Of a DNA stretch of 64,000 nt, positions 1-64,000 are shown in pieces. This stretch comes from a virus. Made by a program: the position numbers and the translations under genes. The notes beneath the pieces are model-generated. The model saw only the letters and a program-made list of their open reading frames with translations, ran no database searches and was not told the origin of the DNA. Position 1 is the first letter of the stretch, and each line of letters starts with the position of its first letter. The stretch lies in IMG/VR virus record IMGVR_UViG_3300032073_005220, positions 1 through 64,000 of that record. The stretch is one strand, 5' to 3'.

Positions 1-14
1 AACAATCAATAACA

Positions 15-131
15 ATGACTACTATTTTTGGCAAAGCCATAGAAGCAGTTGTTGCTTATGTTGTATTATTTTTTTTCAGGCCAGTATGGGACAGATTGGT
101 TAAATGGTGGAACAAAGACAATGACAAATAA
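15..131 (+). CDS. small single-pass membrane protein
   Basis: A 38-residue frame begins at an ATG and overlaps the start of the thymidylate synthase gene by 11 bases, the tight packing seen throughout the window. Residues 10-21 form a hydrophobic helix (AVVAYVVLFFF) followed by a basic, Trp-rich tail (RPVWDRLVKWW), consistent with an inner-membrane anchor with a cytoplasmic amphipathic end. No family is recognised. Its tiny size keeps confidence moderate. Confidence 0.45.
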   Translation: MTTIFGKAIEAVVAYVVLFFFRPVWDRLVKWWNKDNDK

Positions 132-789
132 ACTCAATAACAATCATTATGCTACATTAGTAAATGCTGCTTCAGACGCAGAAAAAAATATAGCATACTG
201 CGCTAGAGTGTCTAACCCAAACAATCAAGATAATAAAAGTATTGCTGGATTACTTAATTATTGTATTAAACATAAGCACTGGTCTATATTTGAAATGTCC
301 TTTATGACCATTGAGATTAATACCAACAGAGGAATTGCTGCACAGATATTAAGACATAGAAGTTTTACCTTTCAAGAATTTAGCCAGAGGTATGCCGATA
401 CTAGCTTATTAGAAGACCAAATACCTATACCAGATTTAAGATCACAAGATAACAAAAACAGACAAAACAGTTTAGACGATCTTGACCAAGAAGTAAAAAA
501 CAAGTACAATCTACAAATGAGAGAACTCTTTGCTAAATCAAAGGCACTGTATGACACAATGTTGGCAGACGGCATTGCTAAAGAGTGTGCTAGGTTTGTA
601 TTACCCCTATCAACTCCTACGAGATTATATATGAGTGGTAGTATCCGTAGTTGGATTCATTATATAGAACTACGAAGCGCAAACGGCACTCAAAAAGAAC
701 ATCAAGACATAGCGTTAAGTTGTAAGCATATTTTTATAACGAGATTCCCTATTATATCTGAAGCATTAGGCTGGATTAATGCTGAATGA
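121..789 (+). CDS. thyX: flavin-dependent thymidylate synthase ThyX
   Basis: The product makes dTMP from dUMP using methylene-tetrahydrofolate, FAD and NADPH, supplying thymidine for phage DNA synthesis. The family signature RHRx7S is present as RHRSFTFQEFS near residues 78-88, followed by QRY. The C-terminal half carries the conserved R-x-x-LP-x-x-x-T-R-x-Y-x-S pattern (ARFVLPLSTPTRLYMSGS). The length of 222 residues is normal for ThyX. I chose the ATG at 121 because upstream residues in the same frame are unlike the family and overlap the preceding small gene. ThyX is common in large phages and needs no separate dihydrofolate reductase. Confidence 0.93.
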   Translation: MTNKLNNNHYATLVNAASDAEKNIAYCARVSNPNNQDNKSIAGLLNYCIKHKHWSIFEMSFMTIEINTNRGIAAQILRHRSFTFQEFSQRYADTSLLEDQIPIPDLRSQDNKNRQNSLDDLDQEVKNKYNLQMRELFAKSKALYDTMLADGIAKECARFVLPLSTPTRLYMSGSIRSWIHYIELRSANGTQKEHQDIALSCKHIFITRFPIISEALGWINAE

Positions 790-1456
790 TCAATTTACAA
801 ACTTAGAAGTAGATCAATTCTGGTATTACTGGAATAGGAAGTATAATAAATCTGAATATTCATACGAAAATGTGATTATTGATGAAAGTTTACTAGAATA
901 TATAGAATCATTATATAATATTAGAACCTTTTTAGATCATGGTTGTGGTTATGGCAGAATTAGTAAAGTTATTTGTGATAAATTTCCAAATATAGATATT
1001 ACAGTTAATGATATTATACCCAAAGCTATAGAGAAAACTACACAATCATTACATCGAATAAAAAACTTACACAGTGTTATCGGAGCAATAAACAATGTTT
1101 CTGGAGAATACGATTGCATTATTTCTCATAGAGTAATTCACTCCTGTCCTGATTATGAAAATATATTCACAGAAATTTACAGACTGTTAAAAAAACAAAG
1201 TAGTTGTTTTATATCAGTTAGATCATTAGACGGAGAACCGAAAGAAGAACATAGACAATATTTTAATCGAATAAACAATATTATATTTAAAAAAACTAAA
1301 GGGAGATTCACTAAGTTTTTTAAAGCAGATGAGTTTAAAGAACTTATAACTAATAATGGATTATCAATCAAACATTTTGGTAGATTCTCAGAGTTGTCTG
1401 CCAAGAGTAAAACAGAAAATAGATACCTATATGCTATATGTGAGAAAGTAAAATGA
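779..1456 (+). CDS. class I SAM-dependent methyltransferase
   Basis: This 225-residue protein has a Rossmann-like SAM-binding motif, FLDHGCGYGRISKVI, near residues 50-65, an acidic residue after strand 2 (ITVNDI) and a motif IV-like YDCIISHRVIHSC. These are typical of methyltransferase families 11/25. The target cannot be told from sequence; small molecules and sugars are possible. It overlaps thyX by 11 bases and is overlapped by the next gene at ATGA, so it is probably co-transcribed with both. Confidence 0.72.
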   Translation: MLNDQFTNLEVDQFWYYWNRKYNKSEYSYENVIIDESLLEYIESLYNIRTFLDHGCGYGRISKVICDKFPNIDITVNDIIPKAIEKTTQSLHRIKNLHSVIGAINNVSGEYDCIISHRVIHSCPDYENIFTEIYRLLKKQSSCFISVRSLDGEPKEEHRQYFNRINNIIFKKTKGRFTKFFKADEFKELITNNGLSIKHFGRFSELSAKSKTENRYLYAICEKVK

Positions 1457-1977
1457 TAGAAGTTGTAATTACTCCAGAAATATTTGAGGAAGCAAAAGAG
1501 AGAAACGATAAATATTATGAAAGATTTGGTAATTCTGGAACTCACAGAACCAATAAAGACAGACAAAGAATGACAGGATATTTAGCAGAGGCTTGTGTGC
1601 ATTCTGCTTTCCCTGAAATTAAATATAGCGATAACTATTTGGTAGACTTTTTACTAGATGATAGCACAATAGACTCAAAAGCACAAGGCTGTAATAGCAA
1701 ACCCTTAGATTTTTACAGCGCAACACTTTATGAGGAACAGAAAAACAGAGATGCAGACTATTATATATTTAGTAGAGTTCAAAACGATTTTTCTAAGGCA
1801 TGGATATGTGGTATAGCTTCAAAGAAAAAATTTTTTCAAATAGCAACATTAAAACATGCTGGAACTAAAACTAACAATTTTACTTATGATCAAAGTAGAT
1901 ACGAAGTACAGTACAACCAATTAGGAGATATGTATAAATTCATTAAGTGGCACAATGAAACCACAAGTAAAATATAG
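1453..1977 (+). CDS. putative PD-(D/E)XK-type nuclease
   Basis: The 174-residue protein carries a pattern resembling a PD-(D/E)XK nuclease core: an early glutamate in GYLAE (about residue 40), an aspartate in YLVDF and then IDSKAQG, which fits the D-x-K catalytic pair, followed by a strand with tyrosines. The segment ATLYEEQKNRDADYYIFSRV resembles conserved blocks of small phage proteins of unknown function. Nuclease activity is an inference from these residues alone. It starts in an ATGA overlap with the methyltransferase gene. Confidence 0.45.
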   Translation: MIEVVITPEIFEEAKERNDKYYERFGNSGTHRTNKDRQRMTGYLAEACVHSAFPEIKYSDNYLVDFLLDDSTIDSKAQGCNSKPLDFYSATLYEEQKNRDADYYIFSRVQNDFSKAWICGIASKKKFFQIATLKHAGTKTNNFTYDQSRYEVQYNQLGDMYKFIKWHNETTSKI

Positions 1978-2644
1978 ATACTCTAATAATTTATTAGATA
2001 TTTCAAATATAAACAAAAAAATATTTTTTCATCAATCAATATATTGTTATGCTACTAAACTCGATTTTATTTTAAACGACGAAGGTATAATATGTATAGG
2101 ATTAAAACACGATTTTATTACTAAAGAATCCACAGTCAACAAACTAAGTGTTGTCATGGCAGGTTCTATAGTGGTTAGCTTGAGTGGTTATGTTACATAT
2201 ATAGACAATCAATCTGGAACTTATAAATTCAACAAAGAAAAACTTGAAAACTCTATTGATGCGATCCACAAAACTATTGATCTAAAACATTGTTTTATTT
2301 TTGCTATACAAGAAGATGATAAATCCAAACCTAATATCTACAATAAATATTTCTTAGATCGGGATTCCTCTAATTCTTTTCCAGCAGAACCTCTCAATAT
2401 AAAGCACAGTACATATAGGGGCGATACGACTGTACCAGAATATTTTAAATATATAATTTCTGGCGAAACAATAGCAAGAGATTCTTGGATTGTAGAAAAA
2501 AATAACTTTAATGCTAAAAAGTATATTAGATTAAATGAAGATATAAAGAAAAATCCCCACATATCGGACAATGAAGAGAAGGCTAAAAATCATTTTTTAA
2601 AATTCGGTCAATATGAAGAAGGAAGAATAATTGATTGTTTTTAA
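1955..2644 (+). CDS. conserved protein with YIDNxSG motif and C-terminal GT-associated repeat
   Basis: This 229-residue protein has no function I recognise. Its middle (VVMAGSIVVSLSGYVTYIDN then QSGTY) matches in pattern the protein encoded at 58040 (GRVIIAQNGEISYIDNHSGH), so the two share a domain. Its C-terminus (NFNAKKYIRLNEDI to HFLKFGQYEEGR) resembles the short D/N-x-x-x-Y-x-x-x-N-x-D / H-x-x-x-G-x-x-E-G-R module often attached to bacterial glycosyltransferases, and also seen at the N-terminus of the protein at 10724. The gene overlaps its upstream neighbour by 23 bases. Confidence 0.5.
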   Translation: MKPQVKYRYSNNLLDISNINKKIFFHQSIYCYATKLDFILNDEGIICIGLKHDFITKESTVNKLSVVMAGSIVVSLSGYVTYIDNQSGTYKFNKEKLENSIDAIHKTIDLKHCFIFAIQEDDKSKPNIYNKYFLDRDSSNSFPAEPLNIKHSTYRGDTTVPEYFKYIISGETIARDSWIVEKNNFNAKKYIRLNEDIKKNPHISDNEEKAKNHFLKFGQYEEGRIIDCF

Positions 2645-2682
2645 ATTCGGTGTATTTTATTCAGAATGGGCCTAAAGTTTGC

Positions 2683-2711
2683 TTGACACCTATCCGATAT
2701 TATTATATAAT
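2683..2711 (+). promoter_or_regulatory. sigma70-like promoter of uvdE, with dyad
   Basis: TTGACA (2683-2688) and TATAAT (2706-2711) are both perfect consensus boxes with a 17-base spacer, 23 bases before the uvdE start. An interrupted dyad, TCCGAT (2693-2698) with ATCGGA (2710-2715), spans the -10 box and could be an operator. A GGAGAT ribosome-binding site lies before the ATG. Confidence 0.8.
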
Positions 2712-2733
2712 CGGAAGGTAGGAGATATTTATT

Positions 2734-3657
2734 ATGCGTTTTGGGTTATGTTGTATATCACTAGATTTGCAAGAATTTGAGAAACCACTCAAGTTTCAAA
2801 CTATGACATTTAAACGATTTAGCCAGCTAGATCGTGCGGACGCTTTATTAACTTTAGGCGACAGAATACTAAATAACATGGAGGTTACTAATGCTACCAT
2901 TCTGCACTGTGCAGAACACGATTATTGCTATAGGATCAGCAGTAATCTTTTTCCTCTTATTACCTATCGTGCTGCTAATATTACTCTCCGCGATCTTCCT
3001 CAATACTCTAGCATCTTACGCGAAATAGATAATATTGCATATACCATACAGCAAAACAATGTTCGTATCAGTTGTCATCCTAGCGAATTTAATGTTTTAG
3101 CCTCATCTAACACAGATGCAGTAGACAGAACAGTGACAGAATTAAATTTTTACAGTAATTTCCTTGACATGATAGGTTGTTCAGCAGACTATAATTCGCC
3201 TATGAATCTGCATATCAACAATCGGCAAGGAAGTAATGATGAGATTACACAAAGATTTATACACAATTATAATAGACTTGACAGTAATTGTCGTAACCGT
3301 ATTGTTATTGAAAACGACGATAAACCTAATTGCTGGTCTGTAAAACAACTTGTACAAGATTTTCATCCCAAAACAAATATCCCAATAACCTTCGACTATT
3401 TACATCAGGCTTGTCATCCAGACGGTTGGACAGAACAACAGGCACTAGAAGAATGTTATATGACATGGGGAGAGCATCGACCTTTATTTCATTACAGTGA
3501 AAGTTGTCGTGATCCCGACAACACGAATCCAAGAAAACACGCAGATTATGCAGAAAATACTTTCAGTACATACGGACTTGATTTTGACTTAGATATGGAA
3601 CTTAAAATGAAAGACAAAGCAATATCTAAATATTATGAAGGGATGCTTGTGGCATGA
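2734..3657 (+). CDS. uvsE: UV damage endonuclease (UvdE/UvsE family)
   Basis: The 307-residue product matches the UV-damage endonuclease family, a TIM-barrel metal-dependent enzyme that nicks 5' of UV photoproducts. It starts with MRFGLCCIS. Family blocks are visible: ILHCAEHDYCYRISSNLFPL, RISCHPSEFNVL, MNLHINN, IVIENDD, ITFDYLHQACHP and LFHYSES. The histidines, glutamates and aspartates in these blocks are the usual metal ligands. It has its own strong sigma70-like promoter and probably gives light-damage repair independent of host nucleotide excision. Confidence 0.92.
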   Translation: MRFGLCCISLDLQEFEKPLKFQTMTFKRFSQLDRADALLTLGDRILNNMEVTNATILHCAEHDYCYRISSNLFPLITYRAANITLRDLPQYSSILREIDNIAYTIQQNNVRISCHPSEFNVLASSNTDAVDRTVTELNFYSNFLDMIGCSADYNSPMNLHINNRQGSNDEITQRFIHNYNRLDSNCRNRIVIENDDKPNCWSVKQLVQDFHPKTNIPITFDYLHQACHPDGWTEQQALEECYMTWGEHRPLFHYSESCRDPDNTNPRKHADYAENTFSTYGLDFDLDMELKMKDKAISKYYEGMLVA

Positions 3658-3800
3658 GTGGGTGGTTAATTGTTTTAACTGGATTAATTTATCTGTATGT
3701 TAGTTTAGAACAAATGTATAAAGGCAATCTTGGTATGGGTATAGCTTATTTGGGATATAGCTTTTCAAATATTGGTTTATATTTATTAGCATCTAAATAG
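3654..3800 (+). CDS. small two-helix membrane protein
   Basis: A 48-residue protein starts in an ATGA overlap with uvdE. Two hydrophobic stretches (WLIVLTGLIYLYV, about residues 4-16, and MGIAYLGYSFSNIGLYLL, about 28-45) flank a short polar turn (EQMYKGNLG), so it is a likely small inner-membrane hairpin. No function is assigned. Confidence 0.55.
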   Translation: MSGWLIVLTGLIYLYVSLEQMYKGNLGMGIAYLGYSFSNIGLYLLASK

Positions 3801-3811
3801 GAGATTATGAA

Positions 3812-4117
3812 ATGAAAGAACCCAAAAAAATACCTCTCGATCCTGAGACTCCTCAAGCAGCAAGTGTAGAAAAAATTCCTATGCCTTCAATCTATCCAGA
3901 AGCAATGTCTAATGATGTATATTCTGCAAAAAAAGATGAGGAAGTTAAAAAGTATCCTCTGAACGACAGTGTTGAAAAAGAATTGCATAACTTAATAGAA
4001 GATTCAAAACAGTATCTATCAAAAAAAGAGGCAACTCTTAATTTTATAGAAAAAGTTAAACAAAGCAAAAAAAAATATAACGAAAGATTAGAAAAAGGAA
4101 ATAAAGATTCTACTTGA
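3812..4117 (+). CDS. hypothetical hydrophilic protein
   Basis: The 101-residue protein is rich in Lys, Glu and Pro. The N-terminal third is proline-rich and probably disordered (PKKIPLDPETPQAA); the rest is a likely charged helix (EELHNLIEDSKQYLSKKEA-like region). It has no signal peptide or recognised domain. A GGAGAT ribosome-binding site precedes the ATG by a few bases. The -35 box of the next promoter overlaps its stop codon. Confidence 0.55.
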   Translation: MKEPKKIPLDPETPQAASVEKIPMPSIYPEAMSNDVYSAKKDEEVKKYPLNDSVEKELHNLIEDSKQYLSKKEATLNFIEKVKQSKKKYNERLEKGNKDST

Positions 4118-4141
4118 CAATGCCGATAGATATGGTATACT
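4114..4141 (+). promoter_or_regulatory. sigma70-like promoter with TTCACAGGA leader
   Basis: TTGACA (4114-4119) and TATACT (4136-4141) are separated by 16 bases. The leader that follows contains TTTCACAGGAG about 10 bases before the ATG at 4177. The TCACAGGA core recurs in front of the genes at 15387, 24163 and 26833. Confidence 0.72.
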
Positions 4142-4176
4142 GGTAGTATCAGTTTAATTTCACAGGAGAATTGATT

Positions 4177-4611
4177 ATGCCCAAAGGGAAAAAGACTTGC
4201 GAGAAGTGTGGACATGAATGTGGGCCAAGAGCATATATGTGTCCAGAGTGCCAACATCCTTTTATGTTTGCTGTTCAAAGCAAAGAAAAGAAAACCACTC
4301 GAATGATTAGGAAGTTCGATTGGAGAGAATTACAAAAAGGAGATAGAATTAAAGCTACCGGAGGCCCATACTCAGTAGTAGACGGCGAATATATTCCTAT
4401 GGGATGTAGAGGTAAGTTTACTGTGCTGGGTCTTGATAAGAATGGTATTATAGCTTATGGAGTAAAAGAAGGAGGCTTCTGTCATATCTGGATGGGTGAA
4501 GACGATATTTCTCCACTAACAAGGGTTCATAGAACCAAACACAGACTTGCTAAACTGCAACCAAAAGAACCTAAGAAAAACAAAAAAACTAAGACGTTGA
4601 GTATGGTGTAA
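4177..4611 (+). CDS. zinc-ribbon protein
   Basis: The 144-residue protein begins with a four-cysteine zinc ribbon (CEKCGHECGPRAYMCPEC, about residues 8-25). The middle (RELQKGDRIKATGGPYSVV to MGCRGKFTVLGLDKNGIIAYG) looks like a small beta-barrel, possibly SH3-like. The end is a Lys-rich tail. The pattern suits a small nucleic-acid-binding or transcription-associated protein, but no family is assigned. The ATG at 4177 is chosen for its AGGAGA ribosome-binding site. Confidence 0.55.
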   Translation: MPKGKKTCEKCGHECGPRAYMCPECQHPFMFAVQSKEKKTTRMIRKFDWRELQKGDRIKATGGPYSVVDGEYIPMGCRGKFTVLGLDKNGIIAYGVKEGGFCHIWMGEDDISPLTRVHRTKHRLAKLQPKEPKKNKKTKTLSMV

Positions 4612-4652
4612 TTATTGATACACTTATACAACATCAATATATTAAAAAGACA

Positions 4653-5021
4653 ATGAGCGAATATAGTATAACAGAGTTAGCTAATTTTGCAGAGACAGTA
4701 AGAGATTCTGCTGCTTCTAATTTGTCTGGAGGTCAATACGATACTAGGATTATAGATACTTTTATTACCATAGAACAAGTAATCAGTATAGTTAAAAAAG
4801 AAAGCCTTGGGCTTGATAATGATGGTAAGTTTATAGTTAATGGTACAATATTTGATGATGTATTTGAACAAGTCACTTCTATTATATATCAAGCAGCACT
4901 GTCTAAAGTTGCATCGCAAGATTTAATAGAGTGTGCTTGGGATGACGAAAAAAATAAAATGATTTTCTGGGTAGAAGATAATTCAAAACATAAAAAAAAT
5001 ATTGACCCCAACCCGTTTTGA
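4653..5021 (+). CDS. hypothetical protein, paralogous C-terminus to gene at 28245
   Basis: This 122-residue protein of unknown function ends with SQDLIECAWDDEKNKMIFWV, which resembles the end of the protein at 28245 (GLVESAFDEDKNDFVFWI). The shared C-terminal module (helix, then D-D/E-E/D-K-N-x-x-x-FW-V/I strand) suggests two paralogues that have diverged at the N-terminus. It has no membrane segment or known motif. Confidence 0.5.
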   Translation: MSEYSITELANFAETVRDSAASNLSGGQYDTRIIDTFITIEQVISIVKKESLGLDNDGKFIVNGTIFDDVFEQVTSIIYQAALSKVASQDLIECAWDDEKNKMIFWVEDNSKHKKNIDPNPF

Positions 5022-5115
5022 TATTATTATAAATTAAATGTTGATAAGATTTTTGTAAGTGGCGACAAAATTCTTAACTTAGATTTAAAGGACAGTCACA
5101 AAAAAGGTAGATATA

Positions 5116-5337
5116 ATGACTAAGCAAGATCGTGTAATGAATTATCTTAGAAGAGGCCGTACTCTTAGCCAAGATAGTGCTTCTACTATGTTTTCTGTAG
5201 GTAATCTCAGGGCGACTATTAGCGATATTAAACCAGCTTTAAAATCAGAAGGTTTCGCTGTTGTTCGTACAACTGGAAGATATGGAGAAACCAGATATGG
5301 AGCCACAGCAATCAAGAAAAGGAAGTGCAAGAGATAA
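5116..5337 (+). CDS. small helix-turn-helix DNA-binding protein
   Basis: The 73-residue protein (TKQDRVMNYLRRGRTLSQ, then ASTMFSVGNLRATISDIK) has the layout of a small winged helix-turn-helix domain: a first helix, a turn, a recognition helix with LRATISDIK, and a short beta wing (FAVVRTTGRYGETRYG) followed by a Lys/Arg tail. Similar small HTH proteins in phages regulate or modify transcription. The target is unknown. Confidence 0.6.
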   Translation: MTKQDRVMNYLRRGRTLSQDSASTMFSVGNLRATISDIKPALKSEGFAVVRTTGRYGETRYGATAIKKRKCKR

Positions 5338-5457
5338 TAGAAACTAATTTTATAGCGGCCCAGTAAAGGCCAAAGGGTATATCTTATATATAAAATAGAC
5401 TTAGATAGTTAGGCTTGCTATCCCGCTATTGTTTTTATAATATTTGAAAGCGTAATT

Positions 5458-5673
5458 ATGATCCAATTACAATTATTCGACTATGACAATAAAGACATTC
5501 CACATAAACCAAAACATTGTGAATGTTGTAATAAAATTCCAGATCAGTGGATCGCCCATTATTCCCACAAGAATAAGTTCAAAGGTTGGATTTGCAATAA
5601 CTGCAAAAAAGCATGTGATTTTGTAAATAATTCTTATGACGATGCTGTAAAATTATTCAATTACCTGTATTAA
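5458..5673 (+). CDS. small cysteine-rich (zinc-finger-like) protein
   Basis: The 71-residue protein carries CECCNKIP near residue 21 and CNNCKKAC near residue 44, a CxxC...CxxC arrangement that probably binds one zinc ion. The 120 bases before it hold no open frame; they include a short GGCC...GGCC inverted repeat near 5356-5371 but no clear promoter. Confidence 0.5.
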   Translation: MIQLQLFDYDNKDIPHKPKHCECCNKIPDQWIAHYSHKNKFKGWICNNCKKACDFVNNSYDDAVKLFNYLY

Positions 5674-5684
5674 AATAAAAAATA

Positions 5685-5858
5685 ATGGACAAAATACATC
5701 CAGCTACTTATATACTGTGGCTTTTGCTCATGGCAAGTATAGCGACAAACTTTGTTCAAAGTTCTCAAATAATTAGACTTGAAAAAGAAATAGCGCCTGT
5801 TATAATTAGACAGAATATAGAATTTTTCGATCAAGCACCGGATGAACGTGTAATATAA
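5685..5858 (+). CDS. small membrane-anchored protein
   Basis: A 57-residue frame encodes an N-terminal hydrophobic helix (YILWLLLMASIATNFV, about residues 9-24) and a polar tail with a short helix (IIRLEKEIAPVIIRQN). It fits a type II membrane anchor. It ends four bases before the tmRNA gene. No family is recognised. Confidence 0.45.
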   Translation: MDKIHPATYILWLLLMASIATNFVQSSQIIRLEKEIAPVIIRQNIEFFDQAPDERVI

Positions 5859-5861
5859 AAA

Positions 5862-6202
5862 GGGGGCGTACTGGTATCGACAGATAAATAGAAGTATAGA
5901 TCGCATCGACTGGTTGATCTAAAGGCCAGTGTAAAAATAGATCACATTTTAATTGCCGATACTTCTGTATTAGCACTCGCCGCTTAGGTGAGAGGGGTTA
6001 CATAAACCTTTTTACCCAATTATGTTGACTCCGATAATCGGATAGGGATGTTCCACCTAAAGTAAATGGATACAATAAGTGTAATCACTTTGACGCAGGA
6101 AAGACTGATAGTTTTGTCTGTAGTATTAATAACAACAGACTAACGATGTAGAAGTTTATGTGGAATTTATACTGGACAGGGGTTCGACTCCCCTCGCCTC
6201 CA
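5862..6202 (+). ncRNA. ssrA: transfer-messenger RNA (tmRNA)
   Basis: The 5' end GGGGGCG (5862-5868) pairs with CGCCTCC (6195-6201), followed by discriminator A; CCA is not encoded. The D-like segment TGGTATCGAC and the T arm AGGGG-TTCGACT-CCCCT are typical. Inside is a tag frame, GCC GAT ACT TCT GTA TTA GCA CTC GCC GCT TAG (5955-5987), giving ADTSVLALAA. With the tRNA-borne alanine the tag is 11 residues ending in ALAA, the protease signal. The remaining length fits the pseudoknot region. It would rescue stalled ribosomes during infection. The resume codon is inferred. Confidence 0.93.
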
Positions 6203-6227
6203 CTTTGTACCTTTAAATTATTGAATT

Positions 6228-8099
6228 ATGTGCGGAATACTTGCAACAAATTTTGGTAGTCTCTATCACAATATAGAGTGTTTAAGAGAACTAGAATATC
6301 GAGGCTATGATAGTACCGGATTTGTTTATGTTACAAAAATGGGGAAGGTAGGCATATATAAATCTGCTGGTAATATTAATAAACTTTTACTAACTTGCAG
6401 AGAAGATGATGTAGAAGTTGCAGCATTTATGGGACACACTAGATGGGCAACGCACGGCAAAGCTACTGATAACAATGCTCATCCTCATTTTGATATATCT
6501 GGCAGATATGCTATAGTTCAAAATGGTATAGTAGAAAACCTTAGAGATTTAAAAGAGAGATATGATCTGCAAGATAAACTAAAAAGTGATACCGACACTG
6601 AAATTATAATCAATATTGTTGCAGACAAATGTAAAGAACTCTGTTTACTGGACGCAATAGAATCGACATTTAAAGAAATCAATGGAGCAAATGCTTGCAT
6701 CATTCTAGACACACAAGAACCATCAGAATTTTATATGATTGAAAAAGGTGCTTCACTAAATATTCATGTTAATGAGATAGATGAGGGAAATCCTACTGGA
6801 ATAATTGTTTCTAGTAACTATATTAAAAATAAAAATATATGTCTAAATGGTTACGGTTTGGGCATAGGCTCTGACGACAAGATTCTTAAAATACGCAATG
6901 ACATTAATAGACATCATAAAGTATCGAGGACATTAAAAAACAATGACATATACGAAGCACCAGATAAAGGTTTCTTCGGATCGTATATGGACAAAGAAAT
7001 ACACGAACAACATACGACATTCAATAGGTTGTTAAGGGGTAGAATTAAAAACAACAAAGTATTTCTAGGAGGATTAGAAACAGAATTTAAAAATAGAGAC
7101 TGGAATAATATAAATCTAATTACTATGTTGGCTTGTGGAAGTAGTTTAAATGCTTCGAGAATAGGACAATTATATGTAGAACAATTTAGTAGAACCAGAG
7201 TATATGTAGAACAAGCAGCAGAATTTAGATATAGAAATCCTGTTTTAGAAAAAGAGTATGATTATGATACTCACAGTTCAATAGACAATGGATTAAAAGA
7301 ATTGTTCTTATTTACATCTCAATCCGGTGAAACAGCCGACACATTACAGGCATTAAAATATGTATCTGAAAATGGTTATGGCTGTAATACAATAGCGGTA
7401 TGTAATGTTGTAGGATCAGCAATAGCAGATAAATCATGGTGCGGTATTTATACTAGGGCAGGACTAGAAGTAGGAGTAGCGAGTACAAAAACATATACAA
7501 ATCAAGTTGGTGCTATGTATTTGTTAGGTTTATTTATTGCACAAAATAAAGGGGCTAGAATTGACGAACATATTCAAGAATTAGAATCTATACCAGATAA
7601 GATACAGAAGATATTAGAAGACACACAACTCTTAGACCAAATTTGGAAAGCGTGTGAATGGATAACAGATAAAGAAAGCTGTTTATTCTTAGGTAGGGGC
7701 TACAACTATCCTACAGCACTTGAAGGCGCATTAAAAATGAAAGAGTTGTCGTATATTCATGCAGAAGGCTACTCTGCTGCTGAAATGAAACACGGGCCTA
7801 TTGCGTTAATTAGTAACAAAGTACCCACTATTGCATTTGCTAACCATGATGAACAATTTGAAAAAATAGAAAGTAATATTAGAGAAATAACAGCGAGAGA
7901 TGGTAAGGTATTATTAATAACAGATAAAAGAATGGATATTGACGACATAGAACAAATAGTAATACCAGAATGTAGTCGAGAGGCTAGTCCTATACTATTA
8001 AATATTGTATCTCAACTACTATCATTAACAACTGCTAAGTTATTAGGTAGAGACGTAGACCGTCCAAGGAACTTAGCAAAAAGCGTTACTGTAGAATAA
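6228..8099 (+). CDS. glmS: glutamine--fructose-6-phosphate aminotransferase
   Basis: The 623-residue protein makes glucosamine-6-phosphate from fructose-6-phosphate and glutamine, the entry to UDP-GlcNAc. It has the complete architecture: an N-terminal class II glutamine amidotransferase domain with nucleophile Cys2 (MCGI), GHTRWATHG and NGIVEN, then two SIS domains (LACGSSLNASR; SQSGETADT; GRGYNYPTALEGALKMKE). It ends with the canonical DRPRNLAKSVTVE. Length and motifs suggest an active enzyme. It lies directly after the tmRNA and overlaps the next gene by one base (TAATG). It plausibly feeds the many sugar-transfer genes in this window. Confidence 0.95.
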   Translation: MCGILATNFGSLYHNIECLRELEYRGYDSTGFVYVTKMGKVGIYKSAGNINKLLLTCREDDVEVAAFMGHTRWATHGKATDNNAHPHFDISGRYAIVQNGIVENLRDLKERYDLQDKLKSDTDTEIIINIVADKCKELCLLDAIESTFKEINGANACIILDTQEPSEFYMIEKGASLNIHVNEIDEGNPTGIIVSSNYIKNKNICLNGYGLGIGSDDKILKIRNDINRHHKVSRTLKNNDIYEAPDKGFFGSYMDKEIHEQHTTFNRLLRGRIKNNKVFLGGLETEFKNRDWNNINLITMLACGSSLNASRIGQLYVEQFSRTRVYVEQAAEFRYRNPVLEKEYDYDTHSSIDNGLKELFLFTSQSGETADTLQALKYVSENGYGCNTIAVCNVVGSAIADKSWCGIYTRAGLEVGVASTKTYTNQVGAMYLLGLFIAQNKGARIDEHIQELESIPDKIQKILEDTQLLDQIWKACEWITDKESCLFLGRGYNYPTALEGALKMKELSYIHAEGYSAAEMKHGPIALISNKVPTIAFANHDEQFEKIESNIREITARDGKVLLITDKRMDIDDIEQIVIPECSREASPILLNIVSQLLSLTTAKLLGRDVDRPRNLAKSVTVE

Positions 8100-8380
8100 T
8101 GAAAATTAAAGTAATCCTAATATCGTTCTTATTGCTTTTAAACGGTATCGAAACAATTCGGCATAATCAGATACTCAGGTTTTTAATAGATGGTAGACCT
8201 AAGAGTATCATATATTTTCATTCCACATTTATGTTTACTCATATTGAAATTGAAGTAATCGAACCAGAGATAAGAAAAGATTGTGCCGCTTTTCAATCTA
8301 TTAACATATATTTTTTTTCTGATAATTTTCATTTACATCATACAATTCATTGGAGATATATTAAATTTGTAGAAACATAA
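8099..8380 (+). CDS. hypothetical protein with N-terminal hydrophobic segment
   Basis: The 93-residue protein begins with a basic then hydrophobic stretch (MKIKVILISFLLLLNG) that could be a signal peptide or membrane anchor. The rest is rich in His, Phe and Ile (HSTFMFTHIEIEV; FHLHHTIHW). It starts at the last base of the glmS stop codon. No domain is recognised. Confidence 0.45.
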   Translation: MKIKVILISFLLLLNGIETIRHNQILRFLIDGRPKSIIYFHSTFMFTHIEIEVIEPEIRKDCAAFQSINIYFFSDNFHLHHTIHWRYIKFVET

Positions 8381-8390
8381 GGTGTATATT

Positions 8391-8417
8391 ATAGTGTTGA
8401 GAAAATTATAACACTAT
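8391..8417 (+). promoter_or_regulatory. leader hairpin before gene at 8429
   Basis: ATAGTGTT (8391-8398) and AACACTAT (8410-8417) form a perfect 8-bp stem with an 11-base loop. The TGGAG ribosome-binding site begins just past the stem, and no T-run follows, so it is more likely a translation or RNA-stability element than a terminator. GGTGTATATTAT lies just upstream. Confidence 0.5.
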
Positions 8418-8428
8418 TGGAGTTACCT

Positions 8429-8710
8429 ATGTTTAAAAAATCTAAAAGGCATTTAGCCGACAACAACATGGGATATTTAGAGCATTTTGTTTTTGCTTCT
8501 GGACATGGATTAAATTGTATTAAATCTGGATTTCTTTTAATAATACATGCTTTGATACCGGGCATTTTATCAGAAACAGGTTCTAGAATTACAAATGAAT
8601 TAAATAAAGTTTTTACAGACCAGAATGAATACCTGTCTCTTAAAACTAGAGTGGAAGCATTTAAAAAGATAGTATACCATTATCAATCAAAGTTAGCAGA
8701 CAAGAACTAA
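8429..8710 (+). CDS. hypothetical protein, DUF6356-like layout
   Basis: The 93-residue protein contains YLEHFVFASGHGLNCIKSGFLLIIHALIPGI, an amphipathic and then hydrophobic segment. The pattern H-x-x-F-A-x-x-x-G-x-x-x-x-x-x-G-x-x-L-x-x-H-A-x-x-P resembles a family of small membrane proteins found in bacteria and phages. A charged C-terminal helix follows. The family link is from memory of the pattern, and the function is unknown. The ATG at 8429 follows a hairpin and a TGGAG site. Confidence 0.5.
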   Translation: MFKKSKRHLADNNMGYLEHFVFASGHGLNCIKSGFLLIIHALIPGILSETGSRITNELNKVFTDQNEYLSLKTRVEAFKKIVYHYQSKLADKN

Positions 8711-8714
8711 AGAC

Positions 8715-8743
8715 TTGACTTTGCATTGACGATACTGTATACT
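8715..8743 (+). promoter_or_regulatory. sigma70-like promoter of DNA ligase
   Basis: TTGACT (8715-8720) and TATACT (8738-8743) are spaced by 17 bases, 37 bases before the ligase start. The leader contains CAGGAC and CTCAGGA, loosely similar to the CACAGGA box of other leaders here. Confidence 0.72.
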
Positions 8744-8780
8744 ATACGGACAGGACTACACAAGGACTCAGGATATTATA

Positions 8781-10100
8781 ATGAACAGCACAGAATATGT
8801 TATGGCTATGGTTAATGAACTGCGTAACAACAGCGGAACAAATGCCAAACAAGAAATTATCTCTAAGTATTGTAAAGCAGGCAAAGACGAGGATAATGGA
8901 GATCAACTTCATGCTAGAAATGTATTAAATCTAGCACACAATGACTATCTTATGTATGGTTTAACAAGTGGTCAGGTTAAGAAGCGATCAGACTTATCCT
9001 TCGGAGATTGTGAACCGGGATATGGCTTGTGTCAACTGTTTAATGATTTAACGCTTCGTAGATACACAGGGCATGATGCTATTAGAATTGTTAATACTTA
9101 TATCAATAAGTTTCCTGAACAAGAAGAACTTGTCTATTGTATTCTGGACAAAGACCTAAAGACTAAGGTTGGCGTTAAACTTATTAATAAAGTTATCCCT
9201 GATTTTATTCCAGAGTTCAGTGTCGCTCTTGCAGAAAAATATCAACCTAAATTAGTGGAGTGGGAAGATGAGTGGTTTGTATCTCGTAAACTTGATGGGG
9301 TTAGATGTTTGGCTATTGTCGATCATTTTGGCAATACTACTTTCTACTCCCGAACGGGCAAAGAATTTACTACCTTGGGTGTTGTTGCCGATGGGATTGC
9401 AAGTCTTGGTTTATCTAATGTTGTGTTTGACGGGGAACTCTGTTTAATTGACGAAGATGGCAACGAAGACTTCCAAGGTATTATGAAACAACTTCGTAAG
9501 AAAGAACATACTATTGAAAATCCTTCTTATAAAATCTTTGATATGATGACGCAAGACGAGTTTAAAGCAAAGAAAAGTGATGACAATCTTTATCAAAGAT
9601 ATAAAGAACTATTGTTTACTATGGAAGATAACGAATGCCCTTGTCTATCTGTATTAGAAATGGAGATAGTAAATGACGACGAACATTTCCAAAAGTGGGT
9701 ATCTAAAGCAGATGACGATAATTGGGAAGGTGTTATGCTTCGTAAAAATGTACAATACAAAGGTAAACGTAGTAAAGATTTGTTAAAAGTAAAGACATTC
9801 CACGATGCAGAATATCAGGTGATAGATACAGAGATGGGAATGTTTCCCTTGACATTAGATGGTAAAGAATGTGAAGAGGAAATGTTGTCCTGTGTTTACA
9901 TTAAACATAAAGATCACCTTGTCAGAGTTGGTAGTGGATTTAGTATAGAGCAGAGACAATACTTTTATAAAAACCCTGATGCTATCTTAGGCAAGATTAT
10001 AACCGTACAATATTTTGAAGAGACTAAGAATCAGGAGGGAGGTATCAGTCTTAGATTTCCAACATTTAAAGTATTGCATGGTGAAATGAGAAGTGTATAA
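8781..10100 (+). CDS. ATP-dependent DNA ligase
   Basis: The 439-residue protein seals nicks in duplex DNA. Nucleotidyltransferase motif I is SRKLDGVRC, with the adenylated lysine near residue 169. Motif III is VFDGEL, motif IV is WEGVMLR, and motif V is LLKVKTFHDAEYQV. A C-terminal OB-fold region includes VRVGSGFSIEQR. The N-terminal 150 residues match the helical domain of T4-like ligases. It probably works in phage replication and with the UvdE- and HhH-type repair enzymes here. It overlaps the next gene by 8 bases. Confidence 0.92.
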   Translation: MNSTEYVMAMVNELRNNSGTNAKQEIISKYCKAGKDEDNGDQLHARNVLNLAHNDYLMYGLTSGQVKKRSDLSFGDCEPGYGLCQLFNDLTLRRYTGHDAIRIVNTYINKFPEQEELVYCILDKDLKTKVGVKLINKVIPDFIPEFSVALAEKYQPKLVEWEDEWFVSRKLDGVRCLAIVDHFGNTTFYSRTGKEFTTLGVVADGIASLGLSNVVFDGELCLIDEDGNEDFQGIMKQLRKKEHTIENPSYKIFDMMTQDEFKAKKSDDNLYQRYKELLFTMEDNECPCLSVLEMEIVNDDEHFQKWVSKADDDNWEGVMLRKNVQYKGKRSKDLLKVKTFHDAEYQVIDTEMGMFPLTLDGKECEEEMLSCVYIKHKDHLVRVGSGFSIEQRQYFYKNPDAILGKIITVQYFEETKNQEGGISLRFPTFKVLHGEMRSV

Positions 10101-10731
10101 GATATTTAAATATAATCAATCGGATTATCCTTTTGTAGAATATATATCAAATTTATTTGATGGTCATAAATTAGAACTATTACATAATAAAAACAAAAAA
10201 GAATATAGTTTTTTTGACAAACCTTCAAAAGACTCTGATACTTTATATCATCAAGTTTTCTATGATAAGATGAGAAGTGGATGGGAAGACTTTCTTCATA
10301 CTTACAAGTCTTTTATAAGAGAATTTATACAATCAGAAATCCAAGAACCTATTATCTATCAAAAATGGCCTACGTTTAGAGTTCATTTACCAAATAATTT
10401 AGCTGTTGGTGCTTGGCATACGGATTCTGAGTTTAATCATCCAGATGGTGAAATAAATTTTTTATTACCTATTACTAGAATGTTTGAAAGTAATACAATT
10501 ATCACCGAAAGCGAACCGGGACTAAAAGATTTTAAACAAATAGAATTGGAACCGGGAGAAGTCTTTATGTTCAATGGTAATAAATGCACTCATGGTAATT
10601 TACCAAATCGCACAGGAAAAACTAGGGTGAGTCTAGATTTTCGCGTTTTAAAAAGATCAGATTATAAAGTTGGTGAGCAAACCTCAATCACTACTGGTAC
10701 TAAGTTTATATTAGGGGAATACTATGAGTGA
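10093..10731 (+). CDS. 2-oxoglutarate/Fe(II)-dependent oxygenase-like protein
   Basis: The 212-residue protein has the double-stranded beta-helix signature of Fe(II)/2OG oxygenases: an HxD pair in AWHTDSEF (about residues 110-117), a distal histidine in KCTHGNLPN, and an arginine in TRVSLDFRVL that would bind 2-oxoglutarate. It resembles small phytanoyl-CoA/StrG-like hydroxylases seen in sugar gene clusters. The start is a GTG inside the ligase end. It heads an overlapping run of glycosyltransferase and sulfotransferase genes, so a sugar or lipid substrate is plausible. Confidence 0.7.
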   Translation: MYKIFKYNQSDYPFVEYISNLFDGHKLELLHNKNKKEYSFFDKPSKDSDTLYHQVFYDKMRSGWEDFLHTYKSFIREFIQSEIQEPIIYQKWPTFRVHLPNNLAVGAWHTDSEFNHPDGEINFLLPITRMFESNTIITESEPGLKDFKQIELEPGEVFMFNGNKCTHGNLPNRTGKTRVSLDFRVLKRSDYKVGEQTSITTGTKFILGEYYE

Positions 10732-12379
10732 TACAATTTCAATAGATGAATTTTATAAAAAGAATAGTATCGCTAAAGAATTTGATGAAGAATTTTATTC
10801 TAATGAGTACCCAGAAGTAGAAGATTTTTATCAACCATACTGCAAAGATAATGGATTTACTGAAAGACAAAGGTTATATTTTCACTGGGTAAATTATGGT
10901 AAAAATAATTTTTATTTACCTTATGAGCATTATGAAGATGTGAAAGAATATGATCCAAATATTTTATTTGAGAATATATCTGTTGTTGTCAGTTGTAAAG
11001 ACAGAGAACAAATGCTGAGTGTAAGTTTAAGGTCTTGGTTATTAAAACCACAAATTAAAGAAATTATTATTGTAGATTGGTCGTCTAAAGAAAGTTTAAA
11101 ACATCTTGAACAGATTGATAAAAGAATTAAAGTTATAAGAATAGAACAAGAAAAGTTTTATAATGCCAGTAAGCCTATTAATATTGCAATAAAAGCTGCT
11201 AAATATGAAAAAATATTAAAGATGGATGTAGACTACATACTAAATCCTTATCTTCCATTAACAAGTTTAGTCAATATATCACCGGGAGAATTTGTGGCAG
11301 GGAACTGGAATCAATACTATTTAGATAATGATCTTGGATTTATGAGAAATCTGAACGGAATTATATGTTGCCATAGAAAGTTTTTTATAGACGCAGGATT
11401 ATACAACGAAGACATTGATAATTATGGCAGAGAAGACTGTGAGATGTTTGAAAAGCTAGAGAAATTGGGAGTTGTTAGAAAAGATATTGATTTTGAATCT
11501 AATCATGTTCCAGTTTATCACAATCCTCATAGCAATCGCGTGAGAGGGCAAAATAGAAAAGACCGTAATGTAGATCGTACTATAAATTATATGAATAGAA
11601 AATACGGTCAATCAGATTTTGAATTAGTTATTAATCTATACAAAGACCCACTACCAGAAAGAACCAAAGAGATTCTAGACTGTTTAAAATTAAATTTAGA
11701 GAATAAATATATCACTAAGGTTCATATCTTTTTAGAAAATTACGAAGACTTTCCAGAGTTTTATGAATTAAAAAAAGATTATGAAGAAAAAATAATTGTA
11801 AATAATACTATACGCAGAATGTCTTTTAAAAAAATATTTGCTTATACAAATAAAAACATTATTAATACACAGTGTATAGTGGCAAATAATGATATTCTTT
11901 TTAATGACGATTTACATAAAATAAGAGGCTTGTTTCCTAGAGAGATTATTTCATTAACGAGACACGAAGAGGATGGAGGTCTATTACAAGATAGGCATAG
12001 AGATGCTTTTTGTTCTCAAGATGCTTGGATATTTACGTCACCTATGGTAGATGATTTTGAGTTATTACCAGATGATATTATCATAGGAACTTTTTATTCT
12101 GATGTCGTTTTAGATTATTGTATTTACAAATCTAAACAATATCGTGCTTGGAATCTTTGTAACGACATAATAATAAAACACTGTCATCAAACTACTGAAC
12201 ATGACCATAATACCAAAAGTACAGACGAGGCTATTGCTATTCACGATTATTATTGTGAAAAATTTGGAACACACAACTGGTATAGTCATCTAGTAGTTAC
12301 CTCTGTAGAAGATTATTGGAATAGAAAAAATGCTAATAAATTTATTAGTGACCATCAATTCGACTTAAATAGGTATTAA
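10724..12379 (+). CDS. two-domain glycosyltransferase (GT2-like plus second GT-like domain)
   Basis: The 551-residue protein has three parts. Residues 1-80 hold a short GT-associated module (FDEEFYSNEYPEV, then HWVNYGK). Residues 85-300 are a GT-A fold, with ISVVVSCKDR, the acidic ILKMDVDYIL (DxD-type), and GREDCEMFEKLEKLG, as in the galactosyltransferase-like C-terminal motif. Residues 300-551 hold a second transferase-like region (CIVANNDILFNDD, DAWIF). The middle domain is clearly paralogous to the C-terminal domain of the protein at 13080. It starts within ATGAGTGA, overlapping the oxygenase gene. Confidence 0.75.
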   Translation: MSDTISIDEFYKKNSIAKEFDEEFYSNEYPEVEDFYQPYCKDNGFTERQRLYFHWVNYGKNNFYLPYEHYEDVKEYDPNILFENISVVVSCKDREQMLSVSLRSWLLKPQIKEIIIVDWSSKESLKHLEQIDKRIKVIRIEQEKFYNASKPINIAIKAAKYEKILKMDVDYILNPYLPLTSLVNISPGEFVAGNWNQYYLDNDLGFMRNLNGIICCHRKFFIDAGLYNEDIDNYGREDCEMFEKLEKLGVVRKDIDFESNHVPVYHNPHSNRVRGQNRKDRNVDRTINYMNRKYGQSDFELVINLYKDPLPERTKEILDCLKLNLENKYITKVHIFLENYEDFPEFYELKKDYEEKIIVNNTIRRMSFKKIFAYTNKNIINTQCIVANNDILFNDDLHKIRGLFPREIISLTRHEEDGGLLQDRHRDAFCSQDAWIFTSPMVDDFELLPDDIIIGTFYSDVVLDYCIYKSKQYRAWNLCNDIIIKHCHQTTEHDHNTKSTDEAIAIHDYYCEKFGTHNWYSHLVVTSVEDYWNRKNANKFISDHQFDLNRY

Positions 12380-12383
12380 TATT

Positions 12384-13079
12384 ATGGTAATATCACACAG
12401 AAATAAATTTCTGTTTATACATAACGATAAATGCGCTGGTACTGCTATGCGAGAACATTTTCGTTGGAATGAAGAATTTGAAATAGACTTAATTGGTCAT
12501 TGGGGCAAAACTATGACAATAGAATTGTGGAAGGAATTTGGACACATCATGTGTGCTGTTCCACAACACTCTACCGCAATAGCGATAAAGGGCTATTTTG
12601 AATTAATGGGCTGGAACTGGGATGAATATTTTAAGTTCGGTATTGTTCGCAATCCATTTGACAGAATTGTATCTGGGTATGAATGGAGAAGGACTGTTGT
12701 GAAAGAATGGTGTGCCGACGATGAACATGGAAATAAAAACCACTTTAAAGAAATTGTATCTGAAACAGACGATGGATTCAAAAAGTTTGTCGAAAGAAAA
12801 TGCAAAAAATGGAATGGTCAAGAAAGATATTTTTATTCAAAACCACCAAAACAATGTTTAGTAGACTTTGTTGGTAGGTATGAAAACTTACAAACAGACT
12901 TTAAACACATAGTTAAAACAATCCTACCAAATGCTACAGACAAATCATGTACACTTATTAAAAAAAATAACGCAAGCATAAGAAGGAAAGATTATAGATC
13001 ATACTACGACGAAGAGACAAGAGGTATCGTCGAACAAAACCTTTCTGATGAATTAGAATTGTTAGAATATAAATATTAA
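12384..13079 (+). CDS. sulfotransferase family protein
   Basis: The 231-residue protein has both PAPS-binding signatures of carbohydrate sulfotransferases: a 5'-phosphosulfate loop at HNDKCAGTAM (about residues 13-22) and a 3'-phosphate motif at IVRNPFDRIVSGYEW (about residues 87-101). Such enzymes move sulfate from PAPS to sugar hydroxyls. It sits between two glycosyltransferase genes, the last of them starting one base after its stop, and is paralogous to the protein at 14621. No PAPS synthesis genes are in the window, so PAPS would come from the host. Confidence 0.82.
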   Translation: MVISHRNKFLFIHNDKCAGTAMREHFRWNEEFEIDLIGHWGKTMTIELWKEFGHIMCAVPQHSTAIAIKGYFELMGWNWDEYFKFGIVRNPFDRIVSGYEWRRTVVKEWCADDEHGNKNHFKEIVSETDDGFKKFVERKCKKWNGQERYFYSKPPKQCLVDFVGRYENLQTDFKHIVKTILPNATDKSCTLIKKNNASIRRKDYRSYYDEETRGIVEQNLSDELELLEYKY

Positions 13080-14624
13080 ATGACTATTAACCATAATTTT
13101 AAATATATGACCATTCCTTTTCCTTGTATCTATCTAAAACCAACTCAAGGTTTAGGTAATAGATTATTGATGCTAGATTCTGTATATGCTTTTGCTAGAG
13201 AATTTCAATATAGCGAAATATATCTATGTTGGGTTAAAAGCGAGGGTTTTTCTGATGAATCCTTTGGCGAATTGTTTGATTTAGATCAACTGCCTAAGAA
13301 CATATCTCTAATTGATGATAAGCAATACAATGATGCTGCTAAAGAATTTATGAATTTAGATCGCTTATTTACACAAGACCCGGATACTTTGAAGTATTCT
13401 GTAGATATAGATATAAACGAATTATTGCAATCTGTTAACACTTTTTGTTTAAACTCTTATGCGTCTATAGACTGGATATTTGGTATTCAGCTTAAACATA
13501 GAAATATGCTCTTAAAAAATTACATATATCCATCACCAGAATTACAAAAATACATAAGCCAATGTGATGTGAATAAAAATTATATAGGTGTGCATATTCG
13601 TAAGGGTGATGCTATTACTGGCCCTTGGGCTAAATACTACGAAGAATCTAAAGACGAATATTTTGAAAATATTATAAGGGCATACGCTGATGCTCCGATT
13701 TTTTTATCTACAGACTCAGAAGCAACCGAAAAATACTATACAGAAAAATTCGATAACATTGTTGTTAGCAATAAAAATTTTACAGACCCCTCTTTAACCG
13801 TAAATGACCATAAGCCACTACAAAAAGAAGCAGTAATAGATATGTTTCTGCTTTCTAAAACTAGACAAATTTATGGTACAAATTGGAGTACATTTAATGA
13901 AATATCTAGTATAATTGGACATAGTAATTTAGAATTATTAACAGATAAAACTCAAACTAATTTTAAAAGAAAAACAAATATTTCTGTAGTTACAGTTACT
14001 AAAAACAGAAATAAAATATTAAAAACATCCATAAATTCTTGGTTAATTCATGATGATATTAAAGAGATAGTTATTGTAGATTATTCATCAGATGACTTTG
14101 ATCAGGAATATTTTGAAAATTTAGACCCAAGAATCAAAATCATACAAGTTAAGGGTGAGGAATATTTTAATTTATCCAAGGCTTATAATATTGCTATAGA
14201 TAATACTTCTAATGATATGATCTTAAAACTTGATGTAGACTATATAATTAATCCTTATAATTCGTTATCTGATTTGCTGCTTATTGATAGCGATAAAAGT
14301 TTCATTACTGGATGTTGGGCTGAAAAGAGTAGAGATAATGAAATTGGTTTCTTAGAACACTTAAATGGATTTTGTTTTATTGATAAAAAACATTTAATTA
14401 AAGTTAATAAATATCAGGGCAATCAACATGGATACGGATACGATGACTGCGATTTATACAAACGGCTAGAGGGCATAGGGCTTCAAAGAATAACAATAAA
14501 ATTCAATAAAAATTTTGTTCCAATATTTCATATACCACATTCTGATGATTATAGGAGTAAGTACTATAAAAATAAAAATATAGTAGAGTCATTACAAAAA
14601 AATCAAAAAGAAACATTAAAATGA
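13080..14624 (+). CDS. fucosyltransferase-like / GT2-like fusion
   Basis: The 514-residue protein joins two transferases. Residues 1-290 resemble GT-B fucosyltransferases of the NodZ/GT11 type: TQGLGNRLLMLDSVYAF near the start, then VHIRKGD and IFLSTDSE, and TNWSTFNEISS near residue 280. Residues 300-514 are a GT-A domain (ISVVTVTKNR, ILKLDVDYIINPY, GYGYDDCDLYKRLEGIG) paralogous to the GT-A domain of the protein at 10724. It is followed in ATGA overlap by a second sulfotransferase. The sugar donors are inferred, not proven. Confidence 0.74.
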   Translation: MTINHNFKYMTIPFPCIYLKPTQGLGNRLLMLDSVYAFAREFQYSEIYLCWVKSEGFSDESFGELFDLDQLPKNISLIDDKQYNDAAKEFMNLDRLFTQDPDTLKYSVDIDINELLQSVNTFCLNSYASIDWIFGIQLKHRNMLLKNYIYPSPELQKYISQCDVNKNYIGVHIRKGDAITGPWAKYYEESKDEYFENIIRAYADAPIFLSTDSEATEKYYTEKFDNIVVSNKNFTDPSLTVNDHKPLQKEAVIDMFLLSKTRQIYGTNWSTFNEISSIIGHSNLELLTDKTQTNFKRKTNISVVTVTKNRNKILKTSINSWLIHDDIKEIVIVDYSSDDFDQEYFENLDPRIKIIQVKGEEYFNLSKAYNIAIDNTSNDMILKLDVDYIINPYNSLSDLLLIDSDKSFITGCWAEKSRDNEIGFLEHLNGFCFIDKKHLIKVNKYQGNQHGYGYDDCDLYKRLEGIGLQRITIKFNKNFVPIFHIPHSDDYRSKYYKNKNIVESLQKNQKETLK

Positions 14625-15298
14625 TAATATCTCATAGAAAAAAATTTATATGGATTCATTTCCCAAAGTGCGCAGGTACTTCAATAAGAGAATTACTGCA
14701 AAACAATCCTATGTTCCAAGCGGATATTTTACCGATGTGGCACTCAAAAAGACCTATAAATTGGGAAGAAGAATATCCAAAAGTAGATACTAATTTGTGG
14801 ACGCACTCTTCTGCAAGTGATATTAAAAAGTATTTAGATGAAAGAGGATATAGGTGGGATGATTATTTTAAATTTGTTTTTATCAGAAATCCTTGGGAGA
14901 GGGCTGTTTCTGAATATGAATATTATCGACAGATTATGAACATAAAGAAAGACAAATCAGATTTTAATACCAAGATAACAGAAATGGCAATAAATAAACC
15001 ACCTCAAAATTTTATTATGAGAAATGCTGGAAGTGGATGGAGTCCACACGATTATATATTTGATGAGGATGGAAAACTAATGGTTGATTTTATTGGCAAA
15101 GTAGAGAATATAGAACAAGATTTTGAAAAAGTTGTTAAAAAAATATTGCCTTATGCTAATATAACGCAATGGAGATTGCCCCATAGGAATAAAACCACTA
15201 AAAATAAATCTTATAGAGATTACTATGACGATGAAAGTATTGAGTATATTAGTAATAGAGATTCAAAGATAGTAGAACTGGGGCAGTACAGATTTTAG
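14621..15298 (+). CDS. sulfotransferase family protein (second copy)
   Basis: The 225-residue protein begins IISHRKKFIWIHFPKCAGTS, carrying the 5'-phosphosulfate loop PKCAGTS, and has the 3'-phosphate motif FIRNPWERAVSEYEYY near residue 88. It is a paralogue of the sulfotransferase at 12384, sharing starts (VISHRNKF/IISHRKKF), the RGYRWDDYFKF/MGWNWDEYFKF block and the YRSYYD/YRDYYDDE ending. This suggests duplication of a transferase-sulfotransferase unit. It ends just before a new promoter. Confidence 0.82.
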   Translation: MIISHRKKFIWIHFPKCAGTSIRELLQNNPMFQADILPMWHSKRPINWEEEYPKVDTNLWTHSSASDIKKYLDERGYRWDDYFKFVFIRNPWERAVSEYEYYRQIMNIKKDKSDFNTKITEMAINKPPQNFIMRNAGSGWSPHDYIFDEDGKLMVDFIGKVENIEQDFEKVVKKILPYANITQWRLPHRNKTTKNKSYRDYYDDESIEYISNRDSKIVELGQYRF

Positions 15299-15321
15299 CG
15301 AACAGCCTAAAGAAACACCTA

Positions 15322-15350
15322 TTGACAAACCGATAATAGTAGTGTACAAT
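15322..15350 (+). promoter_or_regulatory. sigma70-like promoter with ATCACAGGAC leader
   Basis: TTGACA (15322-15327) and TACAAT (15345-15350) are 17 bases apart. The leader (15357-15386) reads TATCACAGGAC followed by AACTTTTGGAGACTATTA just before the ATG. The leader is almost identical to the one before rIIA at 24163, so the two genes may be co-regulated after transcription. Confidence 0.78.
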
Positions 15351-15386
15351 CGTTAGTATCACAGGACTTAACTTTTGGAGACTATT

Positions 15387-16088
15387 ATGGAAACTTTGGA
15401 AACTAAACCAGTAAAGCAAACTACATATTCTCGTTTCAAAGCAGACGATTTCTTTAAGACATTCCCCACAGAAAAAATTCAAGCATACAAGGAGTACTGG
15501 GAAAGTGTACGACCACAGAATGATGGTGATATTTTTAGGCGTTATCTCTTTGCTTATTGCTCTGTTCATACAAGTTGGCAGGGGAATTGTCGTGGCTACA
15601 ATGCCATTAAGAACTACGAAGAGTGGGTTGATAACAAAGAAACACTATTAGACAAACTTAAAAATTCTGGCGTTGGTCTTTACAATAATAGAACAAAATA
15701 TATTTGGGATTTTGCGACTCAGTTTTGGAAGAATCCCAAAGACTTTTATTTAACTACTAAGAAGTATCATGTCAAAAAGAGAGATTCTATTGTAGATAAA
15801 ATTGTTGGACTTGGAATGGCTAAGGTTAGTTTTGCTTTAGAAATGATTCATCCAAATTTTGCAAGAGTTCTATGTGGAGATGTCCACCAATTAAGACTTT
15901 ACGGTATGGAGCATTTAAGTTATAATAAGAGTAAGCAAGGTAGTACGAAATATAAACGTATGGAGCAACATTGGAGTGTTAATTGCGGTAAACTTAAAGT
16001 TCCTTCCTATATCGCAAGATGCGTGTATTGGGATGCCTTGCAAGAGAAAGAAGATAGTCGTTACTGGTCTTATGTTTTAGAAGGTTAA
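15387..16088 (+). CDS. HhH-GPD-like DNA glycosylase/lyase
   Basis: In the C-terminal half of this 233-residue protein, IVGLGMAKVSFALEMI resembles a helix-hairpin-helix with the catalytic-lysine position of the OGG/AGOG group, and VLCGDVHQLRLYG matches the downstream V-D-x-H-x-x-R segment holding the catalytic aspartate. This suggests a base-excision enzyme acting on damaged DNA, in line with UvdE and ligase nearby. The N-terminal half (YCSVHTSWQGNCRGY) is not recognised. The assignment rests on motif pattern. The ATG at 15387 follows TGGAGA. Confidence 0.55.
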   Translation: METLETKPVKQTTYSRFKADDFFKTFPTEKIQAYKEYWESVRPQNDGDIFRRYLFAYCSVHTSWQGNCRGYNAIKNYEEWVDNKETLLDKLKNSGVGLYNNRTKYIWDFATQFWKNPKDFYLTTKKYHVKKRDSIVDKIVGLGMAKVSFALEMIHPNFARVLCGDVHQLRLYGMEHLSYNKSKQGSTKYKRMEQHWSVNCGKLKVPSYIARCVYWDALQEKEDSRYWSYVLEG

Positions 16089-16090
16089 GT

Positions 16091-16198
16091 ATGAGTCAAA
16101 ATAAAAATGGCAAAGGCGACACAAACAGGCCGAAAAGTGTATCTTATAAAAAGTGGTGTGAAAACTATGAGAAAATTTTTAGGAAAAAAAATAAATGA
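16091..16198 (+). CDS. tiny conserved phage protein (GKGDxxRP motif)
   Basis: A 35-residue frame encodes NGKGDTNRPKSVSYKKWCEN then YEKIFRKKNK. The pattern GKGDxxRP...Y...YExIFxKK occurs in many tiny phage and metagenomic proteins of unknown role. It starts two bases after the glycosylase stop and ends in an ATGA overlap with the next small gene, which supports translation. Confidence 0.6.
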   Translation: MSQNKNGKGDTNRPKSVSYKKWCENYEKIFRKKNK

Positions 16199-16296
16199 AT
16201 CATACTTTACTGGATGTATTAAGCGTATGGTGGATAGTAGTGCTGGTAGATTTAAGTGTAGTGTACTTCTTTGTGAAACTAACTAAAGATAAATAA
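16195..16296 (+). CDS. tiny single-pass membrane protein
   Basis: A 33-residue frame overlaps the previous gene by ATGA. It is almost entirely one hydrophobic helix (LLDVLSVWWIVVLVDLSVVYFFV) with a KLTKDK tail. No function is known. Confidence 0.4.
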   Translation: MNHTLLDVLSVWWIVVLVDLSVVYFFVKLTKDK

Positions 16297-16342
16297 AATT
16301 GGTGTAATATTAATTATTGCATAAACTCTATAGGGAGATATA

Positions 16343-16504
16343 ATGTCAGAATATAATATTGAGAATAATCAAAAAGCTACAGTAAAAGACATACATAAAG
16401 CAATTATTCAAGCTAATTCGATTACTAGCACTCTAGAATTAGAGAATCAGCGTATTAAATATTTGTTGAAAAATTTAAAACAAGTCGAAGAATTTGCCTC
16501 TTAG
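16343..16504 (+). CDS. hypothetical small helical protein
   Basis: A 53-residue frame follows a strong GGGAG ribosome-binding site. The sequence (VKDIHKAIIQANSIT, then LENQRIKYLLKNLKQVEE) predicts two helices with coiled-coil character. GGTGTAATATTAAT lies 40 bases upstream and may be part of its promoter. No family is known. Confidence 0.5.
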   Translation: MSEYNIENNQKATVKDIHKAIIQANSITSTLELENQRIKYLLKNLKQVEEFAS

Positions 16505-16513
16505 GAACCAATT

Positions 16514-16612
16514 ATGCAAGAACTGGCTTTGATTATGTCTTTAAAAGACATATATATACTTCATGGTATGGACGTTTCCTTACTTAATAATTTAACTATC
16601 TGCTCTCTCTGA
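16514..16612 (+). CDS. possible tiny protein
   Basis: A 32-residue frame (MQELALIMSLKDIYILHGMD...) begins nine bases after the previous stop with a weak AGGA site. There is no recognisable domain. Spacing is the only support, so it may be non-coding. Confidence 0.25.
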   Translation: MQELALIMSLKDIYILHGMDVSLLNNLTICSL

Positions 16613-16673
16613 AAACACATTCGGTGTATTATTACTATAGAGTATTTGTATCTTTAGAATAATTGAGGTTAAA

Positions 16674-16853
16674 ATGAGCAAATTGCATAAAAGTAAGAAC
16701 AAAATGATATTTGGGGTTTGTGCTGGTTTAGCGGAAACTCTGGGTATTGATCCTGCAATAGTTAGAATTGGTTTTGTTGTTGGAGCATTGTGCAGCGTAA
16801 GTATTTTGTTTTGGGTCTATTTATTAATGGGTATCGTATTACCAACAGAGTAA
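16674..16853 (+). CDS. PspC-domain membrane protein
   Basis: The 59-residue protein is a compact PspC domain: HKSKNKMIFGVCAGLAETLG, IDPAIVRIGFVV, then a hydrophobic helix ending in LLMGIVLPTE. In bacteria PspC-domain proteins sit in the inner membrane and take part in envelope-stress (phage shock) responses or toxin-like membrane effects. A free-standing phage copy could dampen or mimic that response. TTCGGTGTATTATTAC lies 54 bases upstream. Confidence 0.8.
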   Translation: MSKLHKSKNKMIFGVCAGLAETLGIDPAIVRIGFVVGALCSVSILFWVYLLMGIVLPTE

Positions 16854-16877
16854 TTTAATGCACAATAGGAGACTTCT

Positions 16878-17348
16878 ATGTTTAATAAAAAAATTCTCTA
16901 TGTTGTGCTAATTATATTACTATCTCTAATCATTAAACAGCAGGGTGGTTGTGTTGATACAGTAAAACCTAATCGCCCTGTTGACAATCCTACTCCTGTA
17001 GTTGTGGTCACACCCGAATTAGAATCAAATTTTATATATGACGACCTAGAAAAATCACAAGCACTGGCAAAATTTCACAAAAGAAAAGTGATTATAGTAT
17101 TCGGAGCAGAATGGTGTCCTTATTGCAAAAAAATAAAACAAGACTCTAAATCTATAAAACCATTCGACAAATATATAGTTTGTTTTTTAGACACAGATAA
17201 TAGAAGTGCAAACCAGAAATCTATTAATACATACAGACCAAGAAGCCTGCCAACTTCTATTTTGGTAGATAAACAAGGAAAAGAACTATCTAGAAAAATA
17301 GGATATAGGAACAAGGACTACATTAAATGGCTAAACTCTTTACCCTAA
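16878..17348 (+). CDS. exported thioredoxin-fold protein
   Basis: The 156-residue protein has an N-terminal hydrophobic signal or anchor (ILYVVLIILLSLIIK) followed by QGGC, possibly a lipobox variant. A Pro-rich linker leads to a thioredoxin fold with active site AEWCPYCKKI near residue 77 and cis-Pro loop RSLPTSILVDKQGKEL. It probably acts as a thiol-disulfide exchanger or reductase outside the cytoplasm. The next gene begins inside its end, so it is likely co-expressed with the HExxH and CAP proteins. Confidence 0.78.
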   Translation: MFNKKILYVVLIILLSLIIKQQGGCVDTVKPNRPVDNPTPVVVVTPELESNFIYDDLEKSQALAKFHKRKVIIVFGAEWCPYCKKIKQDSKSIKPFDKYIVCFLDTDNRSANQKSINTYRPRSLPTSILVDKQGKELSRKIGYRNKDYIKWLNSLP

Positions 17349-18136
17349 TATTTATTGTTGTATCATTCAGTATCGCTTTATGTGAAGAAAATAACAACAC
17401 TAAAGCTGTTGTAGGAATGCAACCAAGATCAATACCAATAGATATTGATATATTTGAATTAGAAGAAAAACAAAAATTAAATAAAAGTTCTGTATACAAT
17501 AGGGCTTTAAGTTGTTTTAGCAAACCTTTCGGAGATAAGCATGGAAGAAGTACTAATATTCACGAAACAGTTCATGGTATAAATAATGCTTTGAGTAATA
17601 GCAAAAGAGGATATAGAGGATTCTATTGTGGAACATCTAGAGGTTTATGGCTAAAAGAACCTGATGTAGATATGCTAGATATTATTCCAAACATACCTAA
17701 CGTATTAAGAGAGTATCGCTATTCTTTGTATTTTGTCAGTCAATTAAAATACTGGAGACAAGTAGCATTGTATCCTGTAGACGAATGGAGTGCTTATATT
17801 TGTGGTGCTGAATGTGCGGTAGACGATTATAATCAAAACATCTTGTCTAAAAGTAAGTCAGATAGTGTCTCTGGGGCTTTAGAATTTAGTATATACTGTA
17901 CTGCATTAGCAAAAGCGATTAAGGAAAAGGATAAAGAGTATTGGGATGATTATCCTCATTTTAAAAATACTATAAAGTTTTTTTTAGTTCGATCAGAAAA
18001 AGTTTTTTTTGAAGGAAGATTTATATTTCCTTCCGACAGACAAGAAAGTTTATTAGAAAAACTTCAAAACCACAATGAAGCTAAACCTATTAGAGATTTT
18101 TTAATCAAAGAATTTGATGGAGTATTTATCAAATGA
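17327..18136 (+). CDS. exported protein with HExxH zinc-metallopeptidase motif
   Basis: The 269-residue protein starts with a signal peptide (LFTLIFIVVSFSIALCEE). Near residue 78 it has HETVHGINNAL, a clear HExxH zinc site, and about 65 residues later VDEWSAYICGAE, which could supply the third glutamate ligand as in gluzincins. Several cysteines suggest disulfides, matching the upstream exported thioredoxin-like protein. Proteolytic activity is inferred from motif only, and no named family is recognised. It overlaps both neighbours. Confidence 0.55.
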   Translation: MAKLFTLIFIVVSFSIALCEENNNTKAVVGMQPRSIPIDIDIFELEEKQKLNKSSVYNRALSCFSKPFGDKHGRSTNIHETVHGINNALSNSKRGYRGFYCGTSRGLWLKEPDVDMLDIIPNIPNVLREYRYSLYFVSQLKYWRQVALYPVDEWSAYICGAECAVDDYNQNILSKSKSDSVSGALEFSIYCTALAKAIKEKDKEYWDDYPHFKNTIKFFLVRSEKVFFEGRFIFPSDRQESLLEKLQNHNEAKPIRDFLIKEFDGVFIK

Positions 18137-18537
18137 ATAAATCTGATAGCGTATGGTACATACCTAATCTGTCTAGATTAATAGACTTACATAATGAAGC
18201 TAGAACTGATAATTCTTGGATGTGGAATCTTGATCCATTGTCTATGAATATGGATTTAATGACTTTTGCCGGTCATTGGGCTGAAGAAATGGCTAAACGT
18301 AGTAAATTAATACATAGTGATATGAAGAATATAATGTCCTTGGGTTTTTCAAGTGTTGCAGAAAATATAGCCTATGGACAAAAGACGGAAGATAAGGTTA
18401 TGAAAACTTGGTTAAAAAGTCCCGGTCATAGAAGAAATATACTAAGCAAATCTGTAGATAGTATAGGGTGTGGATTCCGTTACAGTAACTCTAATATTAT
18501 TTATTGGTGTGTTTGTTTTGGAAACAAAAAAGATTAA
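18133..18537 (+). CDS. CAP-domain (SCP/PR-1-like) protein
   Basis: The 134-residue protein is essentially one CAP domain: LHNEARTD at the start, WAEEMAKRSKLIHSDM, VAENIAYG, and TWLKSPGHRRNILSK, followed by GCGFRYS. The conserved His and Glu residues of the CAP cavity are present. Bacterial CAP proteins are usually extracellular, but no signal peptide is visible here, which is odd beside two exported neighbours. It overlaps the metallopeptidase-like gene by ATGA. Its role in infection is unknown. Confidence 0.82.
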   Translation: MNKSDSVWYIPNLSRLIDLHNEARTDNSWMWNLDPLSMNMDLMTFAGHWAEEMAKRSKLIHSDMKNIMSLGFSSVAENIAYGQKTEDKVMKTWLKSPGHRRNILSKSVDSIGCGFRYSNSNIIYWCVCFGNKKD

Positions 18538-18554
18538 GACTAAAGTTTTTATTG

Positions 18555-18582
18555 TTGACAAGACGATATGTTATGATATAAT
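18555..18582 (+). promoter_or_regulatory. sigma70-like promoter
   Basis: TTGACA (18555-18560) and TATAAT (18577-18582), both consensus, are separated by 16 bases, 34 bases before the ATG at 18617. It could also transcribe the tRNA downstream. Confidence 0.75.
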
Positions 18583-18616
18583 AAAATTGTTGTAAGCTGG
18601 ATATTTGGAGGAAAAA

Positions 18617-18889
18617 ATGAAAAAGGACAAGAAAAGAATCCATTGTTCTAATGAAAAATTTTTGGAAGCAGTATATTCAAGCAAGACCTACGCTGAAGTG
18701 TCTTCAAAGACAGGTCAAAGAATTACATCTACTATGGCTAGATATTCTAGAATCAAAAAGAAGTTATCAAAAAAGAATATAAAATTGCCGAGGATGGAAA
18801 GAATGACAAGAATCACCAACCTAAATGATGTAGACGATATAGTGAATATTATAAATAAATTAAAGGCCCAACATTTTGGAACTAATTAA
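18617..18889 (+). CDS. hypothetical basic protein, possible HTH
   Basis: The 90-residue basic protein contains NEKFLEAVYSSKTYAEVSSK, then a serine/arginine-rich helix (STMARYSRIKKKLSKK). The pattern F-x-x-A-x-x-x-x-x-T-x-x-E-V-A/S-x-x-T-G resembles a small helix-turn-helix in phage proteins. DNA binding is likely from composition; no family is certain. The ATG at 18617 has a TGGAGG site. Confidence 0.5.
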   Translation: MKKDKKRIHCSNEKFLEAVYSSKTYAEVSSKTGQRITSTMARYSRIKKKLSKKNIKLPRMERMTRITNLNDVDDIVNIINKLKAQHFGTN

Positions 18890-18894
18890 TATGA

Positions 18895-18968
18895 GGGGCT
18901 GTATTCCAATAGGCAGAGAAAACGGACTTAAAATCCGTACAGTGTCGGTTCGAGTCCGACCAGCCCTA
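18895..18968 (+). tRNA. tRNA-Leu (anticodon UAA), short variable loop
   Basis: The acceptor GGGGCTG (18895-18901) pairs with CAGCCCT (18961-18967). The anticodon stem ACGGA/TCCGT encloses CTTAAAA with anticodon TAA (18929-18931). The T arm is GTCGG-TTCGAGT-CCGAC and the discriminator is A, as in tRNA-Leu. The variable loop is only 5 bases (ACAGT), unlike normal class II bacterial tRNA-Leu, and the D stem is 3 bp. CCA is not encoded. It would read UUA, a very frequent codon in this AT-rich DNA. Confidence 0.85.
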
Positions 18969-19019
18969 TTCAATAAATACAAAAGTGTTTTTGTTTTACC
19001 TTAACTAGAAAGATAGATA

Positions 19020-19181
19020 ATGAATAGTAAGAGTTACTTTATTGTAGCAGCGTTTGCAAGTTTTGTTTTAAGTGTTTCACTTTGGTTTCTTGGAGATCAA
19101 GCCGTTGCACAAGAACAAGGTATCTTTGTTGGCCTATGGGTTCCCAGCATCCTTGCATTAGGGAGTTATTTTAATGGATAA
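19020..19181 (+). CDS. small membrane protein
   Basis: The 53-residue protein has two hydrophobic helices (YFIVAAFASFVLSVSLWFLG, about residues 5-24, and GIFVGLWVPSILALGSYF, about 34-51) joined by a short polar turn. The pattern resembles small membrane proteins of bacterial chromosomes. It overlaps the next gene by 8 bases. Confidence 0.55.
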   Translation: MNSKSYFIVAAFASFVLSVSLWFLGDQAVAQEQGIFVGLWVPSILALGSYFNG

Positions 19182-19377
19182 TTTCGCACTCTTTGTGTGC
19201 GGCATTGTGGTTACGCTCATCGCAGGGATGGGCGTAATCACTTCTCAAGTCTTTTTGGGATATTTTAAATATTTAGAAACCGAAAGACTTAGGCAGCTTA
19301 AAAAAGCACAAGCACAACTACGAGAACTACAAGAACAACAGGAGAAAGAAGATGGAACGGTCAAACAGGCTGTGTAA
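19174..19377 (+). CDS. membrane-anchored coiled-coil protein
   Basis: The 67-residue protein has an N-terminal transmembrane helix (ALFVCGIVVTLIAGMGVI), then a charged coiled coil (LRQLKKAQAQLRELQEQQEKE). The layout is like a phage spanin subunit or a small scaffold, but neither is supported further. Overlaps with neighbours on both sides indicate an operon. Confidence 0.5.
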   Translation: MDNFALFVCGIVVTLIAGMGVITSQVFLGYFKYLETERLRQLKKAQAQLRELQEQQEKEDGTVKQAV

Positions 19378-19672
19378 TGCTTTTGCATTAAACACTAATA
19401 ATAAATCTGTTATTAAAGGATTTGAAATTATCACCTGTAGAGAAATGAATGACTACAATGGTGGTACTATGATACAAGAATTAAAAACAGCAGAAGATTT
19501 TTTAGATACTGACGAGTTTGGTTTAGATGAGCCGTTCTATAGAATATTCTCCATATATAAAAAAGACTACTATAAAAGCAGAAAAGCAATAGCGGATTTT
19601 TATGATATAAAAGAGGCTATGCTTTTTATAGAAGAACTAACAGGAAGTCCCGTTCACATATATTCATACTAA
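19352..19672 (+). CDS. hypothetical protein
   Basis: The 106-residue soluble protein begins inside the previous gene; a later ATG at 19445 is an alternative start. The C-terminal part is acidic and Tyr-rich (IQELKTAEDFLDTDEFGLDE, YKKDYYKSRKAIADFYD). No domain is recognised. It ends four bases before the dehydratase gene. Confidence 0.45.
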   Translation: MERSNRLCNAFALNTNNKSVIKGFEIITCREMNDYNGGTMIQELKTAEDFLDTDEFGLDEPFYRIFSIYKKDYYKSRKAIADFYDIKEAMLFIEELTGSPVHIYSY

Positions 19673-19676
19673 TACC

Positions 19677-20714
19677 ATGCGTAAAAAAATATTGCTTACA
19701 GGCGGCGCAGGATTTATTGGTCATCATTTTGTTGACTATATATTAACACATACTAATTATGATATAATCACCTTAGACAGATTAGACTACAGCGGTAATC
19801 TTAATAGGCTGCATGAAGTTACAAGCGAATTAAACAGATTAGAACGCAAGAGAGTCACTACTATATTCCATGATCTCAAGGCTCCTATTAATTCTCAAAT
19901 TTCTAAATCTATAGGAGATAATATATCTTATATAATTCACATGGCAGCAGGCAGTCATGTAGATAGGAGTATATCAAACCCTTTAGAATTTGTAATGGAT
20001 AATGTTGTAGGTACAGTAAATATACTAGATTATGCTAAAACTTGCGATAATCTTGAGAGATTTATATATTTTTCGACAGACGAAGTATTCGGCCCTGCCC
20101 CAAATAATATAAAATACAAAGAAAACGATAGATATAATTCTACCAATCCTTACAGTGCCTCAAAAGCTGGTGGAGAAGAATTGGTTGTAGCTTATGAAAA
20201 TACATACGGTCTGCCTTGCTACATTACTCATACAATGAATGTATTTGGCGAAAGACAGCATCCAGAAAAATTTATACCTATGTGTATATCTAATATACTT
20301 AGCGAGAAAACAGTAACAATACATAGCAATCCTGAAAAGACTAACGCAGGATCAAGGCATTATATACATGCTAAAGATGTCGCTGATGCTGTTTGGTTTT
20401 TAATGAATTATGATGAGCATAAATTAAAAGTTCAAGATTTTGGTGGGGCAAAGTGCCATAAGTTTAATATTGTTGGGTCAAAAGAAATAGATAATTTAGA
20501 ATTAGCGAATATGATAGCTACTCATCAAAACAAAAAACTAAAATATGAAATGGTAGATTTTCATACGGCTAGACCGGGGCATGATTTAAGGTATGCTTTA
20601 GACGGAAATAAAATGAAAAAGATGGGATGGAAACCTTCTTGTGTAGATAATAGGCTTGGGGAAGTTGTAGATTGGACTATAAATAATGACAGATGGCTTT
20701 TTAATAATTCCTAA
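19677..20714 (+). CDS. NAD-dependent nucleotide-sugar 4,6-dehydratase (RmlB-like)
   Basis: The 345-residue extended short-chain dehydrogenase has the Rossmann motif LLTGGAGFIGHHFVDYIL, LDRLDYSGNLNRL as in dTDP-glucose 4,6-dehydratase, the HMAAGSHVDRSISNP block, STDEVFG and the catalytic YSASK near residue 158. It probably converts a nucleotide-glucose into its 4-keto-6-deoxy form. The donor nucleotide is not certain; dTDP is favoured by the resemblance. A partner thymidylyltransferase is not seen. Confidence 0.82.
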   Translation: MRKKILLTGGAGFIGHHFVDYILTHTNYDIITLDRLDYSGNLNRLHEVTSELNRLERKRVTTIFHDLKAPINSQISKSIGDNISYIIHMAAGSHVDRSISNPLEFVMDNVVGTVNILDYAKTCDNLERFIYFSTDEVFGPAPNNIKYKENDRYNSTNPYSASKAGGEELVVAYENTYGLPCYITHTMNVFGERQHPEKFIPMCISNILSEKTVTIHSNPEKTNAGSRHYIHAKDVADAVWFLMNYDEHKLKVQDFGGAKCHKFNIVGSKEIDNLELANMIATHQNKKLKYEMVDFHTARPGHDLRYALDGNKMKKMGWKPSCVDNRLGEVVDWTINNDRWLFNNS

Positions 20715-20814
20715 CAAATTTCTAACATGCCGGAAATATTGAAAAGGGTATTATACAGCATCAAGGCTAACTGTAGCCTCTCGCCAAACTTCCCCATATA
20801 AGAGGAATTTAATA
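20715..20814 (+). promoter_or_regulatory. leader of the pseudopilin gene
   Basis: This 100-base gap holds GGGTATTATACAG (20746-20758), a possible -10 region without a good -35 box, then a small hairpin GGCT...AGCC near 20765-20778 and a GAGGAA ribosome-binding site (20803-20808). It is the longest leader in this part of the window. Confidence 0.35.
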
Positions 20815-21774
20815 ATGAAAAATCGCAAAGGTTTTACTCTCATCGAATTACTGGTAGTTATTGCAATCATCGGCGTTTTAGTTGGATTATTATTACCTGC
20901 TGTTCAACAGGCTAGAGAAGCAGCACGAAGAATGTCATGTGCAAATAATTTAAAACAGCAAGGACTTGCTATGCACACATACATGGATGCACAAAGATAC
21001 TTTCCTGCTGCTGCATGGACTATAGATTCTGCTGGATCATCTCCTACTGGTAATCGTTCTGGTACAGAACATAGTTGGAGAGCATTCGTTCTTGCTAATT
21101 TAGAGCAAGGTAATACTGGTTATGACTTTAATAAAAACTGGTGGGAAAATACTCAGGCTATCTCTTTGAACGCATCTGTATTTATATGTCCAACAGCAGT
21201 TCCTCCTAATGGTGGTTATGCTAATATTGATGGGCCTACCAGAGATAGCGATAGTGCTGCACCAAGTTTAAATCCTAATAATCTTGGATATACAGATTAT
21301 GAAGTATTTACTGGCGTTAAAGATAAAATCTTTCCTGCTGCTAGCGATCCTTATGCGGCGAAGGATCGTAATGAAGGATGTTTAATTAAAGATGCTGTTA
21401 CTAGAGATGCTCATATTAGAGATGGGTTTTCTAATACTCTTATGATTGTAGAGTGTGCAAGTAGACCTGATGTTTATAAAGCAAGTAATGGTAGATCGCC
21501 AACAGGTGATACTAACCAGTGCATTGGTTGGGCAGATTCATTAGGGCCATTTAAATTACATGGTGTTGATTCTAATGGAGATAAATGTAAGAACTGTGCT
21601 GGTAATGTACCTTTTAATGTAATTAATGATGGTGAAGCATATAGTATGCACCCCGGCGTAATGAATTGCGTATATGCAGATGGTTCTACTAGAACTATTA
21701 ATGATAATGTAGATTTAAGAGCATTTGCTGCTGCTATTACCCGTGCAGGTGGAGAAGTACAAACCATTGATTAA
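20815..21774 (+). CDS. DUF1559 pseudopilin-like protein
   Basis: The 319-residue protein starts with a type IV prepilin/pseudopilin signal: [20 protein letters not shown], cut by prepilin peptidase after the glycine. This continues into [17 protein letters not shown], the hallmark start of the DUF1559 family. Near the C-terminus is the H-X9-DG motif ([12 protein letters not shown]). DUF1559 proteins are massively expanded in Planctomycetes and thought to be exported. A phage copy would depend on host prepilin processing. It has its own 100-base leader and appears slightly less AT-rich than neighbours (by eye), suggesting host origin. Confidence 0.92.
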
Positions 21775-21952
21775 AAACAAAAGTTCTTGGATTATTATTG
21801 GGTTACTCTTTTTATATCTAATGATGCTTCTCTCTGTTCCAAGGGGAGAAGTATCTGATATGGAGAAAGTTAGACAGTGGAAACCTAGAGATTTTTATTT
21901 GGTCTACAAAATGTGGACTGATGAGGAATACAGGAATGTAAATGGTAAATAA
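21749..21952 (+). CDS. small membrane protein, overlapping pseudopilin end
   Basis: A short frame follows the pseudopilin and overlaps its 3' end, with a GTG start at 21749 as the most plausible of several non-ATG starts. It has one hydrophobic helix ([19 protein letters not shown]) and a polar tail ([19 protein letters not shown]). No family is known, and the start is uncertain. Confidence 0.42.
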
Positions 21953-22508
21953 CGATTATTTGGTTGATATGAGTTGGTGCGACTCTGGTGGATATTGTGA
22001 CTTTATGCCCATCAGAGGAGAAAATAATCTAGGATTTAAAAGTTTTAAAACAAAAAACAGGGCATTAGAATCTATAGATAATCAACTAAAATTAGCCGCA
22101 TTTGATCTTGCTCCGAGGGTCGCCACAGACCTGTGTAAAATTCCATACTCTTATGACCCAGAACTTTTAAAACATTGGAATCCAGAAGAAACTGTGACCT
22201 CTTGGGGCTATGTGACAGAGAAGGCTATGCTTGTTGATGTAGATGATACTCCTTATAATAAACTGCAATCTCTTGTGGATAATGTAAGAGATAAAACAGG
22301 ATTAAAGTTTTGGGATTGCCATTGGACGAATATCGGATATATTAAAAGAGGGCGTAGAAAATTATTAGTATGTATAGATACAGGTGCAGAAAGTTTCACA
22401 CCATATTGTAATGCTTGGGGCTATGAAGAACCGGGGCCAAAATGTCCATACTGCGACAAGTATCAATGTTATTGTTCTGTGGCTTTAACCCATGAGGATT
22501 GTGTTTGA
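21942..22508 (+). CDS. putative kinase-fold protein with C-terminal Cys cluster
   Basis: The 188-residue protein has FWDCHWTNIGYIKRG near residue 124, followed by KLLVCIDTGAES. The order D-x-H-x-x-N then D-T-G mimics the catalytic loop (HxDxxxxN) and DFG metal site of kinase-like phosphotransferases. Upstream ALESIDNQLKLAAFDLAP with WGYVTEKA could be the N-lobe to hinge region, much reduced. The C-terminus holds CPYCDKYQCYC, a possible metal site. The kinase reading is an inference. It lies between the pseudopilin and an epimerase. Confidence 0.45.
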   Translation: MVNNDYLVDMSWCDSGGYCDFMPIRGENNLGFKSFKTKNRALESIDNQLKLAAFDLAPRVATDLCKIPYSYDPELLKHWNPEETVTSWGYVTEKAMLVDVDDTPYNKLQSLVDNVRDKTGLKFWDCHWTNIGYIKRGRRKLLVCIDTGAESFTPYCNAWGYEEPGPKCPYCDKYQCYCSVALTHEDCV

Positions 22509-23398
22509 TGAAATATGTTGTGACGGGTGGTGCTGGATTTATTGGTTCTAATTTAGTAGATAAGCTATTGTCTGAAGATCATAAAGTTATTATTATGGAT
22601 AATCTTTCTACCGGCAATATAAATAATCTTAGTGAAAAAGCCCGCGAATCTTTTATATATAAAGATGTTGCTATGGCTTTGCCTCAAGAATTAAATAGAA
22701 TTTGTGAAGATGTTAATGGTATATTTCACATGGCAGCATTGCCAAGTGTGCAATTCTCTATAGAAAATCCTATGAAAACCATTAATTCAAATTTAATATC
22801 TACCATTAAAATGCTGGAAGTGGCGAGAAAAAATTCTGCTAAATTTGTTTACAGTGGCTCATGCTCTTGTTATGGTAATGCTGATGAAATTCCCACGAAC
22901 GAGAAAGAAAGCATAAAACCTCTAAGTCCTTATGCCTTAAATAAATATCAGGGAGAAGAGTATTGTCAAATGTATTCTAAAATTTATAACTTAAATACTG
23001 TGTGTTTAAGATATTTTAATGTTTACGGATGTAGAATGACCAGTATTGGAGCATACAAAAGTGTTCTTAGTGTATTTTTAGACGCTTACGATAAAAAACA
23101 ACCACTAAATATAGTAAACGATGGTGAACAAAGAAGAGATTTCGTGCATGTATCGGATGTTATATCTGCAAATATAAATGCTATGAATTGTTCTGATCAA
23201 TTAAATATGCCTATAAATATAGGTTCTGGTAAGAATTATTCAGTAAACGAAATAGCTGATTTATTTGGTACAACAAAGAAATATGGAGAAAAAAGAATAG
23301 AACCAAAAGCAACCTTGGCAAATATATCTATAGCTAAAGATGTGTTAAAATGGCAACCTAAAACTAAATTAGAACAATGGATAAAGGAGCAATTATAA
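22508..23398 (+). CDS. NAD-dependent nucleotide-sugar epimerase/dehydratase
   Basis: The 296-residue extended SDR has VVTGGAGFIGSNLVDKLL, MDNLSTGN, FHMAALPSVQFSIENP, the catalytic YALNK near residue 147, LRYFNVYG and RRDFVHVSDV. This set is typical of UDP-glucose/UDP-GlcNAc 4-epimerases and close relatives. It probably supplies an epimerised sugar donor for the transferases here. The ATG at 22508 overlaps the previous stop as TGATG. Confidence 0.82.
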   Translation: MKYVVTGGAGFIGSNLVDKLLSEDHKVIIMDNLSTGNINNLSEKARESFIYKDVAMALPQELNRICEDVNGIFHMAALPSVQFSIENPMKTINSNLISTIKMLEVARKNSAKFVYSGSCSCYGNADEIPTNEKESIKPLSPYALNKYQGEEYCQMYSKIYNLNTVCLRYFNVYGCRMTSIGAYKSVLSVFLDAYDKKQPLNIVNDGEQRRDFVHVSDVISANINAMNCSDQLNMPINIGSGKNYSVNEIADLFGTTKKYGEKRIEPKATLANISIAKDVLKWQPKTKLEQWIKEQL

Positions 23399-23703
23399 TG
23401 CCTTATATTAAAGAGAATGCTAGAAAAGAATTAGATGACTGTATAGAATCTATGGTAGATTGTTTGACTCACGGTAATGAAGAATTAACAAGTGAGGAAT
23501 TTGCTGTTATTTGTGGGGAAATTAACTATACTTTTAGTAGAATAATAGCCAAAACTATTGGTCAAGTATCTTATACTAAAATTGCTATCGCTACTGGTGT
23601 ATTAGAGAATATAAAGCAAGAACTATACAGACGCATGGCATCTCCGTATGAAGACAAAAAAATTGTAGAAAATGGAGATATCAAAGAATACAAGGCCATT
23701 TAA
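23398..23703 (+). CDS. DUF6899-like protein
   Basis: The 101-residue protein begins MPYIKENARKELDD and contains GEINYTFSRIIAKTI, VSYTKIAIATGVLENIKQEL and YRRMASPYEDKKIVENGD. This ordered set of blocks matches a small uncharacterised family (DUF6899) found in phages and bacteria. The ATG at 23398 has a strong AAAGGAGC site. Function is unknown. Confidence 0.7.
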   Translation: MPYIKENARKELDDCIESMVDCLTHGNEELTSEEFAVICGEINYTFSRIIAKTIGQVSYTKIAIATGVLENIKQELYRRMASPYEDKKIVENGDIKEYKAI

Positions 23704-24008
23704 TGGATACAGATAATCAAAAGCTACAAAAATCCATACTAGATAATAAAAAGAGTATACAAGATATACAAAAAGATAATAAAGATATTAAAAAAATACT
23801 ATCTAAGATAGAAAGAAATCTTTCTTTACTCGTCAATAAAATACAAGAGTTTGAAATTGTGTTTGATGCTGCTGAAATTATAGAAGAAGAAATAGAGCGA
23901 CAAATGGAGGATTATAATACGGAATGGTCTCCTTATGATGATGAGGATTTTAAACCAGAAGAATACGAAGATTACGATGCTGACGACGACAACACTCATG
24001 GATTTTGA
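23703..24008 (+). CDS. coiled-coil protein with acidic tail
   Basis: The 101-residue protein has a Lys/Asp/Ile-rich coiled coil over residues 5-60 (SIQDIQKDNKDIKKIL, IERNLSLLVNKIQEFE) and a very acidic C-terminal tail (DDEDFKPEEYEDYDADDD). The acidic end could be a DNA mimic or a protein-docking tail; this is speculation. Overlapping start and stop bases link it to DUF6899. Confidence 0.5.
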   Translation: MDTDNQKLQKSILDNKKSIQDIQKDNKDIKKILSKIERNLSLLVNKIQEFEIVFDAAEIIEEEIERQMEDYNTEWSPYDDEDFKPEEYEDYDADDDNTHGF

Positions 24009-24084
24009 GGATTGGTTTGAAATAGAAGATGAAGATTTAGAGTATCCTTTTCTTCCTTGTTGCGATTCAATTTGGATAGAATAA
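23998..24084 (+). CDS. tiny acidic protein
   Basis: A 28-residue acidic frame (MDFEDWFEIEDEDLEYP...) overlaps the end of the previous gene by 11 bases. It ends just before a strong promoter. It may be real or an artefact of acidic codon runs. Confidence 0.3.
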   Translation: MDFEDWFEIEDEDLEYPFLPCCDSIWIE

Positions 24085-24094
24085 AGATTAATGC

Positions 24095-24123
24095 TTGACA
24101 ACATCTATAGACGATGATATACT
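24095..24123 (+). promoter_or_regulatory. sigma70-like promoter of rIIA with ATCACAGGAC leader
   Basis: TTGACA (24095-24100) and TATACT (24118-24123) are 17 bases apart. The leader reads CTATCACAGGAC and then AACTTTTTGGAGACTATTA before the ATG. It is nearly identical to the leader before the gene at 15387. Confidence 0.8.
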
Positions 24124-24162
24124 TAGGCTATCACAGGACAATAACTTTTTGGAGACTATTAG

Positions 24163-26808
24163 ATGAAACTTGCAGATCGTACAGTTGAAATTCACTCAAA
24201 CGGTGTTGATGCTAGTAATCAGTTCAGCATTGCACAAACCAGCAAAATGTTTAAGATTTTGTCAGATTCATTATATTCTGACAAGGTAATGGCAGTTATT
24301 CGTGAACTGTCTACAAATGCCAACGATGCCCACGTTGCATCAGGCAATAGGAACCCTTTCAAGGTCAGCTTACCTACACAAGCCAACCCTAACTTTACGG
24401 TGAGAGATTATGGTACTGGATTATCTCAAGAAGATATGGAAGAACTCTATACAACTTATGGGGCTAGTAACAAGAATGACAGTAACGATTTTACTGGTTG
24501 TCTTGGTCTTGGTTCTAAGAGTCCATTTGCTTACACTAAAAGTTTTAGCACAACTTCTTTCTTCAATGGCAAAGCGTACAATTACATAGCGGCTATGGAC
24601 GAAGGCGGCGTTCCTAGTTTGAGTTTGTTCGGAGTCGCTGAAACTGATGAGCCTAATGGTCTTGAAATTAGTTTTGCAGTAAAGCAAAGTGACTTCCAAG
24701 AGTTTACTAATAAGTCTAAGAGAATATTCCATTACTTTAAGACTAAGCCAATGATGGAGGGTGGTACTTGTAATCTTCTTCAGAACCATGCGTATTCTCA
24801 TACTAATACTATTATAGAAGGGACTAACTGGCGTGTTGGTAGAATCTCTGATAATGACGACAAGTATCCTAGCACATATAACAGTCCCGGTGCTGGTATT
24901 GTGGCTATCATGGGTAATATTGCATACCCAGTAGATTCCGATAAGATTATCGGCAAAGAAGAACAACAGCAAAAGAGTGACGCTATCCAAAGATGGAACA
25001 GAGCGTTTAAGAAAGCAGACGTAGATAACTGGACTAACTTAGTCAAAGAGATTCTAAACTCTGGCATGTATCTTGAAATTACCTGCGACATTGGTGAACT
25101 AGAGATGGATGTTAGTAGAGAAGGTCTACAGTATACTAAGTCTGTTATTAAGACTCTTAGAGAAAAGACTCAAGACATTTATCTGCAACTCAAGAGCAAT
25201 ATGTCAACTAAGGTTGAAGAGTGTACTAATCTTGTAGATGCTTACCAGACATATTATAAGCTGGCTGATATTGCTGGTGGATATACCGCTGGTGCAGAGT
25301 GGGTCGATCCAGAAGGCAAGCAACACGATCTGTCTGCTGGTGAAGATTTGGATTATAAATTGGGTAAGCACAAACAGTTGTATGTTATTAATTATCGTAC
25401 TGCTAGTCATCGTTCTAAGAGAATGTTATATCTAACAGATAAAATCCATCACGAAAGTCTACAGGGTAGATCGTCTAATTATTGGGATAATAAGCGTAAG
25501 AGTAATCCTCTAGCCTTCTTTGTCTGCGATACTAGAAGTCCTGAGACTGCCAAGAAGATTGCTATTAGATATTGTAATCAGAATGATTGTATGGCATATC
25601 TTATGGTTGACACTCAAAATCCAGCAGAAGATTCTGGTGAGGGTTTCGCTAAACTTATCAAAGATATTGGTGGAGAAGAGAACGTCAAGAATATCTCTGA
25701 GTACCGTAGTCTGCTGCAATCTAGCACCAAGGGAAGAACTGGCACTGGTGCTGGTATGATTAGTAAGGACGAAATCTTTCTGCTAAAAAGTTCTAAAGAT
25801 TATCATACAGATGAGTGTTCTGATCTTAGCGGCAATAATCTTAATGACTCTAATATACTTAGTGAATTAAGTGATAGTCTGGTAGAAGGACTAGAAGATG
25901 CTGAACGAGTAATCTATGTTCCTATTACTAGATATAAGTCTGTTAGTCCTTATCCCGATCTTCATAAGATTTATAGTCTATCAAGTAAAGACAATGTTTT
26001 AGGTAGTGTGCTATTCAAGAGATATAATATCTATGCTATCAAACAAAGTTCAGTAGCCAAACTACAAAAGCAAGGTATCAATCTGGTTTGCTTTAACAAA
26101 TGGTTTAAGAGCAAGGCTGCAAAAATGTCTAAGAAATTAAGAGAAGAAGTAGGTAAGTATGATGCAGTCATAAACTACTGTGACAAAGAGTATTCTACTT
26201 CAGATTTTAAGAAGCAAAGAAGTTGGAGTAGTCAGCCTGAGCGTTCAGATAGAGTTGTAATGGCTAATCTTTTAAATATCTATGGTCTTGACTACAAAGA
26301 CTATATTAAAAATGAGACAGTCACTAAGGCTATGGATGAATGGCTACTTATGTACTACTTTGCTCAGGTTGCAAATAGTGAATACTTTAATCTTAGAGTA
26401 TTTAGTAGACAAAGACTTGAACAGCATGTAAATAACATAGCAAGTGAATACAATATCGTAGAAGACGCAAAGGATATTCACACCAAGATTCTTAAACTAG
26501 ACAATATGCTTTGTGAATTTAAGAAACTATATGGTTACGAAGAATTGCCATCTGGTAAGAAATCACGTAGTCAGGCAATCATCAAGACCCTGCCTAAGAT
26601 GGATGCTCTTAGAAAAATTCTTAAAGGTGCTATTGACAGTTCACCGATACTAAAGTATATTGTTAGTGGTAACGATGAGTTGGATATTGAGAAGATCAAA
26701 AATGCTGCTCCTACAGATATTCACAACAATGGTTACTATGGTCGAGACAAATGGTTTGACAATGTTGAACTCAGCGAACTGAGAACAGCAGTAGGAAATT
26801 TGGTTTAA
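24163..26808 (+). CDS. rIIA: rIIA-like protein (GHKL ATPase domain)
   Basis: The 881-residue protein resembles T4 rIIA, the membrane-associated protein that protects against exclusion by lambda Rex. The N-terminal 200 residues form a GHKL ATP-binding domain: ELSTNANDAHVA (the E-x-x-x-N-A box), VRDYGTGLS (DxGxG) and GCLGLGSKSPFAYT (GxGxxS). The rest is long and poorly conserved, with VSREGLQYT resembling a transducer segment. T4 rIIA is about 725 residues, so this one is longer. It is followed by rIIB, as in T4. Confidence 0.88.
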   Translation: MKLADRTVEIHSNGVDASNQFSIAQTSKMFKILSDSLYSDKVMAVIRELSTNANDAHVASGNRNPFKVSLPTQANPNFTVRDYGTGLSQEDMEELYTTYGASNKNDSNDFTGCLGLGSKSPFAYTKSFSTTSFFNGKAYNYIAAMDEGGVPSLSLFGVAETDEPNGLEISFAVKQSDFQEFTNKSKRIFHYFKTKPMMEGGTCNLLQNHAYSHTNTIIEGTNWRVGRISDNDDKYPSTYNSPGAGIVAIMGNIAYPVDSDKIIGKEEQQQKSDAIQRWNRAFKKADVDNWTNLVKEILNSGMYLEITCDIGELEMDVSREGLQYTKSVIKTLREKTQDIYLQLKSNMSTKVEECTNLVDAYQTYYKLADIAGGYTAGAEWVDPEGKQHDLSAGEDLDYKLGKHKQLYVINYRTASHRSKRMLYLTDKIHHESLQGRSSNYWDNKRKSNPLAFFVCDTRSPETAKKIAIRYCNQNDCMAYLMVDTQNPAEDSGEGFAKLIKDIGGEENVKNISEYRSLLQSSTKGRTGTGAGMISKDEIFLLKSSKDYHTDECSDLSGNNLNDSNILSELSDSLVEGLEDAERVIYVPITRYKSVSPYPDLHKIYSLSSKDNVLGSVLFKRYNIYAIKQSSVAKLQKQGINLVCFNKWFKSKAAKMSKKLREEVGKYDAVINYCDKEYSTSDFKKQRSWSSQPERSDRVVMANLLNIYGLDYKDYIKNETVTKAMDEWLLMYYFAQVANSEYFNLRVFSRQRLEQHVNNIASEYNIVEDAKDIHTKILKLDNMLCEFKKLYGYEELPSGKKSRSQAIIKTLPKMDALRKILKGAIDSSPILKYIVSGNDELDIEKIKNAAPTDIHNNGYYGRDKWFDNVELSELRTAVGNLV

Positions 26809-26832
26809 GGTTTTTATCACAGGAGTTTAATT

Positions 26833-27672
26833 ATGAGTGTTCCTTTTATGTGGGTTGACGGTAACTTAACGGTGATCTTAAAAAATAAGGCTCACCAAGT
26901 AATTCCAGATCATACTAATTACAAGTTGATTTTGGAAGCACTACCAACAGCAACAGAAGATGAGTTGCTAGAACTGGTAGATATTGAAAAAGCTATTGCT
27001 ACTTTTAGTCAAGGACAAGTATCAATCGTAAATGGTAAAGTAATGTTTGAGGGCGAAGAAGTTCATGGTAGTATCAGTAAGAGAATTATAGAATTTATGA
27101 GTAAAGGCTTACCTTTTCAGCCTCTTGTAAATTTCTTAGAGAATCTTATGAAAAACCCAAGTATGCAGAGTCAGCAAGAACTGTATGATTTCTTGGAACA
27201 TGAGAATCTACCTGTTACTGAAGACGGATGCTTCCTTGCATACAAAGCAGTCAACAGTGACTTTAAAGACAAGTGGAGAGGAACATTCGACAATAAGGTT
27301 GGTCAGGTCTGCGAAATGCGTCGAGCAAAGGTAGACGACAATAGAGGTAGAGGATGTTCTGCTGGACTTCATGCCGGGGCATTAAACTATGTTGCAAATT
27401 ATGGGAGCGTGGACGCTGGTGACAATATTGTGATTGTTAAAATCAACCCTGAAGATGTTGTCAGTGTTCCTAGCGATTGCAACTGTGAAAAACTTCGCAC
27501 TTGCAAGTATGAAGTAGTCGGTCTTTATCAAGGAGAATTGCCAAAGCCTCTTTATAAGGCTGAGTTTGAGGCAGATTCTTACGTTGATGAAGATGAGTAC
27601 TCAACAGTTTATGACGAGTATGATGAAGACTACTGGGATCAGTTTGAAGACGAAGACGATGAAGAATTTTGA
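26833..27672 (+). CDS. rIIB: rIIB-like protein
   Basis: The 279-residue protein lies 24 bases after rIIA, behind TATCACAGGAG. It has the rIIB blocks: LPFQPLVNFLENLMKNPS, ELYDFLEHENLPVTEDGCF, LAYKAVNSDFKDKWRGTF and CSAGLHAGALNYV. The end is a strongly acidic Asp/Glu/Tyr tail. T4 rIIB is of similar size. Together with rIIA it gives the best evidence that the DNA is from a T4-like phage, and the pair may counter abortive-infection defences. Confidence 0.88.
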   Translation: MSVPFMWVDGNLTVILKNKAHQVIPDHTNYKLILEALPTATEDELLELVDIEKAIATFSQGQVSIVNGKVMFEGEEVHGSISKRIIEFMSKGLPFQPLVNFLENLMKNPSMQSQQELYDFLEHENLPVTEDGCFLAYKAVNSDFKDKWRGTFDNKVGQVCEMRRAKVDDNRGRGCSAGLHAGALNYVANYGSVDAGDNIVIVKINPEDVVSVPSDCNCEKLRTCKYEVVGLYQGELPKPLYKAEFEADSYVDEDEYSTVYDEYDEDYWDQFEDEDDEEF

Positions 27673-27696
27673 TAGTCTGTGATTTCCTGTGATAGT

Positions 27697-27740
27697 AGGT
27701 GAGCAATTAGGGCTAAGGTGGTTCGATCCCACCACACCTC
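27697..27740 (+). ncRNA. tRNA-like fragment (T arm plus partial acceptor)
   Basis: A perfect T arm, GGTGG-TTCGATC-CCACC (27717-27733), is followed by ACACCTC like a 3' acceptor strand. AGGTG at 27697-27701 can pair with CACCT (27735-27739). Between them only AGC-AATTAGG-GCT can fold as a small hairpin, so the D arm and normal anticodon arm are missing. It is either a decayed tRNA or a compact tRNA-like RNA. Confidence 0.5.
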
Positions 27741-27820
27741 TTTAGTAAGGTTGATTATATATTTTTACGGGGTATTATAAGATAGTCAGATTCGTTTCTA
27801 TACCGTATGAGGCATGTGTT

Positions 27821-28237
27821 ATGTACGATCCAGACCCAGAACATTATGAATATGATGACGATGACTTTCAAAATTATCCGCATGAATATAATGAGCATGG
27901 CTATCCTAAAAATTTTAAATTTGATTGGAGTGCTTGGGAGTCTTGGTTAATGGACGCTATAAAAGATATTCAAGAAGATAATAATAGTTGGTATCTTGGA
28001 CATTATAAAGCAGAAGAAGAAAAGAGTAGCGACAAAAAATCATCAACTGGTGGGTCTTTGAACAATAAATATTTTATATATTTAGGAAGTAATAGTTTTA
28101 AAGAGCCAATATGGAAAACAAAGTATTTTGTTGTTGATAAAATACAACAAGAATATAACGCTCATATATCAGCCCACGCGAAACACTTTTTATTACAACC
28201 ACAATATTACAAATCAATGTTCGACATACTGAACTAG
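27821..28237 (+). CDS. hypothetical protein with acidic N-terminus
   Basis: The 138-residue protein starts with a Tyr/Asp/Glu-rich stretch (DPEHYEYDDDDFQNYPHEY), followed by WSAWESWLMDAIKDIQED and a Ser/Lys linker. The second half (YFIYLGSNSFKEPIWKTKYFV) looks like a small alpha/beta domain. No family is recognised. The 80 bases before it contain GGGGTATTATAAG (27768-27780) but no clear -35 box. Confidence 0.45.
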   Translation: MYDPDPEHYEYDDDDFQNYPHEYNEHGYPKNFKFDWSAWESWLMDAIKDIQEDNNSWYLGHYKAEEEKSSDKKSSTGGSLNNKYFIYLGSNSFKEPIWKTKYFVVDKIQQEYNAHISAHAKHFLLQPQYYKSMFDILN

Positions 28238-28244
28238 GAAAAAA

Positions 28245-28646
28245 ATGCAAGATGAATGGCTAGACATAGTTAACTTAGATAAGTTGGTTAACTTTAGCAG
28301 AAAAGTTGTTTACGCTAATTTAGGAGAGGAGTACAGTGATGTCTCCGATGCTGGTTTTTTGGAGTTGGTAGAAAACATGCCAGAAGATCAAATGTCAGAG
28401 TTAGATAATCTTCTGTCTATGCCAGAAGCAAGGGCCATATTCAAACCATTTGTTAAACACAAAAGAAATAAAAAAACATTGAGCGTTAAGGTAACTATGT
28501 TAGAGTCAGACTATGATAATGTTTTAAGACAACTGAGTGAAAGAATGATATCTAATATCGTCAGAAACTTGGTCAAGAAAGGATTAGTTGAATCTGCATT
28601 TGACGAAGATAAGAATGATTTTGTTTTTTGGATTAAAAAAGATTGA
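28245..28646 (+). CDS. hypothetical protein, C-terminus like gene at 4653
   Basis: The 133-residue protein has a helical N-terminal half (LDKLVNFSRKVVYANLGEEY, MPEDQMSELDNLLS). The C-terminal module, LVKKGLVESAFDEDKNDFVF then WIKKD, is shared with the protein at 4653. Function is unknown. It lies seven bases after the previous gene with a weak AGGA site. Confidence 0.48.
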   Translation: MQDEWLDIVNLDKLVNFSRKVVYANLGEEYSDVSDAGFLELVENMPEDQMSELDNLLSMPEARAIFKPFVKHKRNKKTLSVKVTMLESDYDNVLRQLSERMISNIVRNLVKKGLVESAFDEDKNDFVFWIKKD

Positions 28647-28663
28647 AAGAAATTGGAGCAAAA

Positions 28664-29563
28664 ATGTCTAATTGTGTTCGTCCGTCAACATTCGACGGCA
28701 TTGTGGGTCAGCAGGACGTTGTTCAACGCTTGAGGATCATCGTAGCTGGCTGTAAAAAAACTAGGCAAGCTATGTCTCATACTTTAATAGACGGGCCTCC
28801 CGGCCTTGGTAAGACTACCATAGCTAGTGCCATAGCTAAAGAGATGGATGTGAATCTATATACTGTGAATGCGGCAAATATTAGAAGTATAAAACATATT
28901 ATTCCATACTTGATGGGTTTAGAGGGACGATCTGTATTGTTTATTGATGAAATTCACAGACTTCCTAAATTGGTAGAAGAATTTTTATATCCCGTGATGG
29001 AAGATTATCGTATGGATATTCTTACTGATGGAAAACCTGAAACTATTGATCTTCCTGTGTTTACGTTAGTAGGTGCTACAACAAGTGGCGGCAGTTTAAG
29101 TCAGCCTTTCTATGATAGGTTTGTTATTAAAGAACATCTAAAGTTTTACTCTGCTGAAGAGTTAGCTAAACTAGCAGGATCAAATGCTGACAAGATTGGA
29201 GTTGATGTGTCTCCAGAACAAATGATTCAGATAGCTAGAAGAAGCAAAGGTACTCCCAGGATTTTAAACGCAAGACTACAATGGTATAGAAATTACACTT
29301 CTTTTTATGAAGATAAAGAATGTACTATGGACGATGTGTTTAGTAGTCAGGGCATAGACGAAAACGGCTTTGATTGCAATGACAACTCGTATCTACAAGT
29401 TTTAAAAAATAACAGAGGTAATCCTTTGGGTATCAAAAGTATATCTTCAATGACCGGCATAGCTATGGAAACTATTGAAAATAATATAGAGCCTTACATG
29501 GTCAGAATGGGATATGTTGTTAGAACTCAAAAGGGTAGAGTAGTAGGGAATGGTTGTCCATGA
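28664..29563 (+). CDS. RuvB-like Holliday-junction branch-migration ATPase
   Basis: The 299-residue AAA+ protein matches RuvB: PSTFDGIVGQQDVVQRL, Walker A GPPGLGKTT, Walker B LFIDEIHRL, sensor region LVGATTSGGSLSQPFYDRF, and the helical lid with SKGTPRILNARL. It ends in the winged-helix domain (LGIKSISSMTGIAMETIENN). It is about 35 residues shorter than bacterial RuvB. No ruvA or ruvC is present in the window, so it may use host RuvA or act as another clamp-type loader. The ATG at 28664 follows TTGGAGC. Confidence 0.85.
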   Translation: MSNCVRPSTFDGIVGQQDVVQRLRIIVAGCKKTRQAMSHTLIDGPPGLGKTTIASAIAKEMDVNLYTVNAANIRSIKHIIPYLMGLEGRSVLFIDEIHRLPKLVEEFLYPVMEDYRMDILTDGKPETIDLPVFTLVGATTSGGSLSQPFYDRFVIKEHLKFYSAEELAKLAGSNADKIGVDVSPEQMIQIARRSKGTPRILNARLQWYRNYTSFYEDKECTMDDVFSSQGIDENGFDCNDNSYLQVLKNNRGNPLGIKSISSMTGIAMETIENNIEPYMVRMGYVVRTQKGRVVGNGCP

Positions 29564-30183
29564 AAAAAACTATAGTTATAACTGGCTGCGGAGGTAGATT
29601 AGGTCAACAATTTATAAGCTGTTATCAAAATACTTATAATATATACGGCATATCTACTAAAGACAAGAGAAATAATTTACAGTACAACCACATTAATAGA
29701 GGTCTTGGTATGTACAATGAAATTATTGATAGCATTCCAGACATAGACTGTTGGATTAATAATGCTTATTCATACAATATGATAGACCCTAAAAAATATG
29801 ATCATGGTTTTTTGCAAGAAATCCATGTTGGACTAGTAGTTCCTTATGAATCATCTTGCTATCTATATAAAACTTGGGAGAGTAAAGCTGATTGGTCTGC
29901 AAACAAAAGCATATTAAATATTTCTAGTATAGCAGGTATTAATTTTTATGATATTATTCAAACCACTTATGGGGCTTGTAAGTCTGGAATGAACAGGATG
30001 ACTATAGACCTAGCTAAATCTTTTGCTGGAAAAATAAGAGTTAATGCTATCTGTCCTAACAGTTTCCCCTATTACGTTACTTATGAAACCATTCTTAGTA
30101 GTATGCAAAACTTTATAGAAGGTAAAGAAACAGCTACCTTGCACGTTCTAGACCAGAATAATAACTATAAAATAAACGGCTAA
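29560..30183 (+). CDS. short-chain dehydrogenase/reductase
   Basis: The 207-residue protein has the Rossmann start TIVITGCGGRLGQQFI, a WINNAYSYN segment like the NNAG motif, catalytic Ser in ILNISSIAG and Y-x-x-x-K in YGACKSGMNRM near residue 136, then INAICPN-like VNAICPN. It probably reduces a sugar or polyketide-like carbonyl. The gene overlaps ruvB by ATGA. It is shorter than usual, lacking part of the cofactor-domain end. Confidence 0.75.
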   Translation: MKKTIVITGCGGRLGQQFISCYQNTYNIYGISTKDKRNNLQYNHINRGLGMYNEIIDSIPDIDCWINNAYSYNMIDPKKYDHGFLQEIHVGLVVPYESSCYLYKTWESKADWSANKSILNISSIAGINFYDIIQTTYGACKSGMNRMTIDLAKSFAGKIRVNAICPNSFPYYVTYETILSSMQNFIEGKETATLHVLDQNNNYKING

Positions 30184-30218
30184 ATTTAGCCATATTCTAC
30201 TATCTGATTGCTCCATAA

Positions 30219-30245
30219 ATGCACCTTTTCGGTGTATTTTTTTTT
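30219..30245 (+). terminator. rho-independent terminator after the SDR gene
   Basis: ATGCACC (30219-30225) pairs with GGTGTAT (30231-30237) around a TTTTC loop, followed by an unbroken T run to 30245. It ends the transcript about 60 bases after the reductase stop. The TTCGGTGTATT string also found at 2646 and 16620 is part of this stem. Confidence 0.72.
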
Positions 30246-30256
30246 GGAGATATATA

Positions 30257-30562
30257 ATGTCAAATACTTTAGAAATATTACTGATAATAACTTTAGCCAT
30301 ATTAATTTTTAGTGCTGGTCTATATGTTGGTAGATTTATGAACAATAGTCATACAGAAACCAAACCCTCTAGCTTTTTGAAAAGCCAAGGTAGAAAGAAT
30401 ACTGGTCAAAATAGCAATATAGAAATTGATGATACAAAAGTGGTTTTAAAAGTAGACACAGGTGGTATGGAGAAAAAATTTGACAAAATGACAGAATCTA
30501 AAAGTGTCAAAAATGATATTTCTAGTTCTGTAAACAAACTTAAAAGCATGAAAGGTAAATAA
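30257..30562 (+). CDS. membrane-anchored protein with disordered tail
   Basis: The 101-residue protein has an N-terminal transmembrane helix (EILLIITLAILIFSAGLYVG, about residues 5-24) and a cytoplasmic-looking Ser/Lys/Asn-rich tail (DDTKVVLKVDTGGMEKKFDK). It ends one base before the actin-like gene, so it could be the membrane tether of that filament; this is inferred only from position and layout. Confidence 0.55.
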   Translation: MSNTLEILLIITLAILIFSAGLYVGRFMNNSHTETKPSSFLKSQGRKNTGQNSNIEIDDTKVVLKVDTGGMEKKFDKMTESKSVKNDISSSVNKLKSMKGK

Positions 30563-30563
30563 T

Positions 30564-31565
30564 ATGATAGGTCTTGATGTCGGCACAAGTTTTATTGTTG
30601 CTTCTTCTTACAATGGAGATAAAATCGAGTTTAATGACTTTAGAGATGCCTTTTATGTAATTAAACCAACCACACCTATTGCTACAAAGATGGTAGAAAA
30701 AGGTCTGAAGGGTAAAATATTTATTAAAGATACAGATGGTTCTTTTGTGATACTAGGAAAAGACGCTATAGAAAAAGCAGTAGAAAGAAATGAAACTGCT
30801 CGCCGCCCTATGTATAGAGGCGTAGTATCTGTTAAAGAAAAAGACGCGAAAAGAATATTGGCTTATATACTAAAAGAAGTTGTAGGTCAAGCAAGCGAAC
30901 CTAACGAAAAGCTGGTTTTCTGTGTTCCTGCGCAGCCAGTGGATCAAGAAGATGATGATTTTGACGTAGGCTATCATGAGGATGTAGTAAAGACTATCTT
31001 ATCAGAAGTTGGATATGATGCTAGGTCAGTAAACGAAGCTGAAGCATTATGTTATTCTGAATTAGAAGATAGCGATTATACCGGGATTGGTATTAGTTGT
31101 GGGGCAGGTATGACAAATGTTTGTGTCATGCTTAACGGCGAACCAACCGTAGTCTTTAGTACAACAAAGTCAGGTGATTGGGTAGACCGTATGAGTGCTG
31201 TAGCTACCGGAGAACCAGATAGCGTTGTTCAGGTTGAGAAAGAAGGTGGTGGTTTTAAAGTAGGCGAACCAAATGATAGTCCTGTATTAAGTGCGGTAGC
31301 ATCTTATTACGACAGACTAGTAGAGTATACAGCCAAACAATTATCTTCAGCTTTAGCTGGACACAAATCGTTACCTAAATTTAAAAATGCTATTAAAGTT
31401 GTAGTTGCTGGTGGCACATCACAGGCAGATGGATACATTGAGAAACTTCATGAGAAATTATTAGCAGCAGAATTCCCTTTAGAGATAGAAGTAGTCAAGC
31501 ACGCCGCCGATCCACTTCATTCTGTATCCAAGGGGTGTTTAATTGCTGCTAGTATACTAGAGTAA
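30564..31565 (+). CDS. actin/Hsp70-fold ATPase (actin-like protein)
   Basis: The 333-residue protein has the three nucleotide-binding motifs of the actin/MreB/ParM superfamily: phosphate 1 MIGLDVGTSFIVAS at the start, phosphate 2 GIGISCGAGMTNVCVMLNG near residue 170, and the adenosine motif VVVAGGTSQADGYI near residue 278. Length fits MreB/ParM-type filament proteins, and no Hsp70 substrate-binding domain is attached. It may form filaments that move DNA or organise the membrane. The upstream membrane-anchored gene may be a partner. Confidence 0.75.
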   Translation: MIGLDVGTSFIVASSYNGDKIEFNDFRDAFYVIKPTTPIATKMVEKGLKGKIFIKDTDGSFVILGKDAIEKAVERNETARRPMYRGVVSVKEKDAKRILAYILKEVVGQASEPNEKLVFCVPAQPVDQEDDDFDVGYHEDVVKTILSEVGYDARSVNEAEALCYSELEDSDYTGIGISCGAGMTNVCVMLNGEPTVVFSTTKSGDWVDRMSAVATGEPDSVVQVEKEGGGFKVGEPNDSPVLSAVASYYDRLVEYTAKQLSSALAGHKSLPKFKNAIKVVVAGGTSQADGYIEKLHEKLLAAEFPLEIEVVKHAADPLHSVSKGCLIAASILE

Positions 31566-31575
31566 GTAATTATGT

Positions 31576-32256
31576 ATGGTAAATTTACTTGAAAATCCAT
31601 TTAATTTTTTTCAACACATATACTGTATATCTTTACCTCAATCCTCAGATAGAAAAACAACCATATCCAAACATTTTGAAAATTTAAAAATAAAAGATAG
31701 AGTTGAATTTATATATGTCGATGCTCCTGCTGGAAATTTTAAAAATACAAATTTCAAAAAAGCAGGAGTATTAGGATGCTCTTTAAGTCATATGAAAGCC
31801 GTATACGACGCAGTTGACAAACAATATGATAACTGCTTAATTATAGAAGATGATGCTTTTTTTAGTCAAGACTACCATTGGAGAATGATTGCTGGATTAT
31901 CCGAATTACCAAAAGATTGGGATATACTGTATTTTGGAGGTAGTCCTCATGAGAAATTAATACCAATGTCTTCTCAATTATCTAAATCGGGAGCAATGCT
32001 TGGTACTATAGCTTATGCATTAAATGCTAAATACTATAACAAAATTTTAAATTCGTATTTCGGTGATATTGGCAAAAAATTTCCTGCATGTTGTGCCGAT
32101 AATATTTTAAAAAATCTAAACAAACAAAATAAATCATATACTTTTGATCCTTATATGTGTGAGACACACGAAGGTATTAGTTTGATAGAAAATAGACACA
32201 CATCATATCATAACTATATTCATGGAATATGGCAAATACACAGTCAAAGAATGTAG
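31576..32256 (+). CDS. GT25-family glycosyltransferase (copy 1)
   Basis: The 226-residue protein has family 25 (LPS beta-galactosyltransferase-like) blocks: IYCISLPQSSDRKTTISKHF, GVLGCSLSHMKAVYDAV, the acidic CLIIEDDAFF near residue 90, and WDILYFGGSP. It probably transfers a hexose from a UDP donor. It is a tandem duplicate of the next gene, and starts the glycan island. Confidence 0.8.
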   Translation: MVNLLENPFNFFQHIYCISLPQSSDRKTTISKHFENLKIKDRVEFIYVDAPAGNFKNTNFKKAGVLGCSLSHMKAVYDAVDKQYDNCLIIEDDAFFSQDYHWRMIAGLSELPKDWDILYFGGSPHEKLIPMSSQLSKSGAMLGTIAYALNAKYYNKILNSYFGDIGKKFPACCADNILKNLNKQNKSYTFDPYMCETHEGISLIENRHTSYHNYIHGIWQIHSQRM

Positions 32257-32264
32257 GTAGTCAT

Positions 32265-32954
32265 ATGCAAGACACATCTAGCCATCCAAGCCCTTTTAGT
32301 TTTTTTGCTCACATTTACTGTATCTCTTTACCAAGATCAAAGGAAAGAAAACAATTTGCGTCTGAACACTTCAAGGAATTAGGTATAGAGAATAAAGTTA
32401 AATGGATATTTGCAGAACCTCCGTATGGAGATTTTAGTAAAACCAACTTTAAAAAAGCTGGCATATTAGGAGCTTCTTTAAGTCACATGAGAGCCATATA
32501 TGATTCAGTCTCTAATATGTATAGTAACTGTTTAATACTAGAAGATGACATTTTTTTTAGTGAAGATTATTTTAATAGAATGAATATTGGACTATCTGAA
32601 TTGCCAGATGATTGGGATATTTTATATCTAGGAGGCAGTCCTAAAGACAAATTGATTCCAGTGTCTTCTGAGTTATCCAAGCCAGAAAATATGCTTGGAG
32701 CAATAGCCTATGCAATAAATTTTGAACATCAAAAAAGAATTTTAAACCAATATTTCAAAAAGATTACATCTAACTTTCCAGAAAATTGCGCAGATAATAT
32801 CATCAACGATTTGAATAATTCATGCAATAGTTATACATTCGATCCTTATGTATGTGAAACCCACAATGGGTATAGCGAAGTACAAAACGCACACAGAGCA
32901 TGGCAGCAGCATATTCGTGGTTATTGGGAAAAGGCCAGTACAAGATATGAATAA
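32265..32954 (+). CDS. GT25-family glycosyltransferase (copy 2)
   Basis: The 229-residue protein repeats the blocks of its neighbour: IYCISLPRSKERKQFASEHF, GILGASLSHMRAIYDSV, LILEDDIFF, WDILYLGGSPKDKLIPVSSE. The tandem pair differs mainly at the ends. I chose the ATG at 32265, just after the previous stop; an earlier ATG at 32229 would add 12 residues and overlap. Duplicate transferases suggest two similar linkages in one glycan. Confidence 0.8.
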   Translation: MQDTSSHPSPFSFFAHIYCISLPRSKERKQFASEHFKELGIENKVKWIFAEPPYGDFSKTNFKKAGILGASLSHMRAIYDSVSNMYSNCLILEDDIFFSEDYFNRMNIGLSELPDDWDILYLGGSPKDKLIPVSSELSKPENMLGAIAYAINFEHQKRILNQYFKKITSNFPENCADNIINDLNNSCNSYTFDPYVCETHNGYSEVQNAHRAWQQHIRGYWEKASTRYE

Positions 32955-33510
32955 AGAAATATTATTATCGAACATAGTAGAACATAAAAATATCGCAATA
33001 GTCGGTAATGCATTGTCTTTATTTAATAAAAATTATGGGCCTGAAATAGATAGTTGCAATATTGTATGTAGAATTAATGCAGGAGGTCTCATAATAGACA
33101 CAAAACAACAAGGAAGCAAAACTGATATATGGGCATATAATACTTTTGGGCTAATTACTGATAGTGTTTATTATAAAGGAGATATATTCTTTATACATCT
33201 GTGGAGGTCTCGAAGACAAACAAAAGAAAGTAAAATATTCACCGATTATTTTTATAGTATACATATGTTAGATCTTTTAATTAATAAACTAAACAGCAAT
33301 AATCCTAGTAGCGGATTAATGTTGATTGATCTTCTTTGTTATTTTAAACCTAAGTCTATTAAATTATTTGGTTTTGATTGGAATGAAACGCCGACATACT
33401 ATCATGACAATAACAAGCGGTGTCATAAGTATCCTCATAATTTTGAATTAGAAAGACGGTTTATACAAAACAATTACATTGCAAAAAACTTAGTAACAGT
33501 AATGGAGTAG
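32947..33510 (+). CDS. GT29-like (sialyltransferase-like) protein
   Basis: The 187-residue protein starts IAIVGNALSLF, then IDSCNIVCRINAGG and GSKTDIWAYN, resembling the L sialyl motif. Near residue 140 NPSSGLMLIDLL and IKLFGFDWNETPTYYHD resemble the S motif region. GT29 proteins use CMP-sugars, which fits the NeuA-like gene at 50897. The length is short but complete for phage versions. It overlaps the GT25 gene by 8 bases. Confidence 0.65.
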   Translation: MNKEILLSNIVEHKNIAIVGNALSLFNKNYGPEIDSCNIVCRINAGGLIIDTKQQGSKTDIWAYNTFGLITDSVYYKGDIFFIHLWRSRRQTKESKIFTDYFYSIHMLDLLINKLNSNNPSSGLMLIDLLCYFKPKSIKLFGFDWNETPTYYHDNNKRCHKYPHNFELERRFIQNNYIAKNLVTVME

Positions 33511-33513
33511 ATT

Positions 33514-33834
33514 ATGAATTTATTATCTATATTTAGAAAAGAAGTAAGATATGCCGTCAGATCGCCGGGATGGTCTGCACTACGAAAGAAACATATAGAA
33601 AAACAACCATGTTGTCAGGCATGTGGGTCTTGTAAAAGACCGGAAGTGCATCATATTGTGCCGGTTCATCTAGACCCATCAAAAGAGCTAGACCCTGATA
33701 ATCTTATAACTTTATGCGATAAATACTGTCATTTCCTTTTCGGCCATTTAATGAATTATAAAAGCTGGAATACTAATGTTATAGAAGATTCTAAGGTGTA
33801 TTATAATAAGGTTAAAAATAAACCCTTCAAATAA
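33514..33834 (+). CDS. HNH endonuclease
   Basis: The 106-residue protein has the HNH layout: CCQACGSC zinc pair near residue 34, VHHIVPVHLD, then DNLITLCDKYCHFLFGHL. The family nicks or cuts DNA. Free-standing HNH genes in phages are often homing endonucleases or packaging-associated; no nearby terminase supports the latter. It is inserted among glycan genes, as expected of a mobile endonuclease. Confidence 0.82.
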   Translation: MNLLSIFRKEVRYAVRSPGWSALRKKHIEKQPCCQACGSCKRPEVHHIVPVHLDPSKELDPDNLITLCDKYCHFLFGHLMNYKSWNTNVIEDSKVYYNKVKNKPFK

Positions 33835-33853
33835 TAATGAAAGGGGTATTGAG

Positions 33854-34636
33854 ATGAAATACCTTATTGTAGCAATACTATTGCTTTTGCCTATTCAGGC
33901 TTATTGCGGAACTATTGACCCTACCGTTTCTGACGCTAAATATTTAGAGTACGGAGAGAAATATGAGTGTGTTTTACCCATATTAGGAGTCATGAATAAT
34001 GATTTAAATGCGCAGTTTAGGGGGTCTTGCGTAGTCATAGATGAATATCACATACTAACTGCTGCTCATGTTGTACACAATTCCATAACTCAGCATGTAA
34101 TATATAAAAATGAAGCATATCCTTGCTCAATCGTAGCTGTTCACGGAGATTATAAGTCCGGTGTTATGGGCAAAAACGATATTGCTATAGCTAGATTGCA
34201 AAGACCAATAAAATTAGACTTTTATCCCGAATTGTATAAAGACAGAGACGAAGTTGATAAAGTCTGCGGCCTTTCTGGGTTCGGTCATCACGGAGATTTT
34301 AATAGTGGATGGATTATGAGTACTTTTGATAATCAAAGAAGGGCTGGATCGAATATTATTGACGGAGTAAGCAAGAATGTATTACAGTACTCTGTACACT
34401 CAGGAGATAAAACAGAATTAGAGTTTTTAATATGTCCGGGAGATAGCGGAGGAGGTTTATTTATAGATAAAAAATTAGCAGGTATACACTCTTATGTTTC
34501 TGCCACTGATGGTAAGGGAGATTCTGATTATGGAGATATTGGTTGTAGCACAAGAGTAAGTGATTATGTAGAGTGGATAGAAAAAGTTAAAACAGTGCTT
34601 AGTGAAGCTATAAAAGCAGCCAAAGCAGCACAATGA
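33854..34636 (+). CDS. exported trypsin-like serine protease (S1 family)
   Basis: The 260-residue protein has a signal peptide (YLIVAILLLLPIQAYC). The chymotrypsin-fold triad is clear: His in ILTAAHVVH near residue 75, Asp in NDIAIARLQRP near residue 115 and Ser in CPGDSGGGLF near residue 200, with GIHSYVS after it. All three catalytic residues are present, so it should be active outside the cytoplasm. Phage-encoded secreted S1 proteases are unusual. It has its own AAGGGG site. Confidence 0.86.
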   Translation: MKYLIVAILLLLPIQAYCGTIDPTVSDAKYLEYGEKYECVLPILGVMNNDLNAQFRGSCVVIDEYHILTAAHVVHNSITQHVIYKNEAYPCSIVAVHGDYKSGVMGKNDIAIARLQRPIKLDFYPELYKDRDEVDKVCGLSGFGHHGDFNSGWIMSTFDNQRRAGSNIIDGVSKNVLQYSVHSGDKTELEFLICPGDSGGGLFIDKKLAGIHSYVSATDGKGDSDYGDIGCSTRVSDYVEWIEKVKTVLSEAIKAAKAAQ

Positions 34637-34637
34637 T

Positions 34638-35237
34638 TTACGAAATTCTTTCCATCAGACCATAACACTGTATAAATTTACATCTATTCATATAGATTTG
34701 ACGAAGCATATACAATTTTTCCCATTGAGAGTTGTGAAACTTAGTGGATATCTTAGAATTGAATCCAACTAATATTATCTCGTCACGATAATTTTTAATA
34801 TCCATAAAGTATTCGTATGCTATCATTCCAGTACTTATGTTTTTACCAGATGGATAACCTATCTTATTTCTTATGCTTGTTTTATTTGAATCTAGAATTC
34901 CTAGCTTATCATCATCAAAACGATATTTGTCTATTTCTCTTTGATAAAATCTTTTTGAAATTTCAGACATATAAGAAGGATGTGTATGGAAATATATCTT
35001 TTTAAATAATTCTTGATCCTGTTTTAATTGCTTTATATTTGCGTATGCTTCTTTACCGTGTTTTCTCTCTGCTGTTTTCCTGGATATACAGATTTTATTA
35101 TCATAGTCAAGCACTTCTTGGAACCTCAGAGGCCATAGATAATTAAATAAAACTAGTAAGTTTTCTCCGTCTAATTCTAATTTATCAATAGACTGTTGTG
35201 TAATGTCTGTGTTATTAGCTATAATGTAATATTTCAT
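34638..35237 (-). CDS. sialyltransferase-like (GT29/42-type) protein
   Basis: The 199-residue protein has YYIIANNTD at the N-terminus, an acidic helix-rich middle, and YPSGKNISTGMIAYEYFMDI near residue 130 followed by IILVGFNS. The S-x-x-x-ISTGMIA...VGF pattern resembles the second conserved block of sialyltransferase-like glycosyltransferases. The start was chosen at the ATG overlapping the upstream stop (ATGA). It is the last gene of a three-gene minus-strand operon. Confidence 0.5.
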   Translation of the reverse strand: MKYYIIANNTDITQQSIDKLELDGENLLVLFNYLWPLRFQEVLDYDNKICISRKTAERKHGKEAYANIKQLKQDQELFKKIYFHTHPSYMSEISKRFYQREIDKYRFDDDKLGILDSNKTSIRNKIGYPSGKNISTGMIAYEYFMDIKNYRDEIILVGFNSKISTKFHNSQWEKLYMLRQIYMNRCKFIQCYGLMERIS

Positions 35238-35845
35238 GAATGACACGCCCAATTAGTTTCGTGAGGCTTAGGTTTTCCGTGATAACATATAACACTGGCT
35301 TCTTTTGGCTCTTTGTTTTTACAGTGCAGCTTAAAAGAAACCACAGAATTTGCTTTGAGTTTTTGAAAGAGTAAAAGTACAGGACTAAGAATAGGAGCTA
35401 TAAAATCCTGATCTCCTCTAAAATTTTCCATCCAATGCGAAGGATCTTTGATCCATTTATTCCAAACAATTCCTCTATATTTTTCTGGAAGCCACATAAC
35501 ACCAGACCCTATATCTGTGTGAAACGGAGCAATCATAATCGGAAAAGGATTATTAAAACACATGTCGTATATATCTTGTAAGTTATTACAAATAACTGTG
35601 TCTAAATCAAAATACAAAATATCTCCTTTGATGTCCGGCCTAAATAATTCCATTTTAGACCACCATCCAGGCCAGTTATATTTTAATGGCGTAGTAGTGT
35701 CTGGGTTATTGGATAAGCAAACGAAATTAATTTCTATATTATCTGGTGTGTGTTTTTCTATACCTGCTTGTAATCTTTTTATATATTCTATGTTGTATAC
35801 ATTGCTGGGTTCTTTTAATACGAAATAAATAATTATGTTCTTCAT
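35234..35845 (-). CDS. GT-A fold glycosyltransferase-like protein
   Basis: The 203-residue protein has IIIYFVLKEPSNVYN at the start and the metal-binding GDILYFDLDTVICNN near residue 85, a DxD motif. WLPEKYRGIVWNKWI and GDQDFI follow, in the pattern of family 8-like nucleotide-sugar transferases. The first ATG consistent with the upstream gene (35845) gives an ATGA overlap. Confidence 0.65.
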   Translation of the reverse strand: MKNIIIYFVLKEPSNVYNIEYIKRLQAGIEKHTPDNIEINFVCLSNNPDTTTPLKYNWPGWWSKMELFRPDIKGDILYFDLDTVICNNLQDIYDMCFNNPFPIMIAPFHTDIGSGVMWLPEKYRGIVWNKWIKDPSHWMENFRGDQDFIAPILSPVLLLFQKLKANSVVSFKLHCKNKEPKEASVICYHGKPKPHETNWACHS

Positions 35846-36192
35846 GTGTCTATACTTTTCCCGCAGCTCTCTCTGATAATATCTTCCCCGTCTAATTCTA
35901 CAAAATACATTTCTAAAGCCAATGTATCTTCTAAAGCAGAAAACCTGTGTAGTAATCCTGGAGTTACACAAGTACTCTGTCCATCAGTTATTATAGTTTG
36001 ATCAACTAGGTCATAATCCTTCTGCCAAACTTCTATTTTAAGCTTTCCTTTTTCTACATAAAATACATTGTGCTTATGCAGGTGATAATGTTTTGAGCAC
36101 ATATAGCCTTTATTCACTTCTATACGATGCACAGCAACATTATTTTTATCAAACAGACATTCTGTATTACCCCAAATTTTTCCTTGTATCAT
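35842..36192 (-). CDS. cupin-domain protein
   Basis: The 116-residue protein is a single cupin barrel: CSKHYHLHKHNVFYVEKGKL holds the first histidine/glutamate motif and PGLLHRFSALED the second. Small cupins in sugar clusters often act as nucleotide-sugar isomerases/epimerases or as binding proteins. It is the first gene of the minus-strand operon, divergent from the subtilase gene across a 61-base gap. Confidence 0.72.
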   Translation of the reverse strand: MIQGKIWGNTECLFDKNNVAVHRIEVNKGYMCSKHYHLHKHNVFYVEKGKLKIEVWQKDYDLVDQTIITDGQSTCVTPGLLHRFSALEDTLALEMYFVELDGEDIIRESCGKSIDT

Positions 36193-36253
36193 ATTGTCAA
36201 CCTTTAGTGTATACTAATTATAACTACATTATAATGACCAAAGGAGATAACTA
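36193..36253. promoter_or_regulatory. divergent promoter region
   Basis: This 61-base gap separates a minus-strand cupin operon and the plus-strand subtilase gene. It holds TTGTCA (36194-36199), TATACT (36210-36215) and TATAAT (36230-36235) on the + strand, with AT-rich sequence readable both ways, but no pair has ideal spacing. AAGGAGA before the subtilase ATG is a good ribosome-binding site. Confidence 0.4.
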
Positions 36254-37177
36254 ATGTTTTTTAGCCGCAAAGATTCTTTTCTTTTTCCTTATGTAAAAGA
36301 AGACATATATTCAAATTTCGCAAATCGTCAAGAAGTTCCTTGGTCAATAGGACAATATAATATACCCCGTTTATGGGGCAAATATACCGGAAGAAATGTA
36401 GTAGTTGCTGTCATTGATAGTGGTTGTCAGCTAGATCATCCAGATTTAAAGGAGAACTACATAGAAGGCTATAATACCATAAATAAGAATAAAGATCCTA
36501 TGGACGAAAATGGTCACGGTACTCATGTCGCTGGTACAATAGCAGCTATGAATAATCATCAGGGGGTTGTTGGAGTAGCGCCTGATACAAAAATTATGCC
36601 TATTAAAGTATTTGATAAAAGCGGCTCAGGATCAACAGCTAACGTGGCTAGTGCTGTAGAGTGGGCTGGTAAAAATGGAGCAGATATTATTTGTATGTCT
36701 TTAGGGTCAAAACATGGTAGTAGACATTTAGAAAAAGCAATTACGGGAGCATTAAACAGAGGCGCTGTGTGTTTCTGTGCTGCTGGTAATTCTGGAGAAA
36801 AAACTGACATACTTTATCCAGCCAAATTTGAGTTAACCGTTAGCACAGGAGCTATAGATATAAATCAAAATAGAACACTATTTAGTTGTAGTGGAGAAGA
36901 GTTAGACTTTTTAGCGCCCGGAGCAGATATATTAAGTACTATGATGAATGGTCGTTACGCTGTTATGAGTGGTACTAGCATGGCAAACCCATACGTGGTT
37001 GGGTGTGCGGCATTACTTTGTGAGTGGGCTAAGAAGCACAGAATTAAATTAACAACAGCCGATGATTATATTGGGCATCTCAAAAAGTATACTACGTCTT
37101 TAAAAAATGCAAAGTATAAAAATAATAAATCTTATGAGGGTAATGGAATATTAGACCCAAGAAAATTTAATTTTTAG
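36254..37177 (+). CDS. subtilisin-like serine protease
   Basis: The 307-residue protein has the full S8 triad: Asp in VIDSGCQLDHPDLK near residue 55, His in NGHGTHVAGTIAAM near residue 92, and Ser in SGTSMANPYVVGCAALL near residue 243, plus the oxyanion Asn in CAAGNSGE. No signal peptide or prodomain is evident: the protein starts MFFSRKDSFLFPYV. It may act inside the cell or in the virion, for example on phage proteins or as an effector. Confidence 0.88.
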   Translation: MFFSRKDSFLFPYVKEDIYSNFANRQEVPWSIGQYNIPRLWGKYTGRNVVVAVIDSGCQLDHPDLKENYIEGYNTINKNKDPMDENGHGTHVAGTIAAMNNHQGVVGVAPDTKIMPIKVFDKSGSGSTANVASAVEWAGKNGADIICMSLGSKHGSRHLEKAITGALNRGAVCFCAAGNSGEKTDILYPAKFELTVSTGAIDINQNRTLFSCSGEELDFLAPGADILSTMMNGRYAVMSGTSMANPYVVGCAALLCEWAKKHRIKLTTADDYIGHLKKYTTSLKNAKYKNNKSYEGNGILDPRKFNF

Positions 37178-37481
37178 TTTTCTCTTGATTTTTATAGTAA
37201 GAAAAATATGGTGTTTGTTGAGGGTCAACACCCAACCACTGTAATACCATAACGGCTATTCGTCGTTCTTTCTGTATTTCTCGATACTCAGATCTATCAG
37301 CGTCATAAACATCATTGTATATTGTCTGATGCTGATATTGTACTTGATTATGAGTAGTCAAGCGACTTCCGTTGTTAGCGAAGTTCATGAATCTGCCCAT
37401 ACTATTACCAACCATTTGTTGAGCAAAAACATTACTCGAACAACAAATTACAAAAACTGTTAATAAAATTTTTCTAAACAT
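37167..37481 (-). CDS. small exported protein
   Basis: The 104-residue protein has a signal peptide (FRKILLTVFVICCSSNVFAQQ). The mature part is Gln/Asn/Tyr-rich (MVGNSMGRFMNFANNGSRL, HNQVQYQHQTIY), ending in RIAVMVLQWLGVDPQQTPYF. No domain is recognised. It converges with the subtilase gene, overlapping its end by 11 bases. Confidence 0.5.
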   Translation of the reverse strand: MFRKILLTVFVICCSSNVFAQQMVGNSMGRFMNFANNGSRLTTHNQVQYQHQTIYNDVYDADRSEYREIQKERRIAVMVLQWLGVDPQQTPYFSYYKNQEKTKN

Positions 37482-37549
37482 AGCCAATCTTTCTTTTGAA
37501 GTATATAACTATTTATAGTAACCTACCTCTGTGATTCGAGCAAGGTCGT

Positions 37550-38500
37550 TTATGCTTGGAAATTATTCTTAAAAAGTTTGTAAAAACATTTCTCATTTTC
37601 ATCTATGTCGTAGTAAGCAGGATCTCCTTTTATATCATGCCACCACTGAGAGAAGTAGAACTTATTGTATAAATGTGGATGTTTTAAAGCCACACACGAA
37701 AGCAATTCTTCTTCTAGAGTAACAACATCATTATCTAGACATATCTGTAGTCCTTCATCGAAATCTTTATGTACAGAGTTTATAGAATTAGGATCTCCTC
37801 CAAATAAACCTCCTACTATATAATCTATATGTTTATGTCCTAGAGGTGCTATTAACTCTTTAATTCTAGGTCTTATAGGCATTTCTTCTTTTATTATTGT
37901 TAGAAATTTTTCTTTATAATTAGATAGAAACTTACCCATGTTAGGAGTAAAAATACTAGATTTATTTTCTGGATAATACAACTCAGGTCTGTTCTCTTGT
38001 TTGCTGAATTTTTCTCTGCCTCCAAATTTTTCAGGGAAAATACCGTGGTGAAATAACCCACCGTCTATCCAAAAAAAACTATTAGAGTTGTAAGTGTTAG
38101 TATTAACCGCTTCGTTTAACCAGTAAAGCTTAGATAGACACAGAGTATGATTTCTGTCATTATATGTGTAAGGAATATCTGATTTTAATCTATCTTCAAA
38201 AAACCATCCAGAATTTCTTTTTATCTCTAATATTCTAGAGCCATATTGAAAATCATTAAGATTTTGTATTATAATCTTATAATCGCCAGATCGGTGTTTC
38301 CTCATAAACTTATCTAATTTGCCAAAGACTTTTTCGTGCGTATATATAATAATAGGTAAATCTAATTTTAATATATTTAAGAAAGGAGGTGAATAAAAAT
38401 CAAAACACCACCCTCTCCCTCCTATAATTTCATCGTAGCTGTGGTGGTATAATGCTGTAACTAAAGTAGCTTTACTTTCTGTTGTTTTTACAGTATCCAT
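37550..38500 (-). CDS. HtrL/YibB-like glycosyltransferase
   Basis: The 316-residue protein has the HtrL/YibB pattern: ATLVTALYHHSYDE at the start, PIIIYTHEKVF, the FFWIDGGLFH acidic site near residue 143, and IVGGLFGGDPNSINSVHKDF near residue 230. Members are putative surface-sugar transferases. It resembles the N-terminal domain of the larger protein at 41108. The minus-strand run of genes from 42736 probably reads through to it. Confidence 0.62.
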   Translation of the reverse strand: MDTVKTTESKATLVTALYHHSYDEIIGGRGWCFDFYSPPFLNILKLDLPIIIYTHEKVFGKLDKFMRKHRSGDYKIIIQNLNDFQYGSRILEIKRNSGWFFEDRLKSDIPYTYNDRNHTLCLSKLYWLNEAVNTNTYNSNSFFWIDGGLFHHGIFPEKFGGREKFSKQENRPELYYPENKSSIFTPNMGKFLSNYKEKFLTIIKEEMPIRPRIKELIAPLGHKHIDYIVGGLFGGDPNSINSVHKDFDEGLQICLDNDVVTLEEELLSCVALKHPHLYNKFYFSQWWHDIKGDPAYYDIDENEKCFYKLFKNNFQA

Positions 38501-39191
38501 AATTCATTAACCTTACAGGTAGACTCTGATTAATATATAAACGCCAATTGTATGTCATAAGATAATGATTATCTATAACTTGTCCACGATTGATTGTTGA
38601 AGGATCAGCAATTTGAGTTACAATAGGAAGATTTCCGCAAAAACAATTAAAATTTGGATAGATATAATCATTAAAAAATGCATCTATAGCATTCATCATT
38701 CCGTCATTATTCCACTTATTAAAAACTAAGGGCCATTTTAAAACTTCTTGAAGAATAGATTTTTTATATATTACAGCACTGACTCCATATATTTTTGTGT
38801 GTTTTTCTTGTTTAGGCGGTAAGTCTCTTAGACTAATTAAACAATCTTCTCTATCCATCTTTAATGGCCTGTGTATACTAGGAGCTAAATGAAACATGTC
38901 CCATTCAACATTATCTAAAGCCTTTAAGCAATCTTGTAAATGTTGTTTTGCGTGAGGCATAAAAAATATATCATCTTCACATACAAGTAAATAATCCAAA
39001 TCTTTTTCTATTCCTAATAATGCAACAGCCATATGACTTTTGGCACAGCCTATGTAACCACCTGTGTCAATTCCTGGAAATCTAATATAGTCCCATTTCA
39101 TATATTCAAATTCTTTTACTATATGATTCCATCTGTCTGGTCTATTGTCTAGATTGATAATAAATTTATTAATGTTGTTAATATCAATCAT
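38472..39191 (-). CDS. GT25-like glycosyltransferase
   Basis: The 239-residue protein begins NKFIINLDNRPDRWNHIVKE, then GGYIGCAKSHMAVALLG and LLVCEDDIFF near residue 67, matching the family 25 layout (N-terminal I-N-L-D-x-R, S-H, EDD). It is more distant from the copies at 31576 and 32265 than they are from each other. The ATG at 39191 lies just after the upstream stop. Confidence 0.75.
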   Translation of the reverse strand: MIDINNINKFIINLDNRPDRWNHIVKEFEYMKWDYIRFPGIDTGGYIGCAKSHMAVALLGIEKDLDYLLVCEDDIFFMPHAKQHLQDCLKALDNVEWDMFHLAPSIHRPLKMDREDCLISLRDLPPKQEKHTKIYGVSAVIYKKSILQEVLKWPLVFNKWNNDGMMNAIDAFFNDYIYPNFNCFCGNLPIVTQIADPSTINRGQVIDNHYLMTYNWRLYINQSLPVRLMNYGYCKNNRK

Positions 39192-39192
39192 T

Positions 39193-40464
39193 TTAAAGCA
39201 ATCCTGTAATCGGAGCAGCCCAGCCTTGAGATTCACTATGGGCCCATACTATCCAACTGTTTGGTTTAATCTCCGTCTGGAACTCCCTCCATACTTTACA
39301 GTAACCGTCAGGATCTGTTTTCATTCTATGAATTTCGTCTTTGTTGGCATCTTGCCTGTATATGTCGTTGCCTTTTTCGTCTTTGAAAGCCACACACCAA
39401 AAATCGTAATCTTGCAAAGGAACCTGCTCGAAAGAGATGTCAATACAGTGTCTGAATATGGATAAAAGACAACCATAAAACTCTTCGTCTGATACGTCAT
39501 TATTTATATTGGGAGCTACTTTATCTTTGGTCTGAGGACTTATAGCTCTTTTCTTGAAACACAACCCAGCGTATTTTTCATACTCTAAAAGAGTTCTCTC
39601 TGTACCAAATCCATACTCTAAAAAATCTTCATCCTGTTTTTCTCCGTCCATGCCAAAAAGTTTTCTGTTTCTTAGATGAGACCTGTCGTTTGTTACATGC
39701 CAATTATAATGATCATCCCAATGTTTGGTTCTTCCTTTTCTTGTATATTCATGCCAACATATAACTTGGTTGGGATGAAATAAATCGTATCCATGAGTAA
39801 AAGCTCTAGCGGCAATACTAATTTCTTCTCCGTGAAAATACATATTGGGGTCATGTCTAACTTCTTTAGCAAAGGAACCTAAAGAAAAAGCAAAATGAGC
39901 ACTATAAAATCTAGCTGGCAAAGGCTTACTAGAATCGTCATAGGAATCAAATGTGGCAGGAAGGAAGAACACAGCGCCTTCCGGAATAAATCTATCAAAA
40001 TTCATTTTCCAAGGTAGGTTAACCCTGCTTCCTGGATCGTTATCTGGATCAAAACTAGGTATATAAGCTGTTATCAAAGGTTTTTTATATCCATCTTTCT
40101 GCAAGCCTTTAAGCATATCTTTCAGCTTGGTGTCCCAATCCTTAACAAATCTATGATGACTATCTAGTTGTAAAGTATAATCTTCATTATCATACAAAGA
40201 CTGAACCGCATTTCTTGCCCAGCACACCCCTTTGGCTTTTTTGTAGTCAATCTCTATAATCTTAACTCTTTTGTCATCTTTATATTCGTCTAAATTATCC
40301 CATTCGTCATCGACACATCTTTGCCAAGCGATACCGACATTAATATCCTCTGGATGGTCAGCATTAGCAAACATATCTCTGAGTGTCGGCAATAGTTGGG
40401 GGTCTCTATAAGAAGCTATCTGTATAAATATTTTTTCTGGTTTATTTTTATTGGCATTGCTCAT
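39193..40464 (-). CDS. GlcNAc-transferase-like glycosyltransferase (GT60-like)
   Basis: The 423-residue protein matches the pattern of Skp1-type GlcNAc transferases: KIFIQIASYRDPQLLPTLRDM at the start, WARNAVQSLYDNEDYTLQLD then SHHRFVKDWD (a D-x-H acidic site) near residue 100, and FHGEEISIAARAFTHGYDLF near residue 205. These enzymes normally glycosylate hydroxyproline in eukaryotes. The window also has two 2OG-Fe(II) oxygenases, so hydroxylated acceptors are worth considering. Confidence 0.72.
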   Translation of the reverse strand: MSNANKNKPEKIFIQIASYRDPQLLPTLRDMFANADHPEDINVGIAWQRCVDDEWDNLDEYKDDKRVKIIEIDYKKAKGVCWARNAVQSLYDNEDYTLQLDSHHRFVKDWDTKLKDMLKGLQKDGYKKPLITAYIPSFDPDNDPGSRVNLPWKMNFDRFIPEGAVFFLPATFDSYDDSSKPLPARFYSAHFAFSLGSFAKEVRHDPNMYFHGEEISIAARAFTHGYDLFHPNQVICWHEYTRKGRTKHWDDHYNWHVTNDRSHLRNRKLFGMDGEKQDEDFLEYGFGTERTLLEYEKYAGLCFKKRAISPQTKDKVAPNINNDVSDEEFYGCLLSIFRHCIDISFEQVPLQDYDFWCVAFKDEKGNDIYRQDANKDEIHRMKTDPDGYCKVWREFQTEIKPNSWIVWAHSESQGWAAPITGLL

Positions 40465-40499
40465 GATTACTATGTCCTGTATATCCTTTTAAATTTAGG

Positions 40500-41108
40500 T
40501 TATAGCTCTATAATAGCTCTATTAGAATAATTAGCTAGAAAATCTTTGTCTTCTTCTGTGATGTCTAAAGTGTAGATAGGTACGTATGAATTTGCCCTCT
40601 TCTTTTTTATATAAATACCATAATCGTATCTTAAACAATATAGGTCAAAATCTCTATATAGACTTAAGAATTTTTCATTATTGAGATCAGATTGTATATG
40701 AATCTCATATTGATTGCCAAATTGAGCATCTTGTTCAGCATTAAAAGGTACTCCTACAATAATATCTTCACAACTGTTGTTAAATTTATCTAAAGTATTT
40801 ATAGCATCAACATAAGATATATGCTCTATTACATCTCCAAAAATTGCTAATTGATATTTTGTTAAATCTATATCTAATGAAATAACATTTTTGTTAAAAA
40901 TATTTCTATACTTATCTTTTAAATTAAACTTAGATATATATTTTTCAAATACTTCTACGGCATCTATGTTTCTGTATCCTAATGGATACAACGTATCGTA
41001 ATAAGTACCAGCACCAGCACCAATATCAATGATATTAGATTCAGTATTAATATATTTACAAATATATTCTATTGTTTGTTCTTTAAATATTGATGTGCTA
41101 GTAGGCAT
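40500..41108 (-). CDS. SAM-dependent methyltransferase
   Basis: The 202-residue protein has the class I methyltransferase start NIIDIGAGAGTYYDTLYPLG near residue 36, then IDAVEVFEKY and QLAIFGDVIEHISYVDAI near residue 88, the pattern of family 11/23 methyltransferases. It shares its start base with the stop of the next gene upstream. A sugar O-methylation role fits its location in the glycan island. Confidence 0.72.
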   Translation of the reverse strand: MPTSTSIFKEQTIEYICKYINTESNIIDIGAGAGTYYDTLYPLGYRNIDAVEVFEKYISKFNLKDKYRNIFNKNVISLDIDLTKYQLAIFGDVIEHISYVDAINTLDKFNNSCEDIIVGVPFNAEQDAQFGNQYEIHIQSDLNNEKFLSLYRDFDLYCLRYDYGIYIKKKRANSYVPIYTLDITEEDKDFLANYSNRAIIEL

Positions 41109-42736
41109 CAGTTCTCTCTTCTTTCAGATTTTTTATAATGCTCTGTTCTATTATGCGTAATTGGACTAGCTAATAATATAGCAGAATTTACCTTCTCTTC
41201 TTTGGTCAGAGTATATATATGACTCATCCATGTCTGCTCGTAAGGGTGTTGCCATTTTGTGTCTAAGAACATTTTCTCGTTGCCCTCTCTACTGATTATG
41301 TGGGGCCAATTACAATAGTAGATTTCTCCTTCAGCATATGGTATTCTATTCAGTTGTTTTATACAATTAAACTGAGTAAGCGGCCTTTTATGTGTTTCTC
41401 CAAAATATAAGAATCTTTTATCCTGAGGTACATTATGCCAACTCCATTGTTCGCTATTGTTTCCATAGAATTCACTAAAGCTCATTTTTAAAAAGTCGTA
41501 TTTCTCTTTATCCATTATTTTAACAATAGTTCTAAGCAGATTTTTTACTTCCTTCCTAAACCCAAAATTACAATATCCAGTAAAGTCCAAAAGCATATCA
41601 TCTTCAAAAAACATCATATACTTATCATCAGAATCTCCAAAATCTTCAGCAGCAAACTGTCTTGATCCACAAATACCCATATTGCCTTTTTTCACCTGTT
41701 GAAAACCATAGGTATTACATATATTGTTGTAGTCCAAGTCGTATTCCGGTTTGGTGCTATTATTTATTAGTATTTTTTGCGTTTTGTTTAAAAAGTCTGA
41801 ATCTTTTTCTTCAAAAGATTTTATTACAGAATTAAGCTGTTTAGGTGAATTATAAGTGTTTATATAAAGTCTAACAGTGCTGGGTACATTACTGTTCATT
41901 ATTACTGGTTTTTTATGGTTCTTTATATCTTCAAAAAACTTAAAAACTAAGCCGTCTCCATTTATGTCGAATAATTGTATATCCTTATTTAACTTGGCTA
42001 TTATAGAGAATATACTTTCTTCCGTGCCCATATAACCATTATTAAGAGTGTCATTTAATAGTTGATAGTATTCTCCGTTAATACTTGATATGCTACTTTT
42101 ACTTCCTCCAAAAAAACCTCCCCTACATACATGTTCGACCTCTGTTCCGCATATTCTATTCATCTCTTTAATATCAAACCCATGAATCTCTGAATTTGTT
42201 TTATAAGGATATCTTATAAACATAAAAGAATCTACCATATCTTCTAGCTTATCAAGAACTTTATCATGACTAAAATAGCCAGGATGTACTGTGTTGTTTA
42301 TGCCAGCATCAATCCAATAGAAGAAATCAGAGTCAAATATATTCATTATGCTTGCATTATGCAGAAAAAACATCTTGCTCATTACTACAGGATTGTACAT
42401 TTGCAGCATAGCTTGCGTACTTCCCGATAGCCAGCCAACTTGATTAAGCCATTCCTTGCTGTTTCTTATTCTTTCTATCTGCTTACAGAAAGGAAAGAAG
42501 TCTGAACAAAAATCTTCCACTTCATGCTTTATCCAAAAAATCTTATCTTTTCTTATGTTTTTTATCTCTTCTTTTATAGATTCAGATGAAAATACAATTA
42601 TGTTTGTATCTTTAGTTGATTCTAATAATTTAGATAAATTTTCTAGATATGTAGAAAAACTCCTAGACCAATCCTTATCTAGACTAGACCTGCCCAGATC
42701 CCATAGTCCAGTAACTAGGGTTGTTTTAGATGACAT
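41108..42736 (-). CDS. two-domain glycosyltransferase (HtrL/YibB-like plus GT2-like)
   Basis: The 542-residue protein has an N-terminal HtrL/YibB-like domain, TTLVTGLWDLGR, FFYWIDAGIN near residue 135 and CRGGFFGGSKSSISSINGEY near residue 205, and a C-terminal GT-A domain: VRLYINTYNSPKQLNSVIKS near residue 290, then MMFFEDDMLLD near residue 375 as the acidic site. Two catalytic regions in one chain suggest two consecutive transfers. It is the first gene of the minus-strand run and has a promoter. Confidence 0.68.
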   Translation of the reverse strand: MSSKTTLVTGLWDLGRSSLDKDWSRSFSTYLENLSKLLESTKDTNIIVFSSESIKEEIKNIRKDKIFWIKHEVEDFCSDFFPFCKQIERIRNSKEWLNQVGWLSGSTQAMLQMYNPVVMSKMFFLHNASIMNIFDSDFFYWIDAGINNTVHPGYFSHDKVLDKLEDMVDSFMFIRYPYKTNSEIHGFDIKEMNRICGTEVEHVCRGGFFGGSKSSISSINGEYYQLLNDTLNNGYMGTEESIFSIIAKLNKDIQLFDINGDGLVFKFFEDIKNHKKPVIMNSNVPSTVRLYINTYNSPKQLNSVIKSFEEKDSDFLNKTQKILINNSTKPEYDLDYNNICNTYGFQQVKKGNMGICGSRQFAAEDFGDSDDKYMMFFEDDMLLDFTGYCNFGFRKEVKNLLRTIVKIMDKEKYDFLKMSFSEFYGNNSEQWSWHNVPQDKRFLYFGETHKRPLTQFNCIKQLNRIPYAEGEIYYCNWPHIISREGNEKMFLDTKWQHPYEQTWMSHIYTLTKEEKVNSAILLASPITHNRTEHYKKSERREN

Positions 42737-42737
42737 A

Positions 42738-42751
42738 TAAGTACGTACTTA
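42738..42751. repeat. 14-base perfect palindrome in promoter leader
   Basis: TAAGTACGTACTTA (42738-42751) is its own reverse complement. It lies between the start codon of the minus-strand transferase gene and its predicted promoter, a position suited to an operator. Confidence 0.5.
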
Positions 42752-42783
42752 GTTAAAGGTATTAATGCTCCGGCTCTGCATAA

Positions 42784-42811
42784 ATATTAATGTAAAATCA
42801 CGGTCAGTCAA
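42784..42811 (-). promoter_or_regulatory. sigma70-like promoter of minus-strand glycan operon
   Basis: On the - strand, TTGACT (42811-42806) and TAATAT (42789-42784) are separated by 16 bases, about 48 bases before the start of the gene at 42736. On the + strand the same region precedes small genes at 42922, for which TTGACT (42847-42852) and TATAAA (42872-42877) form a weaker, 19-base-spaced candidate. Confidence 0.6.
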
Positions 42812-42921
42812 GTATGAAAATTATCATGCGTTTTTTTATATTCGTCTTGACTTTGGGTTTTTAATAAATACTATAAAAATAGTTATTTTGTTTTTACTAA
42901 AAGACTTAAAGAAACAGAAAA

Positions 42922-43104
42922 ATGGAAAAAGAAGACAAGAAAAGCATGAGGAAAGCAAAAATAGACAAAAAAAGGAAGGACAAATATCCAACCTCAGACG
43001 GCATGGAACATAAGGCCAAAGTACAGAGTAAGAGAAATAGGCAAGTAGAAGATGATGAGTGGGAAGAATGGGAAGATTGGAATAGGTTTTATAATCACAA
43101 ATGA
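42922..43104 (+). CDS. small Lys/Glu-rich protein
   Basis: The 60-residue protein is very charged (EKEDKKSMRKAKIDKKRKDK, then VEDDEWEEWEDWNRFY). It overlaps the next gene by ATGA, which supports it. The basic front and acidic Trp-rich end suggest binding to nucleic acid or protein, but no family is known. Confidence 0.5.
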   Translation: MEKEDKKSMRKAKIDKKRKDKYPTSDGMEHKAKVQSKRNRQVEDDEWEEWEDWNRFYNHK

Positions 43105-43343
43105 AATATATAGAAGAAATAGAACCTGGACAATCATTTGTATATCAAGAGGATAATTTCTTGATGACTTCCGATTTCAAGAAAAGTGGAGACAGGCTTT
43201 CAATAAGCCTTACGAACGGGGTTAGTAGATGGATGGGTGCTTCTGAGACAGTAGATTTGGTAGTTTTATATACAATAGATGAAGAGAGTAATTTAAAACA
43301 TATCAGAAAAGAAGACGCTAATGATCCTAATAAGAATATCTAA
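43101..43343 (+). CDS. hypothetical small protein
   Basis: The 80-residue protein (EIEPGQSFVYQEDNFLMTSD, LSISLTNGVSRWMGASETVD) looks like a small beta-rich fold. The EPGxxFxY pattern is seen in small phage proteins, but no family is certain. It overlaps the next gene by 23 bases. Confidence 0.48.
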   Translation: MKYIEEIEPGQSFVYQEDNFLMTSDFKKSGDRLSISLTNGVSRWMGASETVDLVVLYTIDEESNLKHIRKEDANDPNKNI

Positions 43344-43572
43344 TTTCATTAAATCATTATCTTTTCATGTTTGGGCAGGATTTCCTAAATGTAATCAAGA
43401 ACAAATTTCCAATAGACTTAACATATGCCTTAGTTGCGAAGACTTTAGTAAAGAATATTCTATGTGTAATATTTGTGGATGTAATATTACAGATAAGAAA
43501 GAATTTTTTAATAAATTAGCATGGGCTGATCAAGAATGCCCTGTAGGTAAATGGAAAAAAGAAATAAAATAA
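43321..43572 (+). CDS. small zinc-binding protein
   Basis: The 83-residue protein contains NRLNICLSCEDFSKEYSMCNICGCNIT, a four- to six-cysteine cluster, followed by CPVGKW. The pattern (R-x-x-x-C-x-x-C...C-x-x-C-G-C...CP-x-G-x-W) occurs in small phage and bacterial proteins that probably bind one or two zinc ions. Function is unknown. Confidence 0.58.
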   Translation: MILIRISNFIKSLSFHVWAGFPKCNQEQISNRLNICLSCEDFSKEYSMCNICGCNITDKKEFFNKLAWADQECPVGKWKKEIK

Positions 43573-43573
43573 T

Positions 43574-44113
43574 ATGAAAACAAAACAACAAGCCAATAAA
43601 AGAAAAAACTATGTATATAATAGTAAACATAATTTATTCAGTATTGCTCGCCAGCAAATAGAATGTGACGCTAATGGGTGTCATGTTATTATAATTAATA
43701 TATGCAATTCTCAACATATTCATGTTAACGCTTTTAATAAAAAAATATATAATAATTACCCTTTAGTACTTGCTAACAGAGAAGCCGCAGGAAGAATAAA
43801 CTTAGGTAAATGCCAAACTATATTAGTCGATAAAAATAAAGAATATGACCACAAGCTTTACGTTACAAATCTATATGCTTGCTCTGGGAAGAAGACTTCT
43901 AATAATAGAACAATCAACTATTATGCTTTAGCTCTTAGCCTACATCACTTAGCTAATTTTATCAGATCTGAAATACACAATTCTGAAAATAAGACTTTTA
44001 GGGTATTTATAGATAAAAAATGCCTAGCTTTTACTGGTTGCAACTGGTCGTTTGTAGATGACTTGTTAGACGATATCATGCCAGATATCGAGGTAGAGGT
44101 ATATGATCAATAA
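43574..44113 (+). CDS. macro-domain-like protein
   Basis: The 179-residue protein has VLANREAAGRINLGKCQTIL, then LYVTNLYACSGKKTSNNRTI and YYALALSLHHLANFI, and ends with LAFTGCNWSFVDDLLDDIM and IEVEVYD. This order resembles phage macro domains: the N-x-x-(G/A)-x-x tract, then a strand ending in a G-C/S-x-x-W loop that binds ADP-ribose. It might remove ADP-ribose or bind NAD-derived signals. Key glycines are partly replaced, so the fit is tentative. Confidence 0.5.
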   Translation: MKTKQQANKRKNYVYNSKHNLFSIARQQIECDANGCHVIIINICNSQHIHVNAFNKKIYNNYPLVLANREAAGRINLGKCQTILVDKNKEYDHKLYVTNLYACSGKKTSNNRTINYYALALSLHHLANFIRSEIHNSENKTFRVFIDKKCLAFTGCNWSFVDDLLDDIMPDIEVEVYDQ

Positions 44114-44993
44114 CAATATTGAATATCTCAAACAACATCCTTATGTAAGTGATGATATCAGCATAGATATCAACGAAGGGCCCTTTCCCCATATCGTCAT
44201 AAATAATCTCTTAAAAGATGAGATATACGAAATGGTATCTAGTAACTTCATGGACATGATAGGAAGAACAAAACCTTACAAAGATCTTCCAGGAGCAGTG
44301 CATGATTATGCTGCTTATATATACGGTCTAAAAAAAGAAGACTGTAAATATGGTTATGATTTTTTTGTAGATGATATTTGGAAAAATTTTAATATGATGA
44401 CATTTGGCATACTTGTAAATAAATATATAGCAATGAGCGTCCATTGGCACGAAGCTCCTGCAAAAGCTGGATTTATACATAACGACTATAATGTATGTTC
44501 TGTTATTGACGAAGGACCAACCGACTTTACTTTAACTGGTAACTGCTATTATTCTGATGATACGGCCCACAGAACTCCTCAGGCTCAAAAAATATCCAGA
44601 AGCATAGCTATCCTATATTATTTAAATAATGAACCCACAAAAAAAAATGATGGAGGCACTGGTATATATACAAATTATAAATTCCACAGCAAAGTAAAAG
44701 ATATCCCGGCTAAGAACAATTCCATATTTGTTTTTGCAGTGCAACCAAATTCTTATCACGGATTTTCTGGCGCAAATTTTAACAGATCAGCTATGGTACA
44801 ATGGTTTCATTCTAGTCCTGCCTACATGGTTAGTAAATATAAATCTTTAATGAAACAAAGACAAGATACCTATGGTTGTGGTTTTGAGCGTTGGCAACCA
44901 AACGAAATGATGTGGGACATCAGAAACGATCCTGAATATAAAAAATATTTTCCAAATCAAAATTTAACATTAGAACAATTATTAAACTCATGA
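44103..44993 (+). CDS. 2-oxoglutarate/Fe(II)-dependent oxygenase
   Basis: The 296-residue protein has an N-terminal GPFPHIVINNLLKDEIYEMV, typical of prolyl-hydroxylase-like oxygenases, the HxD pair in FIHNDYNVCSVID near residue 123, the ILYYLNNE segment, a distal histidine in QPNSYHGFSGA near residue 220 and an arginine in FNRSAMVQWF. All iron and 2OG ligands appear present. It overlaps genes on both sides. Its substrate may be a sugar, lipid or protein; it sits among transferases. Confidence 0.78.
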   Translation: MINNNIEYLKQHPYVSDDISIDINEGPFPHIVINNLLKDEIYEMVSSNFMDMIGRTKPYKDLPGAVHDYAAYIYGLKKEDCKYGYDFFVDDIWKNFNMMTFGILVNKYIAMSVHWHEAPAKAGFIHNDYNVCSVIDEGPTDFTLTGNCYYSDDTAHRTPQAQKISRSIAILYYLNNEPTKKNDGGTGIYTNYKFHSKVKDIPAKNNSIFVFAVQPNSYHGFSGANFNRSAMVQWFHSSPAYMVSKYKSLMKQRQDTYGCGFERWQPNEMMWDIRNDPEYKKYFPNQNLTLEQLLNS

Positions 44994-45850
44994 ATAGACA
45001 GATACTGTTTCTTGCTGATGAATTTGCTTCAGACTCAACAGGAGGTGCTGAACTGACAACTGAAGCAGTTATTAATGACAGTCCTTCAGATGTTGACATG
45101 ATTATGGTTCGAACATCAGAGCTAAATATAGATATAATTAATAAATTCAAAGACAACAAATGGATTATAGGTAATTTTTTTGGTCTCAATCCAGATCATA
45201 TGATACATTTGATGTCTAAGAAAATAGATTATTCTATCATTGAATATGATTATAAATATTGCGTTATGCGTATTCCTAAATTACACAAAAAACTACACGG
45301 AGAATGTTGTGAAGAAAGCGTAAGAGGACAACTTATATCTTTATTTATGTCTCTTTCTCAAAGTCTGTGGTATATGTCTAGTGGGCAAAAAAACTGGTAC
45401 GAGCAACAGTTCCCTGCTCTTAAAAAAGCTAATAGTTATGTACTAGGCTCTCTGTTAGAACAAAAAACTATTGATTATATCAATACTCTGGACTGTTTAA
45501 ATAAAAACGATACATATATGATACAAGACCATCCTCACATATTGAAAGGAACAAAAGCAGGTATAGAATTAGCTCAAATTAAAAATTTAAAATATGAATT
45601 GTTTGGGTCTATGAAATCAGAACCTCACCACGAGGTTTTACAAAAATTTGCAAAAGCTAAAGGGTTAATATTTGTTCCTACAGAATTCGATACTTGTCCA
45701 AGAATCACAATAGAAGCGAAGCTATTAGGTTGCGACTTGATACTCGGAGAAAATGTCCAGCATAAAGACGAAGAGTGGTTTAATAAAAATAATACGGACA
45801 TTGTCAATCATATGAAAAATAGAAGTAAGTTTTTCTGGGAGAGAATTTAA
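44990..45850 (+). CDS. GT-B glycosyltransferase-like protein
   Basis: The 286-residue protein has FLADEFASDSTGGAELTTEA at the start, a typical N-lobe glycine-rich region of GT4, and FVPTEFDTCPRITIEAKLLG near residue 225, which matches the E-x-x-x-x-x-x-E donor site seen as P-x-x-x-E-x-x-x-L-G. The chain is shorter than usual GT4 (350 or more), so part of the fold is trimmed. It overlaps the cupin gene by one base. Confidence 0.6.
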   Translation: MNRQILFLADEFASDSTGGAELTTEAVINDSPSDVDMIMVRTSELNIDIINKFKDNKWIIGNFFGLNPDHMIHLMSKKIDYSIIEYDYKYCVMRIPKLHKKLHGECCEESVRGQLISLFMSLSQSLWYMSSGQKNWYEQQFPALKKANSYVLGSLLEQKTIDYINTLDCLNKNDTYMIQDHPHILKGTKAGIELAQIKNLKYELFGSMKSEPHHEVLQKFAKAKGLIFVPTEFDTCPRITIEAKLLGCDLILGENVQHKDEEWFNKNNTDIVNHMKNRSKFFWERI

Positions 45851-46266
45851 TGATACATATATATTCCAAAGTAGAACCAAATACTTTATTACATATTATT
45901 AATAATGGAGATCCTGCAGAAAATAGAGTGGATATTATTCCTGAGAATAATTTTCTACAGTGCTCATGTTTAAAACACGATAAAGGCAAAACTTTTGTGC
46001 CTCACTATCATATCAAAAAAGAAAGACACTACAAGGAACAAATAGCCCAGGAATCTTGGATAGTAATTAGGGGTAGAGTTAAATGTATCTTGTATGATTT
46101 GGATAATACGATTATTGCAGAACATATACTAGAAGAAGGGCATGCTAGTTTTACTTTAGCTGGCGGACACAATTATGAATTTCTAGAAGACAATAGTCTT
46201 GTTTATGAATATAAAACAGGACCATACGAAGGACAAGAACTAGACAAGAGGTTCATTAATGATTAA
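45850..46266 (+). CDS. cupin-fold protein
   Basis: The 138-residue protein contains FVPHYHIKKERHYKEQIAQE and then SWIVIRGRVKCILYDLDN, with LEEGHASFTLAGGHNYEF near residue 110, the two-motif cupin pattern like WbuC-type proteins of O-antigen clusters. It may be a sugar-nucleotide isomerase or small-molecule binder. Overlap with the upstream transferase is one base. Confidence 0.65.
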   Translation: MIHIYSKVEPNTLLHIINNGDPAENRVDIIPENNFLQCSCLKHDKGKTFVPHYHIKKERHYKEQIAQESWIVIRGRVKCILYDLDNTIIAEHILEEGHASFTLAGGHNYEFLEDNSLVYEYKTGPYEGQELDKRFIND

Positions 46267-46273
46267 AATAAAT

Positions 46274-46336
46274 ATGAGATGTGTTTGGATTTATATTAAT
46301 TCTGGAGATTATGATTGCTGGGAGCGCATTAAATGA
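46274..46336 (+). CDS. possible tiny peptide
   Basis: A 20-residue frame (MRCVWIYINSGDYDCWERIK) starts seven bases after the cupin stop and ends in an ATGA overlap with the next gene. Only the ATGA overlap supports it. Confidence 0.25.
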   Translation: MRCVWIYINSGDYDCWERIK

Positions 46337-46923
46337 TCGACAACTCTGTAAAAATATTTGAACAAAAAATTGCAGACTTTTATGGTTGTCCATATGCTAT
46401 AGCTGTTGATTGTTGTACTCATGGAATAGAATTGTGTTTGAGATATACAAACACTTTACATTACACTACCCCCAAAAGAACATATGTTTCTATTCCCATG
46501 CTTGCCAATAAATTAGGTATAGATTTTACTTGGGAAGAATTGGCTTGGGAAGACTATTACTTTTTAGGGAATACCAATATCATAGACGCCGCAGTAAATT
46601 GGAAAGCTAATAGTTATATATCTAATACATTTATGTGCTTAAGTTTTCAATTTCAAAAACATTTGAGCTTGGGTAGAGGAGGTATGATATTAACAGATAA
46701 TATAAAGGCTTGCACAGCTCTTAAAAAAATGTCGTACGACGGAAGACTACCCGACATTCCTTGGAGAGAACAAAATATTGACAGTATGGGATATCATTAC
46801 TACATGACACCAGAAACAGCTAAGCTAGGACTAGAAAAACTGCCTGAAGCCATAGAGAGAAAACCTAAAAAATGGACATTAGAGGAGTGGCCTGATTTAA
46901 CTCAAATGGAGATTTTCAAGTGA
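46333..46923 (+). CDS. short DegT/DnrJ/EryC1-type aminotransferase-like protein
   Basis: The 196-residue protein starts FEQKIADFYGCPYAIAVDCC then THGIELCL, like the beginning of DegT-family PLP aminotransferases, and has FQFQKHLSLGRGGMILTDN near residue 115, which contains the PLP-binding lysine context (S-F-x-x-x-K). Full-length members are about 370 residues; this one lacks much of the C-terminal half. It may be a reduced enzyme or a truncated one. It directly precedes a GDP-mannose dehydratase gene, whose keto product is a typical substrate. Confidence 0.62.
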   Translation: MIDNSVKIFEQKIADFYGCPYAIAVDCCTHGIELCLRYTNTLHYTTPKRTYVSIPMLANKLGIDFTWEELAWEDYYFLGNTNIIDAAVNWKANSYISNTFMCLSFQFQKHLSLGRGGMILTDNIKACTALKKMSYDGRLPDIPWREQNIDSMGYHYYMTPETAKLGLEKLPEAIERKPKKWTLEEWPDLTQMEIFK

Positions 46924-47891
46924 AAAAAGCACTAATAACCGGCATCAATGGTCAAGACGGAAGCTATTTAACAGAATATCTTTTGTCTTTAGGCTATGAA
47001 GTTCATGGAATAGTAAGAAGACATTCTGTTGCAGAAAATCAAAATTATAGATTACTTAAACACGATATCGACAACAGTATCCATACACACTATGGAGATT
47101 TGACCGATTATTCGTCATTGGTAAGAATTACTTCCGAAGTCTCTCCTGATGAAATATATAATTTAGCAGCGATGAGCCATGTAAGGATTAGCTTTGATGT
47201 CCCTTCGTATACTATTCAGTCTAATGCTCTAGGCGTTTTAAATATGCTTGAAATTTATAAAACACTATGTCCAGCAGCTAAATTTTATCAAGCCTCATCA
47301 TCTGAAATGTTTGGTAATTCTGTAGACGATGATGGGATACAAAGACTTACAACCTCTATGAATCCTGTTAGTCCCTATGGGTGTTCTAAAGTGCTTGGGT
47401 ATAATTTAGTTAGACATTATAGACACGCTTATGGACTACATGCATGTAATGGTATTTTATTTAATCACGAATCTCCCAGAAGAGGCTCTAACTTTGTTAC
47501 CAACAAAGTAATAAAAACCGCAGTTGAAATTAAAAAAGGACTAGCAACGCAGCTAGAATTAGGGAATATGGATTCTTCTAGAGATTGGGGTCATTCCAAA
47601 GACTATGTTAGAGCTATGCATATGATATTAAATCACGATAAGCCTGATGATTTTATCGTATCTACAGGAGAAACTCATTCTGTGCGAGAATTATGCGATA
47701 TAGTTTTCTCTAAATTAGACATGAACTACAAGGATTTTGTGATACAAAACCCTAAATACATGAGACCAGAAGAATTAAAATATCTTAAAGGAGATCCCAC
47801 AAAAGCTAGAACTGTTTTAAAATGGGAACCAGAATATACTTTTGATAGCATGATAGATGAGATGATAGAAAGATGGGAGAAAGAACTATGA
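46920..47891 (+). CDS. gmd: GDP-mannose 4,6-dehydratase
   Basis: The 323-residue protein matches GMD: ALITGINGQDGSYLTEYLLS, HGIVRRHSVAENQNY, the THYGDLTDYSSLVRI block, NLAAMSHVRISFDVP, SSSEMFGNS near residue 127, the catalytic YGCSKVLGYNLVRHY near residue 157, and LFNHESPRRGSNFVTNKV. It converts GDP-mannose to the 4-keto-6-deoxy compound, the precursor of GDP-fucose, rhamnose and perosamine. It overlaps genes before and after by ATGA. Confidence 0.9.
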   Translation: MKKALITGINGQDGSYLTEYLLSLGYEVHGIVRRHSVAENQNYRLLKHDIDNSIHTHYGDLTDYSSLVRITSEVSPDEIYNLAAMSHVRISFDVPSYTIQSNALGVLNMLEIYKTLCPAAKFYQASSSEMFGNSVDDDGIQRLTTSMNPVSPYGCSKVLGYNLVRHYRHAYGLHACNGILFNHESPRRGSNFVTNKVIKTAVEIKKGLATQLELGNMDSSRDWGHSKDYVRAMHMILNHDKPDDFIVSTGETHSVRELCDIVFSKLDMNYKDFVIQNPKYMRPEELKYLKGDPTKARTVLKWEPEYTFDSMIDEMIERWEKEL

Positions 47892-48730
47892 ATAAACGGC
47901 TTTGTATCTTACAAATAACGCCAGAAAAACCCAATCCAGTGCATATAAGTTATTTTAAAGACAAGCCTGATTGTGACTTTTTCTTTTTAACACACGATGC
48001 CGAGCATCCAGATGCTTTAAAATTTTGCCCAAACACAGTATGGTCGGAAACAAGAAATATAATTGTTGAATCGGTACCAAAAAAATATGATTATTATGGT
48101 TTTGTAGATTATGATTGGACTATTAATAGCAGGTCTAATTTAAGCCCACGCGACCAAATTTTAGAAGATTTAGACTGGAATCCAGCTGTGCTGACGTACT
48201 ATCCCGGTAAAGGTCTATCCACCCCATATGCAACTGATACCGAATACTTAAATAGTAGAGAAAGATCTTGCATACCTTTTACTCATGCTAGCTTTAAAAT
48301 GATACATCACAGTTTGTTAAACTGGTTTTTTCCTATGCATACAAAATATCGAGTAGATATAGACGGCTGCCATATGTTTAATATACAAGAAATTCCTTTT
48401 TTAAAAAATGTTATCTGTAGTCATAAAATGACTTATGACAACGATGTTTCTGTTGCAGGAGCATACAATAAGAACCCAGCCTTTGCCAAGCAGGGAATGG
48501 ACCAAATGTGGAAAGACATATCTACATCATATAAACACATGGATGCATTAAGGTCAGCTAATTACGACTTAAACGACTCTTTGAGTATTAAATATTTTTA
48601 TGTTAACCTTTTTAAGCAATTAAATATATCTCCGGAAAAAAGTCCAGGTGATGTGAATTATTTAGATGTTGCTAGAATATCTCAACATTTTGACATCGAG
48701 CATCCGTGGATCGCTTCTCACATAAGATAA
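47888..48730 (+). CDS. putative glycosyltransferase-like protein
   Basis: The 280-residue protein has LCILQITPEKPNPVHISYFK at the start, a possible donor-site YYGFVDYDWTI near residue 75 and HMFNIQEIPFLKNVICSHKM later. The layout suits a GT-A transferase with a D-Y-D acidic site, but no family is recognised. It lies between GMD and a GT29-like gene, which supports a glycan role. Confidence 0.45.
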   Translation: MNKRLCILQITPEKPNPVHISYFKDKPDCDFFFLTHDAEHPDALKFCPNTVWSETRNIIVESVPKKYDYYGFVDYDWTINSRSNLSPRDQILEDLDWNPAVLTYYPGKGLSTPYATDTEYLNSRERSCIPFTHASFKMIHHSLLNWFFPMHTKYRVDIDGCHMFNIQEIPFLKNVICSHKMTYDNDVSVAGAYNKNPAFAKQGMDQMWKDISTSYKHMDALRSANYDLNDSLSIKYFYVNLFKQLNISPEKSPGDVNYLDVARISQHFDIEHPWIASHIR

Positions 48731-48746
48731 TAAGAATAGAAAGACT

Positions 48747-49766
48747 ATGAATACAAAACTAAAAAATAAAGATCAGGTAATTAATCTACTTAATAATATA
48801 GCTTTTAACGACTTAAAAACAAACTATAACCCTTGGCTTGCTATTACAGATAATATTAATCAACAAACAGGAAATAGTCTAACTACATCAGAATGTGTTG
48901 ATATATACCAAAAAAATAACAATACTTCTTTATTTATCAAAGCTTCTAACACTAACACAAAGCTTTTATCATATCTTGAAAATAAAACTGTTGCTTTAGT
49001 TGGACCGGCCCCCTATCTTATTGGGCAAAAAAAGGGAGCTATTATTGATCAATACGATATTGTTGTTAGGATTCAACACGGTATACCTAATGAAATTGAT
49101 TATGGCTCTAGGACAGATATAATTCAAAGTTGTTTAAATATAAATTATGGACCTCCATTAGTAAAATACTTACAAACATTATCTGAAGATAAAAAATCTA
49201 AATTTATTATCTGTAACGACACTGCTAGCGAACCAAAAGCTAATGGTCAGTGGGCCTTTGTCGATGAAGTTTATGAAAAACAATTTACAGAATTAGGCAT
49301 ACCCCTAGTTCATTTACACAACTCGGATGGAACTTGGGATAGGTGGGCTTTATACTGGGAGATGTATCCCAAAGCCCATACAGAAAGGTTTCCGAACGGT
49401 CGGACTCAATCTAATTCAGAAAATTTTAATTCTGGATATGGTGCAATAAATATGATATTAAGATATCCAGTAAAAGAACTTGCCGCATTCGGTTTAGACT
49501 TCTATAATACAGGAGTTCCGCAAGATGATAAAGGTAAGTACAACAGTCAATATACTGATACTTATGGAAAATCTGGAACACCATTCGGACCTTGTCACGG
49601 GTTACATGATCAGCTATCTCAAATGATGCATTGTAAGAATGTTTTAATGAGAGATCCTAGATTCGTATTGGATGAAGATGTTAAAAGTAAACTTATGTCC
49701 GAAAATGTTGCTAATAGAATTGCAAATTTTGTAAAATTACCTAAAAAACAAAACGAGACTAGATAA
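48747..49766 (+). CDS. GT29-like (sialyltransferase-like) protein
   Basis: The 339-residue protein has a clear L-motif-like block near residue 85: KTVALVGPAPYLIGQKKG, then IDQYDIVVRIQHGIP and GSRTDIIQSC. Near residue 225 NSGYGAINMILRYPVKELAAFG resembles the S motif, followed by LDFYNTG. The N-terminal 80 residues are extra. GT29 enzymes use CMP-sialic-acid-type donors, which would pair with the NeuA-like gene 1.1 kb downstream. It shares its final base with the start of the cupin gene. Confidence 0.7.
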   Translation: MNTKLKNKDQVINLLNNIAFNDLKTNYNPWLAITDNINQQTGNSLTTSECVDIYQKNNNTSLFIKASNTNTKLLSYLENKTVALVGPAPYLIGQKKGAIIDQYDIVVRIQHGIPNEIDYGSRTDIIQSCLNINYGPPLVKYLQTLSEDKKSKFIICNDTASEPKANGQWAFVDEVYEKQFTELGIPLVHLHNSDGTWDRWALYWEMYPKAHTERFPNGRTQSNSENFNSGYGAINMILRYPVKELAAFGLDFYNTGVPQDDKGKYNSQYTDTYGKSGTPFGPCHGLHDQLSQMMHCKNVLMRDPRFVLDEDVKSKLMSENVANRIANFVKLPKKQNETR

Positions 49767-50191
49767 TGAATCTCAATTCCGATGCAGATTTAAATAATGT
49801 TTTAAAAAAAGATGGCGTGCCAGTGTCAGAGCTTGCTAAATATGAAAATATTGATACGATAAGCCTAGAGCAATTACGAGCAGATTTAGGTCTTGGGTCA
49901 TGGGCTGCTAGAATAGCTTATAACGATTTATTTGGAGGTGTTGTAATACAACAACAGCCGGGAGAAGGAAATAGAAAGCATTTTCATCCTGATGCCGACG
50001 AAAATTGGGTAATATTAGACGGAGAGTGGGAATGGTGGATAGAGGGTGTTGGTACTAAAGTGGTAAGGACTAACGACATTATAGTAGTACCTAAAAATAC
50101 ATGGCATCACATTAAATGCGTAGGAACTAAACCCGGTGTTAGATATGCTATTACAAGACCAGATGTAAATCATGTGTATGAAAATGAGTGA
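49766..50191 (+). CDS. cupin-domain protein
   Basis: The 141-residue protein has GNRKHFHPDADENWVILDGE near residue 68 and WEWWIEGVGTKVV, then PKNTWHHIKCVG near residue 110: the two conserved cupin histidine motifs. It is similar in type to other small cupins in sugar clusters, and lies immediately upstream of an SDR and a CMP-sugar synthetase-like gene. Confidence 0.75.
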   Translation: MNLNSDADLNNVLKKDGVPVSELAKYENIDTISLEQLRADLGLGSWAARIAYNDLFGGVVIQQQPGEGNRKHFHPDADENWVILDGEWEWWIEGVGTKVVRTNDIIVVPKNTWHHIKCVGTKPGVRYAITRPDVNHVYENE

Positions 50192-50897
50192 TATTAATTT
50201 TGATTTTAAAGATAAAATTGTATTAGTTTTTGGCGGAAGTAAAGGTATTGGCAAAGAAGTTTGTGAGCAATTTTTGCGACACAACGCAAAAGTATATTGC
50301 ATATCTAGAACTAATCCTTTTATCTCAAATGTAAACTTTATACAATGTGATATTTCCAAAGAGTCTGACATATCTAATGTGTTTAGTCGTTTCAATAAAG
50401 TTGATTTTGTGATTAATGTTGCTGGTACTAACTTATGTCAACCAATAGAGAATATAAGCATAGAAGAATGGGATAGACTTATGTCTATAAATTTAAGGTC
50501 TTTCTTTATCATTTGTAAGCAGTCTGTAAAACTAATGAAGCCTTTTAACTACGGTAGAATTGTTAATGTTTCTTCTATTGCGGGTAGAAATAAAAGTATT
50601 GTTAGCGGTGTCCATTATACTGCCAGTAAATATGGTGTTATCGGATTAACAAAACAGTTAGCTAACGAAGTTTCTCAATTTAATATATTAGTTAATTCTG
50701 TTTGTCCTAGTCAAACAATGACACAAATGCTAAAAGAATCAATGTCAAATAAACAAAGAGAAAAATTAGAACAATCAATACCAGTAAAAAAAATAGCTTC
50801 CACAAAAGAGCAGGCTATGCCTATATTGTTTTTATGTTCTAGTGCCGCTTCTTATATAGCTGGCACAACATTAGATGTTAATGGAGGACAGCTATAA
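50184..50897 (+). CDS. short-chain dehydrogenase/reductase
   Basis: The 237-residue protein is a classical SDR: VLVFGGSKGIGKEVCEQFLR, DFVINVAGTNLCQP (NNAG-like), NVSSIAGRNKS, the catalytic YTASKYGVIGLTKQL near residue 148 and LVNSVCPSQT, ending SYIAGTTLDVNGGQ. It probably oxidises or reduces a sugar or acid precursor. The start at 50184 (ATGAGTGA) repeats the overlap pattern seen at 10724; upstream ATGs are possible. Confidence 0.82.
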   Translation: MSDINFDFKDKIVLVFGGSKGIGKEVCEQFLRHNAKVYCISRTNPFISNVNFIQCDISKESDISNVFSRFNKVDFVINVAGTNLCQPIENISIEEWDRLMSINLRSFFIICKQSVKLMKPFNYGRIVNVSSIAGRNKSIVSGVHYTASKYGVIGLTKQLANEVSQFNILVNSVCPSQTMTQMLKESMSNKQREKLEQSIPVKKIASTKEQAMPILFLCSSAASYIAGTTLDVNGGQL

Positions 50898-51574
50898 TGT
50901 CTAGAAATATTGATATCAATGTATTAATTGCGGTAAGAGCTGGATCAAAAAGAGTGCCTAATAAAAATATTAGATCTTTCGGCAACACCAATATGTTATC
51001 TGCAAAAGTAAAGCAAACTTTATCTTTGAAAGATGTAAGAAAGGTTGTGGTTACTTCAGATAGTGAAGAGATGCTTGATATAGCTAGTGATTTAGGTGCA
51101 TATCCTATGAAAAGAGATCCCTACTATGCTAGTGATTCTGTTCCTATGGGCGATGTTTATGTTCATCTAGCATCTATCATGGATTGTAAAGATATATTAT
51201 GGACCCCTGTTACAAGTCCTTTGGTCTCTAAAGAAACTATAGAGTCATGTATTGACATATACAAAAACCAAGAACAATATGATTCCGTAGTTACTACGAA
51301 CATAATACAAGAATACATGTGGCTTGATGGTAAAGCAATTAATTATGATCCCAAGAATCATCCTCGGTCACAAGATTTGCCTAAAATTTATGCATTAAAT
51401 TTTGCTGTTAATATTTTATCTAGAGAAACCATGATTAAAAATAAGAATATTCTGGGAGATAACTTTTATTCATACATGATAGACGACATAGAGTCTGTAG
51501 ATGTGGATACAGAATTTGATTTCAAAATAGCAGAAATGCTATATAACAATAAGGCGACATATGAAAAATCTTAA
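50897..51574 (+). CDS. neuA: CMP-sugar synthetase (acylneuraminate cytidylyltransferase-like)
   Basis: The 225-residue protein has the family signature VLIAVRAGSKRVPNKNIRSF near residue 10 (A-R-x-G-S-K-R-x-x-x-K-N), then VVVTSDSEEMLDIASDLGAY and ILWTPVTSPLVSKETI (PTSPLR-like) near residue 95. These enzymes make CMP-linked nonulosonic acids or KDO. No NeuB-type synthase is in the window, so the acid may come from the host or from a different gene. Three GT29-like genes could use the product. Confidence 0.78.
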   Translation: MSRNIDINVLIAVRAGSKRVPNKNIRSFGNTNMLSAKVKQTLSLKDVRKVVVTSDSEEMLDIASDLGAYPMKRDPYYASDSVPMGDVYVHLASIMDCKDILWTPVTSPLVSKETIESCIDIYKNQEQYDSVVTTNIIQEYMWLDGKAINYDPKNHPRSQDLPKIYALNFAVNILSRETMIKNKNILGDNFYSYMIDDIESVDVDTEFDFKIAEMLYNNKATYEKS

Positions 51575-52493
51575 AGTATTTATAGTAACATATAAAAGAT
51601 CTGACGTTTTAAATAGAACTCTTAATACCTTATTTCATCAAACAGATTTTTTAACAATACCAAACACCCAAGTAAATATTATCAACAATCACTCTGATTT
51701 TTATTTAGATCCTGCATTCTCTAGTCAAGTAAACGTTATACATAATAATACCAGGCCTGATTGGGACACAGGGAATTTAGCTAGAAATTGGAATGAGTCT
51801 TTGCTTCATGGTTTTAAAGACTTAAAAAATCCTGATGCTAATATTGTTACAACAATGCAGAACGATATTGTGTTAAGTAAGCATTGGGCTAGCAATCTGA
51901 TGAAAATGCATGAAAAATATACATTTATAACTGGACATTTTGGAGATAACATTGTAAGCTACCAACCGGAAGCGGTAAAGAAAATAGGAATGTGGGATGA
52001 AAGATATTTAACTCCTGTTAATAAAGAAGCAGATTATTTTATTAGGGCATTAATTTATAATAAAAATAAATCATTAATTAACGATAAAGCTCATGGTAGA
52101 TTACTAAATGCAAAAGACGCCTTAGAATTGGACAGTAGTGCATATTTAGGAAACGAACCCGATTGGAGAAATGAATTTAAAGACAAAGAAAACACTAGAG
52201 AAGGATGGTATCATACTTCTCAAATATTTTACTGGAAATGGAAAGACACTTGGAAAACACAACCAAGTTACTACGGTTGGTTAACAAGATGGTCACAAGA
52301 TTTTATAAATAATCCCCCATCTCCACCAAAAGTACCAAACTTTGTGCAATATGCCTATTTTGAAAAAGATATTGAACTTAAAGATAAAAACTATGTTGGT
52401 TGGCGTAAAGGAGATTGCTGGCTAGATGCTAATAAATGTTGTGACATAGATATTCATCCCTTTAAAGCGGGGAAAAGATTTAGAGATGATTAA
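51561..52493 (+). CDS. GT2-like glycosyltransferase
   Basis: The 310-residue protein begins LKVFIVTYKRSDVLNRTLNT, then VNIINNHSDF and ANIVTTMQNDIVLSKHWASN near residue 100, a GT-A pattern with a Q-N-D acidic site. The second half (RDIHPF-like end, WYHTSQIFYWKWKDTW) is not recognised. It overlaps the neighbouring genes by 8 to 14 bases. Confidence 0.68.
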   Translation: MKNLKVFIVTYKRSDVLNRTLNTLFHQTDFLTIPNTQVNIINNHSDFYLDPAFSSQVNVIHNNTRPDWDTGNLARNWNESLLHGFKDLKNPDANIVTTMQNDIVLSKHWASNLMKMHEKYTFITGHFGDNIVSYQPEAVKKIGMWDERYLTPVNKEADYFIRALIYNKNKSLINDKAHGRLLNAKDALELDSSAYLGNEPDWRNEFKDKENTREGWYHTSQIFYWKWKDTWKTQPSYYGWLTRWSQDFINNPPSPPKVPNFVQYAYFEKDIELKDKNYVGWRKGDCWLDANKCCDIDIHPFKAGKRFRDD

Positions 52494-53853
52494 GCTAATA
52501 ATTTTTGATTTAGACGGAGTATTAGTAGATGCAAGAGAGTTGCATTACGAAGCTTTAAATGCTGCATTAGAATATATTGATAAGAAATATGTTATAAATA
52601 GACAGGAGCATTTGTCTACTTACGACGGTCTTTCTACCACTAAAAAACTGCAGATGCTTACAAAAGAAAAGCATTTACCTCAAAATTTACATCACGAAAT
52701 ATGGAAGCTCAAACAAGAAAAAACATTAGATATTATCCGTGATTTTCAACCTGACCTAAGGATTATTGCCCTATTAAAGAATTTGAAACAACAAGGTATA
52801 ACGGTCGCATGCGCTACGAATTCTATTAGGGACACGGCAAAATTACAGTTAATAAAGAAAGGTTTTTTTGAGCATATTGATTTTATGTATTCTAATCAAG
52901 ATGTGAATAAGCCTAAGCCTAGTTCAGAAATATATCTCAGATGTATGCTAAAAGCAGATGTTGACCCACAAGAAACAGTAATTGTAGAAGACTCTCATCA
53001 CGGCAGAAAAGCAGCTATTAATAGCGGAGGACATTTGTGTGCTGTCAAAAATAGTACTGATGTCACACAAGATAAAATACAAAATTTTATAAATAAAATC
53101 AACAAACAAGCCACCATAAAACCCAAGTGGCAGGGAGGCAAGATGAATGTACTTATTCCTATGGCCGGTGCTGGATCAAGATTTGAACAAGCAGGTTATA
53201 CTTTCCCCAAACCTCTAATTGAGGTTAAAGGCAAACCAATGATACAGTTGGTAGTTGATAGTCTTAATATTGATGCTAGGCACATATTCGTGGTACAAGA
53301 ATCTCATTATGAAAAATATAACTTAAAACACTTGTTAAATCTAATATCTCCAAACTGTGAAGTTGTGTGCGTGAATGGAGTAACGGAAGGAGCAGCTTGC
53401 ACAACCTTGCTTGCTAAAAAGTTTATAGACAATAATGAACCTCTTGTGTTCGCTAATTCAGATCAGTTTTTAGATTGGGATAGTAATGAATTTATGTATT
53501 CTATGGAAGCCGACGAAATTGATGGAGGCATGCTGACCTTTACAGCCACTCATCCCAAATGGAGTTTTGCTAAATTAAATGACGACGGTTTTGTTACTGA
53601 AGTAGCAGAGAAAAAACCGATCAGTGATATTGCAACAGTCGGAGTTTATTATTGGAAACGTGGAGCTGATTATGTAAAATATGCCGAACAAATGATCAGA
53701 GAAAATATTAGAGTGAATAACGAGTTTTATGTATGTCCTGTGTTTAATGAGGCTATTAAAGATGGTAAGAAAATCAAAACTTTCCATTTTGATGGTATGT
53801 GGGGCATAGGTACTCCTGAAGATTTAGATATATTCAATAAAGAATATAAGTGA
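52486..53853 (+). CDS. HAD phosphatase / sugar nucleotidyltransferase fusion
   Basis: The 455-residue protein has two domains. Residues 1-205 are a HAD-type phosphatase like beta-phosphoglucomutase: LIIFDLDGVLVDARELH, ACATNSIRDT, KPKPSSEIY and VEDSHHGRKAA. Residues 220-455 are a nucleotidyltransferase: VLIPMAGAGSRFEQAG then YTFPKPLIEVKGKPMIQLV, FANSDQFLDWD and FVTEVAEKKPISDIATVGVY. The fused chain could dephosphorylate or isomerise a sugar phosphate and then activate it. Confidence 0.78.
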   Translation: MIKLIIFDLDGVLVDARELHYEALNAALEYIDKKYVINRQEHLSTYDGLSTTKKLQMLTKEKHLPQNLHHEIWKLKQEKTLDIIRDFQPDLRIIALLKNLKQQGITVACATNSIRDTAKLQLIKKGFFEHIDFMYSNQDVNKPKPSSEIYLRCMLKADVDPQETVIVEDSHHGRKAAINSGGHLCAVKNSTDVTQDKIQNFINKINKQATIKPKWQGGKMNVLIPMAGAGSRFEQAGYTFPKPLIEVKGKPMIQLVVDSLNIDARHIFVVQESHYEKYNLKHLLNLISPNCEVVCVNGVTEGAACTTLLAKKFIDNNEPLVFANSDQFLDWDSNEFMYSMEADEIDGGMLTFTATHPKWSFAKLNDDGFVTEVAEKKPISDIATVGVYYWKRGADYVKYAEQMIRENIRVNNEFYVCPVFNEAIKDGKKIKTFHFDGMWGIGTPEDLDIFNKEYK

Positions 53854-54650
53854 AAATCATTAAAAAAAAAATAGCTATATTACTAACTGGATTTGTAAGA
53901 AATTGGAAAGATACAATAAATAATCTTATTGTAAATTTTGTAAGTAAAAATGACGAGAGATTTGAATTCGATTTATATGGAGTAACTTATAATATAACAG
54001 ATGACTATACTCAGGACACTAGCTATAAAAGACATGTAGATTTACAAGAAATTAATTCCTTAACAGAAGAATATGCATTTAAAGACTTAGAAGTATTAAA
54101 TTATAGAAAAACATTAAATAAAATACTTTGGGACAATCAACAAATAATATCTCTAATTGAGGATTATATAGATGTGGAATACAAGATAGAAACAATTTTA
54201 ATGCAATGCTTTTGCATACAGCTTGCTTATAATAAAATACAACACAAGAAATATGATTTTGTCATGAGAAGTAGGTTTGATGTTAATCATATACAAAGTA
54301 CAATTATTCAAGAAGAAGGAATCGCAAATAATGAAATTGGATGTCTGTCAAGACCTAGCAGCCAAAATTTTGTAGACCATGTTGTTTTTGGTACTCAACA
54401 AAATTTGAGAATATTTTGTAATACTTATTCTAATCTACAAACAGAAAACTTTATTACTAATTATAAAATTAAATTTGTAGAAGACGCTTTTTTAAATACC
54501 TTATTGATGAATAAAATTAAAATTAAGATTTTGCCATGGATTTGTAGTGTTCAAAGGCGCACTCCATGCATCATCTGTGAAAGAGAAGGAACTAAAGACG
54601 AATTGTTTTTATTTGACATACGTAAGTTCAACTTAGATGAAACGAGTTAA
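53850..54650 (+). CDS. putative glycosyltransferase-like protein
   Basis: The 266-residue protein starts at a GTG overlapping the previous stop. It has KIAILLTGFVRNWKDTINNL at the N-terminus and YDFVMRSRFDVNHIQ near residue 140 as a possible acidic donor site, with VDHVVFGTQQNLR later. The pattern (I-L-x-G-x-x-R-N/T... MRxRxD) is seen in phage and mimivirus-like putative transferases. Function is tentative. Confidence 0.5.
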   Translation: MKIIKKKIAILLTGFVRNWKDTINNLIVNFVSKNDERFEFDLYGVTYNITDDYTQDTSYKRHVDLQEINSLTEEYAFKDLEVLNYRKTLNKILWDNQQIISLIEDYIDVEYKIETILMQCFCIQLAYNKIQHKKYDFVMRSRFDVNHIQSTIIQEEGIANNEIGCLSRPSSQNFVDHVVFGTQQNLRIFCNTYSNLQTENFITNYKIKFVEDAFLNTLLMNKIKIKILPWICSVQRRTPCIICEREGTKDELFLFDIRKFNLDETS

Positions 54651-54654
54651 TCCA

Positions 54655-55350
54655 ATGAAATTAAAAGATTTAGAAATTATAGACGCAAATCAACATTTAT
54701 TTGATAGCTTTAATGACTTTATACTGAGTAGTGATACGAAGGTCTTTGGCAAACTACTTGCTAGATGCTTATTGTTGAATCAGGTTAAAGACATTCCTGG
54801 AGATATTGTAGAGTGTGGAGTATTTAAAGGAACGGGTCTTATGACATTTCTAAAAGCTAAAAGATTCTTATGTCCTAACGGACATAAAAAAGTTATCGGC
54901 TTTGATTTCTTTAATTCAGATGGGCTACTAAAAAGTCTCGACGGAATAGACAAAAAAGCTATGTCTACTTTATTTAAAGGTAGAAATTATGAGCACAAAA
55001 ATAAACACGAAGAAATATTATATCAATATATTTTAAATTGTGGTTTTGCAGAACATGAGTTTGAGCTGGTGTCTGGTGATATAACTAAGACATCGCATGA
55101 ATACATTAAAGATAAACCTGGATTCAGAATATCTTTATTGTATATTGATCTAGATTTAGATGTGCCAAGTTATGAAACACTAAATGCTCTCTGGGACAGA
55201 GTATCTAGAGGAGGTGTTGTCGTCTTCGATGAATATGCTTTTCATAAATGGTCTGAAGCTGACGGGGTCGACAGATTCTTTAAGGATAAAAACATTACAA
55301 TTAAAACCCTAGACTATATATGTCCAACAGCATATGTAATAAAATCATGA
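54655..55350 (+). CDS. TylF/MycF-type O-methyltransferase
   Basis: The 231-residue protein matches the macrocin/mycinose-type SAM methyltransferases: DIVECGVFKGTGLMTFLKAK (glycine-rich SAM loop) near residue 44, VIGFDFFNSDGLLKS, LLYIDLDLDVPSYETLNALWD near residue 162, and GGVVVFDEYAFHKWS. These methylate sugar hydroxyls using Mg2+. It sits among transferases, so a surface sugar is the likely target. An ATG at 54637 would add six residues. Confidence 0.78.
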   Translation: MKLKDLEIIDANQHLFDSFNDFILSSDTKVFGKLLARCLLLNQVKDIPGDIVECGVFKGTGLMTFLKAKRFLCPNGHKKVIGFDFFNSDGLLKSLDGIDKKAMSTLFKGRNYEHKNKHEEILYQYILNCGFAEHEFELVSGDITKTSHEYIKDKPGFRISLLYIDLDLDVPSYETLNALWDRVSRGGVVVFDEYAFHKWSEADGVDRFFKDKNITIKTLDYICPTAYVIKS

Positions 55351-55817
55351 ATAAAATATTAATATCTCATAGGGGAAATATATTTGGCTCAAAACCCGAA
55401 CAAGAAAATAAGCCCGAATATATTCTTAAAGCGATATCAAACGGTTTTGATGTAGAAATAGATATATGGAATTCTAAGGATAAATTATTTCTAGGACATG
55501 ATAATCCTGAGACTAATATAAATAAAGATTTTTTATTACAAAACAGACAATATCTTTGGTGTCACGCTAAAAATCTTACAGCTTTAGAAAAATTACTGGA
55601 CATGGGTATGACTTGCTTTTGGCATCAAGAAGATTATTATACCTTAACTAGCAATAACTATATATGGACCTATCCAGATCAATCAGTTGGAAGTAACTCT
55701 ATATGGGTAATGCCAGAAATGGCTGGTATTAATGAAACACAAACAGATTTATATCTATCAAATTGCATCGGAATATGTTCTGATTTTATAGGAGAGTATA
55801 TATGGACAAAACAATAG
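55347..55817 (+). CDS. glycerophosphodiesterase-like (GDPD) protein, short
   Basis: The 156-residue protein begins ILISHRGNIFGSKPEQENKP then EYILKAISNGFDVEIDIW, the start of glycerophosphoryl diester phosphodiesterases (H-R-G... E-N... E-x-D), followed by LFLGHDNPET. It is shorter than the usual 240 residues. Phage versions could trim lipid or teichoic-type phosphodiesters. It overlaps genes on both sides. Confidence 0.65.
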   Translation: MNKILISHRGNIFGSKPEQENKPEYILKAISNGFDVEIDIWNSKDKLFLGHDNPETNINKDFLLQNRQYLWCHAKNLTALEKLLDMGMTCFWHQEDYYTLTSNNYIWTYPDQSVGSNSIWVMPEMAGINETQTDLYLSNCIGICSDFIGEYIWTKQ

Positions 55818-56506
55818 TAGTAATGGGTAATGGTCCGTCATTGAAAGATTTAGATTGGGATCTACTCAAAGGCGTCGACACCTTTGGCTTAAATTCAGCT
55901 TATAGGGCTTATGAAAAAATGAACTGGTACCCTACATATCATGGTTGTTTTGACTATATAGTTACCGATTGTCACAGGCAAAACTTCACTCACCTAATCA
56001 ATACGGGTAGAATTAAAAATCATTTTTATATTCGTAATATATCTAATGCTTCTAACTTTACTCACATTAATCTACAACCTTGGAAAACCACACACAAGAT
56101 CAATAAATCTCCTGATGATTTCTCTTCTTTTCGGGATAATGGTAATAGTGGCACAAATGCGTGTTCTGTTAGTATGTGTTTAGGTTATAAAAATATAATA
56201 CTTGTCGGGGTGGATTGTAATTATGTTGAGCATGTAGACGGGTCTACTGGTGACGGACAGGGAGGTTTAAAGATGTTCAAAACTCCTGAAACAAATCCCA
56301 ATTATTGGTTTGATGATTACCAACAGGAAGGAGACAGATATAATGTCCCTAGAGGCGAGGTATTTCACAAACCTGCTTGGAACGACTTCTCTCAACTTGC
56401 TAAAGATAACGGCATTAATGTAGTCAATTCCAGCCCGATATCAACCTTAGAGTGTTTCAATAAGGTCTCGCTAGAACAGGCTGTTGCACAATATGTAAAA
56501 ACTTAA
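55802..56506 (+). CDS. DUF115-like / GT42-type glycosyltransferase-like protein
   Basis: The 234-residue protein begins TIVVMGNGPSLKDLDWDLLK, the N-G-P-S motif of DUF115/MptE-like and Cst-type proteins, then TFGLNSAYRAYEKMNWYPTY and NSGTNACSVSMCLGYKNIIL then VGVDCNY. The pattern fits a Rossmann-like domain related to bacterial sialyltransferases of family 42. The donor would then be CMP-linked, consistent with the NeuA-like gene. Confidence 0.6.
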   Translation: MDKTIVVMGNGPSLKDLDWDLLKGVDTFGLNSAYRAYEKMNWYPTYHGCFDYIVTDCHRQNFTHLINTGRIKNHFYIRNISNASNFTHINLQPWKTTHKINKSPDDFSSFRDNGNSGTNACSVSMCLGYKNIILVGVDCNYVEHVDGSTGDGQGGLKMFKTPETNPNYWFDDYQQEGDRYNVPRGEVFHKPAWNDFSQLAKDNGINVVNSSPISTLECFNKVSLEQAVAQYVKT

Positions 56507-56519
56507 TAAAATTCTTGCA

Positions 56520-56547
56520 TAGACATATAGAAAAAACCATCTATAAT
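56520..56547 (+). promoter_or_regulatory. sigma70-like promoter
   Basis: TAGACA (56520-56525) and TATAAT (56542-56547) are 16 bases apart, about 38 bases before the aldolase-like gene. Confidence 0.6.
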
Positions 56548-56584
56548 AAACTAGATATCTAAACCAGAAAAAGAGGACTTTAAA

Positions 56585-57313
56585 ATGATATTATCTTGGC
56601 AGCAAATACCTTCTGTTACTGTTTCTGAAATTATGTGTAAAGGTTTTGATGGAGTTGTTCTTGATACTGAACACGGTAGTTTTAATACGGAAACTATTAA
56701 TAATTGCATACAGGTAATTAAATTAGCAGGCAAGAAAGCTTTCGTCAGATTAACAGAAGTTTCACCCACCAATATCAGATCGTGTCTTGATTCTGGCTGT
56801 GATGGTCTTATTTTTTCAACAGTAGAGACTGTTGACCAATGCGAAGCCATTAAAAACTGTTGCTACTTCCCTCCAAAAGGCAAGAGAGGTCTTGGACTAT
56901 CAAGAGAAAATATGTGGGGAGAAAAAAATCAATTAGTAAGTAGTGGACCAATTATTGTTCCTCAGATAGAATCTAAATTAGGTATTGAAAATATAGAAAA
57001 AATTAAAAGCTATGGATTTGACTTTCATCTTATTGGTCCGTATGATTTATCTTTAAGTTTAGAAATACCTGGCGACTTTAAACACGAAAAATTTCAAGAA
57101 GCTATTAAGACTATGAGAGATAGTATTCCTAATGATAAAATGGCCATACATATCCCTAAGGATCTTGACGCTTGGAATTTATGGCAGTCCGAAATGGAAG
57201 AATGGCTGAACTATTCAGATTATGGAATGCTATGCATAGGTATGGATACTATAGCTATCTTCCAGTATAATAAAGTAAATTTATCTAAAGTCAAAAAGAA
57301 CGCTGGTCGATAG
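56585..57313 (+). CDS. HpcH/HpaI aldolase-family protein
   Basis: The 242-residue TIM-barrel protein has GVVLDTEHGSFNTETINNCI near residue 25, AFVRLTEVSPTNIRSCLDSG near residue 58, DGLIFSTVETVDQCE, PKGKRGLGLSREN near residue 97, and IVPQIESKLGIENIEKI near residue 122. These match the family, which cleaves or makes hydroxy-oxo acids with a divalent metal (E and D ligands visible). It might supply an acid sugar precursor for the CMP-sugar pathway. Confidence 0.78.
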   Translation: MILSWQQIPSVTVSEIMCKGFDGVVLDTEHGSFNTETINNCIQVIKLAGKKAFVRLTEVSPTNIRSCLDSGCDGLIFSTVETVDQCEAIKNCCYFPPKGKRGLGLSRENMWGEKNQLVSSGPIIVPQIESKLGIENIEKIKSYGFDFHLIGPYDLSLSLEIPGDFKHEKFQEAIKTMRDSIPNDKMAIHIPKDLDAWNLWQSEMEEWLNYSDYGMLCIGMDTIAIFQYNKVNLSKVKKNAGR

Positions 57314-57332
57314 AATAATATAGAAACTTCTC

Positions 57333-57361
57333 TTGACTTTGCAGCATCCTTGCTGTATAAT
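57333..57361 (+). promoter_or_regulatory. sigma70-like promoter
   Basis: TTGACT (57333-57338) and TATAAT (57356-57361) are 17 bases apart, about 20 bases before the small gene at 57381. It probably drives the nucleotide-metabolism genes that follow. Confidence 0.74.
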
Positions 57362-57380
57362 ATCTTATAAAGGGTGTTAC

Positions 57381-57506
57381 ATGTTAGAAATTTGTATTAT
57401 TATTGCTATGTTTGCTGGGCTTCTCGACGGCATCAAGAAGTTAAAATCTCCTCCAAAGATAAAGTCTTCCAATAATCTTATAGAGTATTTATTTATAGAC
57501 TACTAA
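57381..57506 (+). CDS. tiny membrane-anchored protein
   Basis: The 41-residue frame has an N-terminal hydrophobic helix (LEICIIIAMFAGLLDGI) and a Lys/Ser-rich tail. It directly follows a promoter and shares the final base of its stop with the next gene's ATG. Function is unknown. Confidence 0.45.
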   Translation: MLEICIIIAMFAGLLDGIKKLKSPPKIKSSNNLIEYLFIDY

Positions 57507-58036
57507 TGAATAGACTAAAAAATCAAAGAGTTTACTTGGCTGGCGCAATAGATCGCGTTTACGATAAAGGTAGAGGCTGGAGAGAAGAAATATCTCCATT
57601 CTTAGAGTCTTTAGGAGTTGTAGTATTTAATCCTATTACAAAACCAACAGAAATAGGTTTAGAGGATAGCGATACCCATTTAGTAAAATCTAAACTGAAA
57701 AAGAATAAAAGATATGACGAACTCAGCTCTATGATGAAAATTATTAGATCTGTAGATCTTAGATTGGTAGATATAAGTGATTTGTTGATTGTAAACTTAG
57801 ATTTAGATATTCACCCTTGCGGCACTTATGAAGAAATTTTCTGGGCAAATAGGCAGAAGAAACCGATTATAATACACATGGTACAGGGTAAAGAACATGC
57901 TCCTGATTGGCTTTTTGGTACAGTGCCTCATCAAATGATATATTCTGATTGGAACGATATTTATGGATATCTAGAACACATAAACTCTTCTGAAAACATT
58001 AACACCTACAATAGATGGTATTTTTTTAATATATAA
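57506..58036 (+). CDS. nucleoside 2-deoxyribosyltransferase-like protein
   Basis: The 176-residue protein begins RVYLAGAIDRVYDKGRGWRE, a nucleotide-binding start common to this superfamily, followed by VVVFNPITKP and IRSVDLRLVDISDLLIVNLD near residue 100, then CGTYEEIFWANRQKKPIII. The VDLRxVDxSDxLIVNxD and GTxEEI motifs match phage members of the superfamily. It could process nucleosides or nucleotides in the host pool. Confidence 0.65.
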   Translation: MNRLKNQRVYLAGAIDRVYDKGRGWREEISPFLESLGVVVFNPITKPTEIGLEDSDTHLVKSKLKKNKRYDELSSMMKIIRSVDLRLVDISDLLIVNLDLDIHPCGTYEEIFWANRQKKPIIIHMVQGKEHAPDWLFGTVPHQMIYSDWNDIYGYLEHINSSENINTYNRWYFFNI

Positions 58037-58039
58037 ATT

Positions 58040-58621
58040 ATGAAACATGTAACTAATCAAGAAGTATATAATTATATTTATAGATACCCAACAGATGAGT
58101 TATCTCTAAATGCTTTTAGAAATATTGATAAGAAAAACTTTAGTACAGAGAATAATGAGGAATGGGAAGAATGTAAACAGTTTATAGATAAACATTTACC
58201 ATATGCTCTCTGTCCACAACCATATGTTAGACATCCTTTGTATGCTTTATCTCCAGCGTCTGTAGCAGGAAGGAGACAGTATTGTGTCCTTGATTTTAAA
58301 ACTGAAAACGACAAAATTATTTTACTTGGAGATACAATATATCACGGCAGCGATATGTCTAAACAGCTTATAGACTATATTATTAGTCCAGAAGGAGAAT
58401 TAATTCTTGGCAGAAAACATTTTTGGCTAACTGTGGAAGCAGGACTTACATTCGTACATGGCGCTGGTCGAGTAATCATAGCGCAGAATGGTGAAATTTC
58501 CTATATAGATAACCACTCTGGCCATTTCCAGCCCGATATATCTAAATTTAGGAAAAGTTTAAAAACTTTATCACATCTAAAGATAAGAGAAATTAACGAG
58601 TGGAATTATGAAAATCCTTGA
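58040..58621 (+). CDS. hypothetical protein with YIDNxSG domain
   Basis: The 193-residue protein has LPYALCPQPYVRHPLYALSP near residue 54, then IILLGDTIYHGSDMSKQLID and GRVIIAQNGEISYIDNHSGH near residue 155, a motif shared with the protein at 1955. The pattern suggests a small beta-rich domain that ends in a conserved N-x-S-G turn. No function is assigned. It overlaps the start of guaC by 14 bases. Confidence 0.48.
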   Translation: MKHVTNQEVYNYIYRYPTDELSLNAFRNIDKKNFSTENNEEWEECKQFIDKHLPYALCPQPYVRHPLYALSPASVAGRRQYCVLDFKTENDKIILLGDTIYHGSDMSKQLIDYIISPEGELILGRKHFWLTVEAGLTFVHGAGRVIIAQNGEISYIDNHSGHFQPDISKFRKSLKTLSHLKIREINEWNYENP

Positions 58622-59717
58622 AGATAAAAAACTAGACTTTGACGATGTTTTAATCAGACCCAAAAGATCTACACTTAAAAGCAGGTCTGAAGTTTTGTTA
58701 AACAGAAAAATGAGATTCCCTCACTCTAATAGAGAATTAGATTGTGTTCCGGTCATTGCTGCTAACATGGACACTACCGGATCATTTTCTATGAACGATA
58801 CCCTTTCACAGTTTGATTGCATAACCTGCCTGCATAAACACTACACGGTTGAACAATTGCTTAGATATTTTAGGAATAAAAAACCATACGCTTTTTATTC
58901 TACAGGAATCTCTGAAACAGACATAGATAAACTTACATGCGTATATGATAAATTACAAGTTAAGCCGAACCTATGTATTGATGTGGCCAATGGCTACAGT
59001 GAAAGATTTGTTACTACAATAAAACGAATTAGAGATTGGTATCCCGATATTATTATTATGGCAGGAAATGTTGTTACTCCAGAAATAACAGAAGAGTTAA
59101 TATTTCATGGTGGTGTTGATATAGTAAAAGTAGGAATAGGATCAGGAAGTGTTTGTACTACCAGACTTAAAACTGGAGTAGGCTACCCTCAACTATCTGC
59201 CATAATGGAATGTGGAGATGCTGCTCATGGATTAAATGGACATATTTGTAGTGATGGAGGATGCAAAACTCCTGCCGACGTATGCAAAGCATTTGGAGCC
59301 AATGCAGATTTTGTAATGTTGGGAGGCATGTTGGCAGGTACCGACTGTTGTGAAGGAGAATGGAAATATGAATATAGATGCCATACAGCAGGCGAAGACG
59401 ACAGACGTAATCAAGAGTGGTGGCAACCTTATGATCCCGGCTATCTAACAGATAAAAGGAAAGTGTCTCTGTCTTTTTATGGCATGAGCAGTAAGGAGGC
59501 TATGATTAAACACAATGGAGGCGTGGCCGATTATAGAACGAGCGAAGGCAAATGTGTTGCAATACCATACAAAGGAACAACTAAAGATTGCATTCAAGAT
59601 GTTCTTGGAGGTATTAGAAGTGCTTGCACTTATGTTGGAGCAAATAAGCTGAAAGATTTCAGCAAAAAAACAACTTTTATCAAAGTCAACAATACTCACA
59701 ATAAGGTTTTTTCATGA
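58608..59717 (+). CDS. guaC: GMP reductase / IMP dehydrogenase family (GuaC-like)
   Basis: The 369-residue TIM-barrel enzyme has LDFDDVLIRPKRSTLKSRSE at the start, VPVIAANMDTTGSFSMND, and the catalytic loop VKVGIGSGSVCTTRLKTGVG near residue 185 with the active-site Cys, then YPQLSAIMECGDAAHGL and VMLGGMLAGTD. CTTR-x-x-TGVGYPQLSA is typical of GMP reductase rather than IMPDH, and there is no CBS domain. It converts GMP to IMP using NADPH. It is a complete enzyme by length. Confidence 0.85.
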   Translation: MKILEDKKLDFDDVLIRPKRSTLKSRSEVLLNRKMRFPHSNRELDCVPVIAANMDTTGSFSMNDTLSQFDCITCLHKHYTVEQLLRYFRNKKPYAFYSTGISETDIDKLTCVYDKLQVKPNLCIDVANGYSERFVTTIKRIRDWYPDIIIMAGNVVTPEITEELIFHGGVDIVKVGIGSGSVCTTRLKTGVGYPQLSAIMECGDAAHGLNGHICSDGGCKTPADVCKAFGANADFVMLGGMLAGTDCCEGEWKYEYRCHTAGEDDRRNQEWWQPYDPGYLTDKRKVSLSFYGMSSKEAMIKHNGGVADYRTSEGKCVAIPYKGTTKDCIQDVLGGIRSACTYVGANKLKDFSKKTTFIKVNNTHNKVFS

Positions 59718-60772
59718 ATATGCACGTTATGGCCCCTATAGCACAAACAGGATATGGTTATGTTAGTATCAATATTATAAAATCTTTAGTTAAGAATAAT
59801 CACAACTTATCTATAACTCCAATAGGAGGTTCCATAGGAGCAGAGTCTCAAGAAGAATTTGATTTGTTTAAAGATTGTTACGGAAAACTCCCGGATTACG
59901 ATGAGTCTGTATTAAAAATTTGGCATCAATTTGATTTATTACAAACAGTCGGAAGAGGTAAATATTTTGCTTTACCTTTCTTTGAAGTTGATACTTTCAA
60001 CAAAAGAGAACAATATCACTTAAATTTTCCAGACGAACTAATAGTGTCCTGTCAATGGGCAAAACAAGTTATAGAAAATAACAACATAAGTAAACCAGTA
60101 AATGTCGTCCCTATGGGTGTTGACACCACTATATTTAGACCTAGACCAAAGCAAGACCTATCTGATAAATACGTTTTTGCCACGGTAGGAAAGTGGGAAA
60201 AGAGAAAGTGTCACGATACTATTATTGATTGTTTTAATAAAGCATTTTCAACAGAAGATAATGTTGAACTGTGGTTGCTAACACAAAATCCTTTCCTCAA
60301 TGAGGAAGCTGAAAAGTTTTGGCTAGAAAAAGTAACCAATAGCCCTTTAAGAGATAAGATACAAGTATATAAGAGGTTAGACACTCATGAGTCTGTCGCT
60401 GAATTCATGTCTCAAACAGACTGTGGAATATATTTATCTCGCGGAGAAGGTTGGAATATGGAGTTGTTAGAAGCAATGGCTATGAATAAGCCTGTAATCG
60501 CAAGTAATTTTTCTGCACATACAGAATATTGCAATAATGATAATTCTATGTTAGTCGATATAGATGAGCTAGAGGAAGCCAATGACGGTAAATGGTTTTT
60601 TGGAGGATCTAAATGGGCCAAAATAGGACAGAATCAAATAGATCAAACAGTTGATCACATGAGAAGGTGTTATAAAGAGAGGATTAAGACTAACGAATCT
60701 GGCTTAAATACAGCGAGATCTCTAACTTGGTCAAATACCTCTGAGCAAATAGCTAAAATCATGGGAGGCTAG
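59714..60772 (+). CDS. GT4-like glycosyltransferase
   Basis: The 352-residue GT-B protein has APIAQTGYGYVSINIIKSLV at the start, the strand-loop NVVPMGVDTTIFRP near residue 132, ATVGKWEKRKCHDTII near residue 155 and GIYLSRGEGWNMELLEAMAM near residue 238 (E-x-x-x-x-x-x-E donor site). Length and motifs fit GT4. It ends the glycan island and overlaps guaC by ATGA. Confidence 0.8.
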   Translation: MNMHVMAPIAQTGYGYVSINIIKSLVKNNHNLSITPIGGSIGAESQEEFDLFKDCYGKLPDYDESVLKIWHQFDLLQTVGRGKYFALPFFEVDTFNKREQYHLNFPDELIVSCQWAKQVIENNNISKPVNVVPMGVDTTIFRPRPKQDLSDKYVFATVGKWEKRKCHDTIIDCFNKAFSTEDNVELWLLTQNPFLNEEAEKFWLEKVTNSPLRDKIQVYKRLDTHESVAEFMSQTDCGIYLSRGEGWNMELLEAMAMNKPVIASNFSAHTEYCNNDNSMLVDIDELEEANDGKWFFGGSKWAKIGQNQIDQTVDHMRRCYKERIKTNESGLNTARSLTWSNTSEQIAKIMGG

Positions 60773-60784
60773 TTTTTTAGAGGT

Positions 60785-60800
60785 GTATAATATATTATAC
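60785..60800. repeat. 16-base perfect palindrome
   Basis: GTATAATATATTATAC (60785-60800) reads the same on both strands and overlaps TATAAT-like boxes. It lies 22 bases before the next ATG, in a GGTGTAT context, so it may combine a promoter -10 element and an operator. Confidence 0.55.
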
Positions 60801-60821
60801 AGTTTATATATAGGAGACGTT

Positions 60822-61340
60822 ATGCCTTTACCATCAAAAAAAGATTCAGAGAAAAAATCAGAGTTCATGCAACAGTGCATGAGTAGTCCTAAAATGAAAA
60901 AAGAGTTTTCAGATACTCAACAGAGACTAGTTGTTTGCATTAAACAATCTCAAGCCTCTGAAGAAATGTTGGTAGAAAAAGTTTGCGACCAGCTATATTA
61001 TATGGGCGCTTGCTGGAATGAAGAATGGAATGAATTTACACAAGATATTATACTGTCTGGAGATGGAGTAATAGATGAAGAAGGTAAAAGTTTAGGTGCA
61101 GAGTATCAGGGCAGAAAAGTTACCTTGAATAAACCTTTTAGAACTCCTGATGGACCAAAAAAGAGAAGTGTTTATGTCAAAAACGACAAAGGCAATGTGG
61201 TTAAAGTCAATTTTGGTGATCCTAATATGAAGATTAAAAAGTCTGATCCAGCACGACGCAAAAGTTTTAGAGCTAGGCATAATTGTAGTAATCCTGGCCC
61301 TAAATGGAAGGCCAGATACTGGTCTTGTAAGGCGTGGTGA
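60822..61340 (+). CDS. conserved phage protein with basic Trp-rich C-terminus
   Basis: The 172-residue protein has an N-terminal Lys/Ser-rich region, a Cys/Trp-containing middle (KVCDQLYYMGACWNEEWNEF), LNKPFRTPDGPKKRSVYVKN and VVKVNFGDPNMKIKKSDPAR, and ends RKSFRARHNCSNPGPKWKAR then YWSCKAW. The last block recurs in uncharacterised proteins of many phages. The ATG at 60822 follows TAGGAGA. A structural or capsid-associated role has been suggested for such proteins but is not provable here. Confidence 0.62.
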   Translation: MPLPSKKDSEKKSEFMQQCMSSPKMKKEFSDTQQRLVVCIKQSQASEEMLVEKVCDQLYYMGACWNEEWNEFTQDIILSGDGVIDEEGKSLGAEYQGRKVTLNKPFRTPDGPKKRSVYVKNDKGNVVKVNFGDPNMKIKKSDPARRKSFRARHNCSNPGPKWKARYWSCKAW

Positions 61341-61341
61341 T

Positions 61342-62019
61342 ATGTCAAATATTATTAAACACACTTCAGACATTTTTGAATTAGACGCTTTACAATACGC
61401 ACAAGGATTTAATTACGATAAATCTATATATCAAAGAGTTGAGTTTGCTGAATTAGAAGATATAAATTTATTTGATATAGTTCAGGCTCCTCTTAGAAAT
61501 TCAAGCGACGAGACTAAGAGGGAAATTAATGATATTCTTAAAATTACACAAAACAGAACTCCCGAAGAAATAGAACTAGTTCATAAGGTTGATTCTGATC
61601 CTCTGCTTTTATATTATCCTGTAATTGATCGACTAAATATGGTCTTAGACTTAAAAGCATTTAATACTATGTATTATCATTCTCTTTCTGAAATGGTTGA
61701 CCATTTGAAGTTTTATTACAATAGACCTAGACCATACCAATTAGCTAATATATTATCTGTAAACATCAATAGAATTATTACTAAAACACATAAAACGCCT
61801 TCCTATCCTAGCGGACATACTATGTATGCTGCTTTGGCCTCAGAAATGCTTTCAGATAAATATCCACAACATAAGGCAGAGTTGCAAAAGTTATCATTAA
61901 TGACCGGACACGCAAGAGTATTACAAGGAGTTCACTACCCTTCAGATAATATTGCTAGTATCAAAATTGTAAATAAAATTTTCCCTAATATTAAAAAGTA
62001 TTTTATGGAGCAAGGCTAA
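61342..62019 (+). CDS. PAP2-family phosphatase
   Basis: The 225-residue protein has the three PAP2 signature segments: KFYYNRPRPYQLA near residue 126 (K-x-x-x-x-R-P), TPSYPSGHTMYAALA near residue 153 and GHARVLQGVHYPSDNIAS near residue 191, containing the histidine and aspartate nucleophile system. These enzymes remove phosphate from lipid or nucleotide substrates. The lack of strong transmembrane helices suggests a soluble, class A-like phosphatase. Confidence 0.8.
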   Translation: MSNIIKHTSDIFELDALQYAQGFNYDKSIYQRVEFAELEDINLFDIVQAPLRNSSDETKREINDILKITQNRTPEEIELVHKVDSDPLLLYYPVIDRLNMVLDLKAFNTMYYHSLSEMVDHLKFYYNRPRPYQLANILSVNINRIITKTHKTPSYPSGHTMYAALASEMLSDKYPQHKAELQKLSLMTGHARVLQGVHYPSDNIASIKIVNKIFPNIKKYFMEQG

Positions 62020-62020
62020 C

Positions 62021-62464
62021 ATGAATTATAAAGAAATCTTTAACAATATACAAAATCAAATATCCGAAAACAAGGAAGAGGAAAATACTAAAGATACCAA
62101 ACTGGAACAATACAAAAAAGATTTTTTAGATATGAATGTAGGTTCTCTTAATGCCATAATGAATCATGCTAAGTCTATTCTAGAGTCACTTGATGATGAG
62201 TCCATAAAAGAAAACTTGACAGAAAGCTGGTTACAGGGTAAAATTGCAGTAACAGAAGATTACATGCGAACAATTCATGATTTTGTAAAGTATGCGTCTT
62301 CAAATGACGATGATACTAAAGCGACCAATCGACCTGGATTATGGGAAAACATTAGAAGAAAGAAACAAAGGGAAGGAGACAATTATAAACCAGCCAAACC
62401 CGGCGATCCAGACAGACCAACGCCAGAGCAACTGAAAAGAGCTCAAAAGAAAAAGAAAAAATAA
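62021..62464 (+). CDS. hypothetical protein with charged C-terminus
   Basis: The 147-residue protein is helical and hydrophilic: IFNNIQNQISENKEEENTK, SLNAIMNHAKSILESLDDES and LTESWLQGKIAVTEDYMRTI, ending in a basic Pro/Lys tail (RPTPEQLKRAQKKKKK). The LTExWLxGKI...EDY pattern is known from small phage proteins, sometimes near capsid genes. Function is unknown. Confidence 0.5.
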   Translation: MNYKEIFNNIQNQISENKEEENTKDTKLEQYKKDFLDMNVGSLNAIMNHAKSILESLDDESIKENLTESWLQGKIAVTEDYMRTIHDFVKYASSNDDDTKATNRPGLWENIRRKKQREGDNYKPAKPGDPDRPTPEQLKRAQKKKKK

Positions 62465-62501
62465 CTTATAACTATATTTAATTTAAAAAGGATTTAAAAG
62501 G

Positions 62502-63092
62502 ATGGATAAACAATTTGACTCTTTGGACACTTATATACAACTAGCGAAGAAAACCATTTCTAAGTTTGCTCCCAAATTTTATAATGGACTAGCTGCTGAA
62601 ATGCTTTCTAATGAAGATGCTATTTCTGATATAGCTACGGCTATTATGTCTGCTGATTGGAAATTTGATTCAAATAGAGTAGGTCCAACAGGTTTGAAAA
62701 AAACTCAATACTCGTATAGAAATCAGTGCGTTATATGGGCTATGAAAACTTATGTTACCCATAAGTATAAACAAAAAACTCATTCAAGTTTAGATTATGA
62801 CATAGGAGATAAAGACACCTTGTCTAAAACTATTCCAGACCATAAAAGTTCCGACCCTTTCGATATTATTATGGAAAAAGAAGAAAAACAAAATCTTAAA
62901 CAAAACCTAGAAGATATATTAGAATCTGATATCTTAAATGATAAACAAAGAAATCAAATCAAAATGTATTACTACGAAGGCAATACTTTGTCTCAAATAG
63001 GGAAAAAGTTTGGAGTCTCCAGAGAAGCGGTACGTCAAAACATTAAACGTGGGCTACAAAATATTAGAAAACTAGAAAAATGCTATTGTTAA
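62502..63092 (+). CDS. sigma-70-like RNA polymerase sigma factor
   Basis: The 196-residue protein has a region 2-like segment near residues 30-90 (DAISDIATAIMSADWKFDSN, SYRNQCVIWAMKTYVTHKYK) and a region 4 helix-turn-helix near residues 150-190 (LNDKQRNQIKMYYYEGNTLS, then QIGKKFGVSREAVRQNIKRG). No region 1 or 3 is obvious. It probably redirects host RNA polymerase to phage promoters, perhaps the GGTGTAT class; that link is an inference. Confidence 0.7.
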   Translation: MDKQFDSLDTYIQLAKKTISKFAPKFYNGLAAEMLSNEDAISDIATAIMSADWKFDSNRVGPTGLKKTQYSYRNQCVIWAMKTYVTHKYKQKTHSSLDYDIGDKDTLSKTIPDHKSSDPFDIIMEKEEKQNLKQNLEDILESDILNDKQRNQIKMYYYEGNTLSQIGKKFGVSREAVRQNIKRGLQNIRKLEKCYC

Positions 63093-63496
63093 AAAATATA
63101 TATAATTATTTAGTTAATATTGTGTTCGGACAAACTATATCTCATCAAAAGAACTCAAATGGAGTCTCTTTTTATATAGACTCTAAAAACAATATAATGA
63201 TGAATGTAGACATATCTGATCCAGACACTTTGTCTTTAGAAGAAATAAATAATGACGCAGAAAAAACCGCTCAAGTAATTACTTCTATTATTAATGGAGA
63301 CATGAATACTCAAATATTAAAATTTATTAAGAAATCTGCTAAGACAACAGAGACTAGCCCTAACAGTAATCTCTTTTTCCAAAATGTTTTATCTTATCAC
63401 GAAATGCAACAAAAAGAAAAGCTTGATAATATCAAGAGTGCTCTTTATGATAAAGTGGTAATTAGACCGTCGGAAGCTTTTAATAGATATGTTTAA
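63080..63496 (+). CDS. hypothetical protein
   Basis: The 138-residue protein overlaps the sigma-like gene by 13 bases. NGVSFYIDSKNNIMMNVDIS and NDAEKTAQVITSIINGDMN suggest an alpha/beta fold. It lacks membrane helices. No function is recognised; its position after a sigma factor fits a late gene. Confidence 0.5.
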   Translation: MLLLKNIYNYLVNIVFGQTISHQKNSNGVSFYIDSKNNIMMNVDISDPDTLSLEEINNDAEKTAQVITSIINGDMNTQILKFIKKSAKTTETSPNSNLFFQNVLSYHEMQQKEKLDNIKSALYDKVVIRPSEAFNRYV

Positions 63497-63935
63497 TACT
63501 GAAGACATAGATGACAGAGAAAATATTATTGTGTGGGAGAAATGGATAGATCCTTATTTGCAGACTATACAAGATTCTGTGCCCACGGGAGACGAAGACG
63601 ATGAAGATTTAGAAGAAGAGTATTTAGAAGATGAAGAAGAGTTAGAAGAATACGGCGCTGTAGACAAACTAGGTAAGTTTAGAGCCATCGCAACACCTAT
63701 GGGTATTATCCCTATTAATGAATCTACTGCAAGCGGTAAGATATTTAACTTTTGGGTTGGTCATACAAATTTTGATATAACTAATGCCTTAGCCTTAATA
63801 ATAGAGGAAACACCAGGGGTAGAAACTCTGGACGTTTTTACAAGATATAGGTTTCGGATTGGTATAGGCAAAGCTTTTCATGATTCTAAAGTAATGAGAG
63901 ACATTAATTCAAGAGTATATAATTATTTAATATGA
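63489..63935 (+). CDS. hypothetical protein with acidic segment
   Basis: The 148-residue protein has an acidic stretch (DEDDEDLEEEYLEDEEELEE, about residues 35-54) and a C-terminal region (IFNFWVGHTNFDITNALALI) with hydrophobic strands. The pattern FWxGHTNFDI resembles small conserved proteins of T4-like phages, but I cannot name it. It overlaps its neighbours. Confidence 0.5.
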   Translation: MFNTEDIDDRENIIVWEKWIDPYLQTIQDSVPTGDEDDEDLEEEYLEDEEELEEYGAVDKLGKFRAIATPMGIIPINESTASGKIFNFWVGHTNFDITNALALIIEETPGVETLDVFTRYRFRIGIGKAFHDSKVMRDINSRVYNYLI

Positions 63936-64000
63936 CACAAATCAACAACGAGTCAGACCTATACAACATTCACAACTTATGCATAGATGCAAAAAGTAGA
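63932..64000 (+). CDS. partial gene at the window edge
   Basis: A frame starts at ATG 63932 (overlapping the previous stop by ATGA) and stays open to the end: MTQINNESDLYNIHNLCIDA and on. Nothing can be said about its product. Confidence 0.45.
   Translation, partial: MTQINNESDLYNIHNLCIDAKSR

Follow-up and report, generated by a model that had tools for sequence, protein, structure and literature searches.

Volactin (VolA, HVO_2015; Pfam PF25216) has been described as an actin of the haloarchaeon Haloferax volcanii, where it forms dynamic filaments in cells whose tips are attached to the membrane, for which as yet unknown binding factors have been proposed (PMC10869688). The same paper, which is the main one on volactin, contains no mention of phages or viruses, and passages on volactin from two further papers deal with the haloarchaeal volactin only. 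A survey of huge phages mentions tubulin and not actin. No description of viral volactins or of a volactin tether was found in the literature searched, which was mostly open-access, so that this absence is not proof.

The locus reported here lies in a window of 64,000 nucleotides (the whole stretch of DNA that was analysed), which belongs to an IMG/VR virus record of 157,014 bases that is without end repeats and possibly a fragment. Two genes are found exactly where a preliminary description, made from the letters of the window, had placed them. An ORF of 101 aa, referred to below as the tether, is separated by a single base from an ORF of 333 aa on the same + strand, referred to as volactin, and only short minus-strand ORFs compete with these frames. 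Relatives were detected in 296 IMG/VR stretches, of which the best 80 were fetched (clade A). The features of the locus are as follows.

30217..30245, + strand: terminator-like hairpin (30217-30239) with a T-run, 5' of the tether gene
30257..30562, + strand: tether gene, 101 aa, predicted single-pass membrane protein, with a homologue directly upstream of volactin in 80/80 other clade-A loci
30275..30331, + strand: predicted membrane helix, tether residues 7-25 (hydropathy 2.55 over 19 residues)
30419..30559, + strand: conserved tether tail, residues 55-101 (from conservation and dN)
30518..30553, + strand: C-terminal motif ISSSVNKLKSMK, tether residues 88-99, putative actin-binding helix
30564..31565, + strand: volactin gene, 333-aa actin-family ATPase (from PF25216, model and fold matches)
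30570..30590, + strand: phosphate 1 motif GLDVGTS, volactin residues 3-9 (D5, G7 and T8 invariant)
31029..31055, + strand: connect 1 region, volactin residues 156-164 (Glu158 invariant)
31083..31118, + strand: phosphate 2 region GIGISCGAGMTN, volactin residues 174-185 (Ser178 replaces Asp)
31407..31424, + strand: adenosine motif AGGTSQ, volactin residues 282-287 (G283 and G284 invariant)

On sequence grounds, the 333-aa ORF belongs along its entire length to the volactin family, an actin family. It matches PF25216, whose curated cut-off is 35 bits, with 223.5 bits (E 6.3e-66) over positions 3-321 of the 321 in the profile. The score for membership of MreB_Mbl (PF06723), 20.9 bits, is below the cut-off of 27 for that family, and both bit scores and identity place the protein nearer to volactins than to MreB. 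Identity to the Haloarcula volactin is 36% over 98% (E 2e-53), and to the Natrinema volactin likewise about 36%. The initial reading as an actin-like ATPase was thus right as to the superfamily and overlooked the volactin family. Searched as a single sequence, volactin has no good match among PHROG families or PDB sequences; the viral-family profile reaches MamK at E 5e-7, a weak sequence match. The dN/dS of volactin ranges from 0.006 to 0.057 (at most 0.06), which shows strong purifying selection, and its surface is very strongly conserved throughout. This dN/dS range, together with the E-value of 6e-66 to PF25216, argues that the match is not due to chance. Sugar kinase, chaperone and MreB proper were dropped as identities, the closest family and fold being neither Hsp70 nor sugar kinase.

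The structure of volactin was predicted from 83 diverse viral volactins (pLDDT 93.4, pTM 0.90), an earlier model from a shallow alignment having been poor in subdomains IB and IIB. Our model shows a predicted actin-superfamily fold of the filament type. Among solved structures the model is nearest to the MamK filament (TM 0.74/0.76), next to the three-stranded BeeR filament (TM 0.72/0.69) and then to MreB, while the first DnaK appears at rank 30; PilM and FtsA are also among the matches. Identity in the fold alignments is only about 16-22% to MreB and MamK and about 18-22% to MamK and BeeR, and the best matches among predicted viral protein structures are only about 13-15% identical to volactin. 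Confidence in the model is good for subdomain IB, whereas the IIB region falls short of that of MamK by about 21 residues. The actin-superfamily assignment of the preliminary description is therefore borne out by the model, neither IB nor IIB being missing, and chaperones rank below MamK, BeeR and MreB, so that the protein does not group with chaperones or sugar kinases.

The actin motifs of volactin are DVGTS (phosphate 1), NEAEAL (connect 1), GAGM (phosphate 2) and GGTS (adenosine). The presence of actin-superfamily motifs had been correctly recognised from the letters, with one correction: phosphate 2 opens with Ser178 and not with Asp. In volactins this motif reads S-x-G-[AS]-G-[ML], in contrast to D-x-G-x-G-T in textbook actin, and in the alignment to MamK Ser178 lies opposite the Asp of VDIGAGTTD. 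Because Ser178 is invariant in the 83 viral volactins and in the archaeal and bacterial volactins aligned, it is a trait of the family. Absence of the phosphate-2 Asp suggests that ATP hydrolysis may differ from that of other actins. If the H. volcanii volactin has the same Ser, then by analogy the change from Asp to Ser would not abolish assembly.

The tether contains one hydrophobic helix (residues 7-25) followed by a polar tail, and all 82 copies are single-helix, in keeping with the membrane anchor proposed earlier. Clade-A tethers are about 100 aa long and share a common plan, in which the helix is N-terminal, the linker varies and the tail is conserved and ends like ISSSINKLKNMKG. The co-occurrence of both genes in relatives, which had been named as a check, is found without exception: the tether adjoins volactin on its upstream side in every other clade-A locus fetched (82/82 when the two copies of the window itself are included). 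The outer neighbours in these loci vary, with 8 families above the tether and 16 below volactin, and this variation indicates that the pairing of tether and volactin is specific. The membrane half of the tether drifts while the tail stays conserved, and in 8/8 comparisons the dN of the tail is below that of the front part. No known domain was found in the tether, including no known DNA-binding domain. On average, the tethers carry a negative net charge ahead of the helix and a positive one behind it; under the positive-inside rule the tail would then lie in the cytoplasm.

The spacing of the two genes agrees with the operon-like arrangement suggested before, and a hairpin with a T-run does lie 5' of them. 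However, terminator-like sites in the stretch are near chance level (2, compared with 1.0 +/- 1.1 in shuffles, so that about one is expected by chance). Upstream of the operon, the window carries RIIA- and RIIB-like genes (24163-27672) and a RuvB-like AAA+ gene (28643-29563) with RuvB N- and C-terminal domains, to which clamp loaders also match; a relative of the latter is the gene above the tether in 36/78 loci. Shortly downstream of volactin come an HNH gene and a gene for a secreted, trypsin-like protease, and positions 31576-56506 hold a long series of sugar-related genes including glycosyltransferase-25 and epimerase-like ORFs.

Clade-A phages are tailed phages. Of seven other clade-A records tested for the large terminase, five gave a clear match (E below 1e-20), as did both huge phages described below; the match in the record of the window is weak and interrupted. 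Assignment of hosts by terminase or RIIA similarity was uninformative. A pseudopilin-like gene with a DUF1559 domain is located at 20815-21774 of the window (PF07596, E 2.5e-39). DUF1559 is present in 4 clade-A records, including that of the window, and DUF1501 in 6, while neither is present in the clade-B and clade-C records tested. DUF1559 has been described as a family that seems to be confined to Planctomycetes, a group in which FtsZ has been lost throughout (PMC10632474). Presence of both domains suggests, and does not prove, that the hosts of clade-A phages are Planctomycetota or relatives.

Two further phage clades were reached from huge phages, namely clade B from LR745208 (485 kb), with 30 loci, and clade C from LR756511 (595 kb), with 108 loci. 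In an unrooted tree of 38 volactins, which contains volactins only, a fully supported branch splits off each of the three phage clades and likewise the haloarchaea, and the haloarchaea join phage clade B at 96/89. Viruses with a haloarchaeal-type volactin were searched for and none was found. The contigs that carry bacterial chromosomal volactins are 61-172 kb long, and the neighbouring genes are of housekeeping type; besides the centre genome, 3/50 bacterial genomes of one phylum have a volactin above the cut-off (L221, L222 and L225). When cellular genomes were scanned with the clade-A alignment, the only hits were three short contigs from metagenome bins; these are probably misbinned phage, and their host labels were discarded.

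Each of these groups has its own upstream partner. Clade-B partners are mostly about 180-260 aa in length and without a membrane helix, and have a FIP-type motif and a C-terminal helix, e.g. SDALSALKALRK; a profile of their tails locates a partner in nearly every clade-B locus, either directly upstream or within about 2 kb. The clade-C partner is 70-90 aa long, ends in WAIPDF...FGK and is present in at least 65/81 loci. Most of the remaining clade-C loci have a GIY-YIG-like ORF between volactin and the usual place of the partner (e.g. L128, L161, L192 and L203). Because partners in clades B and C have no clear membrane helix, anchoring in the membrane is not a general property of the partners of volactin. 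Directly upstream of the haloarchaeal volactin lies a multi-TM membrane protein of the DUF7139 family (L093, 2869-3825; L094, 2971-3894), a family also found in H. volcanii. Bacterial chromosomal volactins are preceded by two TM-bearing genes, each with a FIP-like motif and a similar C-terminal helix.

The tails of these partners were compared using a 12-column profile built from clade-B partners only, whose segments were hand-aligned after the archaeal tails had been seen. With this profile both haloarchaeal DUF7139 proteins score above all 1,099 background proteins, and their scores are reached by 1 of 4000 shuffles each. For the tether of the window the number is 17 of 4000 shuffles, and the best-matching segment sits at the C-terminus in 34/35 clade-A tethers; bacterial partners reach only the level of about 5% of shuffles, at the same C-terminal place. 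When the profile was aligned automatically, the haloarchaeal proteins ranked 1 and 2 of 1,139 (E 0.6-1.5), the tether of the window ranked only 47, and clade-A and bacterial partners were not found. Profile-profile comparison of the tails gave the same register in each pair, with scores not above those of controls. As a detector of other partners, a clade-A tail profile was not discriminating. At the level of sequence, a tail motif common to clade-B phages and haloarchaea is supported, and its presence in clade A and bacteria is suggestive.

The explanation we favour, at a probability of about 0.75, is that the two genes form a phage cytoskeleton module in which a volactin filament is anchored to the inner membrane via the tail of the tether. 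Volactin, an actin-family ATPase, would most likely polymerise into MamK-like filaments during infection, with ATP driving filament formation. The tether would be a single-pass inner-membrane protein with its tail in the cytoplasm, and the short conserved helix at the end of this tail would hold the filament, probably at one end. Volactin would then be attached at a tip, like its archaeal counterpart, whose filaments touch the membrane by their tips. The filament might position replicating DNA, capsids or the membrane itself.

A filament that moves or centres replicating phage DNA, as AlpC or PhuZ do, with the tether as its fixed point, is a narrower form of this explanation. The role is plausible because AlpC and its adaptor AlpA carry phage DNA and push it to the membrane (PMC4446434), and genes for recombination and replication, e.g. 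the RuvB-like AAA+ gene, are found close to the operon. However, neither a DNA-binding partner nor a centromere-like repeat was found beside the operon, and in clade A the partner is located in the membrane and shows no known domain, which leaves DNA positioning, and with it the DNA-organising role put forward in the preliminary description, a possible but rather unlikely function. It could also be argued from the Ser in place of the phosphate-2 Asp, from the short IIB and from the presence of PilM and FtsA among the fold matches that volactin is a non-polymerising actin-fold ATPase which, as PilM or FtsA-type partners do, serves a membrane complex as its switch or scaffold. Against this, the archaeal member of the family polymerises in cells (PMC10869688). 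The closest folds, moreover, are the filament structures of MamK and BeeR, and we regard a non-polymerising ATPase as improbable. Some phage proteins are known to act on the cytoskeleton of the host, and with its partner located in the membrane volactin might join or poison host MreB or membrane growth, the tether delivering it to the membrane. However, the low identity to MreB and MamK in fold alignments makes co-polymerisation unlikely, and the very strong conservation of the whole surface fits self-assembly better, so that interference with the host is very improbable.

Beyond the membrane-anchored filament of clade A, it is tempting to propose that volactin and an upstream protein with a short C-terminal actin-binding helix form an old actin-anchor module, common to archaea, to bacteria and to large phages of at least two clades and perhaps a third. 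The N-terminal half of the partner would have been exchanged according to its task, with membrane helices in archaea, bacteria and clade A and a soluble domain in the huge phages; phages of FtsZ-less Planctomycetota would build a membrane-attached scaffold, and DUF7139 would be the missing tip anchor of the haloarchaeal volactin. Taken jointly, these statements are tentative and less likely than not. DUF7139 is in any case a testable candidate for the factor by which archaeal volactin is attached to the membrane at its tips.

Volactin, described as a haloarchaeal actin, is now found in hundreds of uncultured phage contigs that fall into three separate clades, as well as on a few bacterial chromosomes, and is preceded in each group by a small partner gene. 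The phage actin is related to the shape-determining volactin of haloarchaea, and belongs over its full length to the same family as VolA of H. volcanii. The Haloarcula and Natrinema volactins also have Ser in phosphate 2 and also have a membrane-protein gene directly upstream. However, the haloarchaeal volactin is cellular and its DUF7139 partner is multi-TM, whereas here the actin is phage-encoded and its partner, about 100 aa in length, is 1-TM. AlpC and AlpA of the Corynebacterium prophage CGP3 (PMC4446434) are likewise a phage actin and a small partner encoded alongside; AlpA is a DNA-binding adaptor, in contrast to the membrane-anchored partner here, and AlpC is set apart by its description, not by sequence. 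MamK and BeeR are the best fold matches to the phage volactin (TM 0.69-0.76), and MamK also organises membrane structures, but MamK retains the phosphate-2 Asp and the phage volactin does not. PhuZ is a phage-encoded cytoskeleton as well, but has an unrelated tubulin fold, and the actin-type fold of volactin agrees with the earlier proposal of a system different from it. With this module, the short list of phage cytoskeletons would gain a membrane-anchored actin.
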